A DNA stretch of 64,000 bases, taken from Chitinophaga caeni. Lineage in GTDB: Bacteria > Bacteroidota > Bacteroidia > Chitinophagales > Chitinophagaceae. The stretch spans positions 1,302,001 through 1,366,000 of the forward strand of contig NZ_CP023777.1 of the NCBI RefSeq assembly GCF_002557795.1, read 5' to 3'. Under the pieces are notes generated by a model. That model was not told the origin of the DNA. It was given only the letters and a program-made list of their open reading frames with translations, and searched no databases. This document shows, piece after piece, positions 1 through 64,000 of this stretch. The position numbers and the translations under genes are program-made. Position 1 is the stretch's first letter. Each line of letters begins with the position of its first letter.

Positions 1-336
1 CGCACGGCCGGAACAAAAGTTCCACAAACGATTGACCGTGTACCGGAAGGGCACTACTTACAGTGGGTAAATGCTTGTATCGCTGGTTACGGTAAGAATG
101 AATTAAGTTCTCCATTCGAGATTGCCGGTCCGTTGACCGAAACCATCCTGATGGGTAACTTGGCAATCCGCAGCTTCGATATTCAGAAACCCCGTGCTGA
201 CGGTAGGGGATTTGATTATCCGGGTCGTTATATCAAGTTGTTGTGGGATGGTCAGGATATGAAGATTACCAACTTCGATGATGCGAATCAGTTTGTAAAA
301 CGTACTTACCGCCAAGGTTGGACTTTGGGTGCGTAG
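1..336 (+). CDS. Gfo/Idh/MocA-family oxidoreductase, C-terminal part (cut by window edge)
   Basis: The frame is open from base 1 to the stop at 334-336, giving about 111 C-terminal residues; the start lies outside the window. The piece carries the typical end of Bacteroidota Gfo/Idh/MocA proteins: a segment LQWVNACIAGYG, then SSPFEIAGPLTETILMGNLA, and a final YRQGW block. These enzymes bind NAD(P) in an N-terminal Rossmann fold, which is not visible here, and act on sugars or related polyols through a C-terminal alpha/beta domain. Substrate cannot be inferred. A U-rich hairpin follows the stop, so this is the last gene of its transcript. A start at TTG 133 would be a truncation artefact, because the reading frame continues upstream with family-like sequence. 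Confidence 0.75.
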   Translation, partial: RTAGTKVPQTIDRVPEGHYLQWVNACIAGYGKNELSSPFEIAGPLTETILMGNLAIRSFDIQKPRADGRGFDYPGRYIKLLWDGQDMKITNFDDANQFVKRTYRQGWTLGA

Positions 337-364
337 GAATGTTTTTTGAAGATATAATTTTGGG

Positions 365-400
365 AATGGCCTCCGGTTGGGGGCCATTTTTGTTTTGCTA
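365..400 (+). terminator. Intrinsic terminator after the oxidoreductase
   Basis: AATGGCC (365-371) pairs with GGCCATT (382-388) and is followed by a T-rich run, 30 bases after the upstream stop codon. Confidence 0.7.
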
Positions 401-427
401 GTGCCGGATTATGGGGGCCGGATATGT

Positions 428-451
428 GGGGGCCGGTCGCGACCGGCCCCC
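428..451. repeat. 24-bp perfect GC palindrome
   Basis: The 24 bases are self-complementary without a loop, centre at 439/440, built from GGGGGCCGGTCG and its complement. A partial direct copy (GGGGGCCGG) lies just upstream near 414-422. It sits between the oxidoreductase terminator and the typA terminator. Role unknown; it may be a decayed hairpin element. Confidence 0.6.
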
Positions 452-457
452 TGGCAG

Positions 458-510
458 GGAGGCATAAAAAAATAGGCTGGGTTTTACCCAGCCTATTTTT
501 TTATGCCTCC
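458..510. terminator. 25-bp perfect inverted repeat, terminator for typA
   Basis: Left arm 458-482 and right arm 486-510 are exactly complementary around a 3-base loop. The core AATAGGCTGGGT is flanked by A7/T7, so on the minus strand it is a GC stem with a U-tract. The right arm overlaps the last codons and the stop (501-503) of typA. The A/T flanks on both sides mean it could stop transcription in both directions. Confidence 0.75.
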
Positions 511-2309
511 GATTTCATCATTTTCTGTTGTTTCTTCCTTTCTTCCTCATCCAACAACACCTTACGCATACGGATATGGTTCGGTGTTACTTCGATACAT
601 TCATCGTGTTGAATGTATTCCATACATTCCTCCAGTGTCATCAATGTTTTAGGAGCGATGTTGGTAGCTGCATCGGAACCGCTGGCGCGCATGTTGGTCA
701 GTTTTTTACCCTCGTTAGGGTTTACAACCAAGTCGCCGGGCTTATTGTTTTCCCCGATGATCATACCTTTATATACTTCTTCTCCCGGATCAACGAAGAA
801 GAAACCCCTGTCTTGTAATTTATCAAGGGAGTAACCGGTAGTTGTACCTGCTTCTTTCGCGATCAATACGCCGTTGTTACGACCGGGGATGTTACCTTTC
901 CATGGTTTGTAATCTAAGAAACGGTGTGCCATTACAGCTTCGCCGGCAGTTGCTGTCAACATTTGCGTACGCAAACCGATCAAGCCGCGGGAAGGAATTT
1001 CAAATTCCAGGTGCTGCATTTCGCCTTTCGTTTCCATGATCAACATTTCACCTTTACGGCGAGTCACGAGGTCAATTACTTTACTGGCAAATTCTTGCGG
1101 AACGTCAACTACCAAGGTTTCATAAGGCTCACATTTCTTACCGTCGATCGTTTTCAGGATTACTTGCGGCTGACCAACTGTTAATTCGTAACCTTCGCGG
1201 CGCATGGTTTCTACCAATACTCCCAGGTGAAGGATACCGCGACCATATACTAAGAAGCTATCAGCGCTGTCTGTATCAACTACACGTAAAGCCAGGTTTT
1301 TTTCCAGCTCTTTGGTCAAGCGGTCACGGATGTGACGGGAAGTAACGAATTTACCATCCTTACCGAAGAAAGGAGAGTTGTTGATGCTGAACATCATATT
1401 CATCGTAGGTTCGTCTACGCTGATTACTGGCAATGCTTCAGGGTTTTCGAAATCAGCGATGGTATCACCGATACCGAAATCCTCGATACCAACAACAGCA
1501 CAGATATCACCTGCTACCACTTCAGCCACTTTCTTTTTACCTAATGCTTCGAAAATATATAGTTCGCGAACGCGGGTTTTAACGATTGTACCATCGGCTT
1601 TGATCAAAGAAATCGGTTGGTTTTCTTTGATAGTACCGCGGGCAACCCTACCAATGGCGATACGGCCAAGGAAGGTAGAATAATCGAGGGAAGTGATTTG
1701 CATTTGCAAAGTTCCTTCTTCAATAGTTGGCTCCGGTACATGTTTTAATATACCTTCCAACAGGGGAATAATATCTTCTGAAGGCGTTAATGAATCATTG
1801 AACCAACCGTTTTTACCGGAACCGTAGTAAGTTGGGAAGTCCAATTGTTCCTCGGTAGCATCCAGGTTGAAGAATAATTCAAATACGGCATCATGTACCT
1901 CGTCGGGGCGGCAATTCGGTTTATCAACCTTGTTGATTACCACGATCGGTTTCAGGTTTAACTGTAAAGCCTTTTGTAATACGAAGCGGGTTTGCGGCAT
2001 GGGGCCTTCGAAGGCATCCACCAGGAGGATCACACCATCAGCCATTTTCAATACACGCTCTACCTCACCACCGAAGTCGGCGTGACCCGGTGTATCGATA
2101 ACGTTGATTTTAACGCCGTTGAACTCCACGGATACGTTTTTACTCAAGATCGTGATACCACGTTCCCTTTCGAGGTCATTGTTGTCCATGATCAATTCAC
2201 CGGTTTCCTGGTTTTCCCTGAAAACATTCGTTTGGTGTAAAATTTTATCCACCAAGGTTGTTTTCCCGTGGTCTACGTGCGCAATAATCGCGATGTTTCT
2301 TATTTGCAT
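501..2309 (-). CDS. typA: Translational GTPase TypA/BipA
   Basis: Ribosome-associated GTPase of the EF-G/LepA superfamily, involved in 50S assembly and stress or low-temperature growth. The protein has all G motifs near the N-terminus: HVDHGKTT (about residues 11-18), ERGITI, DTPGH and NKVD. These are followed by EF-G-like domains and the TypA-specific C-terminal domain (GMIIGENNKPGDLVVN region). Its roughly 600 residues match the family. I start at ATG 2307-2309 (MQIRNIAIIAHVDHGKTT), because family members begin a few residues before the first beta-strand; an in-frame start at 2345 would add 12 unsupported residues. It is monocistronic, with a perfect hairpin terminator overlapping its stop. 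Confidence 0.97.
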   Translation of the reverse strand: MQIRNIAIIAHVDHGKTTLVDKILHQTNVFRENQETGELIMDNNDLERERGITILSKNVSVEFNGVKINVIDTPGHADFGGEVERVLKMADGVILLVDAFEGPMPQTRFVLQKALQLNLKPIVVINKVDKPNCRPDEVHDAVFELFFNLDATEEQLDFPTYYGSGKNGWFNDSLTPSEDIIPLLEGILKHVPEPTIEEGTLQMQITSLDYSTFLGRIAIGRVARGTIKENQPISLIKADGTIVKTRVRELYIFEALGKKKVAEVVAGDICAVVGIEDFGIGDTIADFENPEALPVISVDEPTMNMMFSINNSPFFGKDGKFVTSRHIRDRLTKELEKNLALRVVDTDSADSFLVYGRGILHLGVLVETMRREGYELTVGQPQVILKTIDGKKCEPYETLVVDVPQEFASKVIDLVTRRKGEMLIMETKGEMQHLEFEIPSRGLIGLRTQMLTATAGEAVMAHRFLDYKPWKGNIPGRNNGVLIAKEAGTTTGYSLDKLQDRGFFFVDPGEEVYKGMIIGENNKPGDLVVNPNEGKKLTNMRASGSDAATNIAPKTLMTLEECMEYIQHDECIEVTPNHIRMRKVLLDEEERKKQQKMMKSEA

Positions 2310-2616
2310 AATAATAACTTGCTTTTGGCTGTACGTATACCTCACAGATAACTCTGTTCCAGGTTATTGCATTCAGCCCTCAAAAGAAGGCGCAAAGGTA
2401 CGAAAATGTAGCGAATTTCTAGGCTATAGGGTTTAAATTAATGTAATCATTTGTTAAACTCGCGCGTATTATTTATTAAGCCATGATTTACAACTGTTTA
2501 AATGATGGCAAATATTGTATATAATCCCGGTTGAATTAATAAATAATTAAATGTGAAAAGAGCTAATTTTCAGCATTATTTTTGTTGTTAATGCTGTATT
2601 TACTTAAATCTTTTCA
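2310..2616. other. Divergent intergenic region typA / hydrolase
   Basis: About 300 AT-rich bases between two divergent genes. They must contain both promoters. I see no convincing operator, RNA or repeat. Confidence 0.4.
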
Positions 2617-3630
2617 ATGAAATCCGATATGAAAAAATGCTTGCTTTTGGCTTGTCTATTTGGATTGATAGGGCTTTTTCATCCGGCTGCCGCGCAGCAA
2701 ATTCCTTCGCAGGATATCATGCTGTCGCAATACGAATATCCATTTCCCGTAAAGTTTATCTCCGTTCATGCGCAAGGACAAGTGCTGTCGATGGCATATA
2801 TGGATGTGCTGCCGGCAAAACCTAATGGTAAAACTATATTGTTATTACACGGGAAGAATTTCAACGGCGCTTATTGGGATAGTACCGCCGCGGCTTTACG
2901 TGATGCCGGTTACCGCGTTGTGATGCCTGATCAAATCGGTTTCGGCAAATCCTCGAAACCGGCGCATTTTCAATATAGTTTTCAACAATTGGCCTTGAAT
3001 ACCAAGGCTTTATTAGATACTATCGGGGTGAAGAAAACGGCGGTGCTGGGGCACTCGATGGGAGGAATGTTGGCCGCCAGGTTTGCATTGATGTTTCCGG
3101 GTACCACGGAAAAGTTGATCCTCGAAAACCCGATCGGACTCGAAGATTGGAAAACAATGGTTCCGTATATGTCGATCGACCAATGGTACAAAGGTGAGTT
3201 AGCCCAAAACTACCAGGAGATCAAGGCATACCAGTTGAATAGCTATTATGCCGGGCATTGGTCGCCGGCATACGAGAAATGGGCTTCTTTATTGGCAAGC
3301 TGGATTACCGCCAAAGAATACCCCTTGGTAGCATGGAATTCGGCTTTGACTTATGATATGATCTTCACGCAACCCGTTGTTTACGAATTTAAAGATATCC
3401 GGGTGCCGACTTTGTTGATCATCGGGCAAAGAGATAGAACGGCATTGGGAAAGGCGCTAGTTTCAGCAGAAGTTCGCGCCAAAATGGGTAATTACCCCGA
3501 ACTCGGTAAAAAAACTGCCAAGGCAATTCCCGGTGCCAAGTTGGTTCCGCTGGATAATGTGGGGCATCTTCCACATATCGAGGCCTTTTCGAGGTTCATC
3601 GAACCATTGAAAAAATTCTTGGCGCAATAG
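2617..3630 (+). CDS. Secreted alpha/beta hydrolase
   Basis: A 337-residue alpha/beta-hydrolase-fold protein with a cleavable signal peptide (hydrophobic run ending FHPAAAQQ, about residue 28), so periplasmic or exported. Visible elements: the oxyanion-side HG (LLLHGKNF, about 75-82), nucleophile elbow GHSMGG with Ser147, acid Asp273 in GQRDRT and His317 in VGHLPH. The triad is complete. The pattern is that of esterase/haloperoxidase-like family members; substrate is unknown. A second ATG at 2629 (MKKCLLL) would give a more conventional signal peptide and may be the true start. It stands alone, convergent with the patatin gene two bases downstream. Confidence 0.88.
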   Translation: MKSDMKKCLLLACLFGLIGLFHPAAAQQIPSQDIMLSQYEYPFPVKFISVHAQGQVLSMAYMDVLPAKPNGKTILLLHGKNFNGAYWDSTAAALRDAGYRVVMPDQIGFGKSSKPAHFQYSFQQLALNTKALLDTIGVKKTAVLGHSMGGMLAARFALMFPGTTEKLILENPIGLEDWKTMVPYMSIDQWYKGELAQNYQEIKAYQLNSYYAGHWSPAYEKWASLLASWITAKEYPLVAWNSALTYDMIFTQPVVYEFKDIRVPTLLIIGQRDRTALGKALVSAEVRAKMGNYPELGKKTAKAIPGAKLVPLDNVGHLPHIEAFSRFIEPLKKFLAQ

Positions 3631-3632
3631 GT

Positions 3633-5864
3633 TTACGGTTGTTGTTCCATTGACTTTTCAATGTACTTGAAAGCATTTTGTATGGCAGGGTTTTTCAGGG
3701 CTTCCGCGATATCCCTTTTTTCCCGGGATGTAAGGTGGAAGCTCAATGCAGCAGCTTGGTTGGATTGCTGCGGCACATATTGAAAGATGACCCTTTCGAA
3801 CTTGTTAGGAAAATACCCTTCCATGTAATTGATCATGTAATCTTGCGTATAGTCCTGCATAGTGCTCCAGTGTTGTTGCATCGTGAACAGCGGCTCAAAC
3901 AGGAGGTCGCTTAAATCCTTGTAACCCTTGATGCGTTGCATATTGTTCTTCCGCGTATCGCGGATTTGTATAAACAATACACCACCCGTATTCGCATTAA
4001 TCCAATCCCTGAAAGTATACAGGAACCGCAGGCTTGTTTCCTGTCCAAAATTATCCCGGATCCCGGCATCCATCACATCGATGATCGGTTTGCTGGGAAG
4101 GAACACATTGGGCAGCACATATGGGAAGGTGGCGTTCATCCTGATGGCGCTAGTTACTTTAAGTTGACCGGCTGATTGTTTGCTGAAAAATTGTTGAAAG
4201 TCGATACCATCAATATCGCGCCATGGCCTTGTCGGATGTAGGTATTGCGGTGCGCAAAGGTAACTGATGGGCTGCGCCGAGATAATTAGCTTCCTGCCAT
4301 CGGCATTGATGGCGCCATTCCATATCAGCAGCGGTATATCTGCCTTGGCTTCGGGCTCTTGGTAAGCGCTGATGGGTTTATCGAGAATATAGTCGGTGTT
4401 TTTATTCAACTGCATTTCGAAGGCGTATCCGCGGTCTTTCGTATAGCGATTATTCCCGATCTTGAAATTTCTGAACGGCGTGATGAGGTCATTTACTGCT
4501 AACGAAGCAAAAACAGCATTGAGGATATCGCTCGAAATTTTCTCACGGTAAGTACTGTCATAAATATTGTGAACTTTTCCCTGTAGTTGTTGCAGGTACA
4601 ACTCCCGGAAATAAGTGGCGCCCATCATCCCACCGGAAGCGCCGGTCATCAAAACAGTATGCGTCATTAACCGCCCTTCCAACAAGCTGTCTAATCTTTG
4701 CAAAACGTTCATGGTCCAAGTGGCAGAGCGGGTACCGCCGCCGCTAACGTTCAGGATAACCAGTTTCGGTTTAATGTTTTCCGGGAACTTGCTTCTCCAT
4801 CTTTGTAAGATTTGAATGGTGCTGGCTTGATCCCGGTAGCTTCTCTCTTCACTGAAAAATGATTGTAAATGCTCGACATCATAAACGGGCCTTTCATTTT
4901 TGTTTAGGTAATTGAGCCCATAGCCTTTGTTGCGGTTATCTACCATATCATGCTTTACCATCCAGTTAAGCCCGATCAATATGACAAGGAGAAAAGGTAT
5001 TGACCAGGTTTGTAGTAGGTATGAATAAGCCCCGGCAATGCCGATTAGGAAGGCGAAAAAGATCAGGACGCTGGCCCCGGCCGGTATGCGGAAAGCGTTG
5101 TAGTCCATCAGGTAAGCCAGTATTACCAGGAATACCAAGGCTAGCCCGATCGTGATCATCGCGGCAACATGGTGTTGCTTAAAGATATTATCCAGGTAGT
5201 GTTTGTTGTAGTGGTCAACGTTTCTCGCGCGACGGATGCGCCAGGGGGTAGAAAAATAATTATCAACCGGCAATGCATTTTCATCCGGCTCCTGCGTCGG
5301 TTTAATGATCAGGCGTAGAAAATTCCTCGTGGTGCCGAACTGGCGGTTCAGGCGTTTGCCGATGTTTTTATCCGCATTAAAAAAATAGAAAAAGGAAATA
5401 AAGATGATCAATAAATATCCCGCCACGAACCCTTCGGTCAATAACAATACATTCGGAACCATATTTAACTCCTGGTACAGTTGATAGCGCCATAACCTGA
5501 AGATCATATCCCCGAGGAACAATGCGGGGATGATCATATTATTCAAACAATACCTGAAGAATGGTTGGGTCGTGGTGGCCAGGAATTTAAACCTGCCGGA
5601 ATGCAGGATGAAAGTGGTAATATTCCAACTCATCGTGAATACCGCCAAAGCAACTCCGAGGATGGCCGTGCTGTAAAAGCTCACCTTACCAAGGTATTCC
5701 GGCGCTAAGAATAAGGAATCCCCACCGAAAAGCTTGGCAAACCCGCCGTTAATCGTGCTGAATAAAATTACCCAGAAAATCAACAAGATTTGGTACTTCC
5801 TGAAATGAAGTAACAATAATTGAATAGGAAAGGAATAGTAAATTTTAAATATGAAATATTTCAC
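3633..5864 (-). CDS. Membrane-anchored patatin-like phospholipase
   Basis: A 743-residue protein in two halves. Residues 1-300 contain about seven hydrophobic segments, predicted transmembrane. Residues 365-740 form a patatin domain: oxyanion-hole glycines GGGTR (375-379), nucleophile GASGG (Ser410) and catalytic Asp599 in the DAG motif. It also has the family-typical block SAIRMNATFPYVLP before the Asp. Patatins use a Ser-Asp dyad to hydrolyse acyl chains of lipids. The large multi-pass N-terminal region is not part of classic patatins and places the lipase at the inner membrane. Lipid substrate and side of the membrane are unknown. Monocistronic by context. Confidence 0.85.
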   Translation of the reverse strand: MKYFIFKIYYSFPIQLLLLHFRKYQILLIFWVILFSTINGGFAKLFGGDSLFLAPEYLGKVSFYSTAILGVALAVFTMSWNITTFILHSGRFKFLATTTQPFFRYCLNNMIIPALFLGDMIFRLWRYQLYQELNMVPNVLLLTEGFVAGYLLIIFISFFYFFNADKNIGKRLNRQFGTTRNFLRLIIKPTQEPDENALPVDNYFSTPWRIRRARNVDHYNKHYLDNIFKQHHVAAMITIGLALVFLVILAYLMDYNAFRIPAGASVLIFFAFLIGIAGAYSYLLQTWSIPFLLVILIGLNWMVKHDMVDNRNKGYGLNYLNKNERPVYDVEHLQSFFSEERSYRDQASTIQILQRWRSKFPENIKPKLVILNVSGGGTRSATWTMNVLQRLDSLLEGRLMTHTVLMTGASGGMMGATYFRELYLQQLQGKVHNIYDSTYREKISSDILNAVFASLAVNDLITPFRNFKIGNNRYTKDRGYAFEMQLNKNTDYILDKPISAYQEPEAKADIPLLIWNGAINADGRKLIISAQPISYLCAPQYLHPTRPWRDIDGIDFQQFFSKQSAGQLKVTSAIRMNATFPYVLPNVFLPSKPIIDVMDAGIRDNFGQETSLRFLYTFRDWINANTGGVLFIQIRDTRKNNMQRIKGYKDLSDLLFEPLFTMQQHWSTMQDYTQDYMINYMEGYFPNKFERVIFQYVPQQSNQAAALSFHLTSREKRDIAEALKNPAIQNAFKYIEKSMEQQP

Positions 5865-5941
5865 TTTTACGCCCGGGCTTTTGGCTAAACTTACGGAAAA
5901 AAATCAGCCCGAGTATCTACGGCATATTAAAATTTTTCTTT

Positions 5942-6985
5942 TTACATTGATTTTTTGCCGGCTAGGAATCTTCCCCAAACCATAACGATCAATAACAACA
6001 TGCCAACAAACTGGTGCGCAAGTGCGAAAGATAACGGAATGGCGACCTTGCTGTTCAATATCGTTAAAACGCCAAGTAAAACTTGCAACAGGACAACAAT
6101 CAGCGCCCAATTACGCATCCGGTGCAACCTGGACGATACCGGTTCTTTACCGGCTTTATACCACCATATGGCAATCAATAGGGTTAAGATATAGGCTAAA
6201 CCGCGGTGTATAAACTGTATCGTGATTTGATTATGCGTAATATCCTCAAAAAAACCGCCCTGTTTAAACATGCCCACCGGCCATGCTTGACCGTTGATGT
6301 CGGGCCAAGTACTAGCTACCAATGCAGCATGTAATCCAGCCATAAAAGCACCGTAAGCGAGTTGAACCACCAGGATAACCAGGATCCAGTTCATCAGCGT
6401 TTTCAATTTCGGTGCAAAGCTGATTTCCATCTTCGGGATAGAGAGTTTCAAGGCAAACCAGAAAGCATATATCAAGCAAAGTAAGGCCGCCAGGAAGTGG
6501 ATGGCCAAGCGGATATGGCTCACGTAAAGATTTTCTTCGTTTAAGCCGCTTTTTACCATCACCCAACCAATGAGTCCTTGCAATGCGCCTAAGCATAGCA
6601 GGATGATCATGGGTTGGATCATTTCCTTGGTAATCTTTTTCTTAACGATAAAGTATATAAACGGAACGATGAATACCAGTCCAATTAACCGGGCCCAGTT
6701 GCGGTGCAGCCACTCCCAGAAATAAATACCCTTGAAATCCTGCAAGGTGAAGTGGTTGTTTATATATTGGAATTGCCCGATTTCCTTGTACTTGTTGAAT
6801 GCCTCTTGCCAAGCTTGTTCATTCATGGGTGGCAAAGCGCCCAGGACAACTTTCCATTCCGTAATGGAAAGCCCGGAGCCGGTGAGGCGGGTGATGCCCC
6901 CCAACAATACTTGCACAATAATCATGGCTACCCCTACGAACAGCCAAATAACGACAGGTTTATGTTGCTTGAAATTGGTATTCAT
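5942..6985 (-). CDS. ctaA: Heme A synthase (COX15/CtaA family)
   Basis: A 347-residue integral membrane protein with eight predicted helices. It oxidises the C8 methyl of heme O to give heme A for aa3-type cytochrome oxidases. The N-terminal LGGITRLTGSGLSITEWK block is a COX15 signature. Histidines at the expected haem-ligand positions are seen in WLHRNWARLIG, HIRLAIHFLA, IQFIHRGLAY and ALAHQFVGML. It looks like COX15 type 2 (mitochondrial-like), as is usual in Bacteroidota. No ctaB or oxidase subunit genes lie nearby. It is divergent from rnhB. Confidence 0.93.
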   Translation of the reverse strand: MNTNFKQHKPVVIWLFVGVAMIIVQVLLGGITRLTGSGLSITEWKVVLGALPPMNEQAWQEAFNKYKEIGQFQYINNHFTLQDFKGIYFWEWLHRNWARLIGLVFIVPFIYFIVKKKITKEMIQPMIILLCLGALQGLIGWVMVKSGLNEENLYVSHIRLAIHFLAALLCLIYAFWFALKLSIPKMEISFAPKLKTLMNWILVILVVQLAYGAFMAGLHAALVASTWPDINGQAWPVGMFKQGGFFEDITHNQITIQFIHRGLAYILTLLIAIWWYKAGKEPVSSRLHRMRNWALIVVLLQVLLGVLTILNSKVAIPLSFALAHQFVGMLLLIVMVWGRFLAGKKSM

Positions 6986-7030
6986 AACGGCGCAAAATTA
7001 GGGGTAGAAATCTAATTAATAGAAGGAAAT

Positions 7031-7081
7031 GCCCGGAATCTGATCAAAATCATCTTTTATTGGTGAGATGATGTGCCGGGC
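7031..7081. other. Two-part hairpin in the ctaA/rnhB divergent region
   Basis: GCCCGG (7031-7036) pairs with CCGGGC (7076-7081), and inside it TCATCT (7050-7055) pairs with AGATGA (7066-7071). It lies between two divergently transcribed genes, where a terminator is not expected. Could be a small RNA, a leader structure or chance. The rest of 6986-7233 shows nothing I recognise. Confidence 0.35.
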
Positions 7082-7233
7082 TTTATATATTAATATGAAA
7101 ATTAAAACTTTATTTATAATTGAAAAAGAGATAGGATATTTATCAAGCCGTATATAAAAAGAATAATGCAAAAAGCCAAATATGCATTGTAGCTTCGAAT
7201 GATTAATTTTACCCGGATAAAAACATTAGACCA

Positions 7234-7842
7234 TTGCTGTTACCATACTATCAAGATGTATTTATCGAAGCAGGTTGCGATGAAGCGGGTAGAGGCTGCC
7301 TGGCAGGGCCGGTATATGCCGCCGCCGTGATCCTTCCCCGCAATTTTTCGCACCCGTTGCTCAATGATTCTAAACTGCTAAGGGAAGAAGATCGATTGGA
7401 ATTGAAATGTGTAATAGAAGAAAGCGCGCTCGCCTTTGCCGTAGGGAGCGTGGATAACGTGGAAATCGATGAAATCAATATTCTTAAAGCCTCGTTTGTG
7501 GCCATGCACAGGGCATTGGCACAATTGTTGATTGTTCCTGAATTAATCCTGGTCGATGGCAACCGGTTTACTCCCTACGGGGAAATTCCCTATGAATGTA
7601 TCGTGAAAGGAGACGGTAAATTTGCATCCATCGCGGCAGCTTCAATTTTAGCAAAAACTTACCGCGATGCCTATATGGAGCAGTTACATGAAGAATTTCC
7701 GCAATATGGCTGGAACACGAATAAAGGATATCCAACATTGCAGCATCGGGAAGCCATCAAGGAACACGGTGATACCCACTTACACCGAAAATCCTTCCGG
7801 TTATTGCCAGATCAGCTTACCATAGATTTTGACTCGGTTTAA
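7234..7842 (+). CDS. rnhB: Ribonuclease HII
   Basis: A 202-residue type 2 RNase H that cuts RNA in RNA/DNA hybrids and starts removal of single ribonucleotides from DNA. The four metal-binding acids are present: Asp16 and Glu17 ([13 protein letters not shown]), Asp108 (LVDGNRF) and Asp145 (YRDAYM). The family blocks NDSK and [17 protein letters not shown] are intact. The start is TTG at 7234; no ATG lies in frame upstream near the conserved N-terminus. Length is normal for a compact RNase HII. It is followed 93 bases later by rpoN on the same strand. Confidence 0.95.
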
Positions 7843-7935
7843 TTGTATATTGTTGACATAATACTCCCTTACGCCGACAGCTAAATCTATTTTTAGAACT
7901 ATTGTTATTAATTTTGAGACCGATAGGACGTAGCT

Positions 7936-9417
7936 ATGTTAAAGCAGACTCAACAACAGAAATTATTACAAAAACTGTCACCGCAACAGATTCAATTGAT
8001 GAAGCTGTTGCAGGTTCCTACTGCCAACCTGGAAGAGAGGATCAAGGAAGAATTGGAAGAAAATCCCGCGTTGGAACATAGCGAAGATACTTACGATGAC
8101 GATCTATCTAAAGATCCGGCCGAAGAGTACGAAAATAATGATGATGAGTTCGAAGTGGACGGTGAAAGTGAATATGATAATATAGATATATCAGAATACG
8201 TGTCGGAAGGGGATGACGATATCGCGGACTATAAACTGCGTGATGATAATTACGGCGACCAGGAAGAAACCCGCACCATCCCGGTTAGGGTGGAGACTTC
8301 TTTCCACGAGCAATTATTATCCCAACTGGGAATGCTTGCCCTCGACGAACGCCAACACCGCGTAGCCGAACAAATTATCGGTAGCATCGATGATGATGGT
8401 TACCTGAGGAGGGAGGTCGATGCCATCGTGGATGATCTTTCGTTCTCCCAAAATATCGAGACCTCCGACGAGGAAGTGAAAGAGTTGATCAAGCTGATTC
8501 AAACCTTCGATCCGCCGGGCGTTTGTTGTGCCGATTTGAGGGAATGCCTGCTTTTGCAGCTCCGTAGAAAGCCACAGGATGAACCCAGCATCGTGAATGC
8601 TACCCAAATCCTTGATGAGTACTTCGAAGAATTTACCAAAAAACATTACGAGAAAATCCAAAAGGCCCTGGGCCTAAGCGATGATGATCTGAAGGAAGCC
8701 ATCACGCAAATTATCCGCCTGAACCCGAAACCCGGCTCTAACTTTGAATCGGTTAATAAGGCCGAGAGCTATGTAATACCCGATTTTTTTATATTGAACA
8801 ACAACGGGAAACTGGAACTTTCCCTCAATTCTAAAAATGCGCCGGACTTACGCATTTCCGAAGGTTACCGCGAAATGCTGAGGGAATACGATAAAGGGGA
8901 TAAGAAAGATAAGCGCCAGAAAGAAGCCGTATTGTTTATCAAGCAAAAGATTGATGCCGCGAAATGGTTTATCGATGCCATCAAGCAGCGCCAGCATACA
9001 TTATTGTCCACGATGGAAGCCATCATGGATTATCAAAGGGAGTTTTTCCTCACCGGCGATGAAACCACGTTGAAACCGATGATCTTAAAAGATATCGCGG
9101 ATCGTACGCAGCTCGATATTTCCACCGTTAGCCGCGTAGCCAACAGCAAGTTCGTGCAAACGGAATTCGGTACCTTTAAATTGAAATTCTTCTTCTCCGA
9201 ATCATTATCTACAGATAGCGGCGAAGAGGTGAGTACCCGGGAAGTAAAGAAGATACTTTCCGACCTGATCGAAGGGGAGAATAAGCGCAAGCCCTTGAGC
9301 GATGAAAATCTGACCAAGATGTTACAAGAAAAAGGTTATAATATTGCCCGTAGAACCGTGGCAAAATATAGGGAGCAGCTCAATATCCCGGTGGCCAGGT
9401 TAAGGAAAGCACTTTAA
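7936..9417 (+). CDS. rpoN: RNA polymerase sigma-54 factor
   Basis: A 493-residue RpoN with the classic layout: Gln/Leu-rich region I (QQQKLLQKLSPQQIQLMKLL, residues 6-25), a strongly acidic region II (about 48-115), the core-binding domain (about 120-300), an HTH-containing DNA-binding domain, and the RpoN box ARRTVAKYR (471-479) near the C-terminus. It directs RNA polymerase to -24/-12 promoters and needs an AAA+ activator, none of which is encoded in this window. Two sigma-54-like sites occur in front of outer-membrane protein genes at 56.4 and 57.2 kb. Confidence 0.97.
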   Translation: MLKQTQQQKLLQKLSPQQIQLMKLLQVPTANLEERIKEELEENPALEHSEDTYDDDLSKDPAEEYENNDDEFEVDGESEYDNIDISEYVSEGDDDIADYKLRDDNYGDQEETRTIPVRVETSFHEQLLSQLGMLALDERQHRVAEQIIGSIDDDGYLRREVDAIVDDLSFSQNIETSDEEVKELIKLIQTFDPPGVCCADLRECLLLQLRRKPQDEPSIVNATQILDEYFEEFTKKHYEKIQKALGLSDDDLKEAITQIIRLNPKPGSNFESVNKAESYVIPDFFILNNNGKLELSLNSKNAPDLRISEGYREMLREYDKGDKKDKRQKEAVLFIKQKIDAAKWFIDAIKQRQHTLLSTMEAIMDYQREFFLTGDETTLKPMILKDIADRTQLDISTVSRVANSKFVQTEFGTFKLKFFFSESLSTDSGEEVSTREVKKILSDLIEGENKRKPLSDENLTKMLQEKGYNIARRTVAKYREQLNIPVARLRKAL

Positions 9418-9438
9418 TATTTAGACTTTAACAAATAG

Positions 9439-10131
9439 ATGTTACTAGAAGATAAGCCGTTTATCGAAGCATCGGCCCCGGAGCCGATATCATTTGCACC
9501 AGGTTTAAAAACCATGGCGCAGGTAATTTCCTATATTTTTCACCCGTTGTTCTTGCCTTTGGTGGTAACCTACCTCTGTGTAACGGCGATGCCGGAACAG
9601 TTCGTGTATTTCAAGGAAATCAGCCGCGTATTTTCTTTTGACATTTTGTATATCAGGGTTTTTGCTAATACCTTGCTTTTTCCTTTGCTGGTGGTAGTGC
9701 TGGGGCGGGCCTTGGGTTTTGTGAGCTCAATTTACCTCAAATCCCAGCAAGACAGGATCATCCCTTACGTGGCCAGCATTATTTTTTACTTCTGGACTTT
9801 TTACACGTTTAAACGTGAAGGGGAGGCGCCGCCATTTATGAACGCGTTTTTCCTGGGGATTTTCATCGCCGTCATCTTGAGCCTGGTAGCTAATAACTTT
9901 GTGAAAATCAGTATGCACACGGTGGGTTGGGGCGGCATGATCGGCTTTTTCATCATGTTGATGTTCGGGATGGATATGAATGTAGCGCTCCCGCTGGCAA
10001 TTATTTTCGTAATTTCAGGTTTAGTGGCTACGGCCAGGATGATCTTGAATGCGCACACTACCGGCGAGATTTATATCGGCTTTATCGTTGGAATTATTTC
10101 TCAAATGCTAGGATATTGGTTCGTAGGTTGA
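9439..10131 (+). CDS. PAP2-like integral membrane protein
   Basis: A 230-residue protein with about six hydrophobic segments. The C-terminal half has KISMHTVGWGG and ATARMILNAHTTGEIYIG, resembling the C-terminal phosphatase motifs (SxxxH and the later His) of type 2 phosphatidic acid phosphatases. The N-terminal signature KX6RP is not evident, though KSQQDRIIPY (about 98-107) may be a variant. It could be a degenerate lipid phosphatase or a transporter-like relative. It starts 21 bases after rpoN and probably shares its transcript. A hairpin terminator follows. Confidence 0.7.
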   Translation: MLLEDKPFIEASAPEPISFAPGLKTMAQVISYIFHPLFLPLVVTYLCVTAMPEQFVYFKEISRVFSFDILYIRVFANTLLFPLLVVVLGRALGFVSSIYLKSQQDRIIPYVASIIFYFWTFYTFKREGEAPPFMNAFFLGIFIAVILSLVANNFVKISMHTVGWGGMIGFFIMLMFGMDMNVALPLAIIFVISGLVATARMILNAHTTGEIYIGFIVGIISQMLGYWFVG

Positions 10132-10158
10132 AGATTTTCAATAAATTGCAAGAGAGCT

Positions 10159-10187
10159 GGCCGCCTTTCAGGGGGCCTTTTTTATTT
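10159..10187 (+). terminator. Terminator after rpoN/PAP2-like genes
   Basis: GGCCGCCT (10159-10166) pairs with AGGGGGCC (10170-10177) with one mismatch, followed by T6 and a T-rich tail. Confidence 0.6.
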
Positions 10188-10408
10188 TTTCTAAAAACTT
10201 TTTGGTTACGCATGTTCAATGCGTACCGTGTTACGATCTTTGTATTGTCTATTGCAGTTGACCTCAAAAATTAAAAAACACGGTAGATGCTATTAAAATT
10301 AGTAATTCTATAAAAATGCTAAAATTTTTAGGACAATTTCAGAATTTAGTTTTACCTTAGCACTACCATTAGATTTTAAACTTAACTAACTAAAACAAAC
10401 GAAATTTT

Positions 10409-11470
10409 ATGTCTAACGCCAATACAGATAAATTGAAGGCCCTGCGCCTTACAATGGATAAAATCGAGAAAGATTTTGGGAAAGGTTCTGTGATGATGAT
10501 GGGTGAGCGTGGAGTAGAGCGTACGGAAGTTATCTCTACAGGTTCCCTGGGTTTGGATATCGCGTTGGGAATTGGTGGTTTTCCAAAGGGTAGGATCATC
10601 GAGATCTACGGCCCGGAATCTTCTGGTAAAACAACGGTTGCAATTCACACCATCGCGGAAGCGCAGAAAAAAGGTGGAATTTGCGCCATCATCGATGCTG
10701 AACACGCTTTTGATAGTTCATATGCTCAAAGATTGGGAGTGGATGTAGACTCCTTGTTGATTTCACAACCTGATCACGGGGAGCAAGCTTTGGAAATCGC
10801 GGATCGCCTGATTCTTTCCGGCGCCGTGGATGTTGTAGTGATTGACTCCGTGGCAGCCTTGGTGCCGAAAGGTGAATTGGAAGGTGAAATGGGTGATAGC
10901 AAGATGGGTTTGCAAGCCCGCTTGATGTCCCAGGCATTGAGGAAGCTGACCGCAACGATTTCTAAAACTAATAGTTGCTGCATCTTCATCAACCAATTGC
11001 GTGAAAAAATCGGTGTCATGTTCGGTAACCCCGAAACAACAACCGGTGGTAATGCCTTGAAATTCTATGCTTCGGTAAGGTTGGATATCCGCCGTATGAG
11101 CCAAATTAAAGATGGCGATGAAGCAGTAGGTAACAGGGTGAAAGTGAAAGTGGTAAAAAATAAAGTAGCACCTCCTTTCCGCCAAGCAGAATTTGATATT
11201 ATTTACGGTCGCGGTATCTCTAAAGTGGGCGAGTTGATCGACATGGGCGTAGAGTTTGGAATCGTTCAAAAAAGCGGTAGCTGGTTTAGTTACGAAGGCA
11301 ATAAGTTGGGTCAAGGCCGGGATGCCGTGAAACAATTACTGCTGGATAACCCTGAAGTAGCTAACGAGATCGAAGCAAAAATCAAAGCCAAGTTGATCGA
11401 ACAAACAACTCCTGCTACTCCTGCTCCTAATGGTAAAGATAAAGAGGCAGCGGCGGCACCTACTGCATAA
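10409..11470 (+). CDS. recA: Recombinase RecA
   Basis: A 353-residue RecA/Rad51-family ATPase that forms filaments on single-stranded DNA, drives homologous pairing and promotes LexA-type repressor cleavage. Walker A is GPESSGKTT (about 71-79), Walker B is in [12 protein letters not shown], and the DNA-binding loop L2 region follows [21 protein letters not shown]. The C-terminal tail is Ala/Pro-rich and less acidic than in E. coli. The 270-base upstream region holds its promoter; I could not identify a LexA-type operator with confidence. It is monocistronic, with a hairpin downstream. Confidence 0.98.
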
Positions 11471-11505
11471 GCGGTAATGATTATTCTCTTTCTGTTCATA
11501 AAAAC

Positions 11506-11567
11506 TATTTAGCTAAGCTGCGTAAAATAGTATAGTTCATTATACAAGAACAAAGCTTAGCTAAATA
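11506..11567. terminator. Hairpin downstream of recA
   Basis: TATTTAGCTAAGCT (11506-11519) pairs perfectly with 11554-11567, enclosing a 34-base loop. It lacks a strong T-run, so it may stabilise the recA mRNA 3' end rather than terminate. Confidence 0.5.
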
Positions 11568-11663
11568 ATTTTAACTGTCTATAGTTTTTAATTCCCCGGT
11601 GCTAAATGTACCTAAGGATGAGAGAATGACTATATGAGGTTGATTGGATATCTATACTTTGCT

Positions 11664-12014
11664 TTCGAGAGTTGAGGCGATTGTATTTGAGAGTTGAAGT
11701 GATTGTATTCGAGAATTGAGGCGATTGTATTCGAGAATTGAAGTGATTGTATTCTAGAGTTGAGGCGATTGCATTCGAGAATTGAAGTGATTGTATTCGA
11801 GAGTTGAGGCGATTGTATTTGAGAGTTGAGGCGATTGCATTCTAGAATTGAAGTGATTGTATTCGAGAGTTGAGGCGATTGTATTTGAGAGTTGAGGCGA
11901 TTGTATTTGAGAGTTGAGGCGATTGCATTCTAGAATTGAAGTGATTGTATTCGAGAATTGAGGCGATTGCATTCTAGAATTGAAGCGATTGTATTCGAGA
12001 ATTGAAGTGATTGT
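11664..12014. repeat. 22-bp tandem repeat array, 15 full copies
   Basis: Units begin with GATTG at 11679, 11701, 11723 and every 22 bases to 12009, with partial units at both ends. Consensus: GATTGTATTC then GAGAATTGAGGC. Variation is confined to a few positions: gTatt/gCatt, ttC/ttT, Gaga/Taga, gAatt/gGtt-type, and an end that is GGC or AGT, which swap together in 14 of 15 units. Units 6-7-8 recur as 9-10-12, a higher-order 66-bp pattern. There are no unique spacers, so this is a minisatellite and not a CRISPR. 22 is not a multiple of three and no start/RBS supports coding. Confidence 0.93.
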
Positions 12015-12379
12015 AAAAAAATGTTCGAGCAAGAATATTTTTAAGAATAAATATTTAAAGTGAAGGTTGGGTTTGTGGCGATGAATGCTGTCAGTTTCGG
12101 TTAATGTTATATTTGTTTGGATTGATGTGCGGTAACGAGTAGCGGTGTAAGATTACTGCCCAAATTGTCTCGATGTAGGAGCACTGATTTGTTAATATAT
12201 TGATCAATTTGTTGGCTGAACATCATTTTGACGGCTTATAAACAGCGACGCAGAGAAGCCACAGATTTATGGCTCATAACTCACAGATGCCCGGTTGAAA
12301 TATACCAAATTGAAATATTTCAGATTAAATAAACCCATTGGACTGTTATCTCCCATTATCTTTTTAAGACAACGTTTAT
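12015..12379. other. Gene-free stretch
   Basis: About 365 bases between the 22-bp array and the first short hairpin module. I find no gene with coding character, RNA or repeat here. Confidence 0.4.
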
Positions 12380-12434
12380 TACGTTTGTTTGGGTTAGTTT
12401 AGTCATAAAGGTTCGTTTTCTAGCGAACCTTTTT
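12380..12434 (+). ncRNA. Putative short transcription unit 1 (promoter box, GGGTTAGT, terminator)
   Basis: TACGTTTG (12380-12387) fits the Bacteroidota -7 box TAnnTTTG. GGGTTAGT follows at 12391-12398, then a hairpin with arms 12407-12415 and 12424-12432 and a T-run. If real, the transcript would be only about 40 nt. There is no adjacent gene for the terminator to serve. Inference from layout only. Confidence 0.4.
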
Positions 12435-12465
12435 AATCTAAAACATTACGTCATTTATCATAATA

Positions 12466-12516
12466 TTTATTTGGGTTAGTAACATTCAAGCGCCTGTTTT
12501 CCAACAGGCGCTTTTT
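12466..12516 (+). ncRNA. Putative short transcription unit 2, paralogous layout
   Basis: TTTGGGTTAGT recurs (12470-12480) and is followed, as in unit 1, by a terminator: AGCGCCTGTT (12489-12498), loop TTCC, AACAGGCGCT (12503-12512), then T5. Same spacing and same leading octamer as the first unit, but an unrelated stem. Confidence 0.4.
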
Positions 12517-12562
12517 ACGAGCGAAGTAGCGTCAAGGCATGCCTTGACGCTACTTCGCTCGT
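12517..12562. repeat. 46-bp perfect palindrome
   Basis: Every base pairs around the centre 12539/12540 (core GGCATGCC); outer half ACGAGCGAAGTAGCGTCAAG and its complement. It abuts the terminator at 12489-12516. No homology to flanks was seen. The form resembles the 42-bp perfect palindrome at 29095-29136. Confidence 0.85.
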
Positions 12563-12685
12563 TTCCGATCTCTCCGGATCACACCCCGTCCATCCCAACA
12601 CTGGCACAGCATTTGAACTAGAAGCACTGATACTCCAAACATTTTACAAGCTTCAATGTTTTAATAATTAGAAAGTCTATATACA

Positions 12686-12946
12686 ATGGAACAATTTAAC
12701 ATTACCTTCGATGCGAATGCCAAAAATTACGTGGTAGTAATTATCCCAAAAGAAGAAGATGGCAAACAGCTTTTTACCGCAATTATTGATGAAGATCGTA
12801 AAGTAGAGTTCGAAAAACAAAAAGACGGTACACTTGATGTAACTAATAATCCCAAACTGGAAACCAACGTCATCAACTCGATAGCCACAAGGATATTAGA
12901 GCAAGTCAACCTTGAAGATCGTAACAACCATCCTTGGAATGGTTAA
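12686..12946 (+). CDS. Small hypothetical protein, 86 aa
   Basis: Not recognised. An acidic soluble protein without signal peptide or membrane segment, with alternating beta-like and charged segments (NYVVVIIPKEEDGKQLFTA, then VINSIATRILEQV near the C-terminus). Codon use resembles neighbouring real genes and the product is well balanced, which favours a genuine gene. It ends 48 bases before the histidine kinase gene on the same strand, so they may be co-transcribed. Function unknown. Confidence 0.6.
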   Translation: MEQFNITFDANAKNYVVVIIPKEEDGKQLFTAIIDEDRKVEFEKQKDGTLDVTNNPKLETNVINSIATRILEQVNLEDRNNHPWNG

Positions 12947-12994
12947 TGTGATTTCATCGCAAATAATGAGTATCTTACCCCGGTAATCCGGTGT

Positions 12995-14839
12995 ATGAAT
13001 CTTAAATGGTATTTCCTGTTTTGCATTGCAATCCTTCAATCTGTCACAGTAATTGCCCGATCTTCCGGGCAAAATCCAGGACCGAAATATTATTATTTAG
13101 AGGATTCAACAAGGTCGCTCAGGGCTGATCAGGCCTTGAAAGCCTATGTGAATGGTCATTTTAGCCCATTGTCAACCGGGGCTTTAAATCCCGGATTTAC
13201 AAATTCCGATTATTGGTTAGTGCTGGAGCTGGATTCCAACTATCGAAAGGAGCAGGGTGTTTTCGTGATCGATAATGCGCATATTAATGAAATCCAAGCA
13301 TATTATCTGGATTCACTTCATGAAGAAGCGCTTACTCCGCGGTATGTTACCGGCGACTTTCACCCCTTTGCACAAAGGCCAATCCAGTATAATACTTTTG
13401 CTTTCCCATTAAGGCAAAAAACGACGACTTACTTATTCAAGATCGATAAACATTTTGAATCATTACAGGCGCCGTTCTATTTAACGAATTACGCAAGGCT
13501 GCTTGCTTCGGTCGCCACTGAAGAATTATTAAATGGAATATTTACAGGAATATTGATATTGATCGTATTGTTTGGATTATTCCTTTTCCTTAATACCAGG
13601 GAGAAAGTTTATTTATATTACGCGGGGTACGTACTCGTAATAACCCTTTGGATCTTGTCTAATAAAGGGATAGGATTCCATTATTTATGGCCCAATTCGC
13701 ATTTCTTTCCCAGCCGGGCGCGGCCACTTTTCGCCATGTTGAACATTGTCCTGATGATAGGGTTCTTACAATCTTTTATCCAGCAGCCCCGGAAAAGTTG
13801 GTTCTTTATTCCGCTGAAGATTTTACAATATTTTGCACTTATTATTTGCCTCGTTATTATATGCCCGGTAGAATACACCCGGTTTGGACAGTATTCCAAT
13901 TACGTTCAGCATACCATGTCCCTATCTACTTTGGCATTAGTAGCATTATTCCTAGGTAGCATCGTTGAAAAAATCAAGCAAGGGAGCAGGCCGGCTTTGT
14001 TGTACCTGGTTGCCACGGTAGTTTTGCTATGTTTTGCCATGTTAGAAAGCCTGTATCATTTGGGGAAGGTAAATTTACCGTATTTACTGGCACATTACGG
14101 TATGTTTATAGGTGTTGTACTAGAAATGGTGATCATCACCCTCGGTTTAACAATGAGGTTCAACCAATACCGTAAGGAAAAACTAGTTTTACTTGAAGAA
14201 CTGAATCAACAACAAGCTAAATTAACAGATACAATTGTTGCTGTCCAAGAGCAAGAACGCAAGGAGATCGCTGATCGTTTACATGATGAAATCGGGGCAA
14301 TGTTATCCGTAGCTTCCTTACAGATCGATAGTTTAAGTCAATCAATGGATATTCAAAAACTGTATCATACACGTAGTATGATGAATGAAATATCTAATAC
14401 GGTAAGAAACATTAGCCACCAATTGACACCTATCGTAATAGAAAAATATGGGCTTCGTAAAGCGATAACTGACCTGGTCGATAATACTAACCTGCCAAGC
14501 AATTTTAAGGTTGAAGCGATTATTATTGGCCTGGAAGAACCAATGCCCTTACAATTTCAGTTCACGGTGTACAGGATCATCCAAGAACTAGTTCAAAATG
14601 CAATTAAGCATGCTAAAGCCAAAAATGTACTATTGCAAGTAGTTGAACATGAAGATGCTATCAATATAGAAGTGACAGATAACGGGCAGGGGGTTGCGGA
14701 CTTTGAAAATAAAAAGGAGGATGCTTTATTTTTACGTAGTGTCCGCGCTAAAGTAGCGTATTTGCATGGGATTATGGAGACGAACAGCAGCCAACCATCC
14801 GGGATGTCTATATTGATAGAGATTCCTAAGAACTATTAA
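12995..14839 (+). CDS. 7TMR-DISM sensor histidine kinase (HisKA_3 type)
   Basis: A 614-residue NarX/DesK-class sensor. Signal peptide 1-21; extracytoplasmic 7TMR-DISMED2-like domain about 30-165; seven-helix 7TMR-DISM region about 180-385; short coiled coil; HisKA_3 dimerisation domain with phospho-acceptor His430 (ADRLHDEIGA); HATPase domain with N-box Asn535 (QELVQNAIKHA) and G1 box DNGQG (562-566). The second glycine box (usually GxGLxNI) reads ALFLRSVRAKVAYLHG and lacks the expected glycines, which is odd and could weaken ATP-lid function. The partner response regulator follows 24 bases later. Ligand unknown; the DISMED2 domain suggests carbohydrate binding. Confidence 0.92.
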   Translation: MNLKWYFLFCIAILQSVTVIARSSGQNPGPKYYYLEDSTRSLRADQALKAYVNGHFSPLSTGALNPGFTNSDYWLVLELDSNYRKEQGVFVIDNAHINEIQAYYLDSLHEEALTPRYVTGDFHPFAQRPIQYNTFAFPLRQKTTTYLFKIDKHFESLQAPFYLTNYARLLASVATEELLNGIFTGILILIVLFGLFLFLNTREKVYLYYAGYVLVITLWILSNKGIGFHYLWPNSHFFPSRARPLFAMLNIVLMIGFLQSFIQQPRKSWFFIPLKILQYFALIICLVIICPVEYTRFGQYSNYVQHTMSLSTLALVALFLGSIVEKIKQGSRPALLYLVATVVLLCFAMLESLYHLGKVNLPYLLAHYGMFIGVVLEMVIITLGLTMRFNQYRKEKLVLLEELNQQQAKLTDTIVAVQEQERKEIADRLHDEIGAMLSVASLQIDSLSQSMDIQKLYHTRSMMNEISNTVRNISHQLTPIVIEKYGLRKAITDLVDNTNLPSNFKVEAIIIGLEEPMPLQFQFTVYRIIQELVQNAIKHAKAKNVLLQVVEHEDAINIEVTDNGQGVADFENKKEDALFLRSVRAKVAYLHGIMETNSSQPSGMSILIEIPKNY

Positions 14840-14863
14840 CCGGGTTATATCAATAATATTACA

Positions 14864-15496
14864 ATGAAAGCTAGAATCATTATTGCTGACGATCACCAAT
14901 TATTAATTGATGGATTACAATCCGTTTTAGCGGCGAATAAAGAATGGGAGTTAATTGAACCGGTGAATGATGGACGGGCCTTACTCGATCGTTTAGCTAA
15001 TACGGAGGTTGACCTCGTGTTGCTCGATCTCAATATGCCCCAGCTAGATGGAATAAAGTCTTTAGAGCAAATAAAGAGATTATACCCGCGAATTAAAGTA
15101 TTAGTAATTTCAAATTATCACCAAGCGCAATTGATCTTAAATATTCAGCAAATGGGGGCCGATGGATACCTGCTGAAAAACACGAATGCCAGCACCCTCC
15201 TTAAAGTGATCGAATTGATCTTGAACGGGGAAAAGTTTTTCGATGCCCCGCAATCCCAAGGCCAAGAAATTCCAGATTATTTTATTGACGACTTTCTCAA
15301 AAAATATCAACTAACGAAAAGGGAGGTTGAAATTATTAAGATGATAGGGGATGAAATGACCAGCAGGGAAATAGGACAGCAGTTATATATCAGCGAATTT
15401 ACAGTCAATACGCACCGCAAAAATATCATGAGGAAACTTGCAGTAAAAAACTTGGCGGGAATTATGAATTTTGCGAAGAGTCATGGTATTTGCTAG
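14864..15496 (+). CDS. NarL/FixJ-family response regulator
   Basis: A 210-residue regulator: receiver domain (1-120) with Asp9/Asp10, phospho-acceptor Asp55 (LVLLDLNMP) and Lys105 (GYLLKN). A LuxR-type HTH follows (about 145-205; LTKREVEIIKMIGDEMTSRE, then FTVNTHRKNIMRKL). It pairs with the upstream histidine kinase, 24 bases away, forming a classic two-gene system; the targets are not evident from the window. The stop codon lies inside a hairpin that probably terminates the transcript. Confidence 0.95.
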   Translation: MKARIIIADDHQLLIDGLQSVLAANKEWELIEPVNDGRALLDRLANTEVDLVLLDLNMPQLDGIKSLEQIKRLYPRIKVLVISNYHQAQLILNIQQMGADGYLLKNTNASTLLKVIELILNGEKFFDAPQSQGQEIPDYFIDDFLKKYQLTKREVEIIKMIGDEMTSREIGQQLYISEFTVNTHRKNIMRKLAVKNLAGIMNFAKSHGIC

Positions 15497-15516
15497 CCAC
15501 CCAAATGGATGGCTAG
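15493..15516 (+). terminator. Hairpin overlapping the response-regulator stop
   Basis: CTAGCCA (15493-15499) pairs with TGGCTAG (15510-15516), with inner CC/GG pairs. The stop TAG is part of the left arm. There is no strong T-run. Confidence 0.45.
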
Positions 15517-15556
15517 TGTGCTACCAGTTGTAGGTTGTTATAAAAAATATTCCTGG

Positions 15557-16708
15557 TTACGATTCTTGTTCTTCATAACCATCTTCATCTGAATACGCAT
15601 CGTCATCGTCCTCATCTCCTGCTTCACCTTCCTCATCTTGTACTTGCCAGTAAGGGGTTTTGCGAACTACAGGTTCCCTTTCGGCAAGGAAGCTATAATG
15701 AGGTTTTTCATCAACAGGTTTATTCAAAGCTTCCCATAATTTATCTTTTAGGATTGTTAAACCCTCGTTCTGAACGGAAGAGATAAATATCAATGGCAAG
15801 TCGTCCGGAAATTCGGCTGCTATGGCTTCTTTCAGCTCATCATCCAACATATCACTTTTGCTAATCGCCACCAGGAATTGCTTGTCAAGCAGTTCAGGGT
15901 TATATTGCTCCAGCTCGTTGACCAATATTTCAAATTCCTTCATATGGTCATTACTATCTGCCGGGATCATGAACAGTAACACCGAGTTCCTTTCGATATG
16001 CCTTAGGAAGCGGTGTCCCAAGCCTTTTCCTTCATGCGCCCCCTCGATAATACCGGGAAGGTCGGCCATGCAGAATGACTTGTTATCGCGGTAAGCAACG
16101 ATTCCAAGTTGCGGGGTCAGCGTCGTAAAAGCGTAGTTGGCCACCTTGGGTTTAGCCGCGGTAATGGCTGATAAAAGCGTTGATTTACCTGCATTGGGAA
16201 AACCAACTAAGCCAACATCGGCCAGCATCTTTAACTCCAGCAACTTCCAACCTTCTACCCCGGGCATGCCCGGTTGTGCATATTCGGGAGTTTGGTTGGT
16301 GGCGCTTTTGAAATAAGAATTGCCCCTGCCGCCTTGCCCGCCGGGTAACCAGATCAGTTCTTGCCCATCATGAAGAATTTCAGCTTCGATTTCACCTGTT
16401 TCCTGGTCGCGCGCGATGGTACCTAGCGGCACTTCTATCACGACATCTTTTCCGTATGCCCCGGTTGAGTTATTGCCACTACCATTTTGGCCATTTTCGG
16501 CAATTACGTTTTTGTACCAACGTAAATGTAGTAATGTCCATAGTTGTTGATTACCCCTTAGGATAATATGTCCGCCGCGGCCACCGTCGCCACCGTCGGG
16601 GCCGGCTTGGGCGTTAAATTTGGTGCGCATGAAGTGTAAGCTTCCCGCGCCGCCTTTGCCTGATTTGGCATAAATCCTAATATAATCAACAAAATTCCCT
16701 TTCTCCAT
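15557..16708 (-). CDS. obgE: GTPase Obg/CgtA
   Basis: A 383-residue Obg GTPase, acting in large ribosomal subunit maturation and growth control. The glycine-rich OBG domain (about 1-158; [23 protein letters not shown]) precedes a G domain with P-loop [25 protein letters not shown] and SKSD. The C-terminal tail of about 30 residues is extremely acidic ([14 protein letters not shown]), a variable feature of the family. Transcribed in the same direction as adk, but an imperfect hairpin lies between them. Confidence 0.96.
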
Positions 16709-16719
16709 GATTCAAAAAT

Positions 16720-16781
16720 AAAACGCAAAGATCGGAAAGTTTAGGCAGTTAATAACTGTCCATTCCGGTTCTTTGCGTTTT
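16720..16781 (-). terminator. Large hairpin between adk and obgE
   Basis: AAAACGCAAAGA (16720-16731) pairs with TCTTTGCGTTTT (16770-16781); inner bases also pair (CGGAA/TTCCG and the near-palindrome CAGTTAATAACTG). A/T flanks on both ends suit a terminator for adk. Confidence 0.6.
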
Positions 16782-16828
16782 AGCAATATTTTTAAAGACT
16801 AAGCTGTCTTTGAATAACTTATAAACTA

Positions 16829-17416
16829 TTATACGCGCTCGCTCACCAGCTCATCAATTTCTTTGCTCAGCAGTTCGAAAGTGCTTTCCACGGTACCATC
16901 TCCTTTTACACGCTTGAACTTGCCGAATTTGGCATAATGATCTGCCACCGGGGCCGTTTTATTGTGATATTCCACGATACGGGCCTTGATAACATCCTCG
17001 TTGGCATCATCAGAACGGCCGGAAGTTAAACCGCGGTTCAACAGGCGACGGATCAATTCATCCTCGGGCACCTCTAAAGACAACACGATAGAAATGGCCG
17101 TTTTCTTTAACGCCAATAATTTATCCAAAGCCTCTGCTTGCGCAGTAGTACGTGGGAAACCATCAAAAATGAAGCCCTTAGCGTCCGGGTTGGCGTCAAG
17201 TTTGGAGCCGATCATTCCAATCACCACTTCATCAGGTACCAATGAACCTTGATCGATGAACTTTTTTGCCTCAAGACCAAGAGGTGTTTGTTTTTCAATC
17301 TCTGCACGTAATAAATCCCCAGTCGATAAGTGAATCAACTGGTACTTATCGATAATATTTTTACTCTGTGTGCCTTTACCACTGCCCGGAGGGCCAAAAA
17401 GAATAAGATTGACCAT
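16829..17416 (-). CDS. adk: Adenylate kinase
   Basis: A 195-residue nucleoside monophosphate kinase interconverting ATP + AMP and 2 ADP. P-loop GPPGSGKGT (about 8-16), AMP-binding STGDLLRAEI and GFIFDGFPRTTAQ, then a short lid (RRLLNRGLTSGRSDD) without the four-Cys zinc motif. This is the short form usual in Bacteroidota. It sits upstream of obgE on the same strand. Confidence 0.97.
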   Translation of the reverse strand: MVNLILFGPPGSGKGTQSKNIIDKYQLIHLSTGDLLRAEIEKQTPLGLEAKKFIDQGSLVPDEVVIGMIGSKLDANPDAKGFIFDGFPRTTAQAEALDKLLALKKTAISIVLSLEVPEDELIRRLLNRGLTSGRSDDANEDVIKARIVEYHNKTAPVADHYAKFGKFKRVKGDGTVESTFELLSKEIDELVSERV

Positions 17417-17695
17417 GTGCTATTATACTAAAAAATACATTGCGTAGGTTGCAAATATAGCAAACTTTTGAATGTATTGGTAATTTAAATTGGGTTTGCT
17501 TAATAAATAAGAATAAAACAGCGAAATTTATAAAAAAAATTCAAAAAAATCAAATAATGTATAGAACTTATTAAATGTTGATTACATTCATGTTGCTCAA
17601 TAGCTACAATATTAACTTAAATGTTAATACATGAGCGGTTGTAATTATCCCCGAATGCTTACATGTTCTTTATCAAATCTTTGTATGTTTATAAC

Positions 17696-20692
17696 ATGAT
17701 AAAATATTTTCTGGCAATTGGATTGGCTGCCTCTGTTTTTTCAACGGTAGCATTCCCCAAGAAGAATAAAAATCAAGGGGAGAGAAATGTGGATCGCAAT
17801 GGTGTAAATGTATCCAGGTACGAGGATAGCGCTAAATTATGGGTGGACTCCGTTTTTAATTCCCTTACGCCAGAAGAAAGGATCGCACAGTTGATCATGA
17901 TACGCGTGCACTCGAATCTAGGGCAAAGCCATATCAATAGCGTAGTGGATGATATCGTTAATAATAAGATCGGCGGTATCGTTACATTCCAAGGTGGACC
18001 AGGAAGGCAGGCTAACCTCGTTAATTATTATCAATCTATATCTAAAGTACCTTTACTGGTTGCAGTTGACGGGGAGTGGGGGCTCGGTATGAGGCTTGAT
18101 AGCGTCATGAGCTTTCCCCGTAACATGATGCTTGGCGCTATACAGGATAGCGCATTGGTTTATGAAATTGGTAAAGCCATCGGTCAACAATGCGTTAGGA
18201 TGGGGATTCAATACAACTTTGCCCCCGTTCTCGATGTCAATAATAACCGTAACAACCCCGTCATCAACGATCGCTCCTTCGGTGAAGATAAATACCAGGT
18301 AGCCCGCTTAGGCATCGCGCTAATTAAAGGGATGCAGGATCAAGGTATCATGGCTTGCGCCAAACACTTTCCCGGCCATGGAGATACGGAAACAGATAGT
18401 CATGCCGACTTGCCGGTGATCAGGAAGTCGATGAAGTCGTTACAAAACTTGGAACTATACCCGTTTCAAAGAGCCATCGATGCAGGCGTAGCTTCTATCA
18501 TGATCGCGCATTTGAATGTGCCGGCTATTGACCCGACCCCTAATAGGCCCACTTCTATCTCGTATAAAACGGTTACCAACTTGTTGCAAAAGAAGATGGG
18601 CTTCGACGGATTGATCGTAACTGATGCCTTGGAAATGAAAGGCATCTCCAAGTATTATAAAAATGGGCAGGAATCGGCTCAATCATTGCTTGCCGGTAAT
18701 GATTTAATGGAATTGCCTTCTACGGCAAAAGGTAGTATTAGCGCTATTCAAGCTGCTATCAAATCCGGGAAGATCTCGCAGAAAGAAGTTGACGGAAGGG
18801 TGAAGAAAGTTTTATATGCCAAGTACAAGGTGGGCCTTTCGCAAAGACCGGCCATCGATCCTGTAAACTTGGTTGAAGATTTGAACAAGGATATAATGCC
18901 ACTCCGCCAAAGAATATCCGAAGAGGCAGTAACCCTTTTAAATAACGATGCCCAGCTATTGCCTTATAGCTCGGATGACGACAGTACCAGGATTGCTGTA
19001 ATTACCGTTGGAGGTGAAGAAGAAAACGATTTCGTGAAGACCCTGCGATCCTTTAACCCTAAAATCGATTCTTATGTATTCGCTGCTAATCAATCTGCAT
19101 CAGCTATCGCGGCAACGGTGAAAAAATTAAAAGACAATTACGAATCTGTGATTGTCGGCGTGCAAAACTATAGCAGGAGGCCTGCACGCAACTATGGGTT
19201 GAGTAACTCTGAAAGGATGTTGGTCAACAAGATCCAGCATGAAATGCCTGCCGTAATTGTCATGTTCGGAAATCCTTACGCTATTCAATATTTCTGCGAT
19301 GCCAATACGATGATCGCGGCTTATGAAGATGATTCCACGACGCAAAAAGTAACGGCAAACATCATATTCGGTAGGTTGAAACCTAAAGGGAAATTGCCGG
19401 TTACGGTTTGCGAAAATTTTAAATTTGGAACGGGTCTTAGCTTGGAACCGCGCAAACCTTACGAGTTGCCGGTAGCTAGGCCTGGAGATGTTGGAATGGA
19501 CGGCACTATATTGTTGAGAATTGATTCCCTGGCTTATGATATGATTGAAAAGGGCGCAGCTCCCGGCTGTGAAGTGGTCGCTTTGAAGGATGGGAAGATG
19601 GTCTATAATAAGAACTTCGGCTATTATGATTATAACAACCATGAACCTGTTACGAACCGCTCTATTTACGACCTGGCTTCGGTAACCAAAGTTTGTGCTA
19701 CGACCGTTTCGGTTATGCGTTTATACGATCAAAAAAAAATTAAACTTGACGCCACGCTCGGCACTTATTTGCCATGGGTGAGAGGCACAAACAAAGCCCG
19801 GCTGAAAATCAGGGATATCCTGTTGCACCAGGCGGGCTTGGTCGCATATATACCTTTTTACCGCGAAGTTCTGTACAGCAATGGTTACCCCGATTCTATC
19901 CTGTTTAGCCATGAAGAAGACAGTATTCATACGGTAAGGGTCGCTGAAGATCTTTATATGAAGCAGGAATATATCGATACGATGTTCGATGAAATTTTAG
20001 CTAGCAGGTTGGGTCCCAGGAATAAATATGTTTACAGTGACAACGATTTTATTTTCCTTGGCAAAATAGTGGAACAGGTTACGGGTAAGCCACTGGAAGA
20101 ATATGTAAAGGAAACGTTTTACGACCCTTTGAATATGCATACCACGGGCTTCCACCCGCGTGAACGCTTTCCCTTAAAGGACCTGGTGCCTACCGAAAGG
20201 GAGAATATTTTCCGCTTACAGTGGATCAGGGGTGATGTACATGATCCCGGTGCTGCAATGTTTGGTGGTGTTGCCGGTCATGCAGGGCTTTTTTCAAATG
20301 CAAAGGATCTGGCAATTTTATTACAGATGTTGCTGAACGGCGGCGAATTAAATGGCCAAAGATTTATCAAGGAAAACACGATCAAGCAATTTACTGCATA
20401 TAAAAGTAAATATAGCCGCAGGGGTTTGGGCTTCGATAAACCTGAAAATGACAGGCGCAAATCCTGGTATGGCGAATATCCTTGCAAAAGTGCTTCCCCA
20501 TTGGTTTTCGGCCATACGGGTTTTACAGGAACCTGTATTTGGGTAGACCCGAAGTATAACCTCGTGTTTGTATTCTTAAGTAATAGGGTTTGCCCTAACG
20601 GCGGCGATAACCACCAGCTTTCCCGGATGAACGTGAGGGAAAATATGATGGAAGTTTTATATCAATCCATGGGGATTAGCCACTCCTTTTAA
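17696..20692 (+). CDS. Secreted GH3 beta-N-acetylhexosaminidase-like / beta-lactamase-fold fusion
   Basis: About 1000 residues, two enzymes in one chain. After a signal peptide comes a GH3 domain of NagZ type with KHFPGHGDTETDSH (about residue 223) and catalytic Asp in VTDALEMKG (about 308), then a GH3 C-terminal domain. The last 400 residues are a class C beta-lactamase/serine-hydrolase fold with SxxK (SVTK, about 661) and a YSDND element. It is probably a periplasmic enzyme that removes GlcNAc from cell-wall fragments and works on their peptide or an ester; both assignments come from the families. I prefer ATG 17696 (MIKYFLAIGL) over an in-frame ATG at 17663, as it begins a standard signal peptide. 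Confidence 0.9.
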   Translation: MIKYFLAIGLAASVFSTVAFPKKNKNQGERNVDRNGVNVSRYEDSAKLWVDSVFNSLTPEERIAQLIMIRVHSNLGQSHINSVVDDIVNNKIGGIVTFQGGPGRQANLVNYYQSISKVPLLVAVDGEWGLGMRLDSVMSFPRNMMLGAIQDSALVYEIGKAIGQQCVRMGIQYNFAPVLDVNNNRNNPVINDRSFGEDKYQVARLGIALIKGMQDQGIMACAKHFPGHGDTETDSHADLPVIRKSMKSLQNLELYPFQRAIDAGVASIMIAHLNVPAIDPTPNRPTSISYKTVTNLLQKKMGFDGLIVTDALEMKGISKYYKNGQESAQSLLAGNDLMELPSTAKGSISAIQAAIKSGKISQKEVDGRVKKVLYAKYKVGLSQRPAIDPVNLVEDLNKDIMPLRQRISEEAVTLLNNDAQLLPYSSDDDSTRIAVITVGGEEENDFVKTLRSFNPKIDSYVFAANQSASAIAATVKKLKDNYESVIVGVQNYSRRPARNYGLSNSERMLVNKIQHEMPAVIVMFGNPYAIQYFCDANTMIAAYEDDSTTQKVTANIIFGRLKPKGKLPVTVCENFKFGTGLSLEPRKPYELPVARPGDVGMDGTILLRIDSLAYDMIEKGAAPGCEVVALKDGKMVYNKNFGYYDYNNHEPVTNRSIYDLASVTKVCATTVSVMRLYDQKKIKLDATLGTYLPWVRGTNKARLKIRDILLHQAGLVAYIPFYREVLYSNGYPDSILFSHEEDSIHTVRVAEDLYMKQEYIDTMFDEILASRLGPRNKYVYSDNDFIFLGKIVEQVTGKPLEEYVKETFYDPLNMHTTGFHPRERFPLKDLVPTERENIFRLQWIRGDVHDPGAAMFGGVAGHAGLFSNAKDLAILLQMLLNGGELNGQRFIKENTIKQFTAYKSKYSRRGLGFDKPENDRRKSWYGEYPCKSASPLVFGHTGFTGTCIWVDPKYNLVFVFLSNRVCPNGGDNHQLSRMNVRENMMEVLYQSMGISHSF

Positions 20693-20722
20693 AAGGTATA
20701 TAAATGATCACCGCAAATAGCC

Positions 20723-20760
20723 AAACACCGTGCTTGGATTGCTCCTTGCACGGTGTTTTC
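20723..20760 (+). terminator. Terminator after the GH3 fusion gene
   Basis: AAACACCGTGC (20723-20733) pairs with GCACGGTGTTT (20748-20758), followed by TT; outer AGCC/GGCT also pair. Confidence 0.65.
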
Positions 20761-20802
20761 GGCTAATAGGGGGAGTTAACAAATCGTGGGGTATCTTACT
20801 AA

Positions 20803-21267
20803 TTAATCAACCAAAGCTGTTCTTTGCACCTGTGTGCGAGTTTTCAACTGTATTTCCTTACGGTATTTCTTCTTGCCTTTCAGCACGCTGATCTGGTACT
20901 GACCATCTTCCAATGATTGGAAGTTGTAGCGTGTAATGAAAGTAGAAGTAGCGCTGACTACATCGCGGTGTAAAATATTATTGTGGCCGTCTTTAATATA
21001 AACGGTTACTTTTTCTTCGGTTGGATTTTCAATGGCAACACGGAAAATGAGCCCGTTTTCTTTTTCCTGTTGAATATGAACGATCATCTTGTTTTTTGCT
21101 TCAGTAGCATCTTCAATGATCGTTTTTTCCGTTTTGCGGGCATCATTATAGGCAAATGCATCGCTGCCTTCTTGTTGAGCTGTCGCTTTTACGGAAGTAA
21201 ATGTGGTCATTGCGGCAATTATCGCGATGATCCAGTTTTTGGGCTTTACAACAAAAATCTTTTTCAT
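20803..21267 (-). CDS. Secreted hypothetical protein, 154 aa
   Basis: Not recognised by name. N-terminal signal (hydrophobic WIIAIIAAMTTFTSVKATAQ, cut about residue 31). The mature part has a charged linker and then a beta-sandwich-like segment (FRVAIENPTEEKVTVYIKDG, then GQYQISVLKGKKKYRKEIQL). The pattern resembles small DUF3244-like or Por-secretion-type beta domains that bend around 'YNFQSLEDGQYQISV', but the match is only by eye. Monocistronic and divergent from the next gene. Confidence 0.7.
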   Translation of the reverse strand: MKKIFVVKPKNWIIAIIAAMTTFTSVKATAQQEGSDAFAYNDARKTEKTIIEDATEAKNKMIVHIQQEKENGLIFRVAIENPTEEKVTVYIKDGHNNILHRDVVSATSTFITRYNFQSLEDGQYQISVLKGKKKYRKEIQLKTRTQVQRTALVD

Positions 21268-21647
21268 GATGGTGTATTTATTGTTTTTGTACTGAAGGCC
21301 GTTCTTGTTTTTTTACCTTCATTTTGATGACACAAAGCTCAAAGCTTAACATTACCAGGATATTAAGGCCGTATTAAGTAAATGTGAAACAAAACAGGGG
21401 AACATGTATGAAATAAAATTATAATAAATAACTCCTTTATAACGGCTATATTTCTTACATTTGCTCGATGATTGAATCAACCCGGTGTGTCCGGGGTTAA
21501 GTTTTTGCCTACAAGAGGAGAATATTGAATAAGGTATGTACAGAAATTTGGATGATAAAAAAGTTTGTTAGTTAGGAATTGCTATAAATACCCCCGGTAC
21601 AATATTTTCTGATTTTTTACGATTTATTATTTCAACAAGTTCGATTC
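21268..21647. other. 380-base divergent intergenic region
   Basis: It lies between two divergent secreted-protein genes. A short hairpin (AACCC near 21480 with GGGTT near 21497, then a T5 tract) is the only structure seen; it could end a short leader RNA. No coding sequence or repeat supported. Confidence 0.35.
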
Positions 21648-22454
21648 ATGGTGCAGCGGATACGCATTATTTCACGGATCACCTTACTATGCCTGGCATG
21701 TTTAAGCTTTGAGTTCTTGCATGCGCAACATTTTATGATTGATGCCGATACGGAGTTTTCCTGGTTGTCGAAACTGGATGTCCAGGATGCTTCACAAAAA
21801 ATGAAAGGGCAAATACTCAACGCGGTAGTCAGAAAGAAGCCACGGGAGATGCTACAGGATGTTAATTACCTGGTAACGGTATTGTACTTCCCAAGAAAAG
21901 TGGATGTTGCTGAAGGCAACCACGTTTCCATGAAAACATGGTTGGATAAGTTTCCGGAAGGGCAGGCCGCGTTCAATGCTAATATCACCAATTTTAAAGC
22001 GTATACACCTAAGAACTATATAGTGGATTCCGTTTTATACATCAAGGAAAATGGCCAATCCGTTGCTTTGAAAGGAACCGTAGTGATCAGGGTTTACCTG
22101 ATGAAACATTATTACCAAGCCGTCAACCTCCAAACGAATAATTTTATTATCAACATAAAAGCCAAAAAAACGAAACTTACCAGCGAAAATGGTATTCCTA
22201 AATTGGTAGATAAAGTGATGGACTGTGACTATGATGATAAGATTTTCTTGGTAGATGAAGTAGAGGGTAAATACAATTTTGTCAAATCCGGCAACATTTG
22301 CAGGGAGTGCTTGTATAACGATAAACCGGAAGAATTTACTTTTGATCCGCTGAAAGGGATCATATCATATAATGGCTTCCTCCCCGTTGGGCCGGTTACC
22401 GCCGATGGTAGGTATAATAATAGTAAGCTATATTATCATTTTAAACCAATCTAA
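21648..22454 (+). CDS. Secreted hypothetical protein, 268 aa
   Basis: Not recognised. Signal peptide about 1-26 (LLCLACLSFEFLHAQ). The mature protein is mixed alpha/beta with many charged residues. It has a CREC pair near residue 236 (GNICRECLYN) and another Cys in VMDCDYDDK, possibly a disulfide or metal site. No enzyme motif seen. It stands alone, upstream of the MITE-like insertion. Confidence 0.7.
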   Translation: MVQRIRIISRITLLCLACLSFEFLHAQHFMIDADTEFSWLSKLDVQDASQKMKGQILNAVVRKKPREMLQDVNYLVTVLYFPRKVDVAEGNHVSMKTWLDKFPEGQAAFNANITNFKAYTPKNYIVDSVLYIKENGQSVALKGTVVIRVYLMKHYYQAVNLQTNNFIINIKAKKTKLTSENGIPKLVDKVMDCDYDDKIFLVDEVEGKYNFVKSGNICRECLYNDKPEEFTFDPLKGIISYNGFLPVGPVTADGRYNNSKLYYHFKPI

Positions 22455-22665
22455 TAGGGAATCCCGGAGAAACGATCCTTCTACCAACATCACTGTCCCG
22501 GTTTGTTTACCGTTGAAATAAAATTAATACTGGCAGTAACAAATGCTTATAATTAAAGTGGCTGATATACTATTTTTCTCTTCCAGTCAATCATTATAAT
22601 TCAATTAAAATATATAGTCGGTGCGGCATTAGCTATTAAAACCGGCGTATAGAAAGTAATTTTAT

Positions 22666-22993
22666 CATTATTGTCCGACTAAAATTGGATTAAATTTACT
22701 TGGATCCCTTATCTGGTCAAGGACATAAGTGAAGAATGATCTATTCAAAATCCCGGGTAGCCCCGCGAAGAAAACGGTGGCACTTCGCAGCGTTGATAGC
22801 GAACTGTAGCTGGGCCACACAGTAGTACAAAAGCTGGATCGAGCGATCAAATTGGCGGCCGTGATGGCCAATTTGTGCCCTTTTGAGGTACTTTTTTGGG
22901 CAAGCAAAAAAATACAAAGAAATGTGCAGGTAGACATTGAATCGAACTATTGAGGCGATGATCATTTTTTCATTGAAAATTTAGTCGGACAAC
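22666..22993. mobile_element. MITE-like insertion / IS remnant with 13-bp flanking direct repeat
   Basis: Terminal inverted repeats TTGTCCGACTAAA (22671-22683) and TTTAGTCGGACAA (22980-22992) bound about 325 bases. The flanks carry the same 13 bases, AAAGTAATTTTAT, at 22653-22665 and 22994-23006, consistent with target duplication. On the minus strand an open frame of 89 codons (22937-22668) runs through the left repeat and ends in PILVGQ-stop, as the C-terminus of a transposase would. No full transposase is present, so it is non-autonomous. Confidence 0.65.
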
Positions 22994-23023
22994 AAAGTAA
23001 TTTTATAATAAATAATTATAAGG

Positions 23024-24391
23024 ATGTTCAGCAGGAAAATTTCAAGAATCTTATTAGCAACTGCGGCCACCGTTATGGCCGGTTGTGCAGGAAGCCACAA
23101 AACACAGCAATCTGGCAGCAAGGGACTATCCGGCCTGAAAGGAATAGAGAACGTTAAACATGTTGTGGTAATTTACATGGAAAACCACAGCTTTGATAAT
23201 CTCTACGGCCAATTTGAAGGTGCGGAAGGTTTGGCTAATGCTTCGAAAGAATCGGTAACGCAAGTCGACAGGAAAGGTGCGCCTTATAAGTTTCTCCCGC
23301 CGGTGCCACGTTCCAGCGAGTTTCCGACCAACATCCCGAATAATTATTTCAACATCGACCAATACATTTCTTCCGATAAAGAAACGCCGGATGTAGTGCA
23401 CCGCTATTACCAAGAGCAAGCACAGATCAACAACGGTAAAATGAATAAATTTGCCGCGTATAACAGTACTGCCGGTTTTGCCATGGGATATTATAAAACC
23501 TCCTTATTGCCTCTATATCCCGTTGCAAAAGAATTTACGCTATGCGATCATTTTTTTCATAGCGCTTTCGGTAGTTCCTTCTTAAATCATCAATGGCTCA
23601 TCGCGGCGGCTACACCTTATTTTGAAAATGCTCCCAAAGAAATGAGAGCTGTATTGGATGAGAACGGTAAATATAAAAGAGATGGCTCCGTAACTCCCGA
23701 TGGCTACGCTGTAAATACGGTTTATTCCGTGAATCAGCCGCATCCGTCCGGCGCTAGAAAATCTCACCTGGTTCCCAATCAGACGAATCCAACAATCGGG
23801 GATCGCCTGAGTGAGAAGAACATTTCCTGGGCTTGGTATTCTGGTGGATGGGATGATGCGATGGCCGACAATGCAGATGAATTTTTCCAATACCATCACC
23901 AGCCGTTTATATATTTTAAAAATTTTGCCGACGGAACCGCTGCTAAAAAGGAACATCTGAAAGATGAGAAGGATTTTTTGAAAGCCGCGGAAGAAGGCAC
24001 TTTGCCTGCCGTTTCTTTTGTTAAACCATTGGGTTTCCAGAATGAACACCCCGGCTACTCGAATGTTATTACGGGTGAAAATCATGCCTTGGAACTGATC
24101 AACGCCGTGCGTAATGGCCCTAACTGGAAAGATGCCGTTGTAATTCTTACGTATGATGAAAACGGTGGTTTTTGGGATCACGTAGCTCCGCCGGTAATTG
24201 ACAAATGGGGGCCCGGAAGCCGTATTCCGGCTATCATTATCTCTCCCTTTGCCAAGAAAGGTTACGTGGATCATACGCAATATGAAACTGTGAGTATCCT
24301 GGCTTTTATCGAAAAACGTTGGGGATTGAGACCTCTGAATAGCAGGGATGGAAATGCCAATCCATTGCAAGGGGCTTTCGAGTTTAAATAA
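23024..24391 (+). CDS. Lipoprotein phosphoesterase (phospholipase C / acid phosphatase family)
   Basis: A 455-residue member of the phosphoesterase superfamily (Pfam phosphoesterase, AcpA/PLC type). Lipoprotein signal with lipobox VMAGC (Cys21). Motifs: IYMENHSFDNLYG (the catalytic ENHSFD block, about 53-65), NHQWLIAAATPYF and DENGGFWDHVAPP, the metal-binding DExGG and DHV region. It likely hydrolyses phosphomonoesters or phospholipid head groups at the cell surface or in the periplasm. The di-haem peroxidase gene begins 18 bases downstream, so the two are probably one operon. Confidence 0.88.
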   Translation: MFSRKISRILLATAATVMAGCAGSHKTQQSGSKGLSGLKGIENVKHVVVIYMENHSFDNLYGQFEGAEGLANASKESVTQVDRKGAPYKFLPPVPRSSEFPTNIPNNYFNIDQYISSDKETPDVVHRYYQEQAQINNGKMNKFAAYNSTAGFAMGYYKTSLLPLYPVAKEFTLCDHFFHSAFGSSFLNHQWLIAAATPYFENAPKEMRAVLDENGKYKRDGSVTPDGYAVNTVYSVNQPHPSGARKSHLVPNQTNPTIGDRLSEKNISWAWYSGGWDDAMADNADEFFQYHHQPFIYFKNFADGTAAKKEHLKDEKDFLKAAEEGTLPAVSFVKPLGFQNEHPGYSNVITGENHALELINAVRNGPNWKDAVVILTYDENGGFWDHVAPPVIDKWGPGSRIPAIIISPFAKKGYVDHTQYETVSILAFIEKRWGLRPLNSRDGNANPLQGAFEFK

Positions 24392-24409
24392 AATAATTAT
24401 ATCTATACA

Positions 24410-26224
24410 GTGAAGTACGTTAGGATAGCAATAGTATTCGTGTCGATGCTAGGGATGGTTTGGTTGCTATCCTCCTTCGGGAGAAATAAAAACGGGTCCG
24501 CAGAAAGGGAGATCACAAGTTTGATCTGTGGAAATATTGATGTGTTCACAGGTTTTATCAAGGATTCGTTGCAACCCGCGATTCAATCCGGTAATGAGCA
24601 AATGCTGCAATCTTCCTTTTTGAATGCTAGGAAGTATTATAAAAAGATAGAGTGGGCAACGGAGTACTTTGCTTTCACCTCCGCGAAATTTATCAATGGT
24701 GCACCCAAAGCGGAAGCAGAACTTACCGGCAGGATGATACAACGACCTACAGGATTACAGGTAATGGAAGAATATATCTTTCCTGATTTCGATACTACTT
24801 CCCGCGAGATTTTACTCCAACAATCGGGCATTATACTTGAAAAATTATCAGTATTTAAAACCTATTTCTCGGGTATCCCCCTGGCCGCTTGGCAAATAAT
24901 AGATGGGGCTAAGCAGGAAGTTTTCAGGATAGAAACCCTGGGAATTACAGGTTATGATAATCCCCTCAGCAAAAATAGCATGGAAGAGTGCGCCACTGCG
25001 CTGCAAGCGCTGGTTCCGGTATTAAAATACTATTCCGCCGGGCAGGATAATGTTCTCGGGCTGTTGCAGGAAAATATCTCGTTCTTACGCTCGGCTACCG
25101 ATTTTAATAGTTTCGACCGGGCCAGGTATATCCGGGAGTTTGCCAACCCTTTATCTACGGCGATAGAACAATTGAGAAGAGGGTTGGATTTCCAGGGATA
25201 TCATTATAATCGGTTGCTCAAACAGGATGCGTTCACTTTATTCGATATCAATGCTTTCGATGCGGATGCTTATTCGCCTTTCTTGGAGCAGGAACATAAA
25301 CGGGAAAAAGCGGAACTGGGTAAAGCGCTTTTCAGGGATCCCGCTTTTTCTGCTAACAGGAGCATCAGTTGTGCATCCTGCCATCAACCGGAAAAATCGT
25401 TCGCAGAAAATCTTCCCAAACATCCTGATGTAAGTGGTACCGGTTTGATCGATAGGAACGTTCCTTCCTTGTTGAATGCCGCATTGCAGCCCCAGTTATT
25501 TTATGATCAACGGGCGGAAACCCTGGAAGACCAGGTAAGCGATGTGGTGCATAATCCGAAAGAAATGGGAGGATCGATCCGGCTTGCGTTAAAACATTTC
25601 GGGGAAACGGGTAAATACCAACAACTGTTCGCCGCGGCATTTCCAGGTATGGTTAAACCCGATTCTGCTGCTATTACCGAAGCATTAGCCGCTTACGTTA
25701 GGAGCCTTGTAAAGCTGGACAGCCGTTTTGATGAATATATGCAGGGAAAAGACGGCGCCTTATCAAAAAGTGAGGTCAACGGCTTCAACCTGTTCATGGG
25801 CAAAGCGAATTGTGGCAGTTGTCACTTTATGCCCTTATTTAATGGTGTGCTGCCCCCGAAATACATTACCCAGGATGCTGAAATAATCGGTGTCCCGGTA
25901 AAAAAGGGTAGCAAGGCGATAGACCCCGACAGGGGACTGTTTAACTACCTGCTTGGGTATCGATATTTTGATAGTAGCCGGTTATCAGAATTTGATCATG
26001 CCTTTAAAACCGTGACCGTCAGAAACGTTACGAAAACGGCGCCGTATATGCACAATGGCGTGTATGAAACATTGGATGATGTCATGGATTTTTATAATGA
26101 AGGAGGTGGTACCGGCAATGGTTTAGTATTATCGAACCAAAGCCTGAGCGAACAAAAGCTTGCACTCAGCCCCGAAGAAATTCAAGATATCATAGCCTTT
26201 ATGAAATCTTTGGACAGTAAATAA
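24410..26224 (+). CDS. Di-haem cytochrome c peroxidase with extra N-terminal domain
   Basis: A 604-residue exported protein. Two c-type haem motifs are seen: CASCH (about residue 320) and CGSCH (about 467), with the MauG/CcpA-family blocks FSANRSISCASCH, DRNVPSLLNAAL and APYMHNGVYETLDDVMDFYN. It reduces hydrogen peroxide or oxidises a partner in the periplasm. Residues about 30-290 form a helical extension absent from standard CCP (about 330 aa); it could be imelysin-like, but I cannot confirm. Start is GTG at 24410, 18 bases after the phosphoesterase stop. Confidence 0.88.
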   Translation: MKYVRIAIVFVSMLGMVWLLSSFGRNKNGSAEREITSLICGNIDVFTGFIKDSLQPAIQSGNEQMLQSSFLNARKYYKKIEWATEYFAFTSAKFINGAPKAEAELTGRMIQRPTGLQVMEEYIFPDFDTTSREILLQQSGIILEKLSVFKTYFSGIPLAAWQIIDGAKQEVFRIETLGITGYDNPLSKNSMEECATALQALVPVLKYYSAGQDNVLGLLQENISFLRSATDFNSFDRARYIREFANPLSTAIEQLRRGLDFQGYHYNRLLKQDAFTLFDINAFDADAYSPFLEQEHKREKAELGKALFRDPAFSANRSISCASCHQPEKSFAENLPKHPDVSGTGLIDRNVPSLLNAALQPQLFYDQRAETLEDQVSDVVHNPKEMGGSIRLALKHFGETGKYQQLFAAAFPGMVKPDSAAITEALAAYVRSLVKLDSRFDEYMQGKDGALSKSEVNGFNLFMGKANCGSCHFMPLFNGVLPPKYITQDAEIIGVPVKKGSKAIDPDRGLFNYLLGYRYFDSSRLSEFDHAFKTVTVRNVTKTAPYMHNGVYETLDDVMDFYNEGGGTGNGLVLSNQSLSEQKLALSPEEIQDIIAFMKSLDSK

Positions 26225-26232
26225 CACGCGGT

Positions 26233-28581
26233 TTAATTTGTAACCAAAATTTCTTTTTGGTCTCTCCACACGGTGAATTGATGATGGCCCTTCCATCGAT
26301 GTTTCCTTTCGATCATCAAGAGGTCTTCAACATTTTGTACAGGTTCATGGTCGAGTTTCAGGATAACATCGTTTACCTGTAATGTTTTGTAATTGCCATT
26401 CTGTTGGGGCGCTTTTATAATTAATACGCCGTTCATATCTGCTAAGCCCGTGGCAGACTGTTCCCCGAGCGTAGTAATATTCTTAATTTGATACTTGCCC
26501 CAATGAATAACCTTTTGTTTATCCTCGACTTCTTGAGAAATGAGCAGCGGAGTTGAAGGCTTTAGTGCCAAATTCTTTAAAAACGTTTTTGTAACGCCGA
26601 ATTGCTGCATCGGTATATTGCTGAACTTGCCTTTTGCCGCATCAATATTTGTGATTGTATAGTCCAATTCAGCGGGTGCTTTGAACCTCAATGCTGCAAA
26701 AACCGAGTGGTTATCTATTCCCAGCGCTTGATTTTTTTGTAAACTTTTCTCGGTTATAAAAACATTATTATCTACCTGATCGCCAAAGTCGGCCACTTGT
26801 ATCGGGCTGAATGCGGTCATCAAGACATTGTTTTGTACCGTGTCTTCGGAATGTTTAAACCATACATGCGGATGTAGGGAATTATTAACAAGTATATTGT
26901 TCCGAACCTTTCTATGGAATCCTTCACGGAGCTTAATGCCGCCGCTTAGGCAGAGGTTGTTGTAAATATTATAGTTTGAAGAGCCGTCATCAAGATCAAT
27001 GTCCCAACCATGTTCGCATTGGAAGCGGTTATCGTGAATTTTGGTAACCTGGTATGCATCCAGCAATATTAAACCCGGTTCGGCAGCGACCAAGGCATTC
27101 ATTTTGGCGCGGTTCGCTTGCCAATAACGATCCCTGCCCCAAGAGTTGAAGGCACCGTGATCGGAAGTTTCCAACACGGTGTTAAATACATCGTTATAAG
27201 CAATGTCATGACCACCAAAAGCCCCGTCACCAATGTTAATACCGGCTCTCGGAACATCATAGATACTATTGTGTAATACGCTGATACGGGAAGCAATTTG
27301 TATCTGCACTCCCGCCGATTGTTTTTCTATTAAGCCGATATCATGGATTAAATTACCGGAGGCAATGCAATCAACGGGATAATTGTCATTTTTAGGACCC
27401 GGTGTCCGGTTAATCAATGAGCTGTTGACCGTATCACCGTAATTATATAAAGGATTATATACCGCATCCGGACCGCCGACAAACAAGATAGCCGATGCGC
27501 CTAATTTTTCTAACAGGTTATCTTTAATAACAACATTTTTATTCTTATAACTGACGAAGATGCCATTTCCGCCCAACATGCTGAAAGCGTTATTAGCGAT
27601 CAATACATTTTGGGTATGGGAAATGTAAATGGCTGCCTGCCGGTATACCTTCCAATCACTTCTCATCAACGGTTCTTCCGTTTTCATGAAAGTTGGAACG
27701 GTATGTTTGAATTGAATACCTTCAATATGAATATTGCTAAGCGGCTGCGCCCCTGTTCCTTCGAGATGTAAGCAGCTTTCCAAATGCCCGGCGATGAAAT
27801 GGATGTTATGGATATTTTCGCCCTGCTTCGGGATGTAATAAAGCATGCTTTCATTTTTATCAAAAAACCATTCACCCGGTACATCCAGCTCCTCTTTGAT
27901 GTTTTCAACATAACGGAACAACGGATGCGGTTTGCTGGGGCGATTATTTTGCCATCCGCCGATCATGGAAACCGAGGTGTCGGTAACTTTACCTGTTATT
28001 TCGAAATGCATACCGCCCCACCTTCCTGAATGTAAAGCATGCAAATAAGCACCGCCGGGGTCTTTCCATGTTTTTATCTTTTGTGAAGAAAGGGCATCTT
28101 TATCATATCCACCGAAGGGCAATATGCCCGCTTGATAGTTGGGATATCTTGCAAGGGTCAATAAACTATCATTACCATAAAGACTGGGTATTTCGGTTAT
28201 TCCTTGTTTTATTGCCGCTTTCCATATGCCGTCACGGTACAATTCCCAGGTTAATTGTAGGGGAATGCCCGCACTTAAAGTTGCTCGTCCTTCATGCTCG
28301 GCTTTAATTGTTATTCCCTGTGCCCTATTATCTATCGTGATGGCCTTATCCAGGTAATAAGTTCCATCTTTCAGAATGATTGTTACCCCGTGATCATATC
28401 GTCCCTGCCCCGGTGCTTTGACCCGTTCTAACGCGGCGGTAATACTTTGTAAAGGATGATACATATCTCCTTTTTGATGATCATTTCCGGTGGGAGAAAT
28501 ATATATTTTATGTTCCTGGGCCAATAAGCCGGCAGAAAAAAATGAAATGAATATGAGTAGCAAAGGAGTCTTACGCATCAT
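26233..28581 (-). CDS. Secreted right-handed beta-helix protein with C-terminal PDZ-like domain
   Basis: A 782-residue exported protein. Signal peptide (about 1-21) precedes IYISPTGNDHQKGDMYHPLQS, the entry of DUF1565/pectate-lyase-like beta-helix proteins. Then come many NosD-type turns with N-rich ladders (VLIANNAFSMLGGNGIF, VVIKDNLLEKLG, GHDIAYNDVFNT). The last 90 residues (MNGVLIIKAP, then LQVNDVILKLDHEPVQNVEDL) match a PDZ domain. Such proteins bind or cleave polysaccharides; no catalytic residues can be named. Convergent with the peroxidase gene, 8 bases between stops. Confidence 0.85.
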   Translation of the reverse strand: MMRKTPLLLIFISFFSAGLLAQEHKIYISPTGNDHQKGDMYHPLQSITAALERVKAPGQGRYDHGVTIILKDGTYYLDKAITIDNRAQGITIKAEHEGRATLSAGIPLQLTWELYRDGIWKAAIKQGITEIPSLYGNDSLLTLARYPNYQAGILPFGGYDKDALSSQKIKTWKDPGGAYLHALHSGRWGGMHFEITGKVTDTSVSMIGGWQNNRPSKPHPLFRYVENIKEELDVPGEWFFDKNESMLYYIPKQGENIHNIHFIAGHLESCLHLEGTGAQPLSNIHIEGIQFKHTVPTFMKTEEPLMRSDWKVYRQAAIYISHTQNVLIANNAFSMLGGNGIFVSYKNKNVVIKDNLLEKLGASAILFVGGPDAVYNPLYNYGDTVNSSLINRTPGPKNDNYPVDCIASGNLIHDIGLIEKQSAGVQIQIASRISVLHNSIYDVPRAGINIGDGAFGGHDIAYNDVFNTVLETSDHGAFNSWGRDRYWQANRAKMNALVAAEPGLILLDAYQVTKIHDNRFQCEHGWDIDLDDGSSNYNIYNNLCLSGGIKLREGFHRKVRNNILVNNSLHPHVWFKHSEDTVQNNVLMTAFSPIQVADFGDQVDNNVFITEKSLQKNQALGIDNHSVFAALRFKAPAELDYTITNIDAAKGKFSNIPMQQFGVTKTFLKNLALKPSTPLLISQEVEDKQKVIHWGKYQIKNITTLGEQSATGLADMNGVLIIKAPQQNGNYKTLQVNDVILKLDHEPVQNVEDLLMIERKHRWKGHHQFTVWRDQKEILVTN

Positions 28582-28786
28582 GGTAGCATATTATGCATGT
28601 TTACAATGGGATCAATAACCGTTCATCGACCGGTAATCAATATTAATGTTTGGTAGTTTATTCTCCAAAGGAAGTGGTCATTTCGGTAATTTGCTACTAC
28701 AGATTCTTAAAAAAGTATCTTAGGGGGGATAACTATTTTGACTTTTGTGATAAAGAAATATCGACAAGAGCCAGTTAGAAATTAAA

Positions 28787-29067
28787 ATATAAACTAGTAG
28801 GCATGTTGCCGAAGGGTTTTCTCCAATGGCAGTTAGTGTACTATTACTAGCGCAAATGGGTAGCGGGAAAAATTTTCGATATGAAAAATTAGGCAGTAAT
28901 GTCCGAGTCAGCGATGGTCAAAAGTCCCGTGCGACATTGGGTATTGTGAATAGCCAGAAAGTTCGCTGAGGTAATAATCGCTCTTATAAAGCTATGATGG
29001 CAAAAGAAAGTAAAAGGAATCAAACGCTATGTGCCGGTGGATAAAAGCAGTTTTTTGAACTTTTGGA
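28787..29067 (+). pseudogene. Decayed IS5-like transposase remnant
   Basis: Translated pieces match the order of an IS5-family transposase but across frames and stops: MLPKGFLQWQLVYYY, stop, RKWVAGKIFDM (28803-28890); then RATLGIVNSQKVR, stop, GNNRSYKA (28930-28995); and after a shift KGIKRYVPVDKSSFL (29011-29055). The expected order is MLPKGFPQWQLVYYYFRKW, GIVDSQSVKWGNNRS, KGIKR. At least two stops and one shift make it dead. The IS256 copy inserted at its right end. Confidence 0.7.
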
Positions 29068-29094
29068 GTGAGTGTAAATTAAACTGTGTCAAGG

Positions 29095-29136
29095 TCCCTG
29101 GCTTAGAGCCGCCTGCAGGCGGCTCTAAGCCAGGGA
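29095..29136. repeat. 42-bp perfect palindrome inside IS256 copy 1
   Basis: Fully self-complementary around 29115/29116 (core CCTGCAGG; outer half TCCCTGGCTTAGAGCCGCC). It lies between the left inverted repeat and the transposase stop, where copy 2 has no such sequence. The spacing from IS end to stop codon is 43 bases longer here. Either an inserted hairpin element or an acquired terminator. Confidence 0.85.
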
Positions 29137-29143
29137 AAAATTT

Positions 29144-30363
29144 TTAAATATCGAGCTGCACCCGGTTGCCAAAGATTATCGATAACTGCGATACCGTGAT
29201 GCCCCAGTTTTGTAGTGGCTGCGTCCATTTCTTCTCTATATTCCGGGTTGCCAGGTAGATCAACTTCAACAGCGCTATATCGCTCGTAAAGGCCCCTTTG
29301 CTCTTCGTTACTTTGCGCACCTGCCGGTGGAAGCCTTCAATCGTGTTGGTCGTGTAGATCAGCTTGCGAATGGCGGGCGGATATTCAAAATAGGCACTCA
29401 GCTTGTCCCAGTTATTACGCCAGGAAATTGTTACCACCGGATATTTCTTGCCCCATTTTCCTTCCAGTGCATCCAGTTTATCCTCCGCCTGCTGCTTGCT
29501 CACTGCCTGGTAAACAGGCTTCAGATCATTCATAAAACCTTCTGGTCCTTGCTCGCTACATACTTCAGTGAGTTGCGGATCTGATGCACGATACAGCTCT
29601 GAACCACTGTTTGAGGGTATATCGTGCCAATAGCATCTGCAAGACCCTTCAGATTGTCTATGCACGCGATTAGTATATCCTCCACGCCCCGGTTCTGAAG
29701 ATCGGTCAGCACGCTCAGCCAGAAATTAGCGCCCTCGCTTTCACTAACATACATACCCAGTAATTCCTTGCGACCGTCTTTCTTTATTCCCAGGATATTA
29801 TACACGCACCGTGTTTGCACCTTGCCGTCTTCCTTCACCTTGTAGAACATCGCATCCAGCCATACAATGCGGTACAAAGACTCCAAGGGCCGGCTCTGCC
29901 ACTTCCTGACCATCGGCACTACTTTATCCGTAATAGCCGATAACGTTGTTGCCGATATCTCCGTATCGTACATATCCTCAATATGTGCCGAGATATCCCG
30001 GAAACTCATCCCCCGTCCATACATGCTGATGATCTTCTTCTCCAGGCTCTCTGCCAGTATCTTTTCCCGTTTACGTACGATTTGGGGATCAAAATGGCCG
30101 GACCGGTCACGGGGAGTGGAAAGCGCTATGGTGCCATCGGAAGTCTTTAACTGCTTGTTTGTCTTACCGTTCTTACGGTTCCCCTGCTGCCGCTCCTGTT
30201 CATTTACCTGATCCTCTATTTCCTCTTCCAGGGCGGCTTCCAGAAACTCCTTTAATAAAGGGGCAAACGCGCCGTCTTTGCCGAATAAGGATCTGCCGTT
30301 TCGTAGTTGGGAAAGTGTTTTTTGCTTCAGCGCTTCGTAATCGAATTTTTCTTTCTCCATCAT
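29144..30363 (-). pseudogene. IS256-family transposase, frameshifted
   Basis: Two frames together give a full-length mutator-type transposase closely similar to that at 40209-41429. The N-terminal 277 residues (30363-29530) carry LDAMF and CIDNLKG (first two acids of the DDE triad) and end abruptly at SKDQKVL. The C-terminal part resumes in another frame at FMNDLKPVYQAVSK and has TTNTIEGFHRQ (the Glu). At the junction copy 2 has nine bases where copy 1 has eight, a 1-base deletion near 29533-29540. No classical slippery heptamer is present, so I call it inactivated. Confidence 0.88.
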
Positions 30364-30607
30364 ATGTGTTTAAAGTTAAGAATTTCTCAATTTCTTAACC
30401 TTGACACACTTTATTTTACAGTCTCCTTTTGGAAGCAGATTATCTGCTATAAAGAATTTTTAATAAAATATATTTTAAATAAGCTCTTAATGTTTTTGAA
30501 TATTCGGCTAGGTAATTTTAAAAAAAACTTTTTTTTTACAAAAAAGAACTATATTACACATATAAACTTAAGATTGTATGTTTAACCTATTTTAACAACC
30601 TAACTAT

Positions 30608-31906
30608 ATGAAATGTATAAAATACATTGTTTTGTTGATTACATATGGTACTAGTTTCTTACACAGATTAAAGAGTTGGAATTTCTTCGTAATTAGTATT
30701 TGCTTCCTTTTTTATTCTTCCTGTAATATACATACCGAGCAACTTAATACTGAGGGCTTTAGCGACAGTCTGACTGTTTCTATTAATCTCAAAGATACTT
30801 CAATTAACACGACTGGAGAACTTTTTGACTCTATTGAATACATTTTTTTAGAATCAAGTACTGAAGAAAGTATATTTTCTAATATCGATAAAATTGAAAT
30901 AACTGATAATTATTATATAATACTTGACACGAGAACTAATAAACTTCTTTTTTTTAATAAAGATGGGAGATTTTCTCACAGTCTACCACAAGTTTTGGCA
31001 AATGGAGATTCGATATTTACTACATTAAGCGACTTTACTGTAAATGAAAATAAGGAAGAAATTTTGATTTATGATAGTGGAATAGCTTTTGATGGAGTTA
31101 TCAAAACTGATTTTCACGGCACTTATAAGTTGGCAAGTAGAACTCCAATGTCGTTTAATGAATTTGCTTTGGGTGAGGGTGGCATGTTTTATTACAAAAG
31201 GTATTCTTCAAAATATTATAAGAGTGTAGAAAGTAATAATGAGAATCATCTTTTATATTATGTTTCCGATTCAAGTAGTATAAAGTATTTATATTTTTCT
31301 TACGATTCAAAGATTATCAATGGAAGAGACATGTATGATTTAGATCATATGTTTACGCGGTCAGGCAATAAGGTATATTTCCAAAGGCCTTTTGATTATT
31401 CAGTGTATGAATTTAATATGAATGGGACTAAATCATTAAGGATTGATTTCCTTTTCCCCAATTATTCCAAATTTCCTGAAGATTTCCTGAGGAATAATAA
31501 ATACTTGGGTAATAGGATATCTGAATTTAAGGCTCCATCGAATAAACTTAAAATTTGGACAATATCTAGTTATCACAGGGTTTTAAATAGTATCATTTTT
31601 AACATAAATATTGTTGGCAGTAAAGATTTTTCTTTCTTATATAATCTTAAAAATAAAAAGTACTATAATATTGAGAATATTTACTCTTCTAGTATTTCGA
31701 ATTGGATGCCCTTTTTTGAAGATAGGATAATCGCTGCTGATAATAAATCGTATTACAGCTATATTACTCCCAAGCTAATGTTGCAAGCTTATAGGACTCT
31801 CGGTGATAGACATTTAAAAAATAGCCCTTTTATTTTGAAGAAAATAAAGGAATTAACCATTTTTAGTAACCCTATCCTAGTTAGACTCGAGCCAAGATCA
31901 AACTAG
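30608..31906 (+). CDS. Lipoprotein with 6-bladed beta-propeller (BF3164-like)
   Basis: 432 residues. A long N-terminus leads into a lipoprotein signal, FFVISICFLFYSSC (lipid Cys39). The rest is repeated beta-rich segments of the BF3164/DUF5128 6-bladed TolB-like class: FDSIEYIFLESSTEESIFSN, YYIILDTRTNKLLFFNKDGRF, then KVYFQRPFDYSVYEFN. The ending FSNPILVRLEP matches the typical NPxLV tail. Such propellers often lie beside small secreted cysteine proteins in Bacteroidota. Codons are far more A/T-ending than in flanking chromosome, suggesting transfer. First gene of the cassette, 182 bases after the IS256 copy; TATGTTTA near 30577 may be its -7 box. Function unknown. Confidence 0.75.
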   Translation: MKCIKYIVLLITYGTSFLHRLKSWNFFVISICFLFYSSCNIHTEQLNTEGFSDSLTVSINLKDTSINTTGELFDSIEYIFLESSTEESIFSNIDKIEITDNYYIILDTRTNKLLFFNKDGRFSHSLPQVLANGDSIFTTLSDFTVNENKEEILIYDSGIAFDGVIKTDFHGTYKLASRTPMSFNEFALGEGGMFYYKRYSSKYYKSVESNNENHLLYYVSDSSSIKYLYFSYDSKIINGRDMYDLDHMFTRSGNKVYFQRPFDYSVYEFNMNGTKSLRIDFLFPNYSKFPEDFLRNNKYLGNRISEFKAPSNKLKIWTISSYHRVLNSIIFNINIVGSKDFSFLYNLKNKKYYNIENIYSSSISNWMPFFEDRIIAADNKSYYSYITPKLMLQAYRTLGDRHLKNSPFILKKIKELTIFSNPILVRLEPRSN

Positions 31907-31953
31907 CAAAATTGAAGGATTAGATTAAGAAATACACTTCTTGTATAACTTCT

Positions 31954-31965
31954 TAGCAAACGACC
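31954..31965. repeat. Left arm of 12-bp inverted repeat flanking the Thr-Gly gene
   Basis: TAGCAAACGACC, 24 bases before the ATG at 31990; its exact complement is at 32452-32463. Confidence 0.75.
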
Positions 31966-31989
31966 AATTTTAATCTCAAAACAAGAATT

Positions 31990-32430
31990 ATGAAGAAAAA
32001 TCGATATTTAATATTTACAATTTGCTTAACATTTATTGTTTTAGCGACATTGAACTTGACATCAAGTGCCGTAGCTCAAAGCGGTAGCACAGGAACTGGA
32101 ACCGGTACAGGAAGTTCGAGTTGTAGTACGACACAGGTTACAAATCAGGGGGCTGAAATCAATAAGACAACAGAGAAAGTGTCATGCGGTGAATGTACTT
32201 TGTATAGAATTAAAGCGGGTTGGAAGGAAGGAGAAGGTGTAGGGGCAAAGTATGAATCATATAAACAAACAGTTTATGCCACGGTACAAACGTGCAAATC
32301 TTCAGAGGATAAAACTCGCACATGTATTCTTGTAGCACTTGCAGGTAGCATAAACTGCCCTCCTCCACCTTCGGATTCTGATACAGGAACAGGAACGGGA
32401 ACGGGAACAGGAACGGGTACAGGGAATTAA
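31990..32430 (+). CDS. Small secreted cysteine protein with Thr-Gly repeat tails
   Basis: 146 residues, not recognised as a named family but similar in form to NVEALA-type secreted peptides. Signal peptide 1-30 (ending SSAVAQ). The mature protein starts SGSTGTGTGTGSSS, has six cysteines (45, 66, 69, 102, 112, 123; including CGEC), a proline stretch CPPPP, and a C-terminal tail of seven Thr-Gly pairs. Three possible disulfides form a core between two flexible Thr-rich arms, likely O-glycan acceptors. The tail is encoded by near-perfect ACRGGA hexamers (32383-32425), so its length can vary by slippage. Flanked exactly by a 12-bp inverted repeat. I infer it is the cargo of the surrounding cassette. 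Confidence 0.75.
   Translation: MKKNRYLIFTICLTFIVLATLNLTSSAVAQSGSTGTGTGTGSSSCSTTQVTNQGAEINKTTEKVSCGECTLYRIKAGWKEGEGVGAKYESYKQTVYATVQTCKSSEDKTRTCILVALAGSINCPPPPSDSDTGTGTGTGTGTGTGN
32383..32425 (+). repeat. Hexanucleotide repeat encoding (Thr-Gly)7
   Basis: Seven in-frame ACA/ACG-GGA/GGT/GGG units at the 3' end of the secreted protein gene. Six-base period keeps frame, so copy changes alter tail length without frameshift. Confidence 0.85.
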
Positions 32431-32451
32431 TTTTATTAAAATAAATTAAAA

Positions 32452-32463
32452 GGTCGTTTGCTA
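32452..32463. repeat. Right arm of 12-bp inverted repeat flanking the Thr-Gly gene
   Basis: GGTCGTTTGCTA, 21 bases after the stop at 32428-32430; exact complement of 31954-31965. An adjacent ATTAAAA also pairs with TTTTAAT beside the left arm after a 2-base gap. Confidence 0.75.
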
Positions 32464-32485
32464 TTATTACTATTATAAGAAGCCT

Positions 32486-33739
32486 ATGATTATTAAAATA
32501 TCAAAGTTGTTTTTTATTGTAATTGTTATCATTATTGTTTTCAATTCTATCCTTGACATAGGATTTTCAACACGGGATGATGATTGGATGCTTTTAAATA
32601 ACCCATTTGTTTTAATGCCTAATGATGAAAACTGGTTTTGGTGGATTAAAGGTCTTTTTTTAAATTATTGGGATATACAGTATTCTCCTTTAAATACTAT
32701 ATATTATTCTTTAGTTTACAAAATAAATGGTTACGATTCATTCTATTTTCATTTATCTTCTATTGTCATTCATATAATGAATGGGGTATTGCTTTGTAAA
32801 CTAGGAGAACAGACCTATATTTTATTTCAGCCTGATTTTAATCGAGCAGATTTGAAAACAATATGCTATATATCTACTTTTTTTTGGCTTATTGCGCCAA
32901 TTAATGTTGAGGCAGTCGTATGGATCGCAGCTTCCAAAGTTCTTTTATGTACGATGTTTACAATATTATGCTTGATTTTTTTTATTAGTAGCTTATTAAA
33001 TATAGATATAGATTCTTTGAAGAGCTTCAGGATACGTTTAGTATTGAGCTTTACATGTTTCTTTCTTTCTTTCTTTTTTAAGGAACAAGCATTTATGACG
33101 CCTCTTATAATTGGTGCGATTTTATTTTACTATACCAGTAGTAATATGAAGATGATTGGTAAAATTTTCCTAAAACAGTTGATAATATATTTAATATTAA
33201 TGTTTATTTTTTCGATCATATTCGTTTATATTACATTAGATGCTAATCAATTATCAAATAGCCCATTCTATATTTACCCACTTTGTGATAGGTTAGTTTT
33301 ATCTTTTTATTGCTTTTTCAAATATGTTTTTGATGTTTTTATACCAATGAACCTGCATTATGCCTATAAATTTCCAATGGCTCCACAGGAAAACTTGCCT
33401 TTTATTTATTATTTGTTTATTGTTCTTTTCTTTATAATTATTTGGCAAGGGTATAAAATATTTAGCACCTCGTTAAGTAATTACTTTTTTGAATTATTAT
33501 GTATTTCAATTTTTATTTCTCAAATAGTATTGGTTCTTCAAATATTTCCCTTAAATAGGCCAATGCTATCAGCAGATAGATATATGTATTTGTCGTCATT
33601 TTTCTTAATTCTATTTGCTTCAAAATATGGATTTAAGCTATATAAAAGATATAGGACATTGTTATATACATTACTTATTGGACTAGGTGTATATTTTTTT
33701 ATGTACAGTAGCTATCTTGCTTCGGTTTGGCATTTCTAA
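32486..33739 (+). CDS. GT-C-type membrane glycosyltransferase, TMTC/PMT-like
   Basis: 417 residues with about ten hydrophobic segments. After the first helix is an acidic cluster, Asp31-33, in STRDDDWMLLNNPFV, followed by YSPLNTIYYSLVYKINGYDS and then a helix with HIMNGVL. This is the order seen in GT-C enzymes of the TMTC/protein O-mannosyltransferase type, where the loop-1 Asp is catalytic. Such enzymes use polyprenyl-phosphate sugars to glycosylate Ser/Thr outside the membrane. No TPR repeats follow. It lies directly after the Thr-rich secreted protein and in the same cassette as a DPM-like GT2. Very AT-rich. Family placement is by eye. Confidence 0.6.
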   Translation: MIIKISKLFFIVIVIIIVFNSILDIGFSTRDDDWMLLNNPFVLMPNDENWFWWIKGLFLNYWDIQYSPLNTIYYSLVYKINGYDSFYFHLSSIVIHIMNGVLLCKLGEQTYILFQPDFNRADLKTICYISTFFWLIAPINVEAVVWIAASKVLLCTMFTILCLIFFISSLLNIDIDSLKSFRIRLVLSFTCFFLSFFFKEQAFMTPLIIGAILFYYTSSNMKMIGKIFLKQLIIYLILMFIFSIIFVYITLDANQLSNSPFYIYPLCDRLVLSFYCFFKYVFDVFIPMNLHYAYKFPMAPQENLPFIYYLFIVLFFIIIWQGYKIFSTSLSNYFFELLCISIFISQIVLVLQIFPLNRPMLSADRYMYLSSFFLILFASKYGFKLYKRYRTLLYTLLIGLGVYFFMYSSYLASVWHF

Positions 33740-33740
33740 A

Positions 33741-34376
33741 ATGAGTATTATGCATTCAAAAAAAACAGTTCGATTATTATTTGCACTGCTTTGTGTATTA
33801 TTTGTTTCAACAATTTATTTTGCTGTTATTAAAAGGAATAATATTGAAGTGTCTAATCTTGGAGAGAGTCTTAGTGGTGGAGATTCAGAATTCAGTATTG
33901 CCAATTCTTTATATAGTATTTATATTCCATTTATAGTTAAAACTGAGGGAGAATTAATTGATTCTACAATTGTGATAGAGGATAGTTCATTGAAAAAGAT
34001 AAAATTAATTTCATTAATGAAAGGGAAAAGGAAATTAGTATTCAGGTACTCATTCCGAGATTGTGATCTATGCGTTAACACCGTTAAAGGGCTGATATAC
34101 AAAAATATTATAGATAAGGAGAATGTTTTGTTTTTGTCCGATAACTATTCTACAAAGGACTTTATATTGAAAGAGAAGTCTAGTGACAAGAGAGTTAGTT
34201 GTTATAACATTGTTGATGGAATTTCAGGGCTAAATTTAGAGGCGATTGAGGGTAAAAATTTACCGTTTTTATTCGTACTCAATTCTGATTTACGAGTACA
34301 GAAAGTTTTTATACCTTTTAAAGAAGATCCACAGCAAATAGAGGAATATCTTAATTATATTAACGAAATTTTATAG
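33741..34376 (+). CDS. Membrane-anchored thioredoxin-fold protein (CxxC)
   Basis: 211 residues from ATG 33741, immediately after the upstream stop (33737-33739); an in-frame ATG at 33687 would overlap the previous gene. One N-terminal helix (11-30) anchors a periplasmic domain. The domain has FRYSFRDCDLCV with a CDLC redox pair (Cys108, Cys111) and, 64 residues later, LPFLFVLN with Pro175 in the cis-Pro position of thioredoxin folds. TlpA/redoxin-like overall. In a cassette with a six-Cys secreted protein it most plausibly makes, breaks or isomerises those disulfides. A third Cys (154) may be resolving. Start two bases before the next gene's start region suggests translational coupling downstream. 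Confidence 0.65.
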   Translation: MSIMHSKKTVRLLFALLCVLFVSTIYFAVIKRNNIEVSNLGESLSGGDSEFSIANSLYSIYIPFIVKTEGELIDSTIVIEDSSLKKIKLISLMKGKRKLVFRYSFRDCDLCVNTVKGLIYKNIIDKENVLFLSDNYSTKDFILKEKSSDKRVSCYNIVDGISGLNLEAIEGKNLPFLFVLNSDLRVQKVFIPFKEDPQQIEEYLNYINEIL

Positions 34377-34377
34377 A

Positions 34378-35613
34378 ATGGGTTCAAGATTAAATGTAAT
34401 TGCATTTATATGTATTCTTGTTAATTTATTGACAAATAAATTGCATGCTCAAGATTCCATGGAAATAAGAATAGCTCCGAATTATGCCATGGGTGGAAAG
34501 TGCTCAGAACTATTTCAATCCGTACGTTACATCCCGTTAGAAACAAGCAAAAAATGTATCATAGGAAGAGTTAGGAAATTGTATGTTGCCAAGGACAATT
34601 TTATTGTTTATGATGATACGCGAAATCAAATTGTAATTTTCGATAGAAATGGAAAGTACTTATCTAAAATAAATGATCTTTCCGGCAGTAGTAAAATCCC
34701 GGCCTGGGATATCCTTTTTGAAAATATCTCCATTGATTATGTTAATAATAAGATTATAGTTTTACCTAATTATGTACATGAAAAGATACGCGACATTATA
34801 TTTGAATTTGACTTTAACGGGAAACTATTAGCTAAAAGAAAATTCGATGTGTCAAACTTTGGTAGATCGTTTGCATCATTAGGAGATGATGCTTTCTTTA
34901 TTAAGTATGAACAGGGCGGGAGTTTATGGAAAACGCTTAAAAAGAAATACACTTTCGCCGTTATTAAAAATGGGAAAGTCTTATCAAACATTTTACCATG
35001 TTCGGAACATCCAATATTAGAAAATCAAGATAATCTTTTTGTCGTAAACATGGTAGAGAAATGGGCGAAAGGTACTCAAAGCGTATTTTTTAACCAAGCA
35101 TATAAGGATGAAATATATGAAATTGATACCGGGGGAGTGAGAAAGAAATACAAGTTAATCCTGCCTATAGAATATTCGATCCCTACTGATTTTCTTAGTA
35201 ACTCAATATATAATGGCAAAAGACTTGATACACTTATAGCGCACAATAAATGGGTTTACGGTTTTGATGAGATATACGGACAAGATGATATACTCTTGCT
35301 AAAGTATTTAAATACTGAGAATAATAATTATAATAAATACCTGCGTATTAACTTTTTAAACGGAATGTTTTATTCATTTAATTTCATTGAACCTGACACC
35401 TTGAGTTATTATTTACCTGTTGTTAGCGATGTTTTGGTTATGGCTAATGATAAAATCTATTCGGCTTTAAATACAAGAGATTTAATGGATGCGTATAGCA
35501 GGAATACATTTAAAAAAGTATACAAAGAAAACAGCTCGGTTCCAATCATTAGTAGCATAAATAAACTATCAAACCCTGTCATAGTCGAAATTACCCCTAA
35601 GGTAGATTTTTAA
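34378..35613 (+). CDS. Secreted 6-bladed beta-propeller protein (BF3164-like), second copy
   Basis: 411 residues; signal peptide 1-24 (ending NKLHAQ), soluble rather than lipid-anchored. Propeller features: SVRYIPLETSKKCIIGRVR, FIVYDDTRNQIVIFDRNG KY, AYKDEIYEIDTGG, and the ending LSNPVIVEITP, equivalent to that of the first propeller at 30608. The two are paralogous in layout but diverged. ATG is one base after the stop of the thioredoxin-fold gene, so the genes are coupled. Likely a periplasmic binding or assembly partner for the cassette product; no catalytic residues seen. Confidence 0.75.
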   Translation: MGSRLNVIAFICILVNLLTNKLHAQDSMEIRIAPNYAMGGKCSELFQSVRYIPLETSKKCIIGRVRKLYVAKDNFIVYDDTRNQIVIFDRNGKYLSKINDLSGSSKIPAWDILFENISIDYVNNKIIVLPNYVHEKIRDIIFEFDFNGKLLAKRKFDVSNFGRSFASLGDDAFFIKYEQGGSLWKTLKKKYTFAVIKNGKVLSNILPCSEHPILENQDNLFVVNMVEKWAKGTQSVFFNQAYKDEIYEIDTGGVRKKYKLILPIEYSIPTDFLSNSIYNGKRLDTLIAHNKWVYGFDEIYGQDDILLLKYLNTENNNYNKYLRINFLNGMFYSFNFIEPDTLSYYLPVVSDVLVMANDKIYSALNTRDLMDAYSRNTFKKVYKENSSVPIISSINKLSNPVIVEITPKVDF

Positions 35614-35623
35614 ATTACTTTTA

Positions 35624-38479
35624 ATGAGAAGAAAATTATGCCTACTTGTTTTTGCCATCTCAATTTTGATTTCTTTTTCTCTTAAAGCGCAAGAAATTAG
35701 CGATAGTTTACAAAAAGGAACCGTTTACGGGGTACTTTATGATTCATCACATAATCATTCATTACCTGCGGCAACCGTTGCAGTATATGCGCACGATTCT
35801 GTTCTGATATCGTATGCATTGACCGACAATTTTGGCAAATTCGAATTTCATAATTTGCCAATCGAACAGCCGTTGAAAGTTATCTGTACCCATATTGGAT
35901 ATAAGACCACGAGCTTTATATTTCAAATTAAAGCAAAGGAAATATCTGTGAAATTACCTTCAATAAATATGACTATACTGTATCAAGATTTAGAAGAAGT
36001 TGTAATTAAGGCAATGCCACCTGTAAGTATGAAGGGGGATACGATAGAATTTAATGCAGAGGCTTTTAAAATGGATAAGAATGCTGTAGCGGAGGATCTC
36101 TTGAGAAAGTTGCCGGGTGTGATTATTTGGGGGGATGGTACTATTACAGTTTATGGAAAAGAGGTAAATGCGATTTTGGTAAATGGAAAAAGTTTCTTTA
36201 ATAACGAAACAAAAGTAGCAACACAAAATATTGATAAAGGTGCTATTGATAAAGTTCAAGTATATAAAAGAAGTGATAATGACGCAAGGAAGGATTCAAT
36301 AATGGAAATCAATATAAAACTAAAAGAAGGGAAGGACAATGGATTTTTTGGTAAAGTTTCTGTAGGTAAAGGTTCCTGGAAGAGGCATGAATCAAATTTA
36401 AATTTTAATGCTTTTAATGCTAAAACACAAGTATCAATCGTAGGGGCACTTAATAATGTTAATAAGGCTCCAAAAGATATTATGACACTAATTTCCAATA
36501 GCACATTTAAGGGGGTTGGACTAAGTGTAGACTATCAACCTGAATTTAATCAACAGGGAGTAACCACTTCCAAGATGTTAGGCGGATTTTTTAAAAGGGA
36601 TTTTTCAAAACCAGGTGGTAGGCTCAATGAATTGAACATCGACTATTATTATAAAAATTCAAAGCTAATTGCAAATGAAAATTTAAGTACTTCTACACTT
36701 ATAGGAGATAATAATCGATTGAGTTCTTATGATAGCTCAAATAATAGAAATTTGGATAAAACGCACGTACTGAATTTAAAGTATGAAAGAGAGGGTTCCA
36801 AATACAGGGCTGTACTATCTACTGCTGTCAATATCCGGGACTCTAAAAATTATAGCATGAGAAACTTGGAAAGTCTAGATTTTATTAGTTATACTGCTTT
36901 AAGTAAGACGAGCAACTTAGGAGATGAAAGGAACTTGAATGAAAGTTACTCTTTTAGAATTGAACTTTCACCTTTGAAAAATAAAAATGACTTCCACAAC
37001 AAAAGTATACTTAGTGCTTTTGATAAAATCATATATGATTTTCATTACCTACGAGATTCTAGCCATTCGCATAACGATATAAATTTTGTTTCCTACGTTG
37101 ACACATTGGAGAATTTGAAATTTAACAGGAAATATGATAAGAACTTTAACCGGGTTTCCCAAGACGTTAATATTAAATCGAGCACCTTTGATGGACCGGG
37201 TATTCTTAAGCATTTGCATATTAAATATTTTTTTCTGAACAGATTCAAATTAGTCACGGATTGGAATAATACAAATGCTCTGGACTTTGATAATTCAAAA
37301 GATATGTACCTAAGAAATGATTATTTGACTAATAGAAGCCATTATACTGAAATTGATGAGCGACCGCAGATTTCTTTAACCAAATCTATCACAGATATTC
37401 TATATGGTCGATACAGCAAAAATTTGAACATTTCATTGAATATAATCGGACAGCTTATTCGGCAAAGGAATAATTCAGCCAAGCCCTTTCAGGATCTAGA
37501 TAAAAAGTACCATAATTTTATACCTGAAATTAGTGTGCAATATAGAAATAACCAATATTCTTTAACGGATCAATTTTTGGAAGCTGAATATAAAATATTT
37601 TACGATTACCCGTCTGTAAACCAATTAGTTCCCTTAATAGATAGCAGTGATATTTATTATCAGTACCTTGGAAGTCCCGATCTTAAGCCTCAAAAGAATA
37701 AGCAGTTAACACTCAGGTATCAATATAATGATTTAAAAGCTAGCAATAATTTCAAGTTATCTGCCATGTTGCGAGCTAAGATTATAAGTGATTTTTATGC
37801 CACTAATACCTTCATCAATCCTTCAGGTAGAAAATTCGTAAATTTAATAAATACTAACGGTTACAAAATTGCATATTTCAATGCGAATTTGAATAAAGCA
37901 TATAAGATCAATAAGAATAACTTATTTCAACTAGAGTATGTCAATTCCACGTACTTAAGTAAAAGACCTAGTTTCTTAAAGACTGCATCCACAGACATAA
38001 CTACGAGTATCATTTCTAATATTTTTAGTATAAATAATGATGTTTCTATATATTATAGCTGGCTGGAAAATTTGGTATTTAAATTATCTGAGAGCTACCA
38101 TTTTTATCAATCAAAGCAGGGGAAGGGCACTGCTGATTTATTGAAAAATGTTTATTATAATACACTCGCAAGTGTCTCCTATAATGCTACTAAGCGATTA
38201 AATGTGGGTAGCAATATAAGTTTTAAAAGTATGTTATCCAGTTATGGACAAAGAGATAAGTTTAAGATATGGAATGCAAATGTAAATTATAGATGTTTAC
38301 CCGGTAATAACCTCGAAATAACATTTGCTGCTCTGGATTTGCTAAAGCAAAATAAGGCTTTGATAAATTTTGGCGATTCTTATTCTATAACGGAAGGTTA
38401 TTCAAATGTACTACAGCAATATTTTATGCTTTCAATTGCTTTCTATCCTCGTCAGTTTGGAAGAAAGACATCTAACTGA
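35624..38479 (+). CDS. Outer-membrane beta-barrel receptor with carboxypeptidase-regulatory-like domain
   Basis: 951 residues. Signal peptide 1-22 (ending SLKAQ); CarboxypepD_reg-like domain about 30-115 (GTVYGVLYDSSHNHSLPAAT, then GYKTTSF); a plug-like domain about 140-235 (AEDLLRKLPGVIIWGDGTIT, then VLVNGKSFF); then a large barrel with alternating strands to the C-terminus (OMP_b-brl_3 type). TonB-dependent-transporter-like, but no SusD partner follows. In this cassette it may secrete, receive or display the Thr-Gly protein. AT-rich codon use matches the cassette, not the chromosome. Starts 10 bases after the propeller gene. Confidence 0.82.
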   Translation: MRRKLCLLVFAISILISFSLKAQEISDSLQKGTVYGVLYDSSHNHSLPAATVAVYAHDSVLISYALTDNFGKFEFHNLPIEQPLKVICTHIGYKTTSFIFQIKAKEISVKLPSINMTILYQDLEEVVIKAMPPVSMKGDTIEFNAEAFKMDKNAVAEDLLRKLPGVIIWGDGTITVYGKEVNAILVNGKSFFNNETKVATQNIDKGAIDKVQVYKRSDNDARKDSIMEINIKLKEGKDNGFFGKVSVGKGSWKRHESNLNFNAFNAKTQVSIVGALNNVNKAPKDIMTLISNSTFKGVGLSVDYQPEFNQQGVTTSKMLGGFFKRDFSKPGGRLNELNIDYYYKNSKLIANENLSTSTLIGDNNRLSSYDSSNNRNLDKTHVLNLKYEREGSKYRAVLSTAVNIRDSKNYSMRNLESLDFISYTALSKTSNLGDERNLNESYSFRIELSPLKNKNDFHNKSILSAFDKIIYDFHYLRDSSHSHNDINFVSYVDTLENLKFNRKYDKNFNRVSQDVNIKSSTFDGPGILKHLHIKYFFLNRFKLVTDWNNTNALDFDNSKDMYLRNDYLTNRSHYTEIDERPQISLTKSITDILYGRYSKNLNISLNIIGQLIRQRNNSAKPFQDLDKKYHNFIPEISVQYRNNQYSLTDQFLEAEYKIFYDYPSVNQLVPLIDSSDIYYQYLGSPDLKPQKNKQLTLRYQYNDLKASNNFKLSAMLRAKIISDFYATNTFINPSGRKFVNLINTNGYKIAYFNANLNKAYKINKNNLFQLEYVNSTYLSKRPSFLKTASTDITTSIISNIFSINNDVSIYYSWLENLVFKLSESYHFYQSKQGKGTADLLKNVYYNTLASVSYNATKRLNVGSNISFKSMLSSYGQRDKFKIWNANVNYRCLPGNNLEITFAALDLLKQNKALINFGDSYSITEGYSNVLQQYFMLSIAFYPRQFGRKTSN

Positions 38480-38527
38480 TATTTGTGAAATAACCTTATA
38501 AGTTTGGAACCATCAAATCTTAGATTA

Positions 38528-39481
38528 ATGAATGTTGTAGAAGTTAAGCCGTTAATAAGCATAGTAGTTCCTTGTTACAATGAAGAGGAGATAATTGAAA
38601 GAACAGAACGAACACTTTCGAATTATTTGGCTACGCTAGTTAATGATAATAAAGTATCTTCGGAAAGTTATATCGTGTTTGTTGATGATGGAAGTGTCGA
38701 CAATACATTTGATATTCTATTGAAATCTAGGAATTTGAATAGTAAGATTATTAAACTTGCTTCTAATAAAGGCCACCAATATGCCTTGTTGGCGGGGTTA
38801 GATTATGTCATTAATAAAACTGACTGTGTTATTACTATTGATGCAGATTTACAACACGATGTATATGCAATTAACAAAATGATTGATGCGTACCGAAGCG
38901 GTGCACATATCGTATATGGAATTTGGAAACATCGGCGCACTGAGACTTGGTTTAAGAAAAATTCAGCTTATTTTTTTTCATTGATGTTGAGAATGTTCGG
39001 AGTACCTCTAGTACCTAGACATTCAGACTTTAGACTGTTATCTAATAAAGTGCTTCAAGAGCTTTCTCGATATAAGGAATCAAATTTATTTTTAAGGGGA
39101 CTATTACCCCTCATTAATTTAAAAACAACGGCAATTGCTTATGAACAATCGGGTCGAATAGGAGGTAAGACTAAATATACACTAAAAAAGATGTTATCAC
39201 TAGCCATTAATGGTATTACTTCATTTAGCAATGTACCAATTCGTTTAATCACGATAATTGGGTTAATTTTATTTTTTGTTACAATGGGGCTAAGTATCAA
39301 TGTTTTAATTATTTATTTGAGAGGAAGAACCCTTCCAGGTTGGGCATCTATATCATTACCTATGTATTTTTTAAGCGGAGTACAATTATTAAGTTTAGGG
39401 GTTATAGGTGAATATATTGCGAAGATATATAAAGAAACAAAATGTCGGCCTAAGTATCATATTGAAGTGATAGTTGAGTAA
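38528..39481 (+). CDS. DPM/GtrB-like GT2 polyprenyl-phosphate glycosyltransferase
   Basis: 317 residues from ATG 38528; a TTG at 38504 is an alternative. GT-A domain: SIVVPCYNEEE (about 10-20), FVDDGSVDNT, ITIDADLQHD (DAD metal motif, about 104) and SDFRLLS. Two C-terminal helices (about 235-260 and 275-300) anchor it, as in GtrB, ArnC-like and bacterial DPM homologues, which charge undecaprenyl phosphate with one sugar. This would supply the donor for the GT-C enzyme at 32486. Last gene of the AT-rich cassette; an IS256 remnant follows 130 bases later. Sugar unknown. Confidence 0.88.
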   Translation: MNVVEVKPLISIVVPCYNEEEIIERTERTLSNYLATLVNDNKVSSESYIVFVDDGSVDNTFDILLKSRNLNSKIIKLASNKGHQYALLAGLDYVINKTDCVITIDADLQHDVYAINKMIDAYRSGAHIVYGIWKHRRTETWFKKNSAYFFSLMLRMFGVPLVPRHSDFRLLSNKVLQELSRYKESNLFLRGLLPLINLKTTAIAYEQSGRIGGKTKYTLKKMLSLAINGITSFSNVPIRLITIIGLILFFVTMGLSINVLIIYLRGRTLPGWASISLPMYFLSGVQLLSLGVIGEYIAKIYKETKCRPKYHIEVIVE

Positions 39482-39610
39482 TGTTAAGTTAAAGGTTGAA
39501 TTTTTTTTATAGTGTAGGAGATTATTATATAATGTGTATAAGTAAAAGTTTTTAACTTTAACTTGATATCACAATATGGATAGCCATTTAAGTTAGAGAT
39601 TTTTCCCTAA

Positions 39611-40033
39611 CCATACTGGATCAATTTTCGGGGAACCTTACAAGAGTTTTGTGCTGATCTAAAGGAAGTTTATGGAGCACCTAATCGCGCAGCAGCAGAG
39701 CATGCGTTAGCCGCCTGTTCTGATAAATGGGGTGCCAAATACAGACATGCAATCCAATCCTGGGAGAACAACTGGGAGAATCTTACCAGCTATTTTGACT
39801 TCCCTATGGAGATCCGAAAGATCATGTATACCACAAATACCATCGAAAATCTTAACAGGGGCATCCGTAAGTATACTAAGACCAAAGTTCAATTTACCGA
39901 CGATGCATCGGCTCAAAAGGCCGTTTACCTGACTATAATGAACATCGAAAAGAAATGGAGCATGCCGCTCCATAACTGGGGGCTGGTGCTCCATCAATAT
40001 ATTACTATCTTTGAAAACAGATGTCGAATTTGA
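39611..40033 (+). pseudogene. Truncated IS256-family transposase, C-terminal part
   Basis: An open frame of about 140 codons without start encodes only the last third of a mutator-type transposase: EFCADLKEVYGA, RKIMYTTNTIENLNRG (with the catalytic Glu) and NIEKKWSMPLHNW. It is a different subfamily from the two full copies. The element's right inverted end is still present at about 40049-40073 (TTTACACAATATATTTTATA, then GTCTC). The left part is lost. Confidence 0.85.
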
Positions 40034-40048
40034 TCAGTTGACTATGCG

Positions 40049-40073
40049 TTTACACAATATATTTTATAGTCTC
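40049..40073 (+). repeat. Right terminal inverted repeat of the truncated IS256 relative
   Basis: Matches the right-end consensus of the two intact-ended copies (TTnACACAnTnTATTTTAnA, then GTCTC) 16 bases after the fragment's stop. Confidence 0.6.
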
Positions 40074-40175
40074 GTCCAGGAGAGAATATATATGCCAAGT
40101 GGAAGAAGCCAGTACAACTGGAATCAAACATTGGCTTAATTGTATTTAGTGATTACCGATGAAGTGATCCTCTTG

Positions 40176-41491
40176 GGGAGTGTAAAATAAACTGTGTCAA
40201 CATTTAATTTATAATCGCAATTTCAGTCGATCCCCAAATATAATTGACAGCTGAGACACAGTCAGACTCCAGTTTTGAAGGGGCTGTGTCCATTTCTTCT
40301 GGATGTTCTGGGCAGCCAGGTAAATTAATTTCAGCAAGGCCATATCGGAGGTAAAGGCTCCTTTGGTTTTGGTCACTTTACGCACCTGGCGATGGAACCC
40401 CTCGATAGTATTAGTGGTGTAGATCAACCTGCGGATGGCCTCAGAATATTGGAAATACGTAGTGAGCTTATCCCAGTTCCGGCGCCAGGAGTCTATAACA
40501 ACTGGATATTTCTTTCCCCATTTTTCGTCCAGTTGATCCAGCTGCGACTCTGCTTCTTCCTTGCTCACCGCCTGATAAACCGGTTTTAAATCGGCCATAA
40601 ATGGCTTCTGGTCCTTACTGGCTATGTACCTGATAGAATTGCGGATTTGATGTACGACACAGGTTTGTACCGCTGTAGAGGGGAATATCGTGGCAATAGC
40701 CTCGGAAAATCCCTTCAAATTATCGATACAGGCAATAAGTATATCAGATACCCCCCGTTGCTGAAGATTGGCCAGGACACTCAGCCAGAAGTTAGCTCCC
40801 TCGCTCTCCGAGACATACATGCCTAATAGCTCTTTGCGTCCATCGGTATTTATACCAAGGATATTATAAACACAACGGTTAACTACTTTGCCTTCTTCTT
40901 TGACTTTATAAAACATGGCGTCCAGCCAGACAATGCAATACAGTGGCTCCAAAGGACGGGCCTGCCATTCTTTGACCAGAGGGATAACTTTATCGGTTAT
41001 GGAAGATAATGTCGCAGCTGAAATCTCTGTATCGTACATATCTTTGATATGAGCTGAGATGTCCCGTAAGCTCATGCCATGCCCATACATACCGATGATT
41101 TTACTCTCCAGGCTCTCTGCCAGAATGGTCTCCCGCTTTTTGATGATCTGTGGTTCAAAGCTGCTTGCCCGGTCACGGGGTGTCTCCAGATCGATAGTAC
41201 CATCTGCTGTTTTAAGCCGTTTTCGGTTTTTGCCATTCTTCCGGTTCCCATTTGCCCGTTGCTCATCATCTAAATGAACCTCCATCTCGCCCTCCAGTGC
41301 AGCTTCGAGAATATCTTTCAGAAGAGGTGCGAAAGCCCCATCTTTGCCAAACAGGGACTTACCAGAGCGGAGTTGCTCTAAGGTCTTCCGTTTGAGTTCT
41401 TCGTAGTCAAATTTTCCTTTTTGTTCCATAAAAAAAACTGTGTTAAAGATCTTGTTTTTTTAGTCTTTGACACAGTTTATTTTACAGTCTC
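40176..41491 (-). mobile_element. IS256-family element, copy 2 (apparently intact)
   Basis: 1316 bp. Terminal repeats: left GAGTGTAAAATAAACTGTGT (from 40178), right complement GACTGTAAAATAAACTGTGT, almost identical. The 9 bases ATCCTCTTG flank both ends (40167-40175 and 41492-41500). One uninterrupted transposase gene. Intact ends, gene and duplication suggest a recent, possibly active element. Confidence 0.93.
40209..41429 (-). CDS. IS256-family (mutator-type) transposase
   Basis: 406 residues, the normal length for IS256 transposases, which cut and join IS ends with an RNase H-like DDE core. Triad candidates: Asp in IVWLDAMFYKV, Asp in ACIDNLKGF and Glu in TTNTIEGFHRQ. The N-terminal region is charged and DNA-binding (EELKRKTLEQLRSGKSLFG). 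It is closely similar to the frameshifted copy at 29144-30363 but clearly diverged, so the two are different insertions of related elements rather than fresh duplicates. Confidence 0.95.
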   Translation of the reverse strand: MEQKGKFDYEELKRKTLEQLRSGKSLFGKDGAFAPLLKDILEAALEGEMEVHLDDEQRANGNRKNGKNRKRLKTADGTIDLETPRDRASSFEPQIIKKRETILAESLESKIIGMYGHGMSLRDISAHIKDMYDTEISAATLSSITDKVIPLVKEWQARPLEPLYCIVWLDAMFYKVKEEGKVVNRCVYNILGINTDGRKELLGMYVSESEGANFWLSVLANLQQRGVSDILIACIDNLKGFSEAIATIFPSTAVQTCVVHQIRNSIRYIASKDQKPFMADLKPVYQAVSKEEAESQLDQLDEKWGKKYPVVIDSWRRNWDKLTTYFQYSEAIRRLIYTTNTIEGFHRQVRKVTKTKGAFTSDMALLKLIYLAAQNIQKKWTQPLQNWSLTVSQLSIIFGDRLKLRL

Positions 41492-41529
41492 ATCCTCTTG
41501 TCATGTGTTGTATACTGAATGCTTTCTAG

Positions 41530-41964
41530 TTATTTGAACAACTCCTTAAAATCGTTCTTAAACTCCTTCCATTCATCTTCGGTTTTTTTCATCAGGGAGT
41601 TTGTTTTTTCTTTGGTGGCTTCCCAGGTTTCAGCGGTACTGTTCTTAACATCATCCAATTGTTTATTCATTTCTGCTTTCAGCTCTTCCAATTTTTTCTG
41701 GGTTTCTTTACTTTTTTCGGAAGCATCTTTTTTCAACTCATCCATCTTTTTGTCGATATCATCAATTTTTTTGTTGATGGCATCTTCAGTTTCTTTCTTT
41801 TGTTCTTCGAAAGATGCTTTAGCATCATCCATTGCCTCTTGTCCATCTTCTTTCATCTGATCCATACTCTTTTGCAGGGAGTCACCGGTGGCAGATTTCG
41901 AATTATTGTTGTTACAAGCCATGAATGTGGCTGCTGCTGCAAATATCAAGAACATCTTTTTCAT
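41530..41964 (-). CDS. Coiled-coil lipoprotein, 144 aa
   Basis: Lipoprotein signal with lipobox TFMAC (Cys17), then an Asn/Ser linker and about 115 residues of almost continuous Lys/Glu/Asp-rich heptads (DAINKKIDDIDKKMDELKKD, then KKLEELKAEMNKQLDDV), predicted to be one long coiled coil. No enzymatic motif. Comparable in form to small stress-related or Lpp-like spacer lipoproteins, though not homologous on inspection. It sits next to IS256 copy 2, whose target site is 30 bases downstream of its stop; co-directional with the META gene. Confidence 0.8.
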   Translation of the reverse strand: MKKMFLIFAAAATFMACNNNNSKSATGDSLQKSMDQMKEDGQEAMDDAKASFEEQKKETEDAINKKIDDIDKKMDELKKDASEKSKETQKKLEELKAEMNKQLDDVKNSTAETWEATKEKTNSLMKKTEDEWKEFKNDFKELFK

Positions 41965-42032
41965 AATTCTGATTTTATAGTTTGTAAATATTTTGAGGTT
42001 GTTATAAATCTTACAAAATACAGGCCAAAGAA

Positions 42033-42500
42033 TTAGAGGATTGGCGTGGATTTGAATTCTGCAATGAGGGTATCTTGTTTAAATAAGTACAAATTACCTT
42101 GCTCTAATTTGAAACTATTGGCTTCTGAAAGCGCGGTTTGGAAGCCCTGTTCTGTTGGTAAGGCAGGGCAGGCCACCCTTGTGCTGACCAAGTCCGTGAT
42201 CGCGATCTTCGAACCGTTGACCGCAAAATTGGCATTGAAGCTATTACAGCCCAAAAAACCATGAACCTGGTTATTTTCTTGTGAAAATTGCATATAAATT
42301 TCCTTTTCGTGATCCTTTGCCAGGACAATTTGTTCCCTGAGCTGGGTTAATTGCCAGCGGGTACCATCTAAATTAACCGATGGAGCCTGGGTATTGGCCT
42401 GTGCTTCCGTACTGTCTGTTGGATGTTTTTTGCCTTGTTGTTGACAAGCACAACACCAAGAGCCGTAAATAAGGATTAGCAGCAAGAATTGCTTTTTCAT
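42033..42500 (-). CDS. META-domain (HslJ-like) lipoprotein
   Basis: 155 residues from ATG 42498-42500, which starts a lipoprotein signal (KKQFLLLILIYGSWCCAC); upstream in-frame starts would add 18 non-conserved residues. The mature part is a META domain: GTRWQLTQL, VHGFLGCNSFNANFAV and SKIAITDLVSTRVACP, matching the HslJ pattern in which a GCN turn and a later Cys-Pro recur. HslJ-type proteins are outer-membrane or periplasmic and linked to stress or drug tolerance; the precise role is unknown. Confidence 0.85.
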   Translation of the reverse strand: MKKQFLLLILIYGSWCCACQQQGKKHPTDSTEAQANTQAPSVNLDGTRWQLTQLREQIVLAKDHEKEIYMQFSQENNQVHGFLGCNSFNANFAVNGSKIAITDLVSTRVACPALPTEQGFQTALSEANSFKLEQGNLYLFKQDTLIAEFKSTPIL

Positions 42501-42554
42501 AAACGCGTTTGTTAGGTTCATAGATTTTGCGGATTCCATGGATTTCAATTGCAC

Positions 42555-42835
42555 CGGTCATTGAATTTTCCAAAGCCCTGGCTTTTTTGGGTACTCTTGA
42601 AATTAAGGATTTTCATGAAATAATATCGCATCCTAGCATGCTCATCATATAAAATATTTTTATATCAACATGTTTTGCTGCCTTAAAGGTTTTATCGCTA
42701 GATGGAGCTATTTCTTAGAAAGCTTTCATTTCCTGAAATTTATATATATATGTCGCTTTTTAGTCTTTAAGGGTGTTTTCCGAAGTTTCTTTGGGGGGAA
42801 ATTTGCCTGATGACCCACTTCTGAACCCCATGGGG
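42555..42835. other. Gene-free stretch before the G-rich repeats
   Basis: AT-rich; apart from the promoter expected for the META gene, I see no supported feature. Confidence 0.35.
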
Positions 42836-43168
42836 GTACTTCCGAAGTGGGTGGGGGTACCTCTGAGGTGGGGGTAGGTACTTCCGAACTCCGACTTCGG
42901 GATTATTTTAAGGTCTATACCCTTCGGGCAAGTGGGTGGGGGTACTTCCGAAGTGGGTACCTTCCTGCCGATTTTATTAAAATCGGCTTTTTGAGCTGTT
43001 TTTTGCCTGTTTTTACTCGGCTGAAAGCCCTTGGAAACGCGGATATCCACCTAATTTATCCAAATATCCAGTTAAAAGATCCTCGCTTGGAGTTCCGAAG
43101 TGGGTGGGGGTACCTCAGAGGTGGTAGGGGGTACTTCGGAGGTGGGTAGGGGTACCTCGGAAGTGGGT
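42836..43168. repeat. G-rich degenerate repeats, about eight 21-22-bp units
   Basis: Core GGGGTAC(C/T)TCnGA(A/G)GTGGGT occurs near 42836, 42855, 42876, 42939, 43092, 43109, 43130 and 43151. The inner part (TTCCGAA, CTCTGAG, TTCGGAG) is itself near-palindromic. A terminator-like hairpin and unrelated sequence interrupt the units. Both strands can be read through for about 95-100 codons, but the products are compositionally biased and lack a credible start, so I do not call genes. Confidence 0.75.
42967..42992 (+). terminator. Terminator-like hairpin without an upstream gene
   Basis: GCCGATTTT (42967-42975) pairs with AAAATCGGC (42979-42987), followed by T5. It lies within the G-rich repeat block; no + strand gene precedes it. 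Confidence 0.55.
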
Positions 43169-43281
43169 AGTTGAGCCCAATTCGGATACGAGTTAAAATA
43201 ATTTCAGGAGTTTTATTCGAAATATTTTAGTTCGATCAAAAATCCTTAGGTTTGGAGTCCTTTTTACAAAATCTACTTATT

Positions 43282-45438
43282 ATGAAGAAAAAGCTACTAG
43301 TACTCCTATTACTATTGGTGGTAAAATTTGCCCATGCCGATGAAGGGATGTGGCTGCCATACCTGCTTGGCCAGAAAGTTTATGCGGATATGGTCAAGAA
43401 AGGTTTAAAACTTTCCAAAGAGCAACTTTACAGTATTAACAAGGCTTCCATCAAGGATGCTATCATAATTTTCGGCGGTGGCTGTACCGGTGAAATCGTC
43501 AGCAAAAACGGGCTGATTTTTACCAATCACCACTGCGGTTATGGAGCTATTGCCGCGGCAAGTAGCGTGGAGCATAATTATCTGAAAGACGGGTTTTATG
43601 CTAAGAGTTTCGCCGAAGAAATTCCGGCTAATGGTCTGAGCGTGCAATTTTTAGTTAGGGTAGAAGATGTTTCCGAACAACTGATGCCGGCCCTAAAAGG
43701 ACTTTCGGGCGCTGAATATAATAAAAAGTTCCAGGAGCTTTCCGGCGACATTGTGAAGAAATTGGTTGAGGGTACGGATTATGAGGCAAAGGTTGTGCCC
43801 ATGTTTAAGGGAAATCAATTCCTGGCTTTCGTATATGAGCGTTATTCCGATATCAGGCTGGTAGGTACCCCCCCGGAAAGTATCGGTAAGTTTGGTGGCG
43901 ATACCGACAACTGGGAATGGCCGCGCCATACGGGCGATTTTTCCATTTTCCGCGTGTATGCCAACAAGGATAATAAGCCGGCTGAATATGACGCTGCAAA
44001 CGTGCCATTGAAACCTAAGTATTTCTTGCCGGTATCCATTAAAGGGGTGAAGGAAAATGATTATGCAATGATTTTCGGTTATCCCGGCGGAACAAACCGC
44101 TATGAAACATCTTACGGGGTGAAGTTGAAAACTTCCATTGAGAATCCGAATATCGTGAACTTGCGCGATGCACGCCTGAAAGCGATGTTTGAACAAATGA
44201 AAAATGATCCTGCCGTTAAACTGCAACTGGCTTCTTCTTATGCAGGTATCGCGAACTACTGGAAATTTTATGACGGTGAAAGGAAACAATTGCTGAAATA
44301 TAAAGTATACGAAGAAAAGCAAAAGGAAGAGGCGGCTTTCAATGCTTGGGCTAAAGGTAAGCCGGAGTATGAAAATATCCTTTCCCAATACGAGCAAAAC
44401 TATAAAGCCTGGGAACCTTATGCCAAGGAGAGAATTTATTTGACAGAAGGCGTTTTAGGTTCACCATTGGCCAGCTTCGCCGCTAGTCTTTCCGGTGTTG
44501 AAGATGCCTTGGTGCGCAGCGGCCTTCCTGCTGATGCTGCGGCTAAAGCGATTCAGAAAGCCGATGCATCTCGCACCAATTTCTTGAAAAATGAAAATAA
44601 GCCGAGCGATCAGAAAATCCTGGCTATAACGGCACAGATGTATTATAATGATGTTCCGAAAGATCAGCACCCGATCGGTTTCTTTGAAGGCATCCGGCAA
44701 CAATTCGGTGATCTGAGCGATGCTAAGACTTTTCAGGATTGGGCCGCTTACGTCTTTGCAAATACAATGGTTTTTGATGATACCAAATGGAACCAATTTA
44801 AAACATTGCCCGATGCAGCCAAGTTGCAAGCTGATCCCGCTTATGCTTATGCTTCCGCTTTCATTAAGAATTATATCTCTAAATACTTGCCTTTATACAG
44901 GAAATTCGTTTCTACCAATGATGACTTAGGCCGTAGTTACCTGGCGGGTATAATGGCCATGAAACCTACTGCTACGCGTTATCCGGATGCCAACTTTACC
45001 ATGCGTTTGTCCTATGGTCAAGTGAAATCGTATAATCCAAGGGATGCCGTTCATTACGATTATGTAACAACGCTCACGGGTGTTATGGAGAAATATATCC
45101 CGGGTGATTACGAATTTGATTTACCGCAAAAACTGATCGATCTATATAACAAAAAGGATTTTGGTCAATATAAAGATGCCCGCAAAAATGACATCGTTGT
45201 AGGATTTATTACGACCAATGACATTACGGGCGGTAACTCCGGTTCCCCGGTAATTAATGGCAACGGTGAATTGATCGGTTTAGCTTTTGATGGTAACTAT
45301 GAAGCGCTGAGCCATAAAATCCAGTTTGATTCCGTTTACAACCGCACCATTTGCGTAGATGTTCGTTATGTGTTGTGGTGTATTGATAAATTAGGCGGCG
45401 CTAGCAATATCATTAACGAATTGAAATTAGTCCGCTAA
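43282..45438 (+). CDS. S46-family dipeptidyl-peptidase (DPP7-like)
   Basis: 718 residues from ATG 43282 (KKKLLVLLLLLVVKFAHA signal peptide); an in-frame start at 43252 would spoil the signal. S46 peptidases are chymotrypsin-fold periplasmic exopeptidases that release dipeptides. His is in FTNHHCGYGAI (about 83), Ser in TGGNSGSP (about 653), with GGDTDNWEWPRHTGDF between. Eighteen residues after the Ser is the Gly of FDGNYE; at this place DPP7 has Gly (broad, hydrophobic P1) and DPP11 has Arg (Asp/Glu P1), so DPP7-like specificity is inferred. Likely supplies dipeptides as nutrients. Confidence 0.93.
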   Translation: MKKKLLVLLLLLVVKFAHADEGMWLPYLLGQKVYADMVKKGLKLSKEQLYSINKASIKDAIIIFGGGCTGEIVSKNGLIFTNHHCGYGAIAAASSVEHNYLKDGFYAKSFAEEIPANGLSVQFLVRVEDVSEQLMPALKGLSGAEYNKKFQELSGDIVKKLVEGTDYEAKVVPMFKGNQFLAFVYERYSDIRLVGTPPESIGKFGGDTDNWEWPRHTGDFSIFRVYANKDNKPAEYDAANVPLKPKYFLPVSIKGVKENDYAMIFGYPGGTNRYETSYGVKLKTSIENPNIVNLRDARLKAMFEQMKNDPAVKLQLASSYAGIANYWKFYDGERKQLLKYKVYEEKQKEEAAFNAWAKGKPEYENILSQYEQNYKAWEPYAKERIYLTEGVLGSPLASFAASLSGVEDALVRSGLPADAAAKAIQKADASRTNFLKNENKPSDQKILAITAQMYYNDVPKDQHPIGFFEGIRQQFGDLSDAKTFQDWAAYVFANTMVFDDTKWNQFKTLPDAAKLQADPAYAYASAFIKNYISKYLPLYRKFVSTNDDLGRSYLAGIMAMKPTATRYPDANFTMRLSYGQVKSYNPRDAVHYDYVTTLTGVMEKYIPGDYEFDLPQKLIDLYNKKDFGQYKDARKNDIVVGFITTNDITGGNSGSPVINGNGELIGLAFDGNYEALSHKIQFDSVYNRTICVDVRYVLWCIDKLGGASNIINELKLVR

Positions 45439-45448
45439 AAAAAACGTT

Positions 45449-45620
45449 CACGGATTATAGGACACGGATTAAAGGATTACACGGATTACAGGTTAATGGA
45501 TGGCATATAATTGTCATGAAGTTTTTTAGAAATATTTCTTCAATTTCTAAGCCATCCATTAATCAATTGAATTGAATCTCAAATCCGTGTAATCCTTTAA
45601 TCCGTGTCCTTCAATCCGTG
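45449..45620. repeat. Long imperfect inverted repeat / hairpin
   Basis: Arms 45449-45487 and 45582-45620 are complementary at 37 of 39 positions and contain repeated ACGGATT words. A second stem, TTAATGGATGGC (45493-45504) with GCCATCCATTAA (45551-45562), extends it. It lies between convergent genes and fills the gap, so it may terminate both. Its internal ATCCGTG repetition suggests a dispersed repeat family. Confidence 0.8.
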
Positions 45621-45623
45621 ATT

Positions 45624-46235
45624 TTAATTGTTATCGCGCCATAGCCAGAGATGCCTGCAAGCGAAGCTCCTGTAGGGTTTAAATTTTTCTGCGATCTTCA
45701 GGATTTTTGCATCGCAAGATTTTTTATCGCTAGGATCAATTTTATATAATTTAATCATCGATTGCCGCACACCGTAATCCCCTAATGAGAAAACATCTTC
45801 ACGACCCAATTGAAACATTAACAGCATCTCGACCGACCAGGCCCCGACACCCTTAATCTGTGTCAAATATTTTAATATTTCTTCATTTTCCATCTCCAGC
45901 AGCTTTTCATCATCCAGATTTTCATCTACTGCAAACTGTGCAACGTTTAGAATGTATTGAGCCTTTGCAGCGGAAATACCAATGCTCCTGAGATCTGTAA
46001 TGCCGAGTTGCAGGATAGCTTCCGCGGTTGGTGTTGCGGGGAACAATGCGAGGAAGCGGGCATATATTACATCTGCAACCTTAATGCTTAACTGTTGATT
46101 AATGATACAACTGATTAAGAGTAATGTTATATTATGCTTGGGCTGTACGGGCAACAGTGGCGTTTCCATGATCTTTAGGAAACGCTTGTCTTTCGAGAGA
46201 TGTTCAAAGTAGGGATGAAGCTTCTTCTTGGGCAT
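45624..46235 (-). CDS. AlkA-like DNA-3-methyladenine glycosylase (HhH-GPD)
   Basis: 203 residues of the HhH-GPD superfamily, which excise alkylated bases. Visible: IINQQLSIKVADVIYARF, the helix-hairpin-helix LTQIKGVGAWSVEMLLMF (about 126-143) and catalytic Asp in EDVFSLGDYGVRQ (about 155). The C-terminal ends RSFACRHLWLWRDN, as in AlkA-type short enzymes. No Fe-S cysteines of the Nth/MutY kind. Length matches the bacterial DNA-3-methyladenine glycosylase II short form. Confidence 0.9.
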   Translation of the reverse strand: MPKKKLHPYFEHLSKDKRFLKIMETPLLPVQPKHNITLLLISCIINQQLSIKVADVIYARFLALFPATPTAEAILQLGITDLRSIGISAAKAQYILNVAQFAVDENLDDEKLLEMENEEILKYLTQIKGVGAWSVEMLLMFQLGREDVFSLGDYGVRQSMIKLYKIDPSDKKSCDAKILKIAEKFKPYRSFACRHLWLWRDNN

Positions 46236-46242
46236 GGATTAA

Positions 46243-46323
46243 AATTTTGAAACCGTTTCCATGAAATTAAGCAATCTTTCGTACGAAAGATAATCCTAAG
46301 ATATTGAAAACGGTTTCAAAATT
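46243..46323. other. Structured intergenic element: 16-bp stem enclosing an 18-bp palindrome
   Basis: AATTTTGAAACCGTTT (46243-46258) pairs perfectly with 46308-46323; inside it ATCTTTCGTACGAAAGAT (46274-46291) is a perfect palindrome. It fills almost the entire gap between two co-directional genes. Could end the peptidase transcript and control the glycosylase gene. Confidence 0.6.
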
Positions 46324-47308
46324 AGTAACTGAAAGGCTGTACGTACAAAACTTCCAATAAAGTTTGTCCTACTGCTTTCAACGTATTTTTATCAATGATA
46401 TCCATATTGTCTTTCTGGGTATGCCAGTGGGGCATGAAGTCGGCATTCTGTTGAAAAGCGATCACGTCAAATGTCGGGATCTTAGCGATCGTATTTACAT
46501 ATACGTGATCATCCGTTGTGCCGGCCCCGATATTATCGTACGGGAAATAATCGGAATAGCCGATTTTATTAGCAGCATTCCAGAAATTATTCATCGGTCG
46601 ATTGGCGTATTGGCGGGAGATCGTTTCCATGAAGAAACGTGATCCCATGGCTCCTACCATGTCTAAACCGATTCCATAAGTAGCTTTGTACCCCGGGATA
46701 TGTGGATTTCTGGCCCAATACTGCGTACCGAGGCAATAAGAATCTTCATCGCCGGGATCACCGTAATCTTCCACATCATTTAGCAAGATATCTACACCGA
46801 TGCCGGGATTCTTTAATTTCATTTGCCTGGCGGCTTCCAATGCCACGGCCACACCGCTACCTCCATCGTCTGCTCCGTCAATCAATGCTTTCTTGTTTTC
46901 CGGATCTTCGTCAGCAAAAGGACGGGTGTCCCAATGCGCTACTAATAAAATCCGTTGCTTAGATGCGGGGTTAAAAGAACCGATAATATTCGTACAAGGT
47001 ACGCGTTTGCCTCCCGGAACAACCACATCCGTATTCTGGATATATACCGTATCGGCAAATTCCTGCATCTTTTCAATTAGCCAAGCAGCACAATCTGCTT
47101 GGGCTTTGGTGCCGGGAATCCTCGGACCGAAGGCAACTTGCCGGGCTACGAAATTGTAGGCGCTATCTGCATTAAAGTTAGGCGCTGTTTGTGTGAAAGT
47201 ACTTTCTTTGTTCGATTCGCTTTCACTGGATGATGAATTCGGAGAGTGATTATTACAAGCCGCCAAGGTGGCCATCAATCCGAATAAAAGCCAGCGTTTT
47301 ATTGACAT
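46322..47308 (-). CDS. Glutaminyl-peptide cyclotransferase-like M28 lipoprotein
   Basis: 328 residues; lipobox LAAC (Cys18), Ser/Asn linker, then an M28-type aminopeptidase fold. Metal and active-site blocks: AHWDTRPFADEDPE, GADDGGSGVAVALE and LNDVEDYGDPGDED. The HWDxRPFADxDP and GAxDGxSG pair is typical of Bacteroidota type II glutaminyl cyclases, which convert N-terminal Gln of signal-peptidase-cleaved proteins to pyroglutamate in the periplasm, so this role is more likely than aminopeptidase. Many secreted proteins here have Gln just after the predicted cleavage site (AQ), which fits. Confidence 0.82.
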   Translation of the reverse strand: MSIKRWLLFGLMATLAACNNHSPNSSSSESESNKESTFTQTAPNFNADSAYNFVARQVAFGPRIPGTKAQADCAAWLIEKMQEFADTVYIQNTDVVVPGGKRVPCTNIIGSFNPASKQRILLVAHWDTRPFADEDPENKKALIDGADDGGSGVAVALEAARQMKLKNPGIGVDILLNDVEDYGDPGDEDSYCLGTQYWARNPHIPGYKATYGIGLDMVGAMGSRFFMETISRQYANRPMNNFWNAANKIGYSDYFPYDNIGAGTTDDHVYVNTIAKIPTFDVIAFQQNADFMPHWHTQKDNMDIIDKNTLKAVGQTLLEVLYVQPFSY

Positions 47309-47359
47309 ATTTATTAAACTTTATTCCCGGCAATTTCTAGGTTGCCGGGAGATTGAATA

Positions 47360-48856
47360 TTATTCGATCGTATAACTTACAGTGCCGTCTTTTTCATCTT
47401 TCAACAAGATGCCGATTTGTTGTAATTGTTGTCGGATCTTGTCGGAAGTGGCATAATCTTTTTTGCCTTTGGCTTCTTTCCTGATATCAACTAATAATTG
47501 AATAACGCCGTCCAATTTTCCGCTGTCGGCCATAGTAACGGGCTGCAAGCCCAAGATATCTACCATGAAAGTTTGCCAGGTATCTTTCATCAGTTGGAAA
47601 GTAGCTTCACTGATTTCTTCCATCTTGATCTGTCCACCTTTCAGGGAATTGATGACCGGCACCATCTCGAAAAGGTTCGCTAGTACTTTGGCGGTATTAA
47701 AATCATCGTTGATATATTCTTTACAGCCATTGCTCCAGTCCTGCACGTTTTTATCCAATTCTTCGTTGATGCTGCCGTTTTTTCCAGGCGCATATTGCAG
47801 TTGCTGCAATACATTGTAGGCGGCCCATAAACGTTGCAAGCCTTTCTCCGCCGCGATCAAGCCTTCATTAGAGAAGTCTAAAGTGCTGCGGTAGTGGGTT
47901 TGCAAGATAAAGAAACGTACCGTCATAGGGTGGAAAGGTTGTTGCAAGATCGGGTTGGTGCCTGCAAACATTTCCGTTAGCTTGATGGTGTTATTGTATG
48001 ATTTCCCCATCTTCTTTCCGTTGATGGTGATCATGTTGTTGTGCATCCAGTAGCGGGCCATCAACTCCTCGTTGGCAATTTCACTTTGGGCAATTTCACA
48101 TTCATGGTGCGGGAATACGAGATCCATCCCGCCCCCGTGGATGTCGAATTGCTTGCCCAGGTACTTACCGCTCATTGCCGAACATTCGATATGCCAACCG
48201 GGGAAACCTTCTCCCCACGGACTTGGCCAACGCATCAGGTGTTCCGGCGGCGCTTTTTTCCATAAGGCGAAGTCCTCTTTATTTCTTTTTTCACCTTGGT
48301 TTTCCAGTTCGCGGTTAGAAGCTTGTAACTCCTCTAAGACACGGCCGCTTAAAATACCATATTGGTGGGATGTAGCATATTTTTTTACATCGAAATACAC
48401 GGAACCGTTCACTTCGTAAGCATATCCTTTTTCAATGATCTTTTGAATCATGCTGATCTGCTCCACGATATGGCCGGTAGCCGTGGGCTCTATGCTTGGT
48501 TCCAAACAGTTAAACTGGTGCATAGCCCAATGGTACAGGTTCGTATATTTCTGTACCAACTCCATCGGCTCCAACTTTTCTAAAATGGCGCCCTTGGCGA
48601 TCTTATCTTCTGCTTCCCTGCCTTCTTCTTCGAAATGCCCGGCATCGGTCAGGTTACGAACGTAGCGTACCTTGTACCCGAGGTGTTGCAGGTATCTGAA
48701 TACTACATCGAAAGTAATATATGGACGGGCATGACCCAGGTGAGATTCCCCTGAAACGGTCGGGCCGCAGACGTACATGCCTACGTGACCGGGATATAGC
48801 GATTCAAAAGCTTCCTTCTTCCTTGTTAGCGTGTTGTATATTTTAAGTTCTGACAT
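47360..48856 (-). CDS. cysS: Cysteinyl-tRNA synthetase
   Basis: 498 residues, class Ia synthetase charging tRNA-Cys. HIGH-equivalent SHLGHARPY (about 37-45), zinc ligands Cys in MYVCGPT, Cys in WHIECSAMS and the HHECEIA motif, and KMSKS-equivalent KKMGKSYNN. The C-terminal anticodon-binding helices and a DALR-like region follow. Length is standard for Bacteroidota. Monocistronic by spacing. Confidence 0.98.
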   Translation of the reverse strand: MSELKIYNTLTRKKEAFESLYPGHVGMYVCGPTVSGESHLGHARPYITFDVVFRYLQHLGYKVRYVRNLTDAGHFEEEGREAEDKIAKGAILEKLEPMELVQKYTNLYHWAMHQFNCLEPSIEPTATGHIVEQISMIQKIIEKGYAYEVNGSVYFDVKKYATSHQYGILSGRVLEELQASNRELENQGEKRNKEDFALWKKAPPEHLMRWPSPWGEGFPGWHIECSAMSGKYLGKQFDIHGGGMDLVFPHHECEIAQSEIANEELMARYWMHNNMITINGKKMGKSYNNTIKLTEMFAGTNPILQQPFHPMTVRFFILQTHYRSTLDFSNEGLIAAEKGLQRLWAAYNVLQQLQYAPGKNGSINEELDKNVQDWSNGCKEYINDDFNTAKVLANLFEMVPVINSLKGGQIKMEEISEATFQLMKDTWQTFMVDILGLQPVTMADSGKLDGVIQLLVDIRKEAKGKKDYATSDKIRQQLQQIGILLKDEKDGTVSYTIE

Positions 48857-48923
48857 ATAAAGCCATCTTTAAATTTCATAAAATTACCTGGATTGCAAAG
48901 ATAAGAATTGTAACATCTCCGGG

Positions 48924-50051
48924 TTATTTTCTTGGTTCTTGGGTTTTAATAAGATGCATGTTGGCAATAACAGGATAATGATCCGACAAGTCTACGGATA
49001 ATTTTTTGAAATGATTGACGGCGAAAGTATTGCCGGCAAAAATATAATCGATCCTTAATGTCGGTGACAGGCTGGCGAATGTTCGGCCAATGCCGCTTCC
49101 CTTCTGCAAGAACGCATCTTGAAGATCGCCCTTAACCGTGAAATATGTGTAGGAAGCCGGCGTATCGTTAAAATCTCCGCAAACTATTACGGGGTGCGGG
49201 CTTTCGCGGATAAAACTATCTACTATATTGGCTTGCTTGGCCCTCCTGATAAAAGCTTCCCGCATTTTCTCAATAATTCCTTTGGTGGCCACCAAACCTT
49301 TATCCTCGGATTTTTTGATCTTTTCTATGGAATTATAATCTTCTTCGTTGAAGCGATAAGATTCCAAGTGCATGTTGATGATTCTCAACGTGTCTTCATC
49401 CTTAAGAATATCGGCAAAAATGAGGCTCTCGCTGCGTGGGCCCTTGGAAAGTTTGATTTTATCCGACTGGATAATTGGGTACTTCGAAAATATGATCGAG
49501 CCCCAATGCTGCATCCCGTTCCTGTTAAAATCACTGGAAAAAAAGCGGTAGGGAAGACCCATTTGCAAGCTGATGTCCTCACGGTTGTTAAAATCATCCC
49601 TTTTCTCGGAAGTATAAAAGTCCTGGAAGCAGGCAATATCGGGCTTTTGTTGTTCTATTAATTGGAAGATGGCTTCCCGGCGGGGCGCACTGTTTTTATC
49701 GCGGTACAAACCGAATAAACCTACGTTGTAGCTCATCACGGTAATGCTATTGGCCGGTTTTTCGAAATGATCTTTCGGCCAGTTAAAAGCGATGAAAGCC
49801 GTTACCGATCGCCAGCCGATAATAATTGCCACCAAGGAAATCAGCGCATATTTGGGATGGAAGATCAACCAGAATATGATGAAAAGTAAGAGGATGCCAA
49901 GTAAAATTGGGAATATTAACGTGAAAAAGCCCATCGGCCAAAATTTCTCGGGAGAAATGATGGGAGCGAGGCAAGCTATCAAAAATAATAGCTCCACGAT
50001 GATATTGGTTACAAGGAAAAATCCCTTGGTGAATAGTCGTAAAAATCTCAA
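48924..50051 (-). CDS. Membrane-anchored endonuclease/exonuclease/phosphatase family protein
   Basis: 375 residues: three N-terminal transmembrane helices (about 10-95), then an EEP (DNase I/sphingomyelinase-like) domain. Motifs: VMSYNVGLF, ACFQDFYT, VCGDFNDTP, LRIDYIFAG and LSDHYPVIA. In EEP enzymes the second motif is normally QE; here it is QD, while the neighbouring paralogue keeps QE. Substrate (DNA, lipid or phosphoinositide-like) cannot be told. It is third in a row with the paralogue and two rhomboids. Confidence 0.85.
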   Translation of the reverse strand: MRFLRLFTKGFFLVTNIIVELLFLIACLAPIISPEKFWPMGFFTLIFPILLGILLLFIIFWLIFHPKYALISLVAIIIGWRSVTAFIAFNWPKDHFEKPANSITVMSYNVGLFGLYRDKNSAPRREAIFQLIEQQKPDIACFQDFYTSEKRDDFNNREDISLQMGLPYRFFSSDFNRNGMQHWGSIIFSKYPIIQSDKIKLSKGPRSESLIFADILKDEDTLRIINMHLESYRFNEEDYNSIEKIKKSEDKGLVATKGIIEKMREAFIRRAKQANIVDSFIRESPHPVIVCGDFNDTPASYTYFTVKGDLQDAFLQKGSGIGRTFASLSPTLRIDYIFAGNTFAVNHFKKLSVDLSDHYPVIANMHLIKTQEPRK

Positions 50052-50201
50052 AATGGCGTCGTTTTTTGGGTATTATCCCCCCGGCATGTTATCTAAGCTT
50101 ATCGCTATAAATTTACCGCAATTAACTTATTTCCAAGCCTTAATATTTATTTTATTTCAATAGATGACGCAATACTTGATCTTGGAATTACGAATTTCAC
50201 A

Positions 50202-51284
50202 TTATAGCTCGATCGTGGTGATGATAGGATAATGTTCAAATGGTAAATGGTGCAGTACCCTGAAATCTTGCACCCTAATCCCGGGATTACAAAATATATA
50301 ATCGATCCTTAGAAACGGCGAGATCGTATGGAAGGTTGTGCCCCAGCCGAAGCCTTTTTTTAAGAATGCGTCCTGGAAATCACCCTTCACGCTTTTATAA
50401 ACAAAGGAATTGGGGATAGCGTTCAAATCCCCGCATAAAATTGTAGGGCCATCGCTGTTATGCACGTTTTCTTTTACGATCATGGCTTGCTGTACGCGGC
50501 CGCTGAAAGTGGCTTTCATCTTCCTGATTAAACCCCTGATGCCGTGTAGCTGCTCCGAATTAGCCGTTTGGTAATTGGATCGATCGAAGCTATATGAGTA
50601 TAAATGGGTGTTGAAGATCGTCAGCGTTTCCTGTCCGAACCGGATGCGCGCTTTCAGTAAGTTCTCGGATTCAGGCCCGGCACCGGTAAGTATCTTGGCG
50701 GTATCCAGGATGGGATATTTAGAAAATAAGGCCAATCCGAAATGCCAGGTGTTCCAGCGGGTGAGATCCTTGGTTTGGTATACATACCGGAATCCGCCGT
50801 ATTTCATGATCGAATCGAGGTGATGGCTCTTAGTTGGGTCATCATTCGTATAAAATTCTTGCAAGCATAATACATCAACAGGATTTTCTCTAATCATTTG
50901 TAGGATCCTGTTCCGCTGCGGCTCATCGATTTTATAATCTTTCAATCCCATGCTGCTGCAATTAAAGCTCATGATGCGTATTTGCCCAGCCGCAGGCTCG
51001 CCGCTAGTTTTAGCCGCAAAAGGATGGAACGCGAACGATGCTAAAAATGGAGGAACGGAAGCCAGCAGGGCAATGAATGGAATCCATGCATAACCCCGGT
51101 AAAAAATTAAGTGAACTATCAAGCTCAAGACTGCTAGCAGTCCGAATACCGGGAAGAAAAACCCTGCAAATCCGCAAATCCAAGATTTGCTAGGATTGAT
51201 ATAAGGTAAAAAAGCGGTTGCTAATAGTCCAGTTGCGATTAATACATTGATTAATAACAAACAACGATGCATCCAAAGTTTCAT
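50202..51284 (-). CDS. Membrane-anchored endonuclease/exonuclease/phosphatase family protein, paralogue
   Basis: 360 residues with the same plan as the preceding gene: three N-terminal helices, then an EEP domain with IMSFNCSSM, LCLQEFYTN (metal-binding Glu present), LCGDLNAIP, LRIDYIFCN and FEHYPIITT. The final motif has EHYP in place of SDHYP. The pair arose by tandem duplication. The rhomboid genes upstream point the same way, but a 110-base gap separates them. Confidence 0.85.
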   Translation of the reverse strand: MKLWMHRCLLLINVLIATGLLATAFLPYINPSKSWICGFAGFFFPVFGLLAVLSLIVHLIFYRGYAWIPFIALLASVPPFLASFAFHPFAAKTSGEPAAGQIRIMSFNCSSMGLKDYKIDEPQRNRILQMIRENPVDVLCLQEFYTNDDPTKSHHLDSIMKYGGFRYVYQTKDLTRWNTWHFGLALFSKYPILDTAKILTGAGPESENLLKARIRFGQETLTIFNTHLYSYSFDRSNYQTANSEQLHGIRGLIRKMKATFSGRVQQAMIVKENVHNSDGPTILCGDLNAIPNSFVYKSVKGDFQDAFLKKGFGWGTTFHTISPFLRIDYIFCNPGIRVQDFRVLHHLPFEHYPIITTIEL

Positions 51285-51394
51285 ATAGTATAGGTTGTTA
51301 TTGAGGTTAGGCTATAAAAATAATGGATAGATTTGCAAAAACGTAAAAAAATTTATGGGTAGTGTACGGGAGATCCTGGTAGAAATCGAGCGGC

Positions 51395-52351
51395 TTACTC
51401 CTTGGATTTGCTGGCTCTTTCCAAGGTAAGCTTTTCCTCTTCGGTAAGTGATTCCATGCCGGTTTCATTTATCTTATCGAGTATTTCATTCAGCTTATTT
51501 TCTGAAACTGTTCCAACTTTTTGATAAGGTACCGTGTCTTGCTTGTAAAACACTCTTTCCTTAGCTAAATATTGTGTAGAAGTATATTCTTGCCTTACTC
51601 TTTGCTCTTTTGGATGGAACAGGTGGCCGATGTTAAATAATAACTTGTCGAGCCAAGCCCCGATATCGCGACCTTTCTTTAGCTGGGCAGCATAAATCGC
51701 TCCCATGATGGCTCCGCCGGCGAGATAAAAATATATTTCATAATGATGGTTGCCATTTACATTATAGTTAGCGGCAATCACTAAAACGAAATACAACAGG
51801 CCAATTAGCCATACGGGGATTCCACCGCCTTTTAATGAAGTGAAAATGCGGTGCTTCGGCGCCAGCATAATGGATGCTACGGCAAATGCGGTAACAGGCG
51901 CCCAAGCCCCGAACACATTCAAACCGGTTGCCCGCAACCCACCTAGTTGCAGGCCGAAAAATCCGAGCATGAAAACCAGGTAACCTGCCCATCCAGCGAA
52001 TACGTACATCGGGACAATTTTTTGGTGACCGACAGCATGCTGCACGGTAGAGCCAAAGAACCACAACCATAAAAAATTACTAAATGCCTGGAATACGCCA
52101 ATATGTGTAAACATGGCCGTAATAATTGTCCAGGGATGCCAAATCAACTGTTCGGGATCGGATTGGAAAACGATCTTATCGAAAAGGGAGCTGTTAAAAT
52201 CTTGGTCGGTATAGTTTTCTATTCTAAATATTACCCATGTAAAGAACAGGAAGATAAACACCGTGATGTTGATCAACAATAATTGCGTTACCATGTTCTT
52301 TTCTTCACCTAATGAAAGGCGCGAACTTTTTTCTGAATCCACTAGTTGCAT
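51395..52351 (-). CDS. Catalytically degenerate rhomboid-family protein
   Basis: 318 residues, six or more transmembrane helices of rhomboid layout, followed by a cytoplasmic tail with a conserved helical end (KLNEILDKINETGMESLTEE). The first helices and the WHPWTIITAMFTH block match rhomboids. At the catalytic place, where GASG is expected, it reads FGAWAPVTAF: the serine is replaced by Trp. The late-helix HxxG pattern is also absent (EIYFYLAGGAIMG). It is therefore a pseudo-protease, next to an intact rhomboid, perhaps regulating it or binding its clients. Confidence 0.85.
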   Translation of the reverse strand: MQLVDSEKSSRLSLGEEKNMVTQLLLINITVFIFLFFTWVIFRIENYTDQDFNSSLFDKIVFQSDPEQLIWHPWTIITAMFTHIGVFQAFSNFLWLWFFGSTVQHAVGHQKIVPMYVFAGWAGYLVFMLGFFGLQLGGLRATGLNVFGAWAPVTAFAVASIMLAPKHRIFTSLKGGGIPVWLIGLLYFVLVIAANYNVNGNHHYEIYFYLAGGAIMGAIYAAQLKKGRDIGAWLDKLLFNIGHLFHPKEQRVRQEYTSTQYLAKERVFYKQDTVPYQKVGTVSENKLNEILDKINETGMESLTEEEKLTLERASKSKE

Positions 52352-52468
52352 GGCATAATACTTTATAATACAAAATTAGCGAATAATGCCGCTCCTACCC
52401 AGTATTTTTTATTGGTTCATCGATTTAGATGACTCCTATTTTATTAACAGGAGAGAGGCTATCATGGT

Positions 52469-53299
52469 TTAATAAAAATCCTTCCGGTTATTTCTATTCC
52501 AAGTTTTCAGCAGGATATAACTAAATAACACGCCACCCAAATGCGCGAAATGCGCCACGTTATCCCCTGCCACGTTCCTGAACCCGGCTAATATTTCCAT
52601 GATAATCATCGTACCGACGATATATTTCGCCTTTATTTGGAAAGGTAACAGGAACAAGTAGAAGTAAGTGTTCGGAAATAAATACCCGAAGGCAAACAAT
52701 ATACCGTATACGGCGCCGGATGCGCCCAATGTAGCCATGTTGCGGTATTCCTCTTGGAAATGCTGCAAGAAAATCTTGGCATTCTCCATAACAGTAGGAT
52801 CGTTAGGGTAATCCATCACCGCGTTTACAAGTTGTGTAACGGCAAATGAGCCGGAGTTGAGGTCGTAATCGCGGTAAATCTTCATAAAGGCATCGCTACC
52901 CGGCTCGTTCATAAACTCGCTGATATGCTTAGATAGCTCTACGTTCTCGTAAGTAAGTACGCCTAAATGGCATAATGCTGCGCCGATACCGCAGATCAGG
53001 TAAAAATTCAGAAATCGCTTTGGCCCCCAATATACCTCCAACTTGCTACCGAATACCCAAAGGGTAAACATGTTCATGAACAGGTGAGTCCAGGAACCGT
53101 GCATAAATAAGTGTGTAATTAATTGGTGCGGGCGAAATAATTCAGAACCCCAATAATGCAGTGCAAAGAAATTAACCATCTGGTTGCTGACCTCGGCGGG
53201 GAGCGATATTTCCACCAGGAATACTGCCGCGTTGATCAACATCAGGTATTTAATTACGGGGGGAAGTACCCCAAATTGCCCATATCTTGGGTAATTCAT
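52469..53299 (-). CDS. Rhomboid intramembrane serine protease
   Basis: 276 residues with six helices and a complete rhomboid active site: HGSWTHLFMNM (His67, Asn76), Ser194 in GASGAVYGILF and His253 in HFAHLGG. An insertion of about 65 residues between helices (NVELSKHISE onwards, about 118-185) is characteristic of Bacteroidota rhomboids. It cleaves membrane-spanning substrates; these are not known. It precedes the pseudo-rhomboid by 117 bases on the same strand. Confidence 0.94.
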   Translation of the reverse strand: MNYPRYGQFGVLPPVIKYLMLINAAVFLVEISLPAEVSNQMVNFFALHYWGSELFRPHQLITHLFMHGSWTHLFMNMFTLWVFGSKLEVYWGPKRFLNFYLICGIGAALCHLGVLTYENVELSKHISEFMNEPGSDAFMKIYRDYDLNSGSFAVTQLVNAVMDYPNDPTVMENAKIFLQHFQEEYRNMATLGASGAVYGILFAFGYLFPNTYFYLFLLPFQIKAKYIVGTMIIMEILAGFRNVAGDNVAHFAHLGGVLFSYILLKTWNRNNRKDFY

Positions 53300-53326
53300 A
53301 AGCTAATCCTCTTTTTTAATCCTTAA

Positions 53327-54754
53327 TTACGATGTTAAGTCGGTATCACGCCGTTTTAACAACACCACGTTTTCAATATGATGCGTATGAGGGAACATAT
53401 CTACCGGTTGTATTTTTTCCACCGTATATTTCTCATGTAACAATGCCAAGTCGCGGGCTTGTGTAGCCGGGTTGCAACTTACATACACGATTTTTGGGGC
53501 GGCTATTTCTAATAATTTTTGGACTAATTTCTCATGCATACCGGCCCTGGGGGGGTCGGTTATAATTACGTCCGGCGCACCGTGAGCCGCGAAAAAAGCA
53601 TCATCACAAATATCTATTACATCACCTGCATAAAATTGGGCATTTTTCACGTCATTACGATCTGCATTTTCAATAGCATCGTCGATGGCCTCCTTGATCA
53701 GTTCTATCCCGATCACTTTTTTAGCCATTCGCGACACGAAAATGCCGATGCTTCCGGTACCACAGTACAAATCGTATACCACTTCATTACCTGTCAGCCC
53801 CGCAAAATCGCGGGTAACCTGGTAAAGCCTTTCCCCTTGGTGCGTATTAGTTTGGAAAAATGACTTGGGGCCGATCTTGAAGGTAAAATCTTCCAAGCGT
53901 TCTTCCGCGTAGCCTTTCCCAAAATAAACCTTGGGTTCCAGGTCAAAAATGCTATCGTTCTTCTTCGGGTTAAAGGTATATAATAAGGTAGTAATAGAGG
54001 GAACCTTCGCCAGCAAGTGATCTAGTAATGCGATACGTTCTTCCTTGCTTTCATGGTGCAATACGAGGTTTACCATCACTTCGCCGGTTCTAAGAACCCG
54101 GATCACGAGGTTGCGCAACCAACCCTCGTGGTTGCGGATATCGTAAAAAGGTAAATTATTTGCCAGGGCATATTCCTTGATCGTGTTACGGATAAGGTTG
54201 GTAGGTTCGTCTTGCAAGTAGCAAGTATTGATATCCAAAACTTTATCAAACAACCTCGGTACATGAAAGCCCAGTGCCGAACGTTGCATGATTTCCCCAT
54301 CGCCGGCAGCGGCAATTTCTTCAGTCGTGAGGTAAGCCTTGTTGCTGAAGGTGAATTCCAGCTTGTTCCGGTATTTTTCGGTGAGCTCTGAACCAAGTAT
54401 CGGGTTCATTTCCGGTAAAGGCATCCTCCCGATCCGGCTCAAGTGATCCTGCACCTGCTGTTGTTTATATTGTAATTGTAATGAATATGGCATCATCTGC
54501 CATTTACACCCGCCGCAAAGCCCGAAATGCTCGCAAAACGGCTCCACGCGATCCGGCGAATAGGTATGAATGGTAGTAGCTTTACCTTCAGCCCAATCTT
54601 TCTTGTTTTTACTCAACCTCACATCTACCACATCCCCGGGCATGACGCCCCCTTCGATGAAGATCACTTTTCCATCAATTTTCGCTAAGGCCTTACCTTC
54701 CGCGGCATATCCCGTAACGGGAACATCGGTTAAAACAACATTCTTTTTTCTCAC
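53327..54754 (-). CDS. rlmD: 23S rRNA (uracil-1939-C5)-methyltransferase RlmD
   Basis: 475 residues from GTG 54754 (RKKNVVLTDVPVTGYAAEG); a TTG at 54805 would add 17 poorly conserved residues. TRAM domain at the N-terminus (GKALAKIDGKVIFIEGGVMP), [4Fe-4S] ligands CEHFGLCGGCKW, SAM-binding VYDLYCGTGSIGIFV, and the catalytic Cys in YVSCNPATQARDL. It methylates U1939 of 23S rRNA; RumA-like proteins of this class could also modify U747. Starts 28 bases upstream of the rhomboid gene. Confidence 0.95.
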   Translation of the reverse strand: MRKKNVVLTDVPVTGYAAEGKALAKIDGKVIFIEGGVMPGDVVDVRLSKNKKDWAEGKATTIHTYSPDRVEPFCEHFGLCGGCKWQMMPYSLQLQYKQQQVQDHLSRIGRMPLPEMNPILGSELTEKYRNKLEFTFSNKAYLTTEEIAAAGDGEIMQRSALGFHVPRLFDKVLDINTCYLQDEPTNLIRNTIKEYALANNLPFYDIRNHEGWLRNLVIRVLRTGEVMVNLVLHHESKEERIALLDHLLAKVPSITTLLYTFNPKKNDSIFDLEPKVYFGKGYAEERLEDFTFKIGPKSFFQTNTHQGERLYQVTRDFAGLTGNEVVYDLYCGTGSIGIFVSRMAKKVIGIELIKEAIDDAIENADRNDVKNAQFYAGDVIDICDDAFFAAHGAPDVIITDPPRAGMHEKLVQKLLEIAAPKIVYVSCNPATQARDLALLHEKYTVEKIQPVDMFPHTHHIENVVLLKRRDTDLTS

Positions 54755-54905
54755 GCTTGCAAAGGTAGGATTTCCCTTCGCTAAAATCGAATGGTTTAGG
54801 ATCAAAGTTGAATGCCTGTGCAGCGATGACTTTTAAATCGTATACTACCGTTCCCAAAATTATCGTTTGTTATGCATATCCTTTTTTCGTTATTTTACAA
54901 AACCT

Positions 54906-56312
54906 ATGCAAAAGCTATTATTCTTATTACTCGGCATATTTTCAGCGGCAAGCATGTCGGCCCAAGGCTATGAAATTAGCGTGAAAGTGAGCCCCTATAC
55001 TTCCGGATATTATTATTTGGGGCATTATATGGGGAAAAATACGTATTTGGCAGATTCCGCTAAGATGGATGCTAACGGGGTAGCGGTTATTAAGGGTGAT
55101 AAAGCGTTGATCGGCGGTATTTACTTGATCGTAATGCCTGGGAAACAGCGCTATTTTGAAATCCTGCTAGATAAACAGCAAAAATTTTCAATCGAAACAG
55201 ATACTTCTAACTTTATACAACTGGCCAAGTTCAAAAACTCTCCCGATAATGATCTTTTCTACGAATACAACCGCTACTTAGCAACGGAAGCCGCGGCCAA
55301 TGAAAAGTTAAGGAAGCAATTTGCCGCAGCCCGTACTGCTGCCGATACAGCAGCGGTAAAAGAAGGGGAAAAAGCTTTTGGCAAAAGACTGCAAGCGCAT
55401 AGGGAAGATATCATTAAGAAGGCGCCGAAGTCATTATTGGCTAGCATTTTCCTGGCCATGAAAGAACCGGAAGTGCCCCCGATGCCGAAGAAAGCAGATG
55501 GAAGCCTAGACTCAACATATCCATACTTATATTATAAATCAAAATATTGGGATCACTTCAACTTTGCAGATGAAAGGCTGGTTCGCACGCCAATCATAGA
55601 AAATAAATTGGAGAAATATTTCAAGCAATTGGTACCGATGCACCCGGATTCGGTGATTGCTGCTTGTGATGACCTGATCGGTAGGGCGAGTAAGAACCCT
55701 GAAATGTTCAAATACTTCGTTTGGTGGTGTACTTATAAATACGAACAATCGCCTTACATGGGCTTCGACGCCGTTTTTGTTCACCTGGTAGAAAAATATT
55801 ACGTGAGTGGAAAAGTAAACTGGATCTCGGATGAACAATTGAACAAGATCATCAACCGCGCATATAGTATGGCGCCTAACTTGATCGGGCAAAAAGCAGC
55901 GCCGCTAGAGCTGGAAGATTCATTATCCAAACCTGTATCCTTATATAATATCAAGGCAAAATATACGGTGCTCGTATTCTGGGACCCAACATGCGGGCAT
56001 TGTAAAACGGAAATTCCCCGCCTGGACTCCGCGTATAAATCGAGCTGGAAAAATAAAGGGGTGAAAATCCTGGGTATTAAAACGGAAGGAACGAAAGAGC
56101 AGTGGGAACAATTCATTGCAGAATACAAGCTCGATTGGATCCATGCTTGGGATCCGCAGTATAAATCAAATTACCGCCGGCTATACGATGTTTACAGCAC
56201 GCCCGTGGTGTACTTACTGGATGAAAATAAAAAGATCTTGGCAAAACGTTTGGCAGTAGAGCAGCTCGATGATTTTATCGATCATGTGGACAAGGCTAGC
56301 CGCGGGAATTAA
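54906..56312 (+). CDS. TlpA-like thiol-disulfide protein with N-terminal DUF4369-type domain
   Basis: 468 residues from ATG 54906, which begins a clean signal peptide (QKLLFLLLGIFSAASMSAQ); the in-frame ATG at 54867 would not. N-terminal beta domain of DUF4369 type, a helical middle (about 95-300, DUF5106-like), then a thioredoxin domain with FWDPTCGHCKTE (CGHC active site, about 370) and cis-Pro in STPVVYLL. Periplasmic redox protein, probably reducing or reoxidising secreted proteins. Standalone, opposite in strand to rlmD. Confidence 0.9.
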   Translation: MQKLLFLLLGIFSAASMSAQGYEISVKVSPYTSGYYYLGHYMGKNTYLADSAKMDANGVAVIKGDKALIGGIYLIVMPGKQRYFEILLDKQQKFSIETDTSNFIQLAKFKNSPDNDLFYEYNRYLATEAAANEKLRKQFAAARTAADTAAVKEGEKAFGKRLQAHREDIIKKAPKSLLASIFLAMKEPEVPPMPKKADGSLDSTYPYLYYKSKYWDHFNFADERLVRTPIIENKLEKYFKQLVPMHPDSVIAACDDLIGRASKNPEMFKYFVWWCTYKYEQSPYMGFDAVFVHLVEKYYVSGKVNWISDEQLNKIINRAYSMAPNLIGQKAAPLELEDSLSKPVSLYNIKAKYTVLVFWDPTCGHCKTEIPRLDSAYKSSWKNKGVKILGIKTEGTKEQWEQFIAEYKLDWIHAWDPQYKSNYRRLYDVYSTPVVYLLDENKKILAKRLAVEQLDDFIDHVDKASRGN

Positions 56313-56380
56313 ATAATTTATTTGATATTACCCTTTATAATATATTTATTATCAAATTGATATAATTGATAACAAGTTCT

Positions 56381-56396
56381 TTGGCACAGTCTTTGG
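56381..56396 (+). promoter_or_regulatory. Sigma-54-like promoter before the first barrel gene
   Basis: TTGGCAC followed 10 bases after the GG by GG in TTTGG: the consensus TGGCAC-N5-TTGC with one change at the -12 C. It ends 29 bases before ATG 56426. rpoN is encoded in this window. Confidence 0.45.
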
Positions 56397-56425
56397 ATTT
56401 TTAAAGACAACCAAAAAACTTGAAT

Positions 56426-57130
56426 ATGAGAAAGAAAATCCTGCTATCAATTGTTGCTTTGACATTTGCAGGGGCGTCTATGGCACAAGTTCGTGTTGGT
56501 ATTAAAGGCGGATGGAACCTGGCAAATGTTACAAAAGATAATAACGGTTCAGTTGATAACAAAAACTCCCTTAGTTCATATAATATCGGTGTAATTGCCG
56601 ATTTGCCCTTATCTGAAGTATTATCATTCCAACCGGGTATATTTTATACCGGGAAAGGTTCGAAATTGGAATCTGGAGATAAGAACAGCACTTTCTATAG
56701 CAAGTCTACTACTAACCCGATGTATATCGAGATCCCGTTAAACTTTCTTGGTAAAATTCCTATAGGCAATAATGCAAGGTTGTTTGCCGGTGTGGGGCCA
56801 TATGCTGCCTTCGGCGTAGCCGGTAAAAATAAGTATGAATATATTGCCGCTGGTATTAATGTAAACGGTGAAGATAATATCAAGTGGGATGATGATACAC
56901 CATTTAACGACGATGATCCGAATCAAGGTTGGGATAAATTCAAACGCTTTGATTACGGCGCAAACTTCTTAGCCGGTGTGGAAGTAGGGGATAATTTCCT
57001 GGTTTCCGCGCAATACGGACTTGGGTTAGCTAAGATCCGGTCAGGTTCCGATAATGGTTCGGATGATAAGTATAAAAACCGTGTCTTTAGCGTATCGATC
57101 GGTTATATGTTCGGTAGGGCGCCGAGATAA
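56426..57130 (+). CDS. Porin-family outer-membrane beta-barrel protein (1 of 3)
   Basis: 234 residues from ATG 56426 (a TTG at 56420 is weaker). Signal peptide 1-21 (ending GASMAQ), then an eight-strand PorT/OmpA-like barrel of the OMP_b-brl_2 class: VRVGIKGGWNLAN, then FQPGIFYTGKGSK, then YIEIPLNFLGKI, and a final FSVSIGYMFGR. Acidic loops (WDDDTPFNDDDPNQGWD) are notable and could bind cations. First of three tandem paralogues with their own promoters. Confidence 0.9.
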   Translation: MRKKILLSIVALTFAGASMAQVRVGIKGGWNLANVTKDNNGSVDNKNSLSSYNIGVIADLPLSEVLSFQPGIFYTGKGSKLESGDKNSTFYSKSTTNPMYIEIPLNFLGKIPIGNNARLFAGVGPYAAFGVAGKNKYEYIAAGINVNGEDNIKWDDDTPFNDDDPNQGWDKFKRFDYGANFLAGVEVGDNFLVSAQYGLGLAKIRSGSDNGSDDKYKNRVFSVSIGYMFGRAPR

Positions 57131-57163
57131 ATTCTTGAATCGAACAAAATATGACATTTACTG

Positions 57164-57179
57164 TTGGCATTTTGTTTGA
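57164..57179 (+). promoter_or_regulatory. Sigma-54-like promoter before the second barrel gene
   Basis: TTGGCAT and TTTGA with the GG-N10-G spacing of -24/-12 sites; the -12 C is A. It ends 52 bases before ATG 57231. Confidence 0.4.
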
Positions 57180-57230
57180 TATAATTTTCAAACACAGAAA
57201 CCATCTTTAATCTCAAAAAAACAAAATCAC

Positions 57231-57830
57231 ATGAAAAAACTATTGTTTTTTGCAATAGCCATACTGTTGTCTGGCGCTACTTTTGCACAGGCAAAATGGG
57301 GTGTCGTTGCCGGTCCATCCTTTTCTAGCTACACGATGAAAGTAGCCGGGAAGAAATCTACCAGCGACCTGATTACCAATTTCAGGGGAGGATTTACAGT
57401 GGATCTGCCATTAGCAGATGAATTTTATATTCAACCCAGCTTGTTATATGCCGGTAAAGGAGGAACAGGTGATTTCTTAGGTACAGATGTTAAAACAAAT
57501 TTGAATTACTTGGAATTGCCTTTGAATTTCATGTATAAGCCGGAAGTTGGCAACGGTAATATTTACATCGGGGTAGGGCCATATTTTGCCTATGCCCTGG
57601 GTGGTAATACCGATGGTAATGATATCGAGTTTGGTAATAACCTCGGTGAAATGAAACGTTTCGATGCCGGTGGTAACCTGCAATTCGGTTACGAATTATT
57701 CAACGGTTTGAATTTCGGCCTTTACACTGATTTAGGTTTGGTTAACCTGGCAGGCGAAGGCGACAGCGATAACTCGTTCCGTAATACATCCTTCGGCGTG
57801 AATATCGGGTATAAATTCGGTGGCCGATAG
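57231..57830 (+). CDS. Porin-family outer-membrane beta-barrel protein (2 of 3)
   Basis: 199 residues. Signal peptide 1-20 (ending GATFAQ). Barrel strands as in its neighbour: WGVVAGPSFSSYTMK, then IQPSLLYAGKGGT, NYLELPLNFMYKP, and a closing VNIGYKFGGR. Shorter loops than copy 1. Two pairs of matching motifs (QPxxxYxGKG and YxELPLNF) show common descent with 56426 and 58235. A hairpin terminator follows. Confidence 0.9.
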   Translation: MKKLLFFAIAILLSGATFAQAKWGVVAGPSFSSYTMKVAGKKSTSDLITNFRGGFTVDLPLADEFYIQPSLLYAGKGGTGDFLGTDVKTNLNYLELPLNFMYKPEVGNGNIYIGVGPYFAYALGGNTDGNDIEFGNNLGEMKRFDAGGNLQFGYELFNGLNFGLYTDLGLVNLAGEGDSDNSFRNTSFGVNIGYKFGGR

Positions 57831-57866
57831 GCAAATAAATTATTGATATATATAATTTTATCTCCC

Positions 57867-57904
57867 AATACCATATACCGTAATCCGGTGTATGGTATTT
57901 TTTT
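57867..57904 (+). terminator. Terminator after the second barrel gene
   Basis: AATACCATATACCG (57867-57880) pairs with CGGTGTATGGTATT (57886-57899) with one G-T, followed by T8. Confidence 0.75.
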
Positions 57905-58234
57905 ATCGGTACATGTTAAAATTCTCAGATATTAAAAATTGAACATTTGAAAACTATTTCGCGTTATATGCAGGTAATAGTACAGGTACAGGTAAATTAA
58001 CAGTCAAACCAGGATAGCAAGGGGTTTTATGGCATGTTTACCACATTAATATTGTGTAAAATGCGCTTTAAAAATTATAATTTTTTAGGTCGATGTTTTA
58101 TCTTGCGATAAATTTCACCTGTTTTTGCTGGCCAAGCATTTATTCGAGAACATAAGGTAACCCTAAATCATTCATTCCTTATCGAGATAAGAATCATAGG
58201 TTTTTTTTAGACATCGAGACAGTAACAATAAACA
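57905..58234. other. 330-base leader before the third barrel gene
   Basis: AT-rich; a short palindrome CTTATCGAGATAAG near 58177 and a TGGCC-type sequence near 58132 are the only patterns. The latter is too weak for a sigma-54 site. No gene seen. Confidence 0.35.
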
Positions 58235-58954
58235 ATGAGCATCTACCGAATCATCCGTTTTAGCATTCTCATGCTAACTATAGCAGTTGCTATTCCTTCA
58301 AAAGCGCAGGTAAGTTTAGGAATTGAAGCAGGCTATACAAGTTCAGATCTATCCTTGAAAGGTAACTACCAAGAATTTGCCAATGTAGGCAATACCACCA
58401 AGCCATTGAAAGGTTGGCATGTTGATCTGCAAGTAAATATTCCTTTGATACGACAAACCCTTTATTTGCAGCCGGTATTACGTTATACGACTAAAGGCGC
58501 TTGCTTGGAGTCATCGGGAATATTGAACCCGGATATTTATACCCCCGTAGGACAAAAACTGAAATTAGACTACTTCGATTTACCCGTAAATTTGGTATTC
58601 AGGCCTAAGTTGGGTAGGGCAGGTCGATTATTTATCGGGGCCGGCCCTTATATTGGGCATGGCTTGAGTGGAAAATATTCTTTCCAAACCCAATTCAAAG
58701 GAGAAGTAACCGATAAAAACACGCAGGATGTTGTGTTCACTTCGAAGGAAGGCAGCAGCCCCATGGAAGTGCGGCTCTATCCTTGGGATTTTGGAGTTAA
58801 TTGCCTGGTTGGCTTTGAGTTTAGAAGCTTGCTTACCATAAGCGCTAACTATAGTAAAGGATTTCAGGATATTGACAGAAATAGTAGTACTACGACCAAG
58901 AATCAATACTGGGGCCTTAGTTTGGGATTCTTCTTCAGCCGGGAAGATTATTAA
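58235..58954 (+). CDS. Porin-family outer-membrane beta-barrel protein (3 of 3)
   Basis: 239 residues. Signal peptide 1-24 (ending PSKAQ) and an eight-stranded barrel with the shared blocks VSLGIEAGYTSSD, LQPVLRYTTKGA, DYFDLPVNLVF and GLSLGFFFSR. More diverged from the first two and with a longer upstream region, so separately regulated. Function unknown, as for most such barrels. Confidence 0.88.
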   Translation: MSIYRIIRFSILMLTIAVAIPSKAQVSLGIEAGYTSSDLSLKGNYQEFANVGNTTKPLKGWHVDLQVNIPLIRQTLYLQPVLRYTTKGACLESSGILNPDIYTPVGQKLKLDYFDLPVNLVFRPKLGRAGRLFIGAGPYIGHGLSGKYSFQTQFKGEVTDKNTQDVVFTSKEGSSPMEVRLYPWDFGVNCLVGFEFRSLLTISANYSKGFQDIDRNSSTTTKNQYWGLSLGFFFSREDY

Positions 58955-59106
58955 TTTCTATTTAAGGAAGCCAACTATTCAAAGTACAAAAGACCGATCA
59001 ATTTTATTGTATTGGAATAGGGGTGGTATGCGAATTTCCCGTCATAATTATATTCATTCTACCGAAAGAAATAATTAAGTCAAAGTGTGACAGTTATAGG
59101 GAAAAA

Positions 59107-59139
59107 AAATGCCACCCTGTATCTACAAGGTGGCCATTT
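59107..59139 (-). terminator. Terminator for metF
   Basis: On the minus strand AAATGGCCACC pairs with GGTGGCATTT (one bulge) followed by a U-tract, 25 bases after the metF stop. Confidence 0.65.
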
Positions 59140-59163
59140 AAATAAAATATCTTTCAATTCGGA

Positions 59164-60117
59164 TTATTGAATGGCTTCCATTACTTTACGAACCACTAGG
59201 GGTTTGCCCAAAGTATAATAATGCAATACCGGAACACCGAATGCTTTTAATTCCTTGGATTGCTGAATAAGCCATTCGGTACCTACCTGTTCAACCTCTT
59301 TGTCCGTTTTACATTTCAAAATCTCGTTAGAAAATTCTGTTGGGATATCCACTTGGAATGTTCTCGGGATGACAGAGAGTTGTTTCTTGGTGGTTAAAGG
59401 TTTCAATCCCGGAATGATGGGAACGTTTATGCCGATCTCCCGGCATTTCTTCACGTAATCAAAATATTTTTGATTATCGAAGAACATCTGTGTTACCACG
59501 TAATCAGCGCCGCTATCTACTTTTTGTTTTAAATATTGTAGATCGCTTTGCAAATTAGGCGCTTCGAAATGCTTTTCAGGGTAACCGGCAACGCCGATAC
59601 AGAATTTTGTTTTAACCCCGTTTTGCAGATCTTCTTCCAAATACATCCCGTTATTCATATGCATCACCTGGTGCAACAGGTCTATCGCGTAACGGTGACC
59701 ATTTGGCTCCGGTTCGAAGAATGTTTCGTTTTTAGGAGCATCTCCCCTGAGTACCAATACGTTATCTACACCAAGAAAAGCTAGGTCGATCAAGGCATTC
59801 TCAGTTTCTTCTTTCGTAAAACCACCGCAGATCAAGTGTGGAACGGCATCTACATTATAATGGTTCATAATGGCCGCACAAATACCCACCGTTCCGGGGC
59901 GTTTGCGAATTTCAACTTTTTCAAAAGAGCCGTCCAGCTTCTTCTTGAACATATGCTCGCTACGGTGATAAGTCACATTAATAAAAGCCGGATTAAATTC
60001 CATTAATGGATCCAGGTGATCGTAAATAGACTCGATGCTTTTACCTTTCAGCGGTGGCAAAATTTCAAAGGAGATCAGCGTATCCTTTGCTTGTTCGATA
60101 TGTTCAATAACTTTCAT
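59164..60117 (-). CDS. metF: 5,10-Methylenetetrahydrofolate reductase
   Basis: 317 residues, FAD-containing TIM-barrel enzyme forming 5-methyl-THF for methionine synthesis. Family blocks: LISFEILPPLKG (Glu of FEIxPP), PAFINVTYHRS, VLRGDAPKN, FCIGVAGYPEKH, ADYVVTQMFFDNQKYFDY and PIIPGLKPLTT. Length as expected for bacterial MetF. The region upstream, shared with lptB, carries divergent promoters. No SAM-responsive RNA element was recognised. Confidence 0.96.
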   Translation of the reverse strand: MKVIEHIEQAKDTLISFEILPPLKGKSIESIYDHLDPLMEFNPAFINVTYHRSEHMFKKKLDGSFEKVEIRKRPGTVGICAAIMNHYNVDAVPHLICGGFTKEETENALIDLAFLGVDNVLVLRGDAPKNETFFEPEPNGHRYAIDLLHQVMHMNNGMYLEEDLQNGVKTKFCIGVAGYPEKHFEAPNLQSDLQYLKQKVDSGADYVVTQMFFDNQKYFDYVKKCREIGINVPIIPGLKPLTTKKQLSVIPRTFQVDIPTEFSNEILKCKTDKEVEQVGTEWLIQQSKELKAFGVPVLHYYTLGKPLVVRKVMEAIQ

Positions 60118-60252
60118 AATAAAAGGCCGGTTTCAAATGCTATTCTTAAAGCCCGGCAAAAATAACATATCTCTAGGTCTTTCGCCACATCTTTTATTTC
60201 TATATAAACTGTTATAAGTTGCCGCTATTCCCGCCAATGTCAACTATTTTAT

Positions 60253-60260
60253 TATTTTTG
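60253..60260 (+). promoter_or_regulatory. Candidate -7 box of lptB
   Basis: TATTTTTG fits TAnnTTTG, 14 bases before the ATG; no clear -33 TTTG, so tentative. Confidence 0.3.
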
Positions 60261-60274
60261 CTTAGTTTGAGTTT

Positions 60275-61042
60275 ATGGCGCTACGTATACATACACAGGA
60301 ATTGGTCAAACGTTATCGTGCCCGGACGGTGGTAAATCACGTTTCCGTGGAAGTGACCCAAGGTGAGATTGTTGGTTTGTTGGGACCGAACGGTGCCGGG
60401 AAAACCACGACTTTTTACATGGTTGTAGGCTTGATTAAGCCGGATGAAGGGCGAGTATTCCTTGATAATGAGGAGATTACAAAATTGCCTATGTACAAAC
60501 GTGCGCAGATGGGAATCGGTTACCTCCCGCAAGAAGCTTCCGTTTTTCGTAAGCTGAGCGTCGAGGATAATATTTCTGCCGTATTAGAAATGACCAATTT
60601 GACCCGGAGTGAGCAAAAAGAGAAATTGGAATCTTTGTTGGACGAGTTTCGCTTGCAACATGTTCGGAAAAGTCCGGGTGATGTACTGAGCGGGGGAGAA
60701 CGCCGGAGAACAGAGATCGCGAGAGCCTTGGCAGTTGACCCGAAATTTATCCTATTAGATGAGCCCTTTGCCGGGATTGACCCTATCGCTGTGGAAGATA
60801 TTCAAGGTATCGTAGCTAAATTAAAATATAAAAATATCGGCATCCTGATTACCGACCATAACGTACAAGAAACCTTATCCATTACGGATAGAGCCTATTT
60901 GCTATTCGAAGGTAAAATCCTGAAAGCAGGCACAGCGGAAGAACTGGCGGAAGATGAACAGGTAAGGAAAGTATACCTTGGCCAAAACTTCGTCCTCCGC
61001 AGGAAAAACTACCTGGAAGAAGCAGCTAAACAAAGTAATTAG
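60275..61042 (+). CDS. lptB: Lipopolysaccharide export ABC transporter ATP-binding protein
   Basis: 255 residues. Walker [10 protein letters not shown] (about 37-45), Q-loop in YLPQEAS, signature [15 protein letters not shown], Walker [13 protein letters not shown] and switch His in [10 protein letters not shown]. The [20 protein letters not shown] block and ITDHNV are diagnostic for LptB, the ATPase that drives LPS from inner to outer membrane with LptFG. LptFG are not in this window. Slight C-terminal extension. The next gene starts 27 bases later. Confidence 0.95.
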
Positions 61043-61069
61043 GCTTAACAATCTTCGATCTAATCCAAT

Positions 61070-62599
61070 ATGAAAATATTAAGTCCTGCTATATCACAAT
61101 TGGCCAGGTTGCGCATGGGGCGCATAGAATATTTTATGCAATACCCCTTGCAAGTGCAGCACCAGGTGTTTCAGAACCTGCTAAGCGCTGCTCAATACAC
61201 TGAATTTGGAAAGAAATACGGCTTTTCCAAAATATTCAAGGTGGAGGAATTTAAAAAAAATGTCCCCATCCACGACTATGATAGTATGAAACCTTACATC
61301 CAAAGGGTGATGGAAGGTGAACAAAATATCATCTGGAATACCCCGATTAAATGGTTCGCCAAATCGAGCGGCACCACGGCCGATAAGAGTAAGTTTATCC
61401 CCATCTCCGTAGAGTGTTTGGATGAATGTCACTACCGCGCGGGCCGCGATGTATTCTCATTATATTATTATAATAATCCGGATTCGGATTTACTCACGGG
61501 GAAATCCCTCGCTATTGGCGGCAGCCACCAAATCAACCCGCTTTCACCAGATAGCGATTCGTTTTATGGCGACTTAAGCGCTGTTATGCTCCAGAACATG
61601 CCCTTTTATGGCAACCTGGTGCGTACACCGGATCTCTCTATCGCTTTGATGGACGAGTGGGAAGCCAAGATAGAAAAGATGGCGCATGCCGTTATCAGGG
61701 AAAATGTGACCTCCATTGCCGGTGTACCTACCTGGACGATCGTATTGATTAAGCGGATCTTCGAATTGACCAATACCGATAATTTAATGGATGTATGGCC
61801 CAACTTGGAGTTGTATATCCACGGCGGTGTGAGCTTCACACCTTACCGCGACCAATTCAACAAATTGATACGGGGTAATAATATGCATTACCAGGAATCG
61901 TATAACGCTTCCGAAGGGTTCTTTGCTGCGCAAGATGTTATCGGGGAGGAAGGATTGTTGTTATTCTTAAACCACGGCATCTTTTACGAATTTATGCCGA
62001 TGGAGGAATTTGGGAAAGATGATCCACAAACTTTACAGCTACAACAGGTAGAACTCGGGAAAAATTATGCCCTGGTGATTAGTACAAATGGTGGATTATG
62101 GCGTTACCTGGTGGGAGATACAATACAGTTTACTTCGCTGGCGCCTTACCGCATCCGGGTGAGCGGTCGTACGAAGTCCTTTATTAATGCTTTCGGTGAA
62201 GAGGTGATCGTAGATAATAGCGATAAAGCAATAGCAAAAGCTTGTGAGCGTACGGGAGCAGTGGTAAACGATTATACCGCGGCCCCGGTATATTTTAGCG
62301 GGGAAGGAAATGGAGGGCACGAGTGGATCATTGCTTTCGAGGTGCCGCCGAATGATTTGAATGTGTTCACGGAAACGCTCGATAAGACGCTGCAAGAAAT
62401 AAATTCTGACTACGAAGCCAAGAGGCATAAAGATATGGCCTTGAAAATGCCGATCATTCACAGCGTGGGAAAGAATACCTTCACGGAATGGTTGAAGAGC
62501 AAAGGTAAATTAGGGGGGCAGCATAAAGTGCCGAGGTTAAATAATGACCGTAAAATTTTAGAAGAAATTCTCAGTTTTGTAAAACAAAATCCACAATAA
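61070..62599 (+). CDS. GH3-auxin-responsive-type acyl-adenylating enzyme
   Basis: 509 residues of the GH3 (Pfam 03321) family of ANL-like adenylating enzymes, best known in plants for joining amino acids to hormones; bacterial substrates are mostly unknown. Motifs: KWFAKSSGTTADKSKFIP (P-loop-like nucleotide motif), YNASEGFFAAQD, YALVISTNGGLWRYLVGD and RTKSFINAFGEEV. No signal peptide; cytoplasmic. It lies 27 bases after lptB and may be in its transcript. The pairing with lptB is not functionally obvious. Confidence 0.9.
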   Translation: MKILSPAISQLARLRMGRIEYFMQYPLQVQHQVFQNLLSAAQYTEFGKKYGFSKIFKVEEFKKNVPIHDYDSMKPYIQRVMEGEQNIIWNTPIKWFAKSSGTTADKSKFIPISVECLDECHYRAGRDVFSLYYYNNPDSDLLTGKSLAIGGSHQINPLSPDSDSFYGDLSAVMLQNMPFYGNLVRTPDLSIALMDEWEAKIEKMAHAVIRENVTSIAGVPTWTIVLIKRIFELTNTDNLMDVWPNLELYIHGGVSFTPYRDQFNKLIRGNNMHYQESYNASEGFFAAQDVIGEEGLLLFLNHGIFYEFMPMEEFGKDDPQTLQLQQVELGKNYALVISTNGGLWRYLVGDTIQFTSLAPYRIRVSGRTKSFINAFGEEVIVDNSDKAIAKACERTGAVVNDYTAAPVYFSGEGNGGHEWIIAFEVPPNDLNVFTETLDKTLQEINSDYEAKRHKDMALKMPIIHSVGKNTFTEWLKSKGKLGGQHKVPRLNNDRKILEEILSFVKQNPQ

Positions 62600-62635
62600 T
62601 TCTTATAATTAAAGTTAAACTAACAACAACTTACG

Positions 62636-63385
62636 ATGAAATTACTTGACAACAAGGTCGCGATAGTAACCGGTGCTAGCCGTGGAATTGGTGAAGCCAT
62701 CGCGGTAAAATTTGCTGAGCAAGGCGCAAACGTTGCTTTCACTTACGTTAGCTCCGATGAAAAAGCGAAAGCGTTGGAAGATAAATTGACTGCCCTCGGT
62801 GTAAAGGCAAAAGCATATAAAAGTAATGCAGGTAATTTCCAGGATTGCGAAACCTTGGTTGCAGAGGTGTTGAAAGAATTTGGTAGCGTTGACATCTGCG
62901 TGAATAATGCCGGTATCTCCAAGGATAACTTGTTGTTACGTATGAGTGAAGATCAATGGGATGATGTAATGGACATCAACCTGAAGAGCGTTTTCAACAT
63001 GACCAAGCAAGTGATCCGCCCGATGATGAAAGCTAAAAACGGTGTTATCATTAATATGAGTTCTATTATCGGTATCAAGGGTAATGCCGGGCAAAGCAGC
63101 TATGCAGCTTCTAAAGCCGGGATCATCGGTTTTACAAAATCCGTTGCGCAGGAGCTGGGTAGTCGCAACATTCGTTGCAACGCCGTGGCGCCGGGTTTCA
63201 TCGAAACTGATATGACTAATTACCTGAAGGAAGGAGAAACCGCTAAAACCTACATGGAAAAAATTCCTTTAGGTCGATTCGGCACCCCGGAAGATATCGC
63301 TAATACCTGCCTGTTCTTGGCATCAGATATGGGGAATTATATTACGGGACAGGTACTAAGTGTTTGCGGTGGTATGAACGTTTAA
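62636..63385 (+). CDS. fabG: 3-Oxoacyl-[acyl-carrier-protein] reductase
   Basis: 249 residues, classical short-chain dehydrogenase: TGASRGIG (NADP-binding, 12-19), NNAGIS (about 90-95), Ser in IINMSSIIG, catalytic YAASKAG (Tyr/Lys) and the closing GQVLSVCGGMNV. It reduces 3-oxoacyl-ACP in type II fatty acid synthesis; FabG fits best because of length and the EDWDDVMDINLKSVFN-like block. 36 bases after the adenylating gene; a strong terminator follows. Confidence 0.93.
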   Translation: MKLLDNKVAIVTGASRGIGEAIAVKFAEQGANVAFTYVSSDEKAKALEDKLTALGVKAKAYKSNAGNFQDCETLVAEVLKEFGSVDICVNNAGISKDNLLLRMSEDQWDDVMDINLKSVFNMTKQVIRPMMKAKNGVIINMSSIIGIKGNAGQSSYAASKAGIIGFTKSVAQELGSRNIRCNAVAPGFIETDMTNYLKEGETAKTYMEKIPLGRFGTPEDIANTCLFLASDMGNYITGQVLSVCGGMNV

Positions 63386-63415
63386 TGCGCTTCTCTATCC
63401 ATAAACTTGTTTTAC

Positions 63416-63445
63416 AACCGGGTCAGATTTGACCCGGTTTTTTTG
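63416..63445 (+). terminator. Terminator after fabG
   Basis: AACCGGGTCA (63416-63425) and TGACCCGGTT (63430-63439) form a perfect 10-bp stem with a 4-base loop and T7. Confidence 0.85.
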
Positions 63446-64000
63446 TGCCCAAATACAATTATATGTATTAATTACATGAAGTATTATCCTTAATTATCAT
63501 GGAAAGTTAAATGCTTTACTTTCCCATTCTTGCTGGTTAATAAGCGAAAATGCAAGAAAAGTTAACAAAGTATTGAAAAAACATATGAATAATAATTGTT
63601 TATACTGACGGAGAGCCTATTTTTGACATCCCTAATTGTCTATGTATTGTCATGTAAATGTAAATGCTTGTTAACATTTTCATAAAGAAAGTTAGAGATA
63701 ATTAGTTTTAAAGCATAATCGGATAGCATAAGGAACCATAGTAGAATGTGCCGGGGAATCCCGGGGCGTTCATATAAAGTGAGTATAACCAAATTTATTG
63801 TAAGGTAGTTAGTAGCAATTATGATAGCTATTTCGGAAGGATTTAGTTATGAAGCAACAGTGAACAATTTGCCAGCTAAGTACTCCTGATCATTGTAATG
63901 GAAGTTAATTTTTCTTGGGGTGTGATACCCCGTGGAAATGTTTTGTCAACCTGGCTAAATACATTCCAAAGTCAATCAATCGATTGTAGTTAATTCATTC
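63446..64000. other. Gene-free end of the window
   Basis: 555 AT-rich bases with no supported reading frame. One short GC hairpin (CCGGG 63751-63755 with CCCGG 63760-63764). Probably the long upstream region of a gene beyond the window edge. Confidence 0.4.

Follow-up and report, generated by a model that had tools for sequence, protein, structure and literature searches.

A seven-gene cassette of Chitinophaga caeni with a proposed role in exporting and O-glycosylating a small disulfide-rich protein

We lean toward the view that a cassette of seven genes in Chitinophaga caeni makes, exports and glycosylates one small disulfide-rich protein with Thr-Gly tracts. The partnership of these genes is well supported. 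An earlier note on this DNA had read them as a single pathway, and this reading gains support from the same gene set being found together in other genomes.

The cassette and its proteins

The window, by which we mean the whole stretch of 64,000 nucleotides analyzed, lies in a host genome of 5.28 Mb on a single contig. Its list of open reading frames contains all seven genes at 30608-39481 on the plus strand, separated from one another by 1 to 83 bases. The GC content of this segment is 0.308, compared with 0.427 and 0.421 in the flanks, which agrees with the earlier description of a tightly spaced run whose base composition differs from both sides. The features are as follows.

29068..30425, minus strand: IS256-family element (left) with its transposase divided between two frames, flanked on each side by CTTTTGGA
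30608..31906, plus strand: DUF5128 six-bladed propeller, probable lipoprotein (YSSC, by eye); Pfam PF17170, E 2.2e-18
31954..31965, no strand: 12-base inverted repeat, TAGCAAACGACC, with the small gene between its arms; 5′ arm (shuffle test)
31990..32430, plus strand: small secreted protein, presumed glycosylation substrate (relative P0001; sequence matches in loci L016, L018 and L030)
32452..32463, no strand: 3′ arm of the inverted repeat, partner of 31954..31965
32486..33739, plus strand: short GT-C membrane glycosyltransferase without TPR (alignment, tree, model, fold match)
33741..34376, plus strand: thioredoxin-fold protein with CDLC, its N-terminal helix being interpreted as a membrane anchor (alignment, model, fold match)
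34378..35613, plus strand: second DUF5128 propeller, with a signal peptide and no lipobox (by eye); Pfam PF17170, E 3e-18
35624..38479, plus strand: probable outer-membrane barrel protein with a carboxypeptidase-regulatory-like domain (profile matches, relatives)
38504..39481, plus strand: GT2 of the polyprenyl-phosphate sugar synthase kind, TTG start, with an ATG at 38528 (Pfam, NCBIfam)
40176..41492, minus strand: right IS256-family element, 71% identical to the left, TCCTCTTG on both sides

The promoter consensus TTTG-N-TAnnTTTG is absent upstream of the cassette, and its five occurrences in the window are no excess over a shuffle mean of 4.0.

Both propellers score well over the DUF5128 cut-off (66.9 and 66.5 bits, cut-off 22.9), as expected from the earlier assignment. 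We take them to be of the BF3164 type, a name reportedly used in a 2007 paper; DUF5128 by name was not found in the literature searched. The GT2 assignment is likewise confirmed by a Pfam match over cut-off (E 5.6e-22), and the nearest NCBIfam model is PgfS (E 6.9e-61; 206 bits, cut-off 500). The outer-membrane barrel is a probable assignment drawn from relatives: OMP_b-brl_3 matches 6 of 11 aligned relatives (E 0.01) but not the window protein, which scores 30.8 bits against the carboxypeptidase-regulatory model, just under the cut-off of 32.3. Elsewhere in the host genome, a second barrel gene stands with propeller and thioredoxin gene fragments (L175, G000:C1:542000-561900), in an apparently decayed state.

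The GT-C enzyme, of 417 residues, has no Pfam domain match and no sequence match in the PDB. Its structure model and fold match back the GT-C transmembrane fold suggested earlier: the 19 best matches of the model are OST and PMT chains, and ArnT and ALG12 are also among the matches. D31 and D32 do not vary across 16 aligned sequences; these conserved acidic residues would stand in the first outer loop and may be catalytic. TPR repeats are present in four long relatives and in neither the window enzyme nor four short relatives. A tree of 101 GT-C proteins was built by a quick method after trimming the long proteins to 520 residues, and was rooted at its midpoint for drawing; 34 of its 98 inner branches are starred. 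In this tree, 61 short rows are separated by a branch of SH-aLRT 100 from forms of at least 539 residues and three shorter rows (L066, L070 and L147). The short enzyme is rare outside some genera, with three matches besides its own among 395 genomes of the phylum (E 1e-80) and matches in 5 of 245 genomes of one other family (E 1e-90). Near three cassettes lie Alg9-like (Glyco_transf_22) GT-C genes (L016:14691-16175, L129:3475-4965 and L131:11153-12577) that perhaps serve sugar elongation.

For the thioredoxin-like gene a start at 33741 is more likely than one at 33687, from which an open frame would overlap the GT-C gene. The thioredoxin fold, also claimed earlier, is backed by structure model and fold match; by sequence, the link to Thioredoxin_8 is not significant and the protein alone has no match in the PDB, while the thioredoxin and barrel profiles return PDB rows at chance level only. 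A role in disulfide handling is consistent with the CDLC form of the CxxC motif in the window protein, but 5 of 19 aligned homologues lack CxxC.

Recurrence of the gene set

We scanned the GT-C alignment against a collection of 84,980 species genomes, where the best 80 of at least 347 confirmed relatives yielded 78 loci, and fetched 11-20 kb round 21 Chitinophaga matches in a second set of 148 genomes that includes that of the window. Sphingobacterium hungaricum (L018) carries all seven protein types on one strand, and so does Chitinophaga deserti (L017), where the small protein was recognized by eye; thus the gene set proposed earlier does co-occur in other Bacteroidota. In Niabella defluvii (L020) the set is present but its frames are broken, and Pedobacter caeni (L016) lacks only GT2 within 21 kb, where other glycosyltransferase genes are present.

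We compared 59 loci with short GT-C enzymes (360-520 residues; the window is not among them) with 37 loci with long ones (>520), after leaving out duplicates (L125, L127 and L141) and fragments, contig-end cuts or short rows placed among long ones in the tree (L020, L059, L066, L070 and L147). Propeller, thioredoxin and GT2 genes were counted within 4.5 kb on either strand, the barrel within 6.5 kb, and the small protein within 4.5 kb on the same strand if it had at least three Cys and no lipobox. A propeller is near the GT-C gene in 42/59 short versus 0/37 long loci, a thioredoxin in 35/59 versus 0/37, and a small Cys-rich secreted protein in 40/59 versus 1/37. The barrel (11/59 versus 0/37) and GT2 (22/59 versus 8/37), both named earlier as pathway partners, are present in some cassettes and absent from others.

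Less surrounding sequence is available for the long loci: 19 of 37 have 4.5 kb on either side, as against 43 of 59 short loci; in the loci with this full context, the propeller is found in 30/43 short versus 0/19 long and the small protein in 30/43 versus 1/19. Because near relatives remain among the loci, we also counted clusters merged at 50% identity, which gave 28/31 versus 0/33 for the propeller and 21/31 versus 1/33 for the small protein. Among 49 small proteins picked by hand from the locus lists, partly by position, 24 directly follow GT-C and 8 follow GT2, and a propeller lies downstream of 36 (one at 313 bases).

Seven further loci were fetched after the profiles had been fixed. One (L205) is a copy of L042 and was not counted; the GT-C proteins of the other six are 45 to 65% identical to known rows. 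Four of the six have both the small protein and the propeller, L208 has neither, and L210 also has neither but its contig ends downstream. In Chitinophaga, the thioredoxin protein (E 1e-7) occurs in 18 of 21 genomes with GT-C versus 9 of 58 without (p 1.4e-8), a contrast favored by a profile built largely from GT-C loci.

In the sub-clade of the GT-C tree that holds the window (10 rows, support 99), propeller and thioredoxin are present in 10/10 and the barrel in 9/10, as is the small protein in 10/10, in several cases by eye. A Pedobacter/Mucilaginibacter sub-clade of eight rows differs: six of seven viewed loci have a large lipoprotein at GT-C and no small protein, and in L035 a propeller is accompanied by a small protein that lacks Cys. 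At L029, L043, L044, L045, L048 and L056, the short GT-C gene adjoins a lipoprotein of 410-517 residues (by eye) with a start like MKKNALL...FACRKDI, a candidate for a second substrate type.

The small protein and the module without GT-C

The small protein has 146 residues, with the six Cys named in the earlier note lying after the signal peptide, and Thr-Gly tracts near its N end and at its C end. Mixed codon use in these tracts means that a single slipped hexamer does not account for the repeat. Its sole close database relative by single-sequence search, P0001, shares the six Cys and the Thr-Gly tail, but not the N-terminal tract. A profile search gives six homologues at E 0.01, at least three of which (P0021-P0023) lie on contigs that had already contributed proteins to the query alignment; both searches scored only candidates sharing most words. 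Sequence identifies the protein in L016, L018 and L030 (E 2e-5 to 1e-4), and in other loci it was recognized, either by a rule or by eye, from its size, its signal and its Cys. Most of these small proteins cannot be aligned with one another. The 51 assembled, likewise picked by hand from the locus lists and counting P0001 along with proteins of known neighborhood, have no convincing Pfam or NCBIfam match (best E 0.001 and 0.015).

Kinship with NVEALA proteins, raised in the earlier note, was rejected: the window protein has no match to that family model in Pfam or NCBIfam at E 1, and NVEALA is absent from the 25 listed of the 27 Pfam families matched by the 51 small proteins at E 0.1.

Five loci (L019, L034, L142, L144 and L197) have two or three different small Cys-rich proteins each, as if the substrate slot had been duplicated and diversified. 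No shuffle of 60 reached the 12-base inverted repeat round the window small gene (longest 11), nor a 16-base repeat enclosing the small gene round 8266-8742 in L032. Two of 60 did so in L016 and L018, and more than two in the remaining 19 of 23 small genes tested; folding of the whole segment round the window gene was not unusual (z -1.54, 7 of 100 shuffles equally good). The repeats in the window and L032 could stabilize or process the small-gene part of the transcript.

Pairs of barrel and propeller, and of propeller and thioredoxin, also occur in Chitinophaga genomes without GT-C, and the small-protein slot is filled in many, though not all, of these loci. Several of the slot proteins carry recognizable domains.

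L196:6183-6584, L197:6102-6494 and L198:10385-10786: small secreted CBM_1 proteins (fungal-type; E 4.9e-12, 4.4e-11 and 7.3e-14), beside propeller, thioredoxin and RND-like genes
L195:5771-6262: small secreted CBM_14 protein (peritrophin-type; E 7.2e-16), beside propeller, thioredoxin and RND-like genes
L197:6582-6989: small secreted protein like its CBM_1 neighbor, by eye only

The large neighbor in L195 is an RND-type transporter, and its counterparts in L196-L198 are alike by size and membrane segments. Small disulfide-rich exported proteins, including some glycan binders, thus seem to occupy the slot. Since the propeller-thioredoxin pair adjoins these small proteins with cellulose- or chitin-binding domains, the small protein of the window probably serves in binding or adhesion at the surface. 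The GT-C has the look of an addition.

If GT-C is an addition, then small proteins beside it are expected to be richer in Ser/Thr tracts. The best 20-residue stretch indeed reaches 0.45 S+T with GT-C (n=51) versus 0.30 in a hand-picked control set without it (n=13; p 0.005), and 0.65 versus 0.50 for S+T+G (p 0.03). Over whole proteins of the same sets there is no difference in S+T+G (p 0.46) and no clear one in S+T (p 0.08). A strong tract is missing from 18 of the 51 and present in 4 of the 13, and the L183 small protein, which has no GT-C beside it, is very Ser-rich. The test supports the glycosylation reading modestly. The control set may itself hold glycosylated proteins, because L183 has a GT2 and L189 a Wzy_C protein. 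The latter (O-antigen ligase; L189:6723-8585) lies between a barrel gene and two small Cys-rich proteins, with no GT-C. PglL-type O-oligosaccharyltransferases belong to the Wzy_C family, and this protein may represent another route to glycosylation.

Proposed mechanism, alternatives and known systems

We infer the substrate, the sugar and each transfer and export step of the following scheme, in which O-glycosylation of the small protein is plausible. Its signal peptide would direct export, GT2 would make a polyprenyl-phosphate sugar, and the GT-C, facing the periplasm, would move the sugar onto Thr or Ser of the tracts. The anchored CDLC protein might help to set disulfides, and the propellers, with the barrel in the window sub-clade, would bring the small protein to or across the outer membrane. 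A broader proposal, for which we judge the chances to be about even, is that small disulfide-rich binding proteins, some with CBM_1 or CBM_14, are built and exported by a propeller-thioredoxin module that Bacteroidota and their neighbors reuse. One branch would have gained a TMTC-like GT-C without TPR, dedicated to O-glycosylating the small protein encoded next to it and no other, each GT-C with its own substrate.

The GT-C and GT2 might instead modify lipid A, a surface polysaccharide or several exported proteins, with the small protein simply co-transcribed. The lipid acceptors of ArnT and ALG12 would fit such a role, as would the Alg9-like genes of L016, L129 and L131, a GtrA gene in L016 and the large lipoprotein beside GT-C at six loci. 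We nonetheless hold this alternative to be unlikely: the order GT-C, small protein, propeller is kept in distant lineages, the neighbors contrast with those of long GT-C loci, and OST and PMT chains make up the 19 best fold matches.

It is somewhat less likely again that the cassette is an uptake system, with the small protein capturing an external ligand for import through the barrel. The relatives of the barrel have carboxypeptidase-regulatory and OMP_b-brl_3 matches, with a TonB plug match (E 1.1e-4) in one of 11, and barrel and propeller genes without GT-C lie near SusC/SusD-like genes (by eye) in L178 and L180; the window cassette, however, has no SusD-like gene by eye, and the barrel is restricted to the 11 of 59 short-GT-C loci counted above.

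Small, variable and disulfide-rich proteins, at times two or three to a locus (L019, L034, L142 and L144), could also be bacteriocin-like antagonists matured and exported by the other genes, and 2 of the 51 weakly match the putative bacteriocin family YxzE (best E 0.0071). We consider this improbable, given that no extra constant gene fit for immunity was seen by eye and that the recognizable relatives in the slot are carbohydrate-binding domains.

The poorest candidate is a composite IS256 transposon carrying unrelated genes by chance, which is suggested by IS256 copies on both sides and foreign GC but is very improbable given the recurrence of the gene set and the separate simple insertions indicated by 71% identity and an 8-base target duplication for each complete copy. 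Thus, the IS256 pair probably did not carry the cassette. Horizontal acquisition itself is likely, as indicated by the GC content, the lack of a close relative (top GT-C identity in the tree, 38%) and the IS-rich surroundings. A remnant of a third IS256-like transposase (by eye) lies at 39806-40033, between the cassette and the right IS. No empty site was found, the two flanking genes being nowhere adjacent in the Chitinophaga genomes searched (places compared by eye).

Under the preferred reading, in which the cassette glycosylates its own small protein, Pgf is the nearest parallel in function. Its substrates include the Thr-rich repeat of Cnm. As described for Streptococcus mutans, this system comprises PgfS, PgfM1, PgfE and PgfM2, has Cnm and WapA as substrates, and needs a GT-A enzyme and a PMT-like protein to modify a co-transcribed adhesin (PMC5856776). 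Like that operon, the cassette combines a PgfS-kind GT-A/GT2 enzyme, a PMT-like membrane partner and an exported protein in one gene run, and by position and fold its PMT-like protein and Thr-rich exported protein share that run. Unlike it, the cassette does not encode Gram-positive adhesins, and the Pgf operon as described has no propeller, barrel or thioredoxin; the window GT2, at 206 bits against 500, does not reach the cut-off of the PgfS equivalog. Prokaryotic TMTC homologues with TPR have been reported (PMC7801869). The GT-C part of TMTC-type O-mannosyltransferases is homologous to the window enzyme, whose long relatives have TPR, but this enzyme has neither TPR nor a Pfam match, and its gene run includes one small secreted protein. 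It also differs from Pmt1/2 and Pmt4, with 8 to 10% identity and no Pfam domain in its length. By the features tested, the cassette would work like Pgf while belonging to neither Pgf nor TMTC. General O-glycosylation in Bacteroidota is genome-wide and uses a short D(S/T) motif. As described for Tannerella, Porphyromonas and Prevotella, it resembles our proposal in phylum and in acting on exported proteins; it is set apart, by description, from the one dedicated substrate slot proposed here. A literature search, mostly of listings and abstracts, found no description of this gene set.

If this reading is true, these loci would offer dozens of natural pairs of enzyme and substrate for a TMTC/PMT-like O-glycosyltransferase. 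Each pair lies within a single gene run and is of a size that suits both mass spectrometry and experiments in vitro. The reading would further point to a function for DUF5128 propellers, and to a way in which Chitinophaga may display small modules that bind cellulose and chitin.
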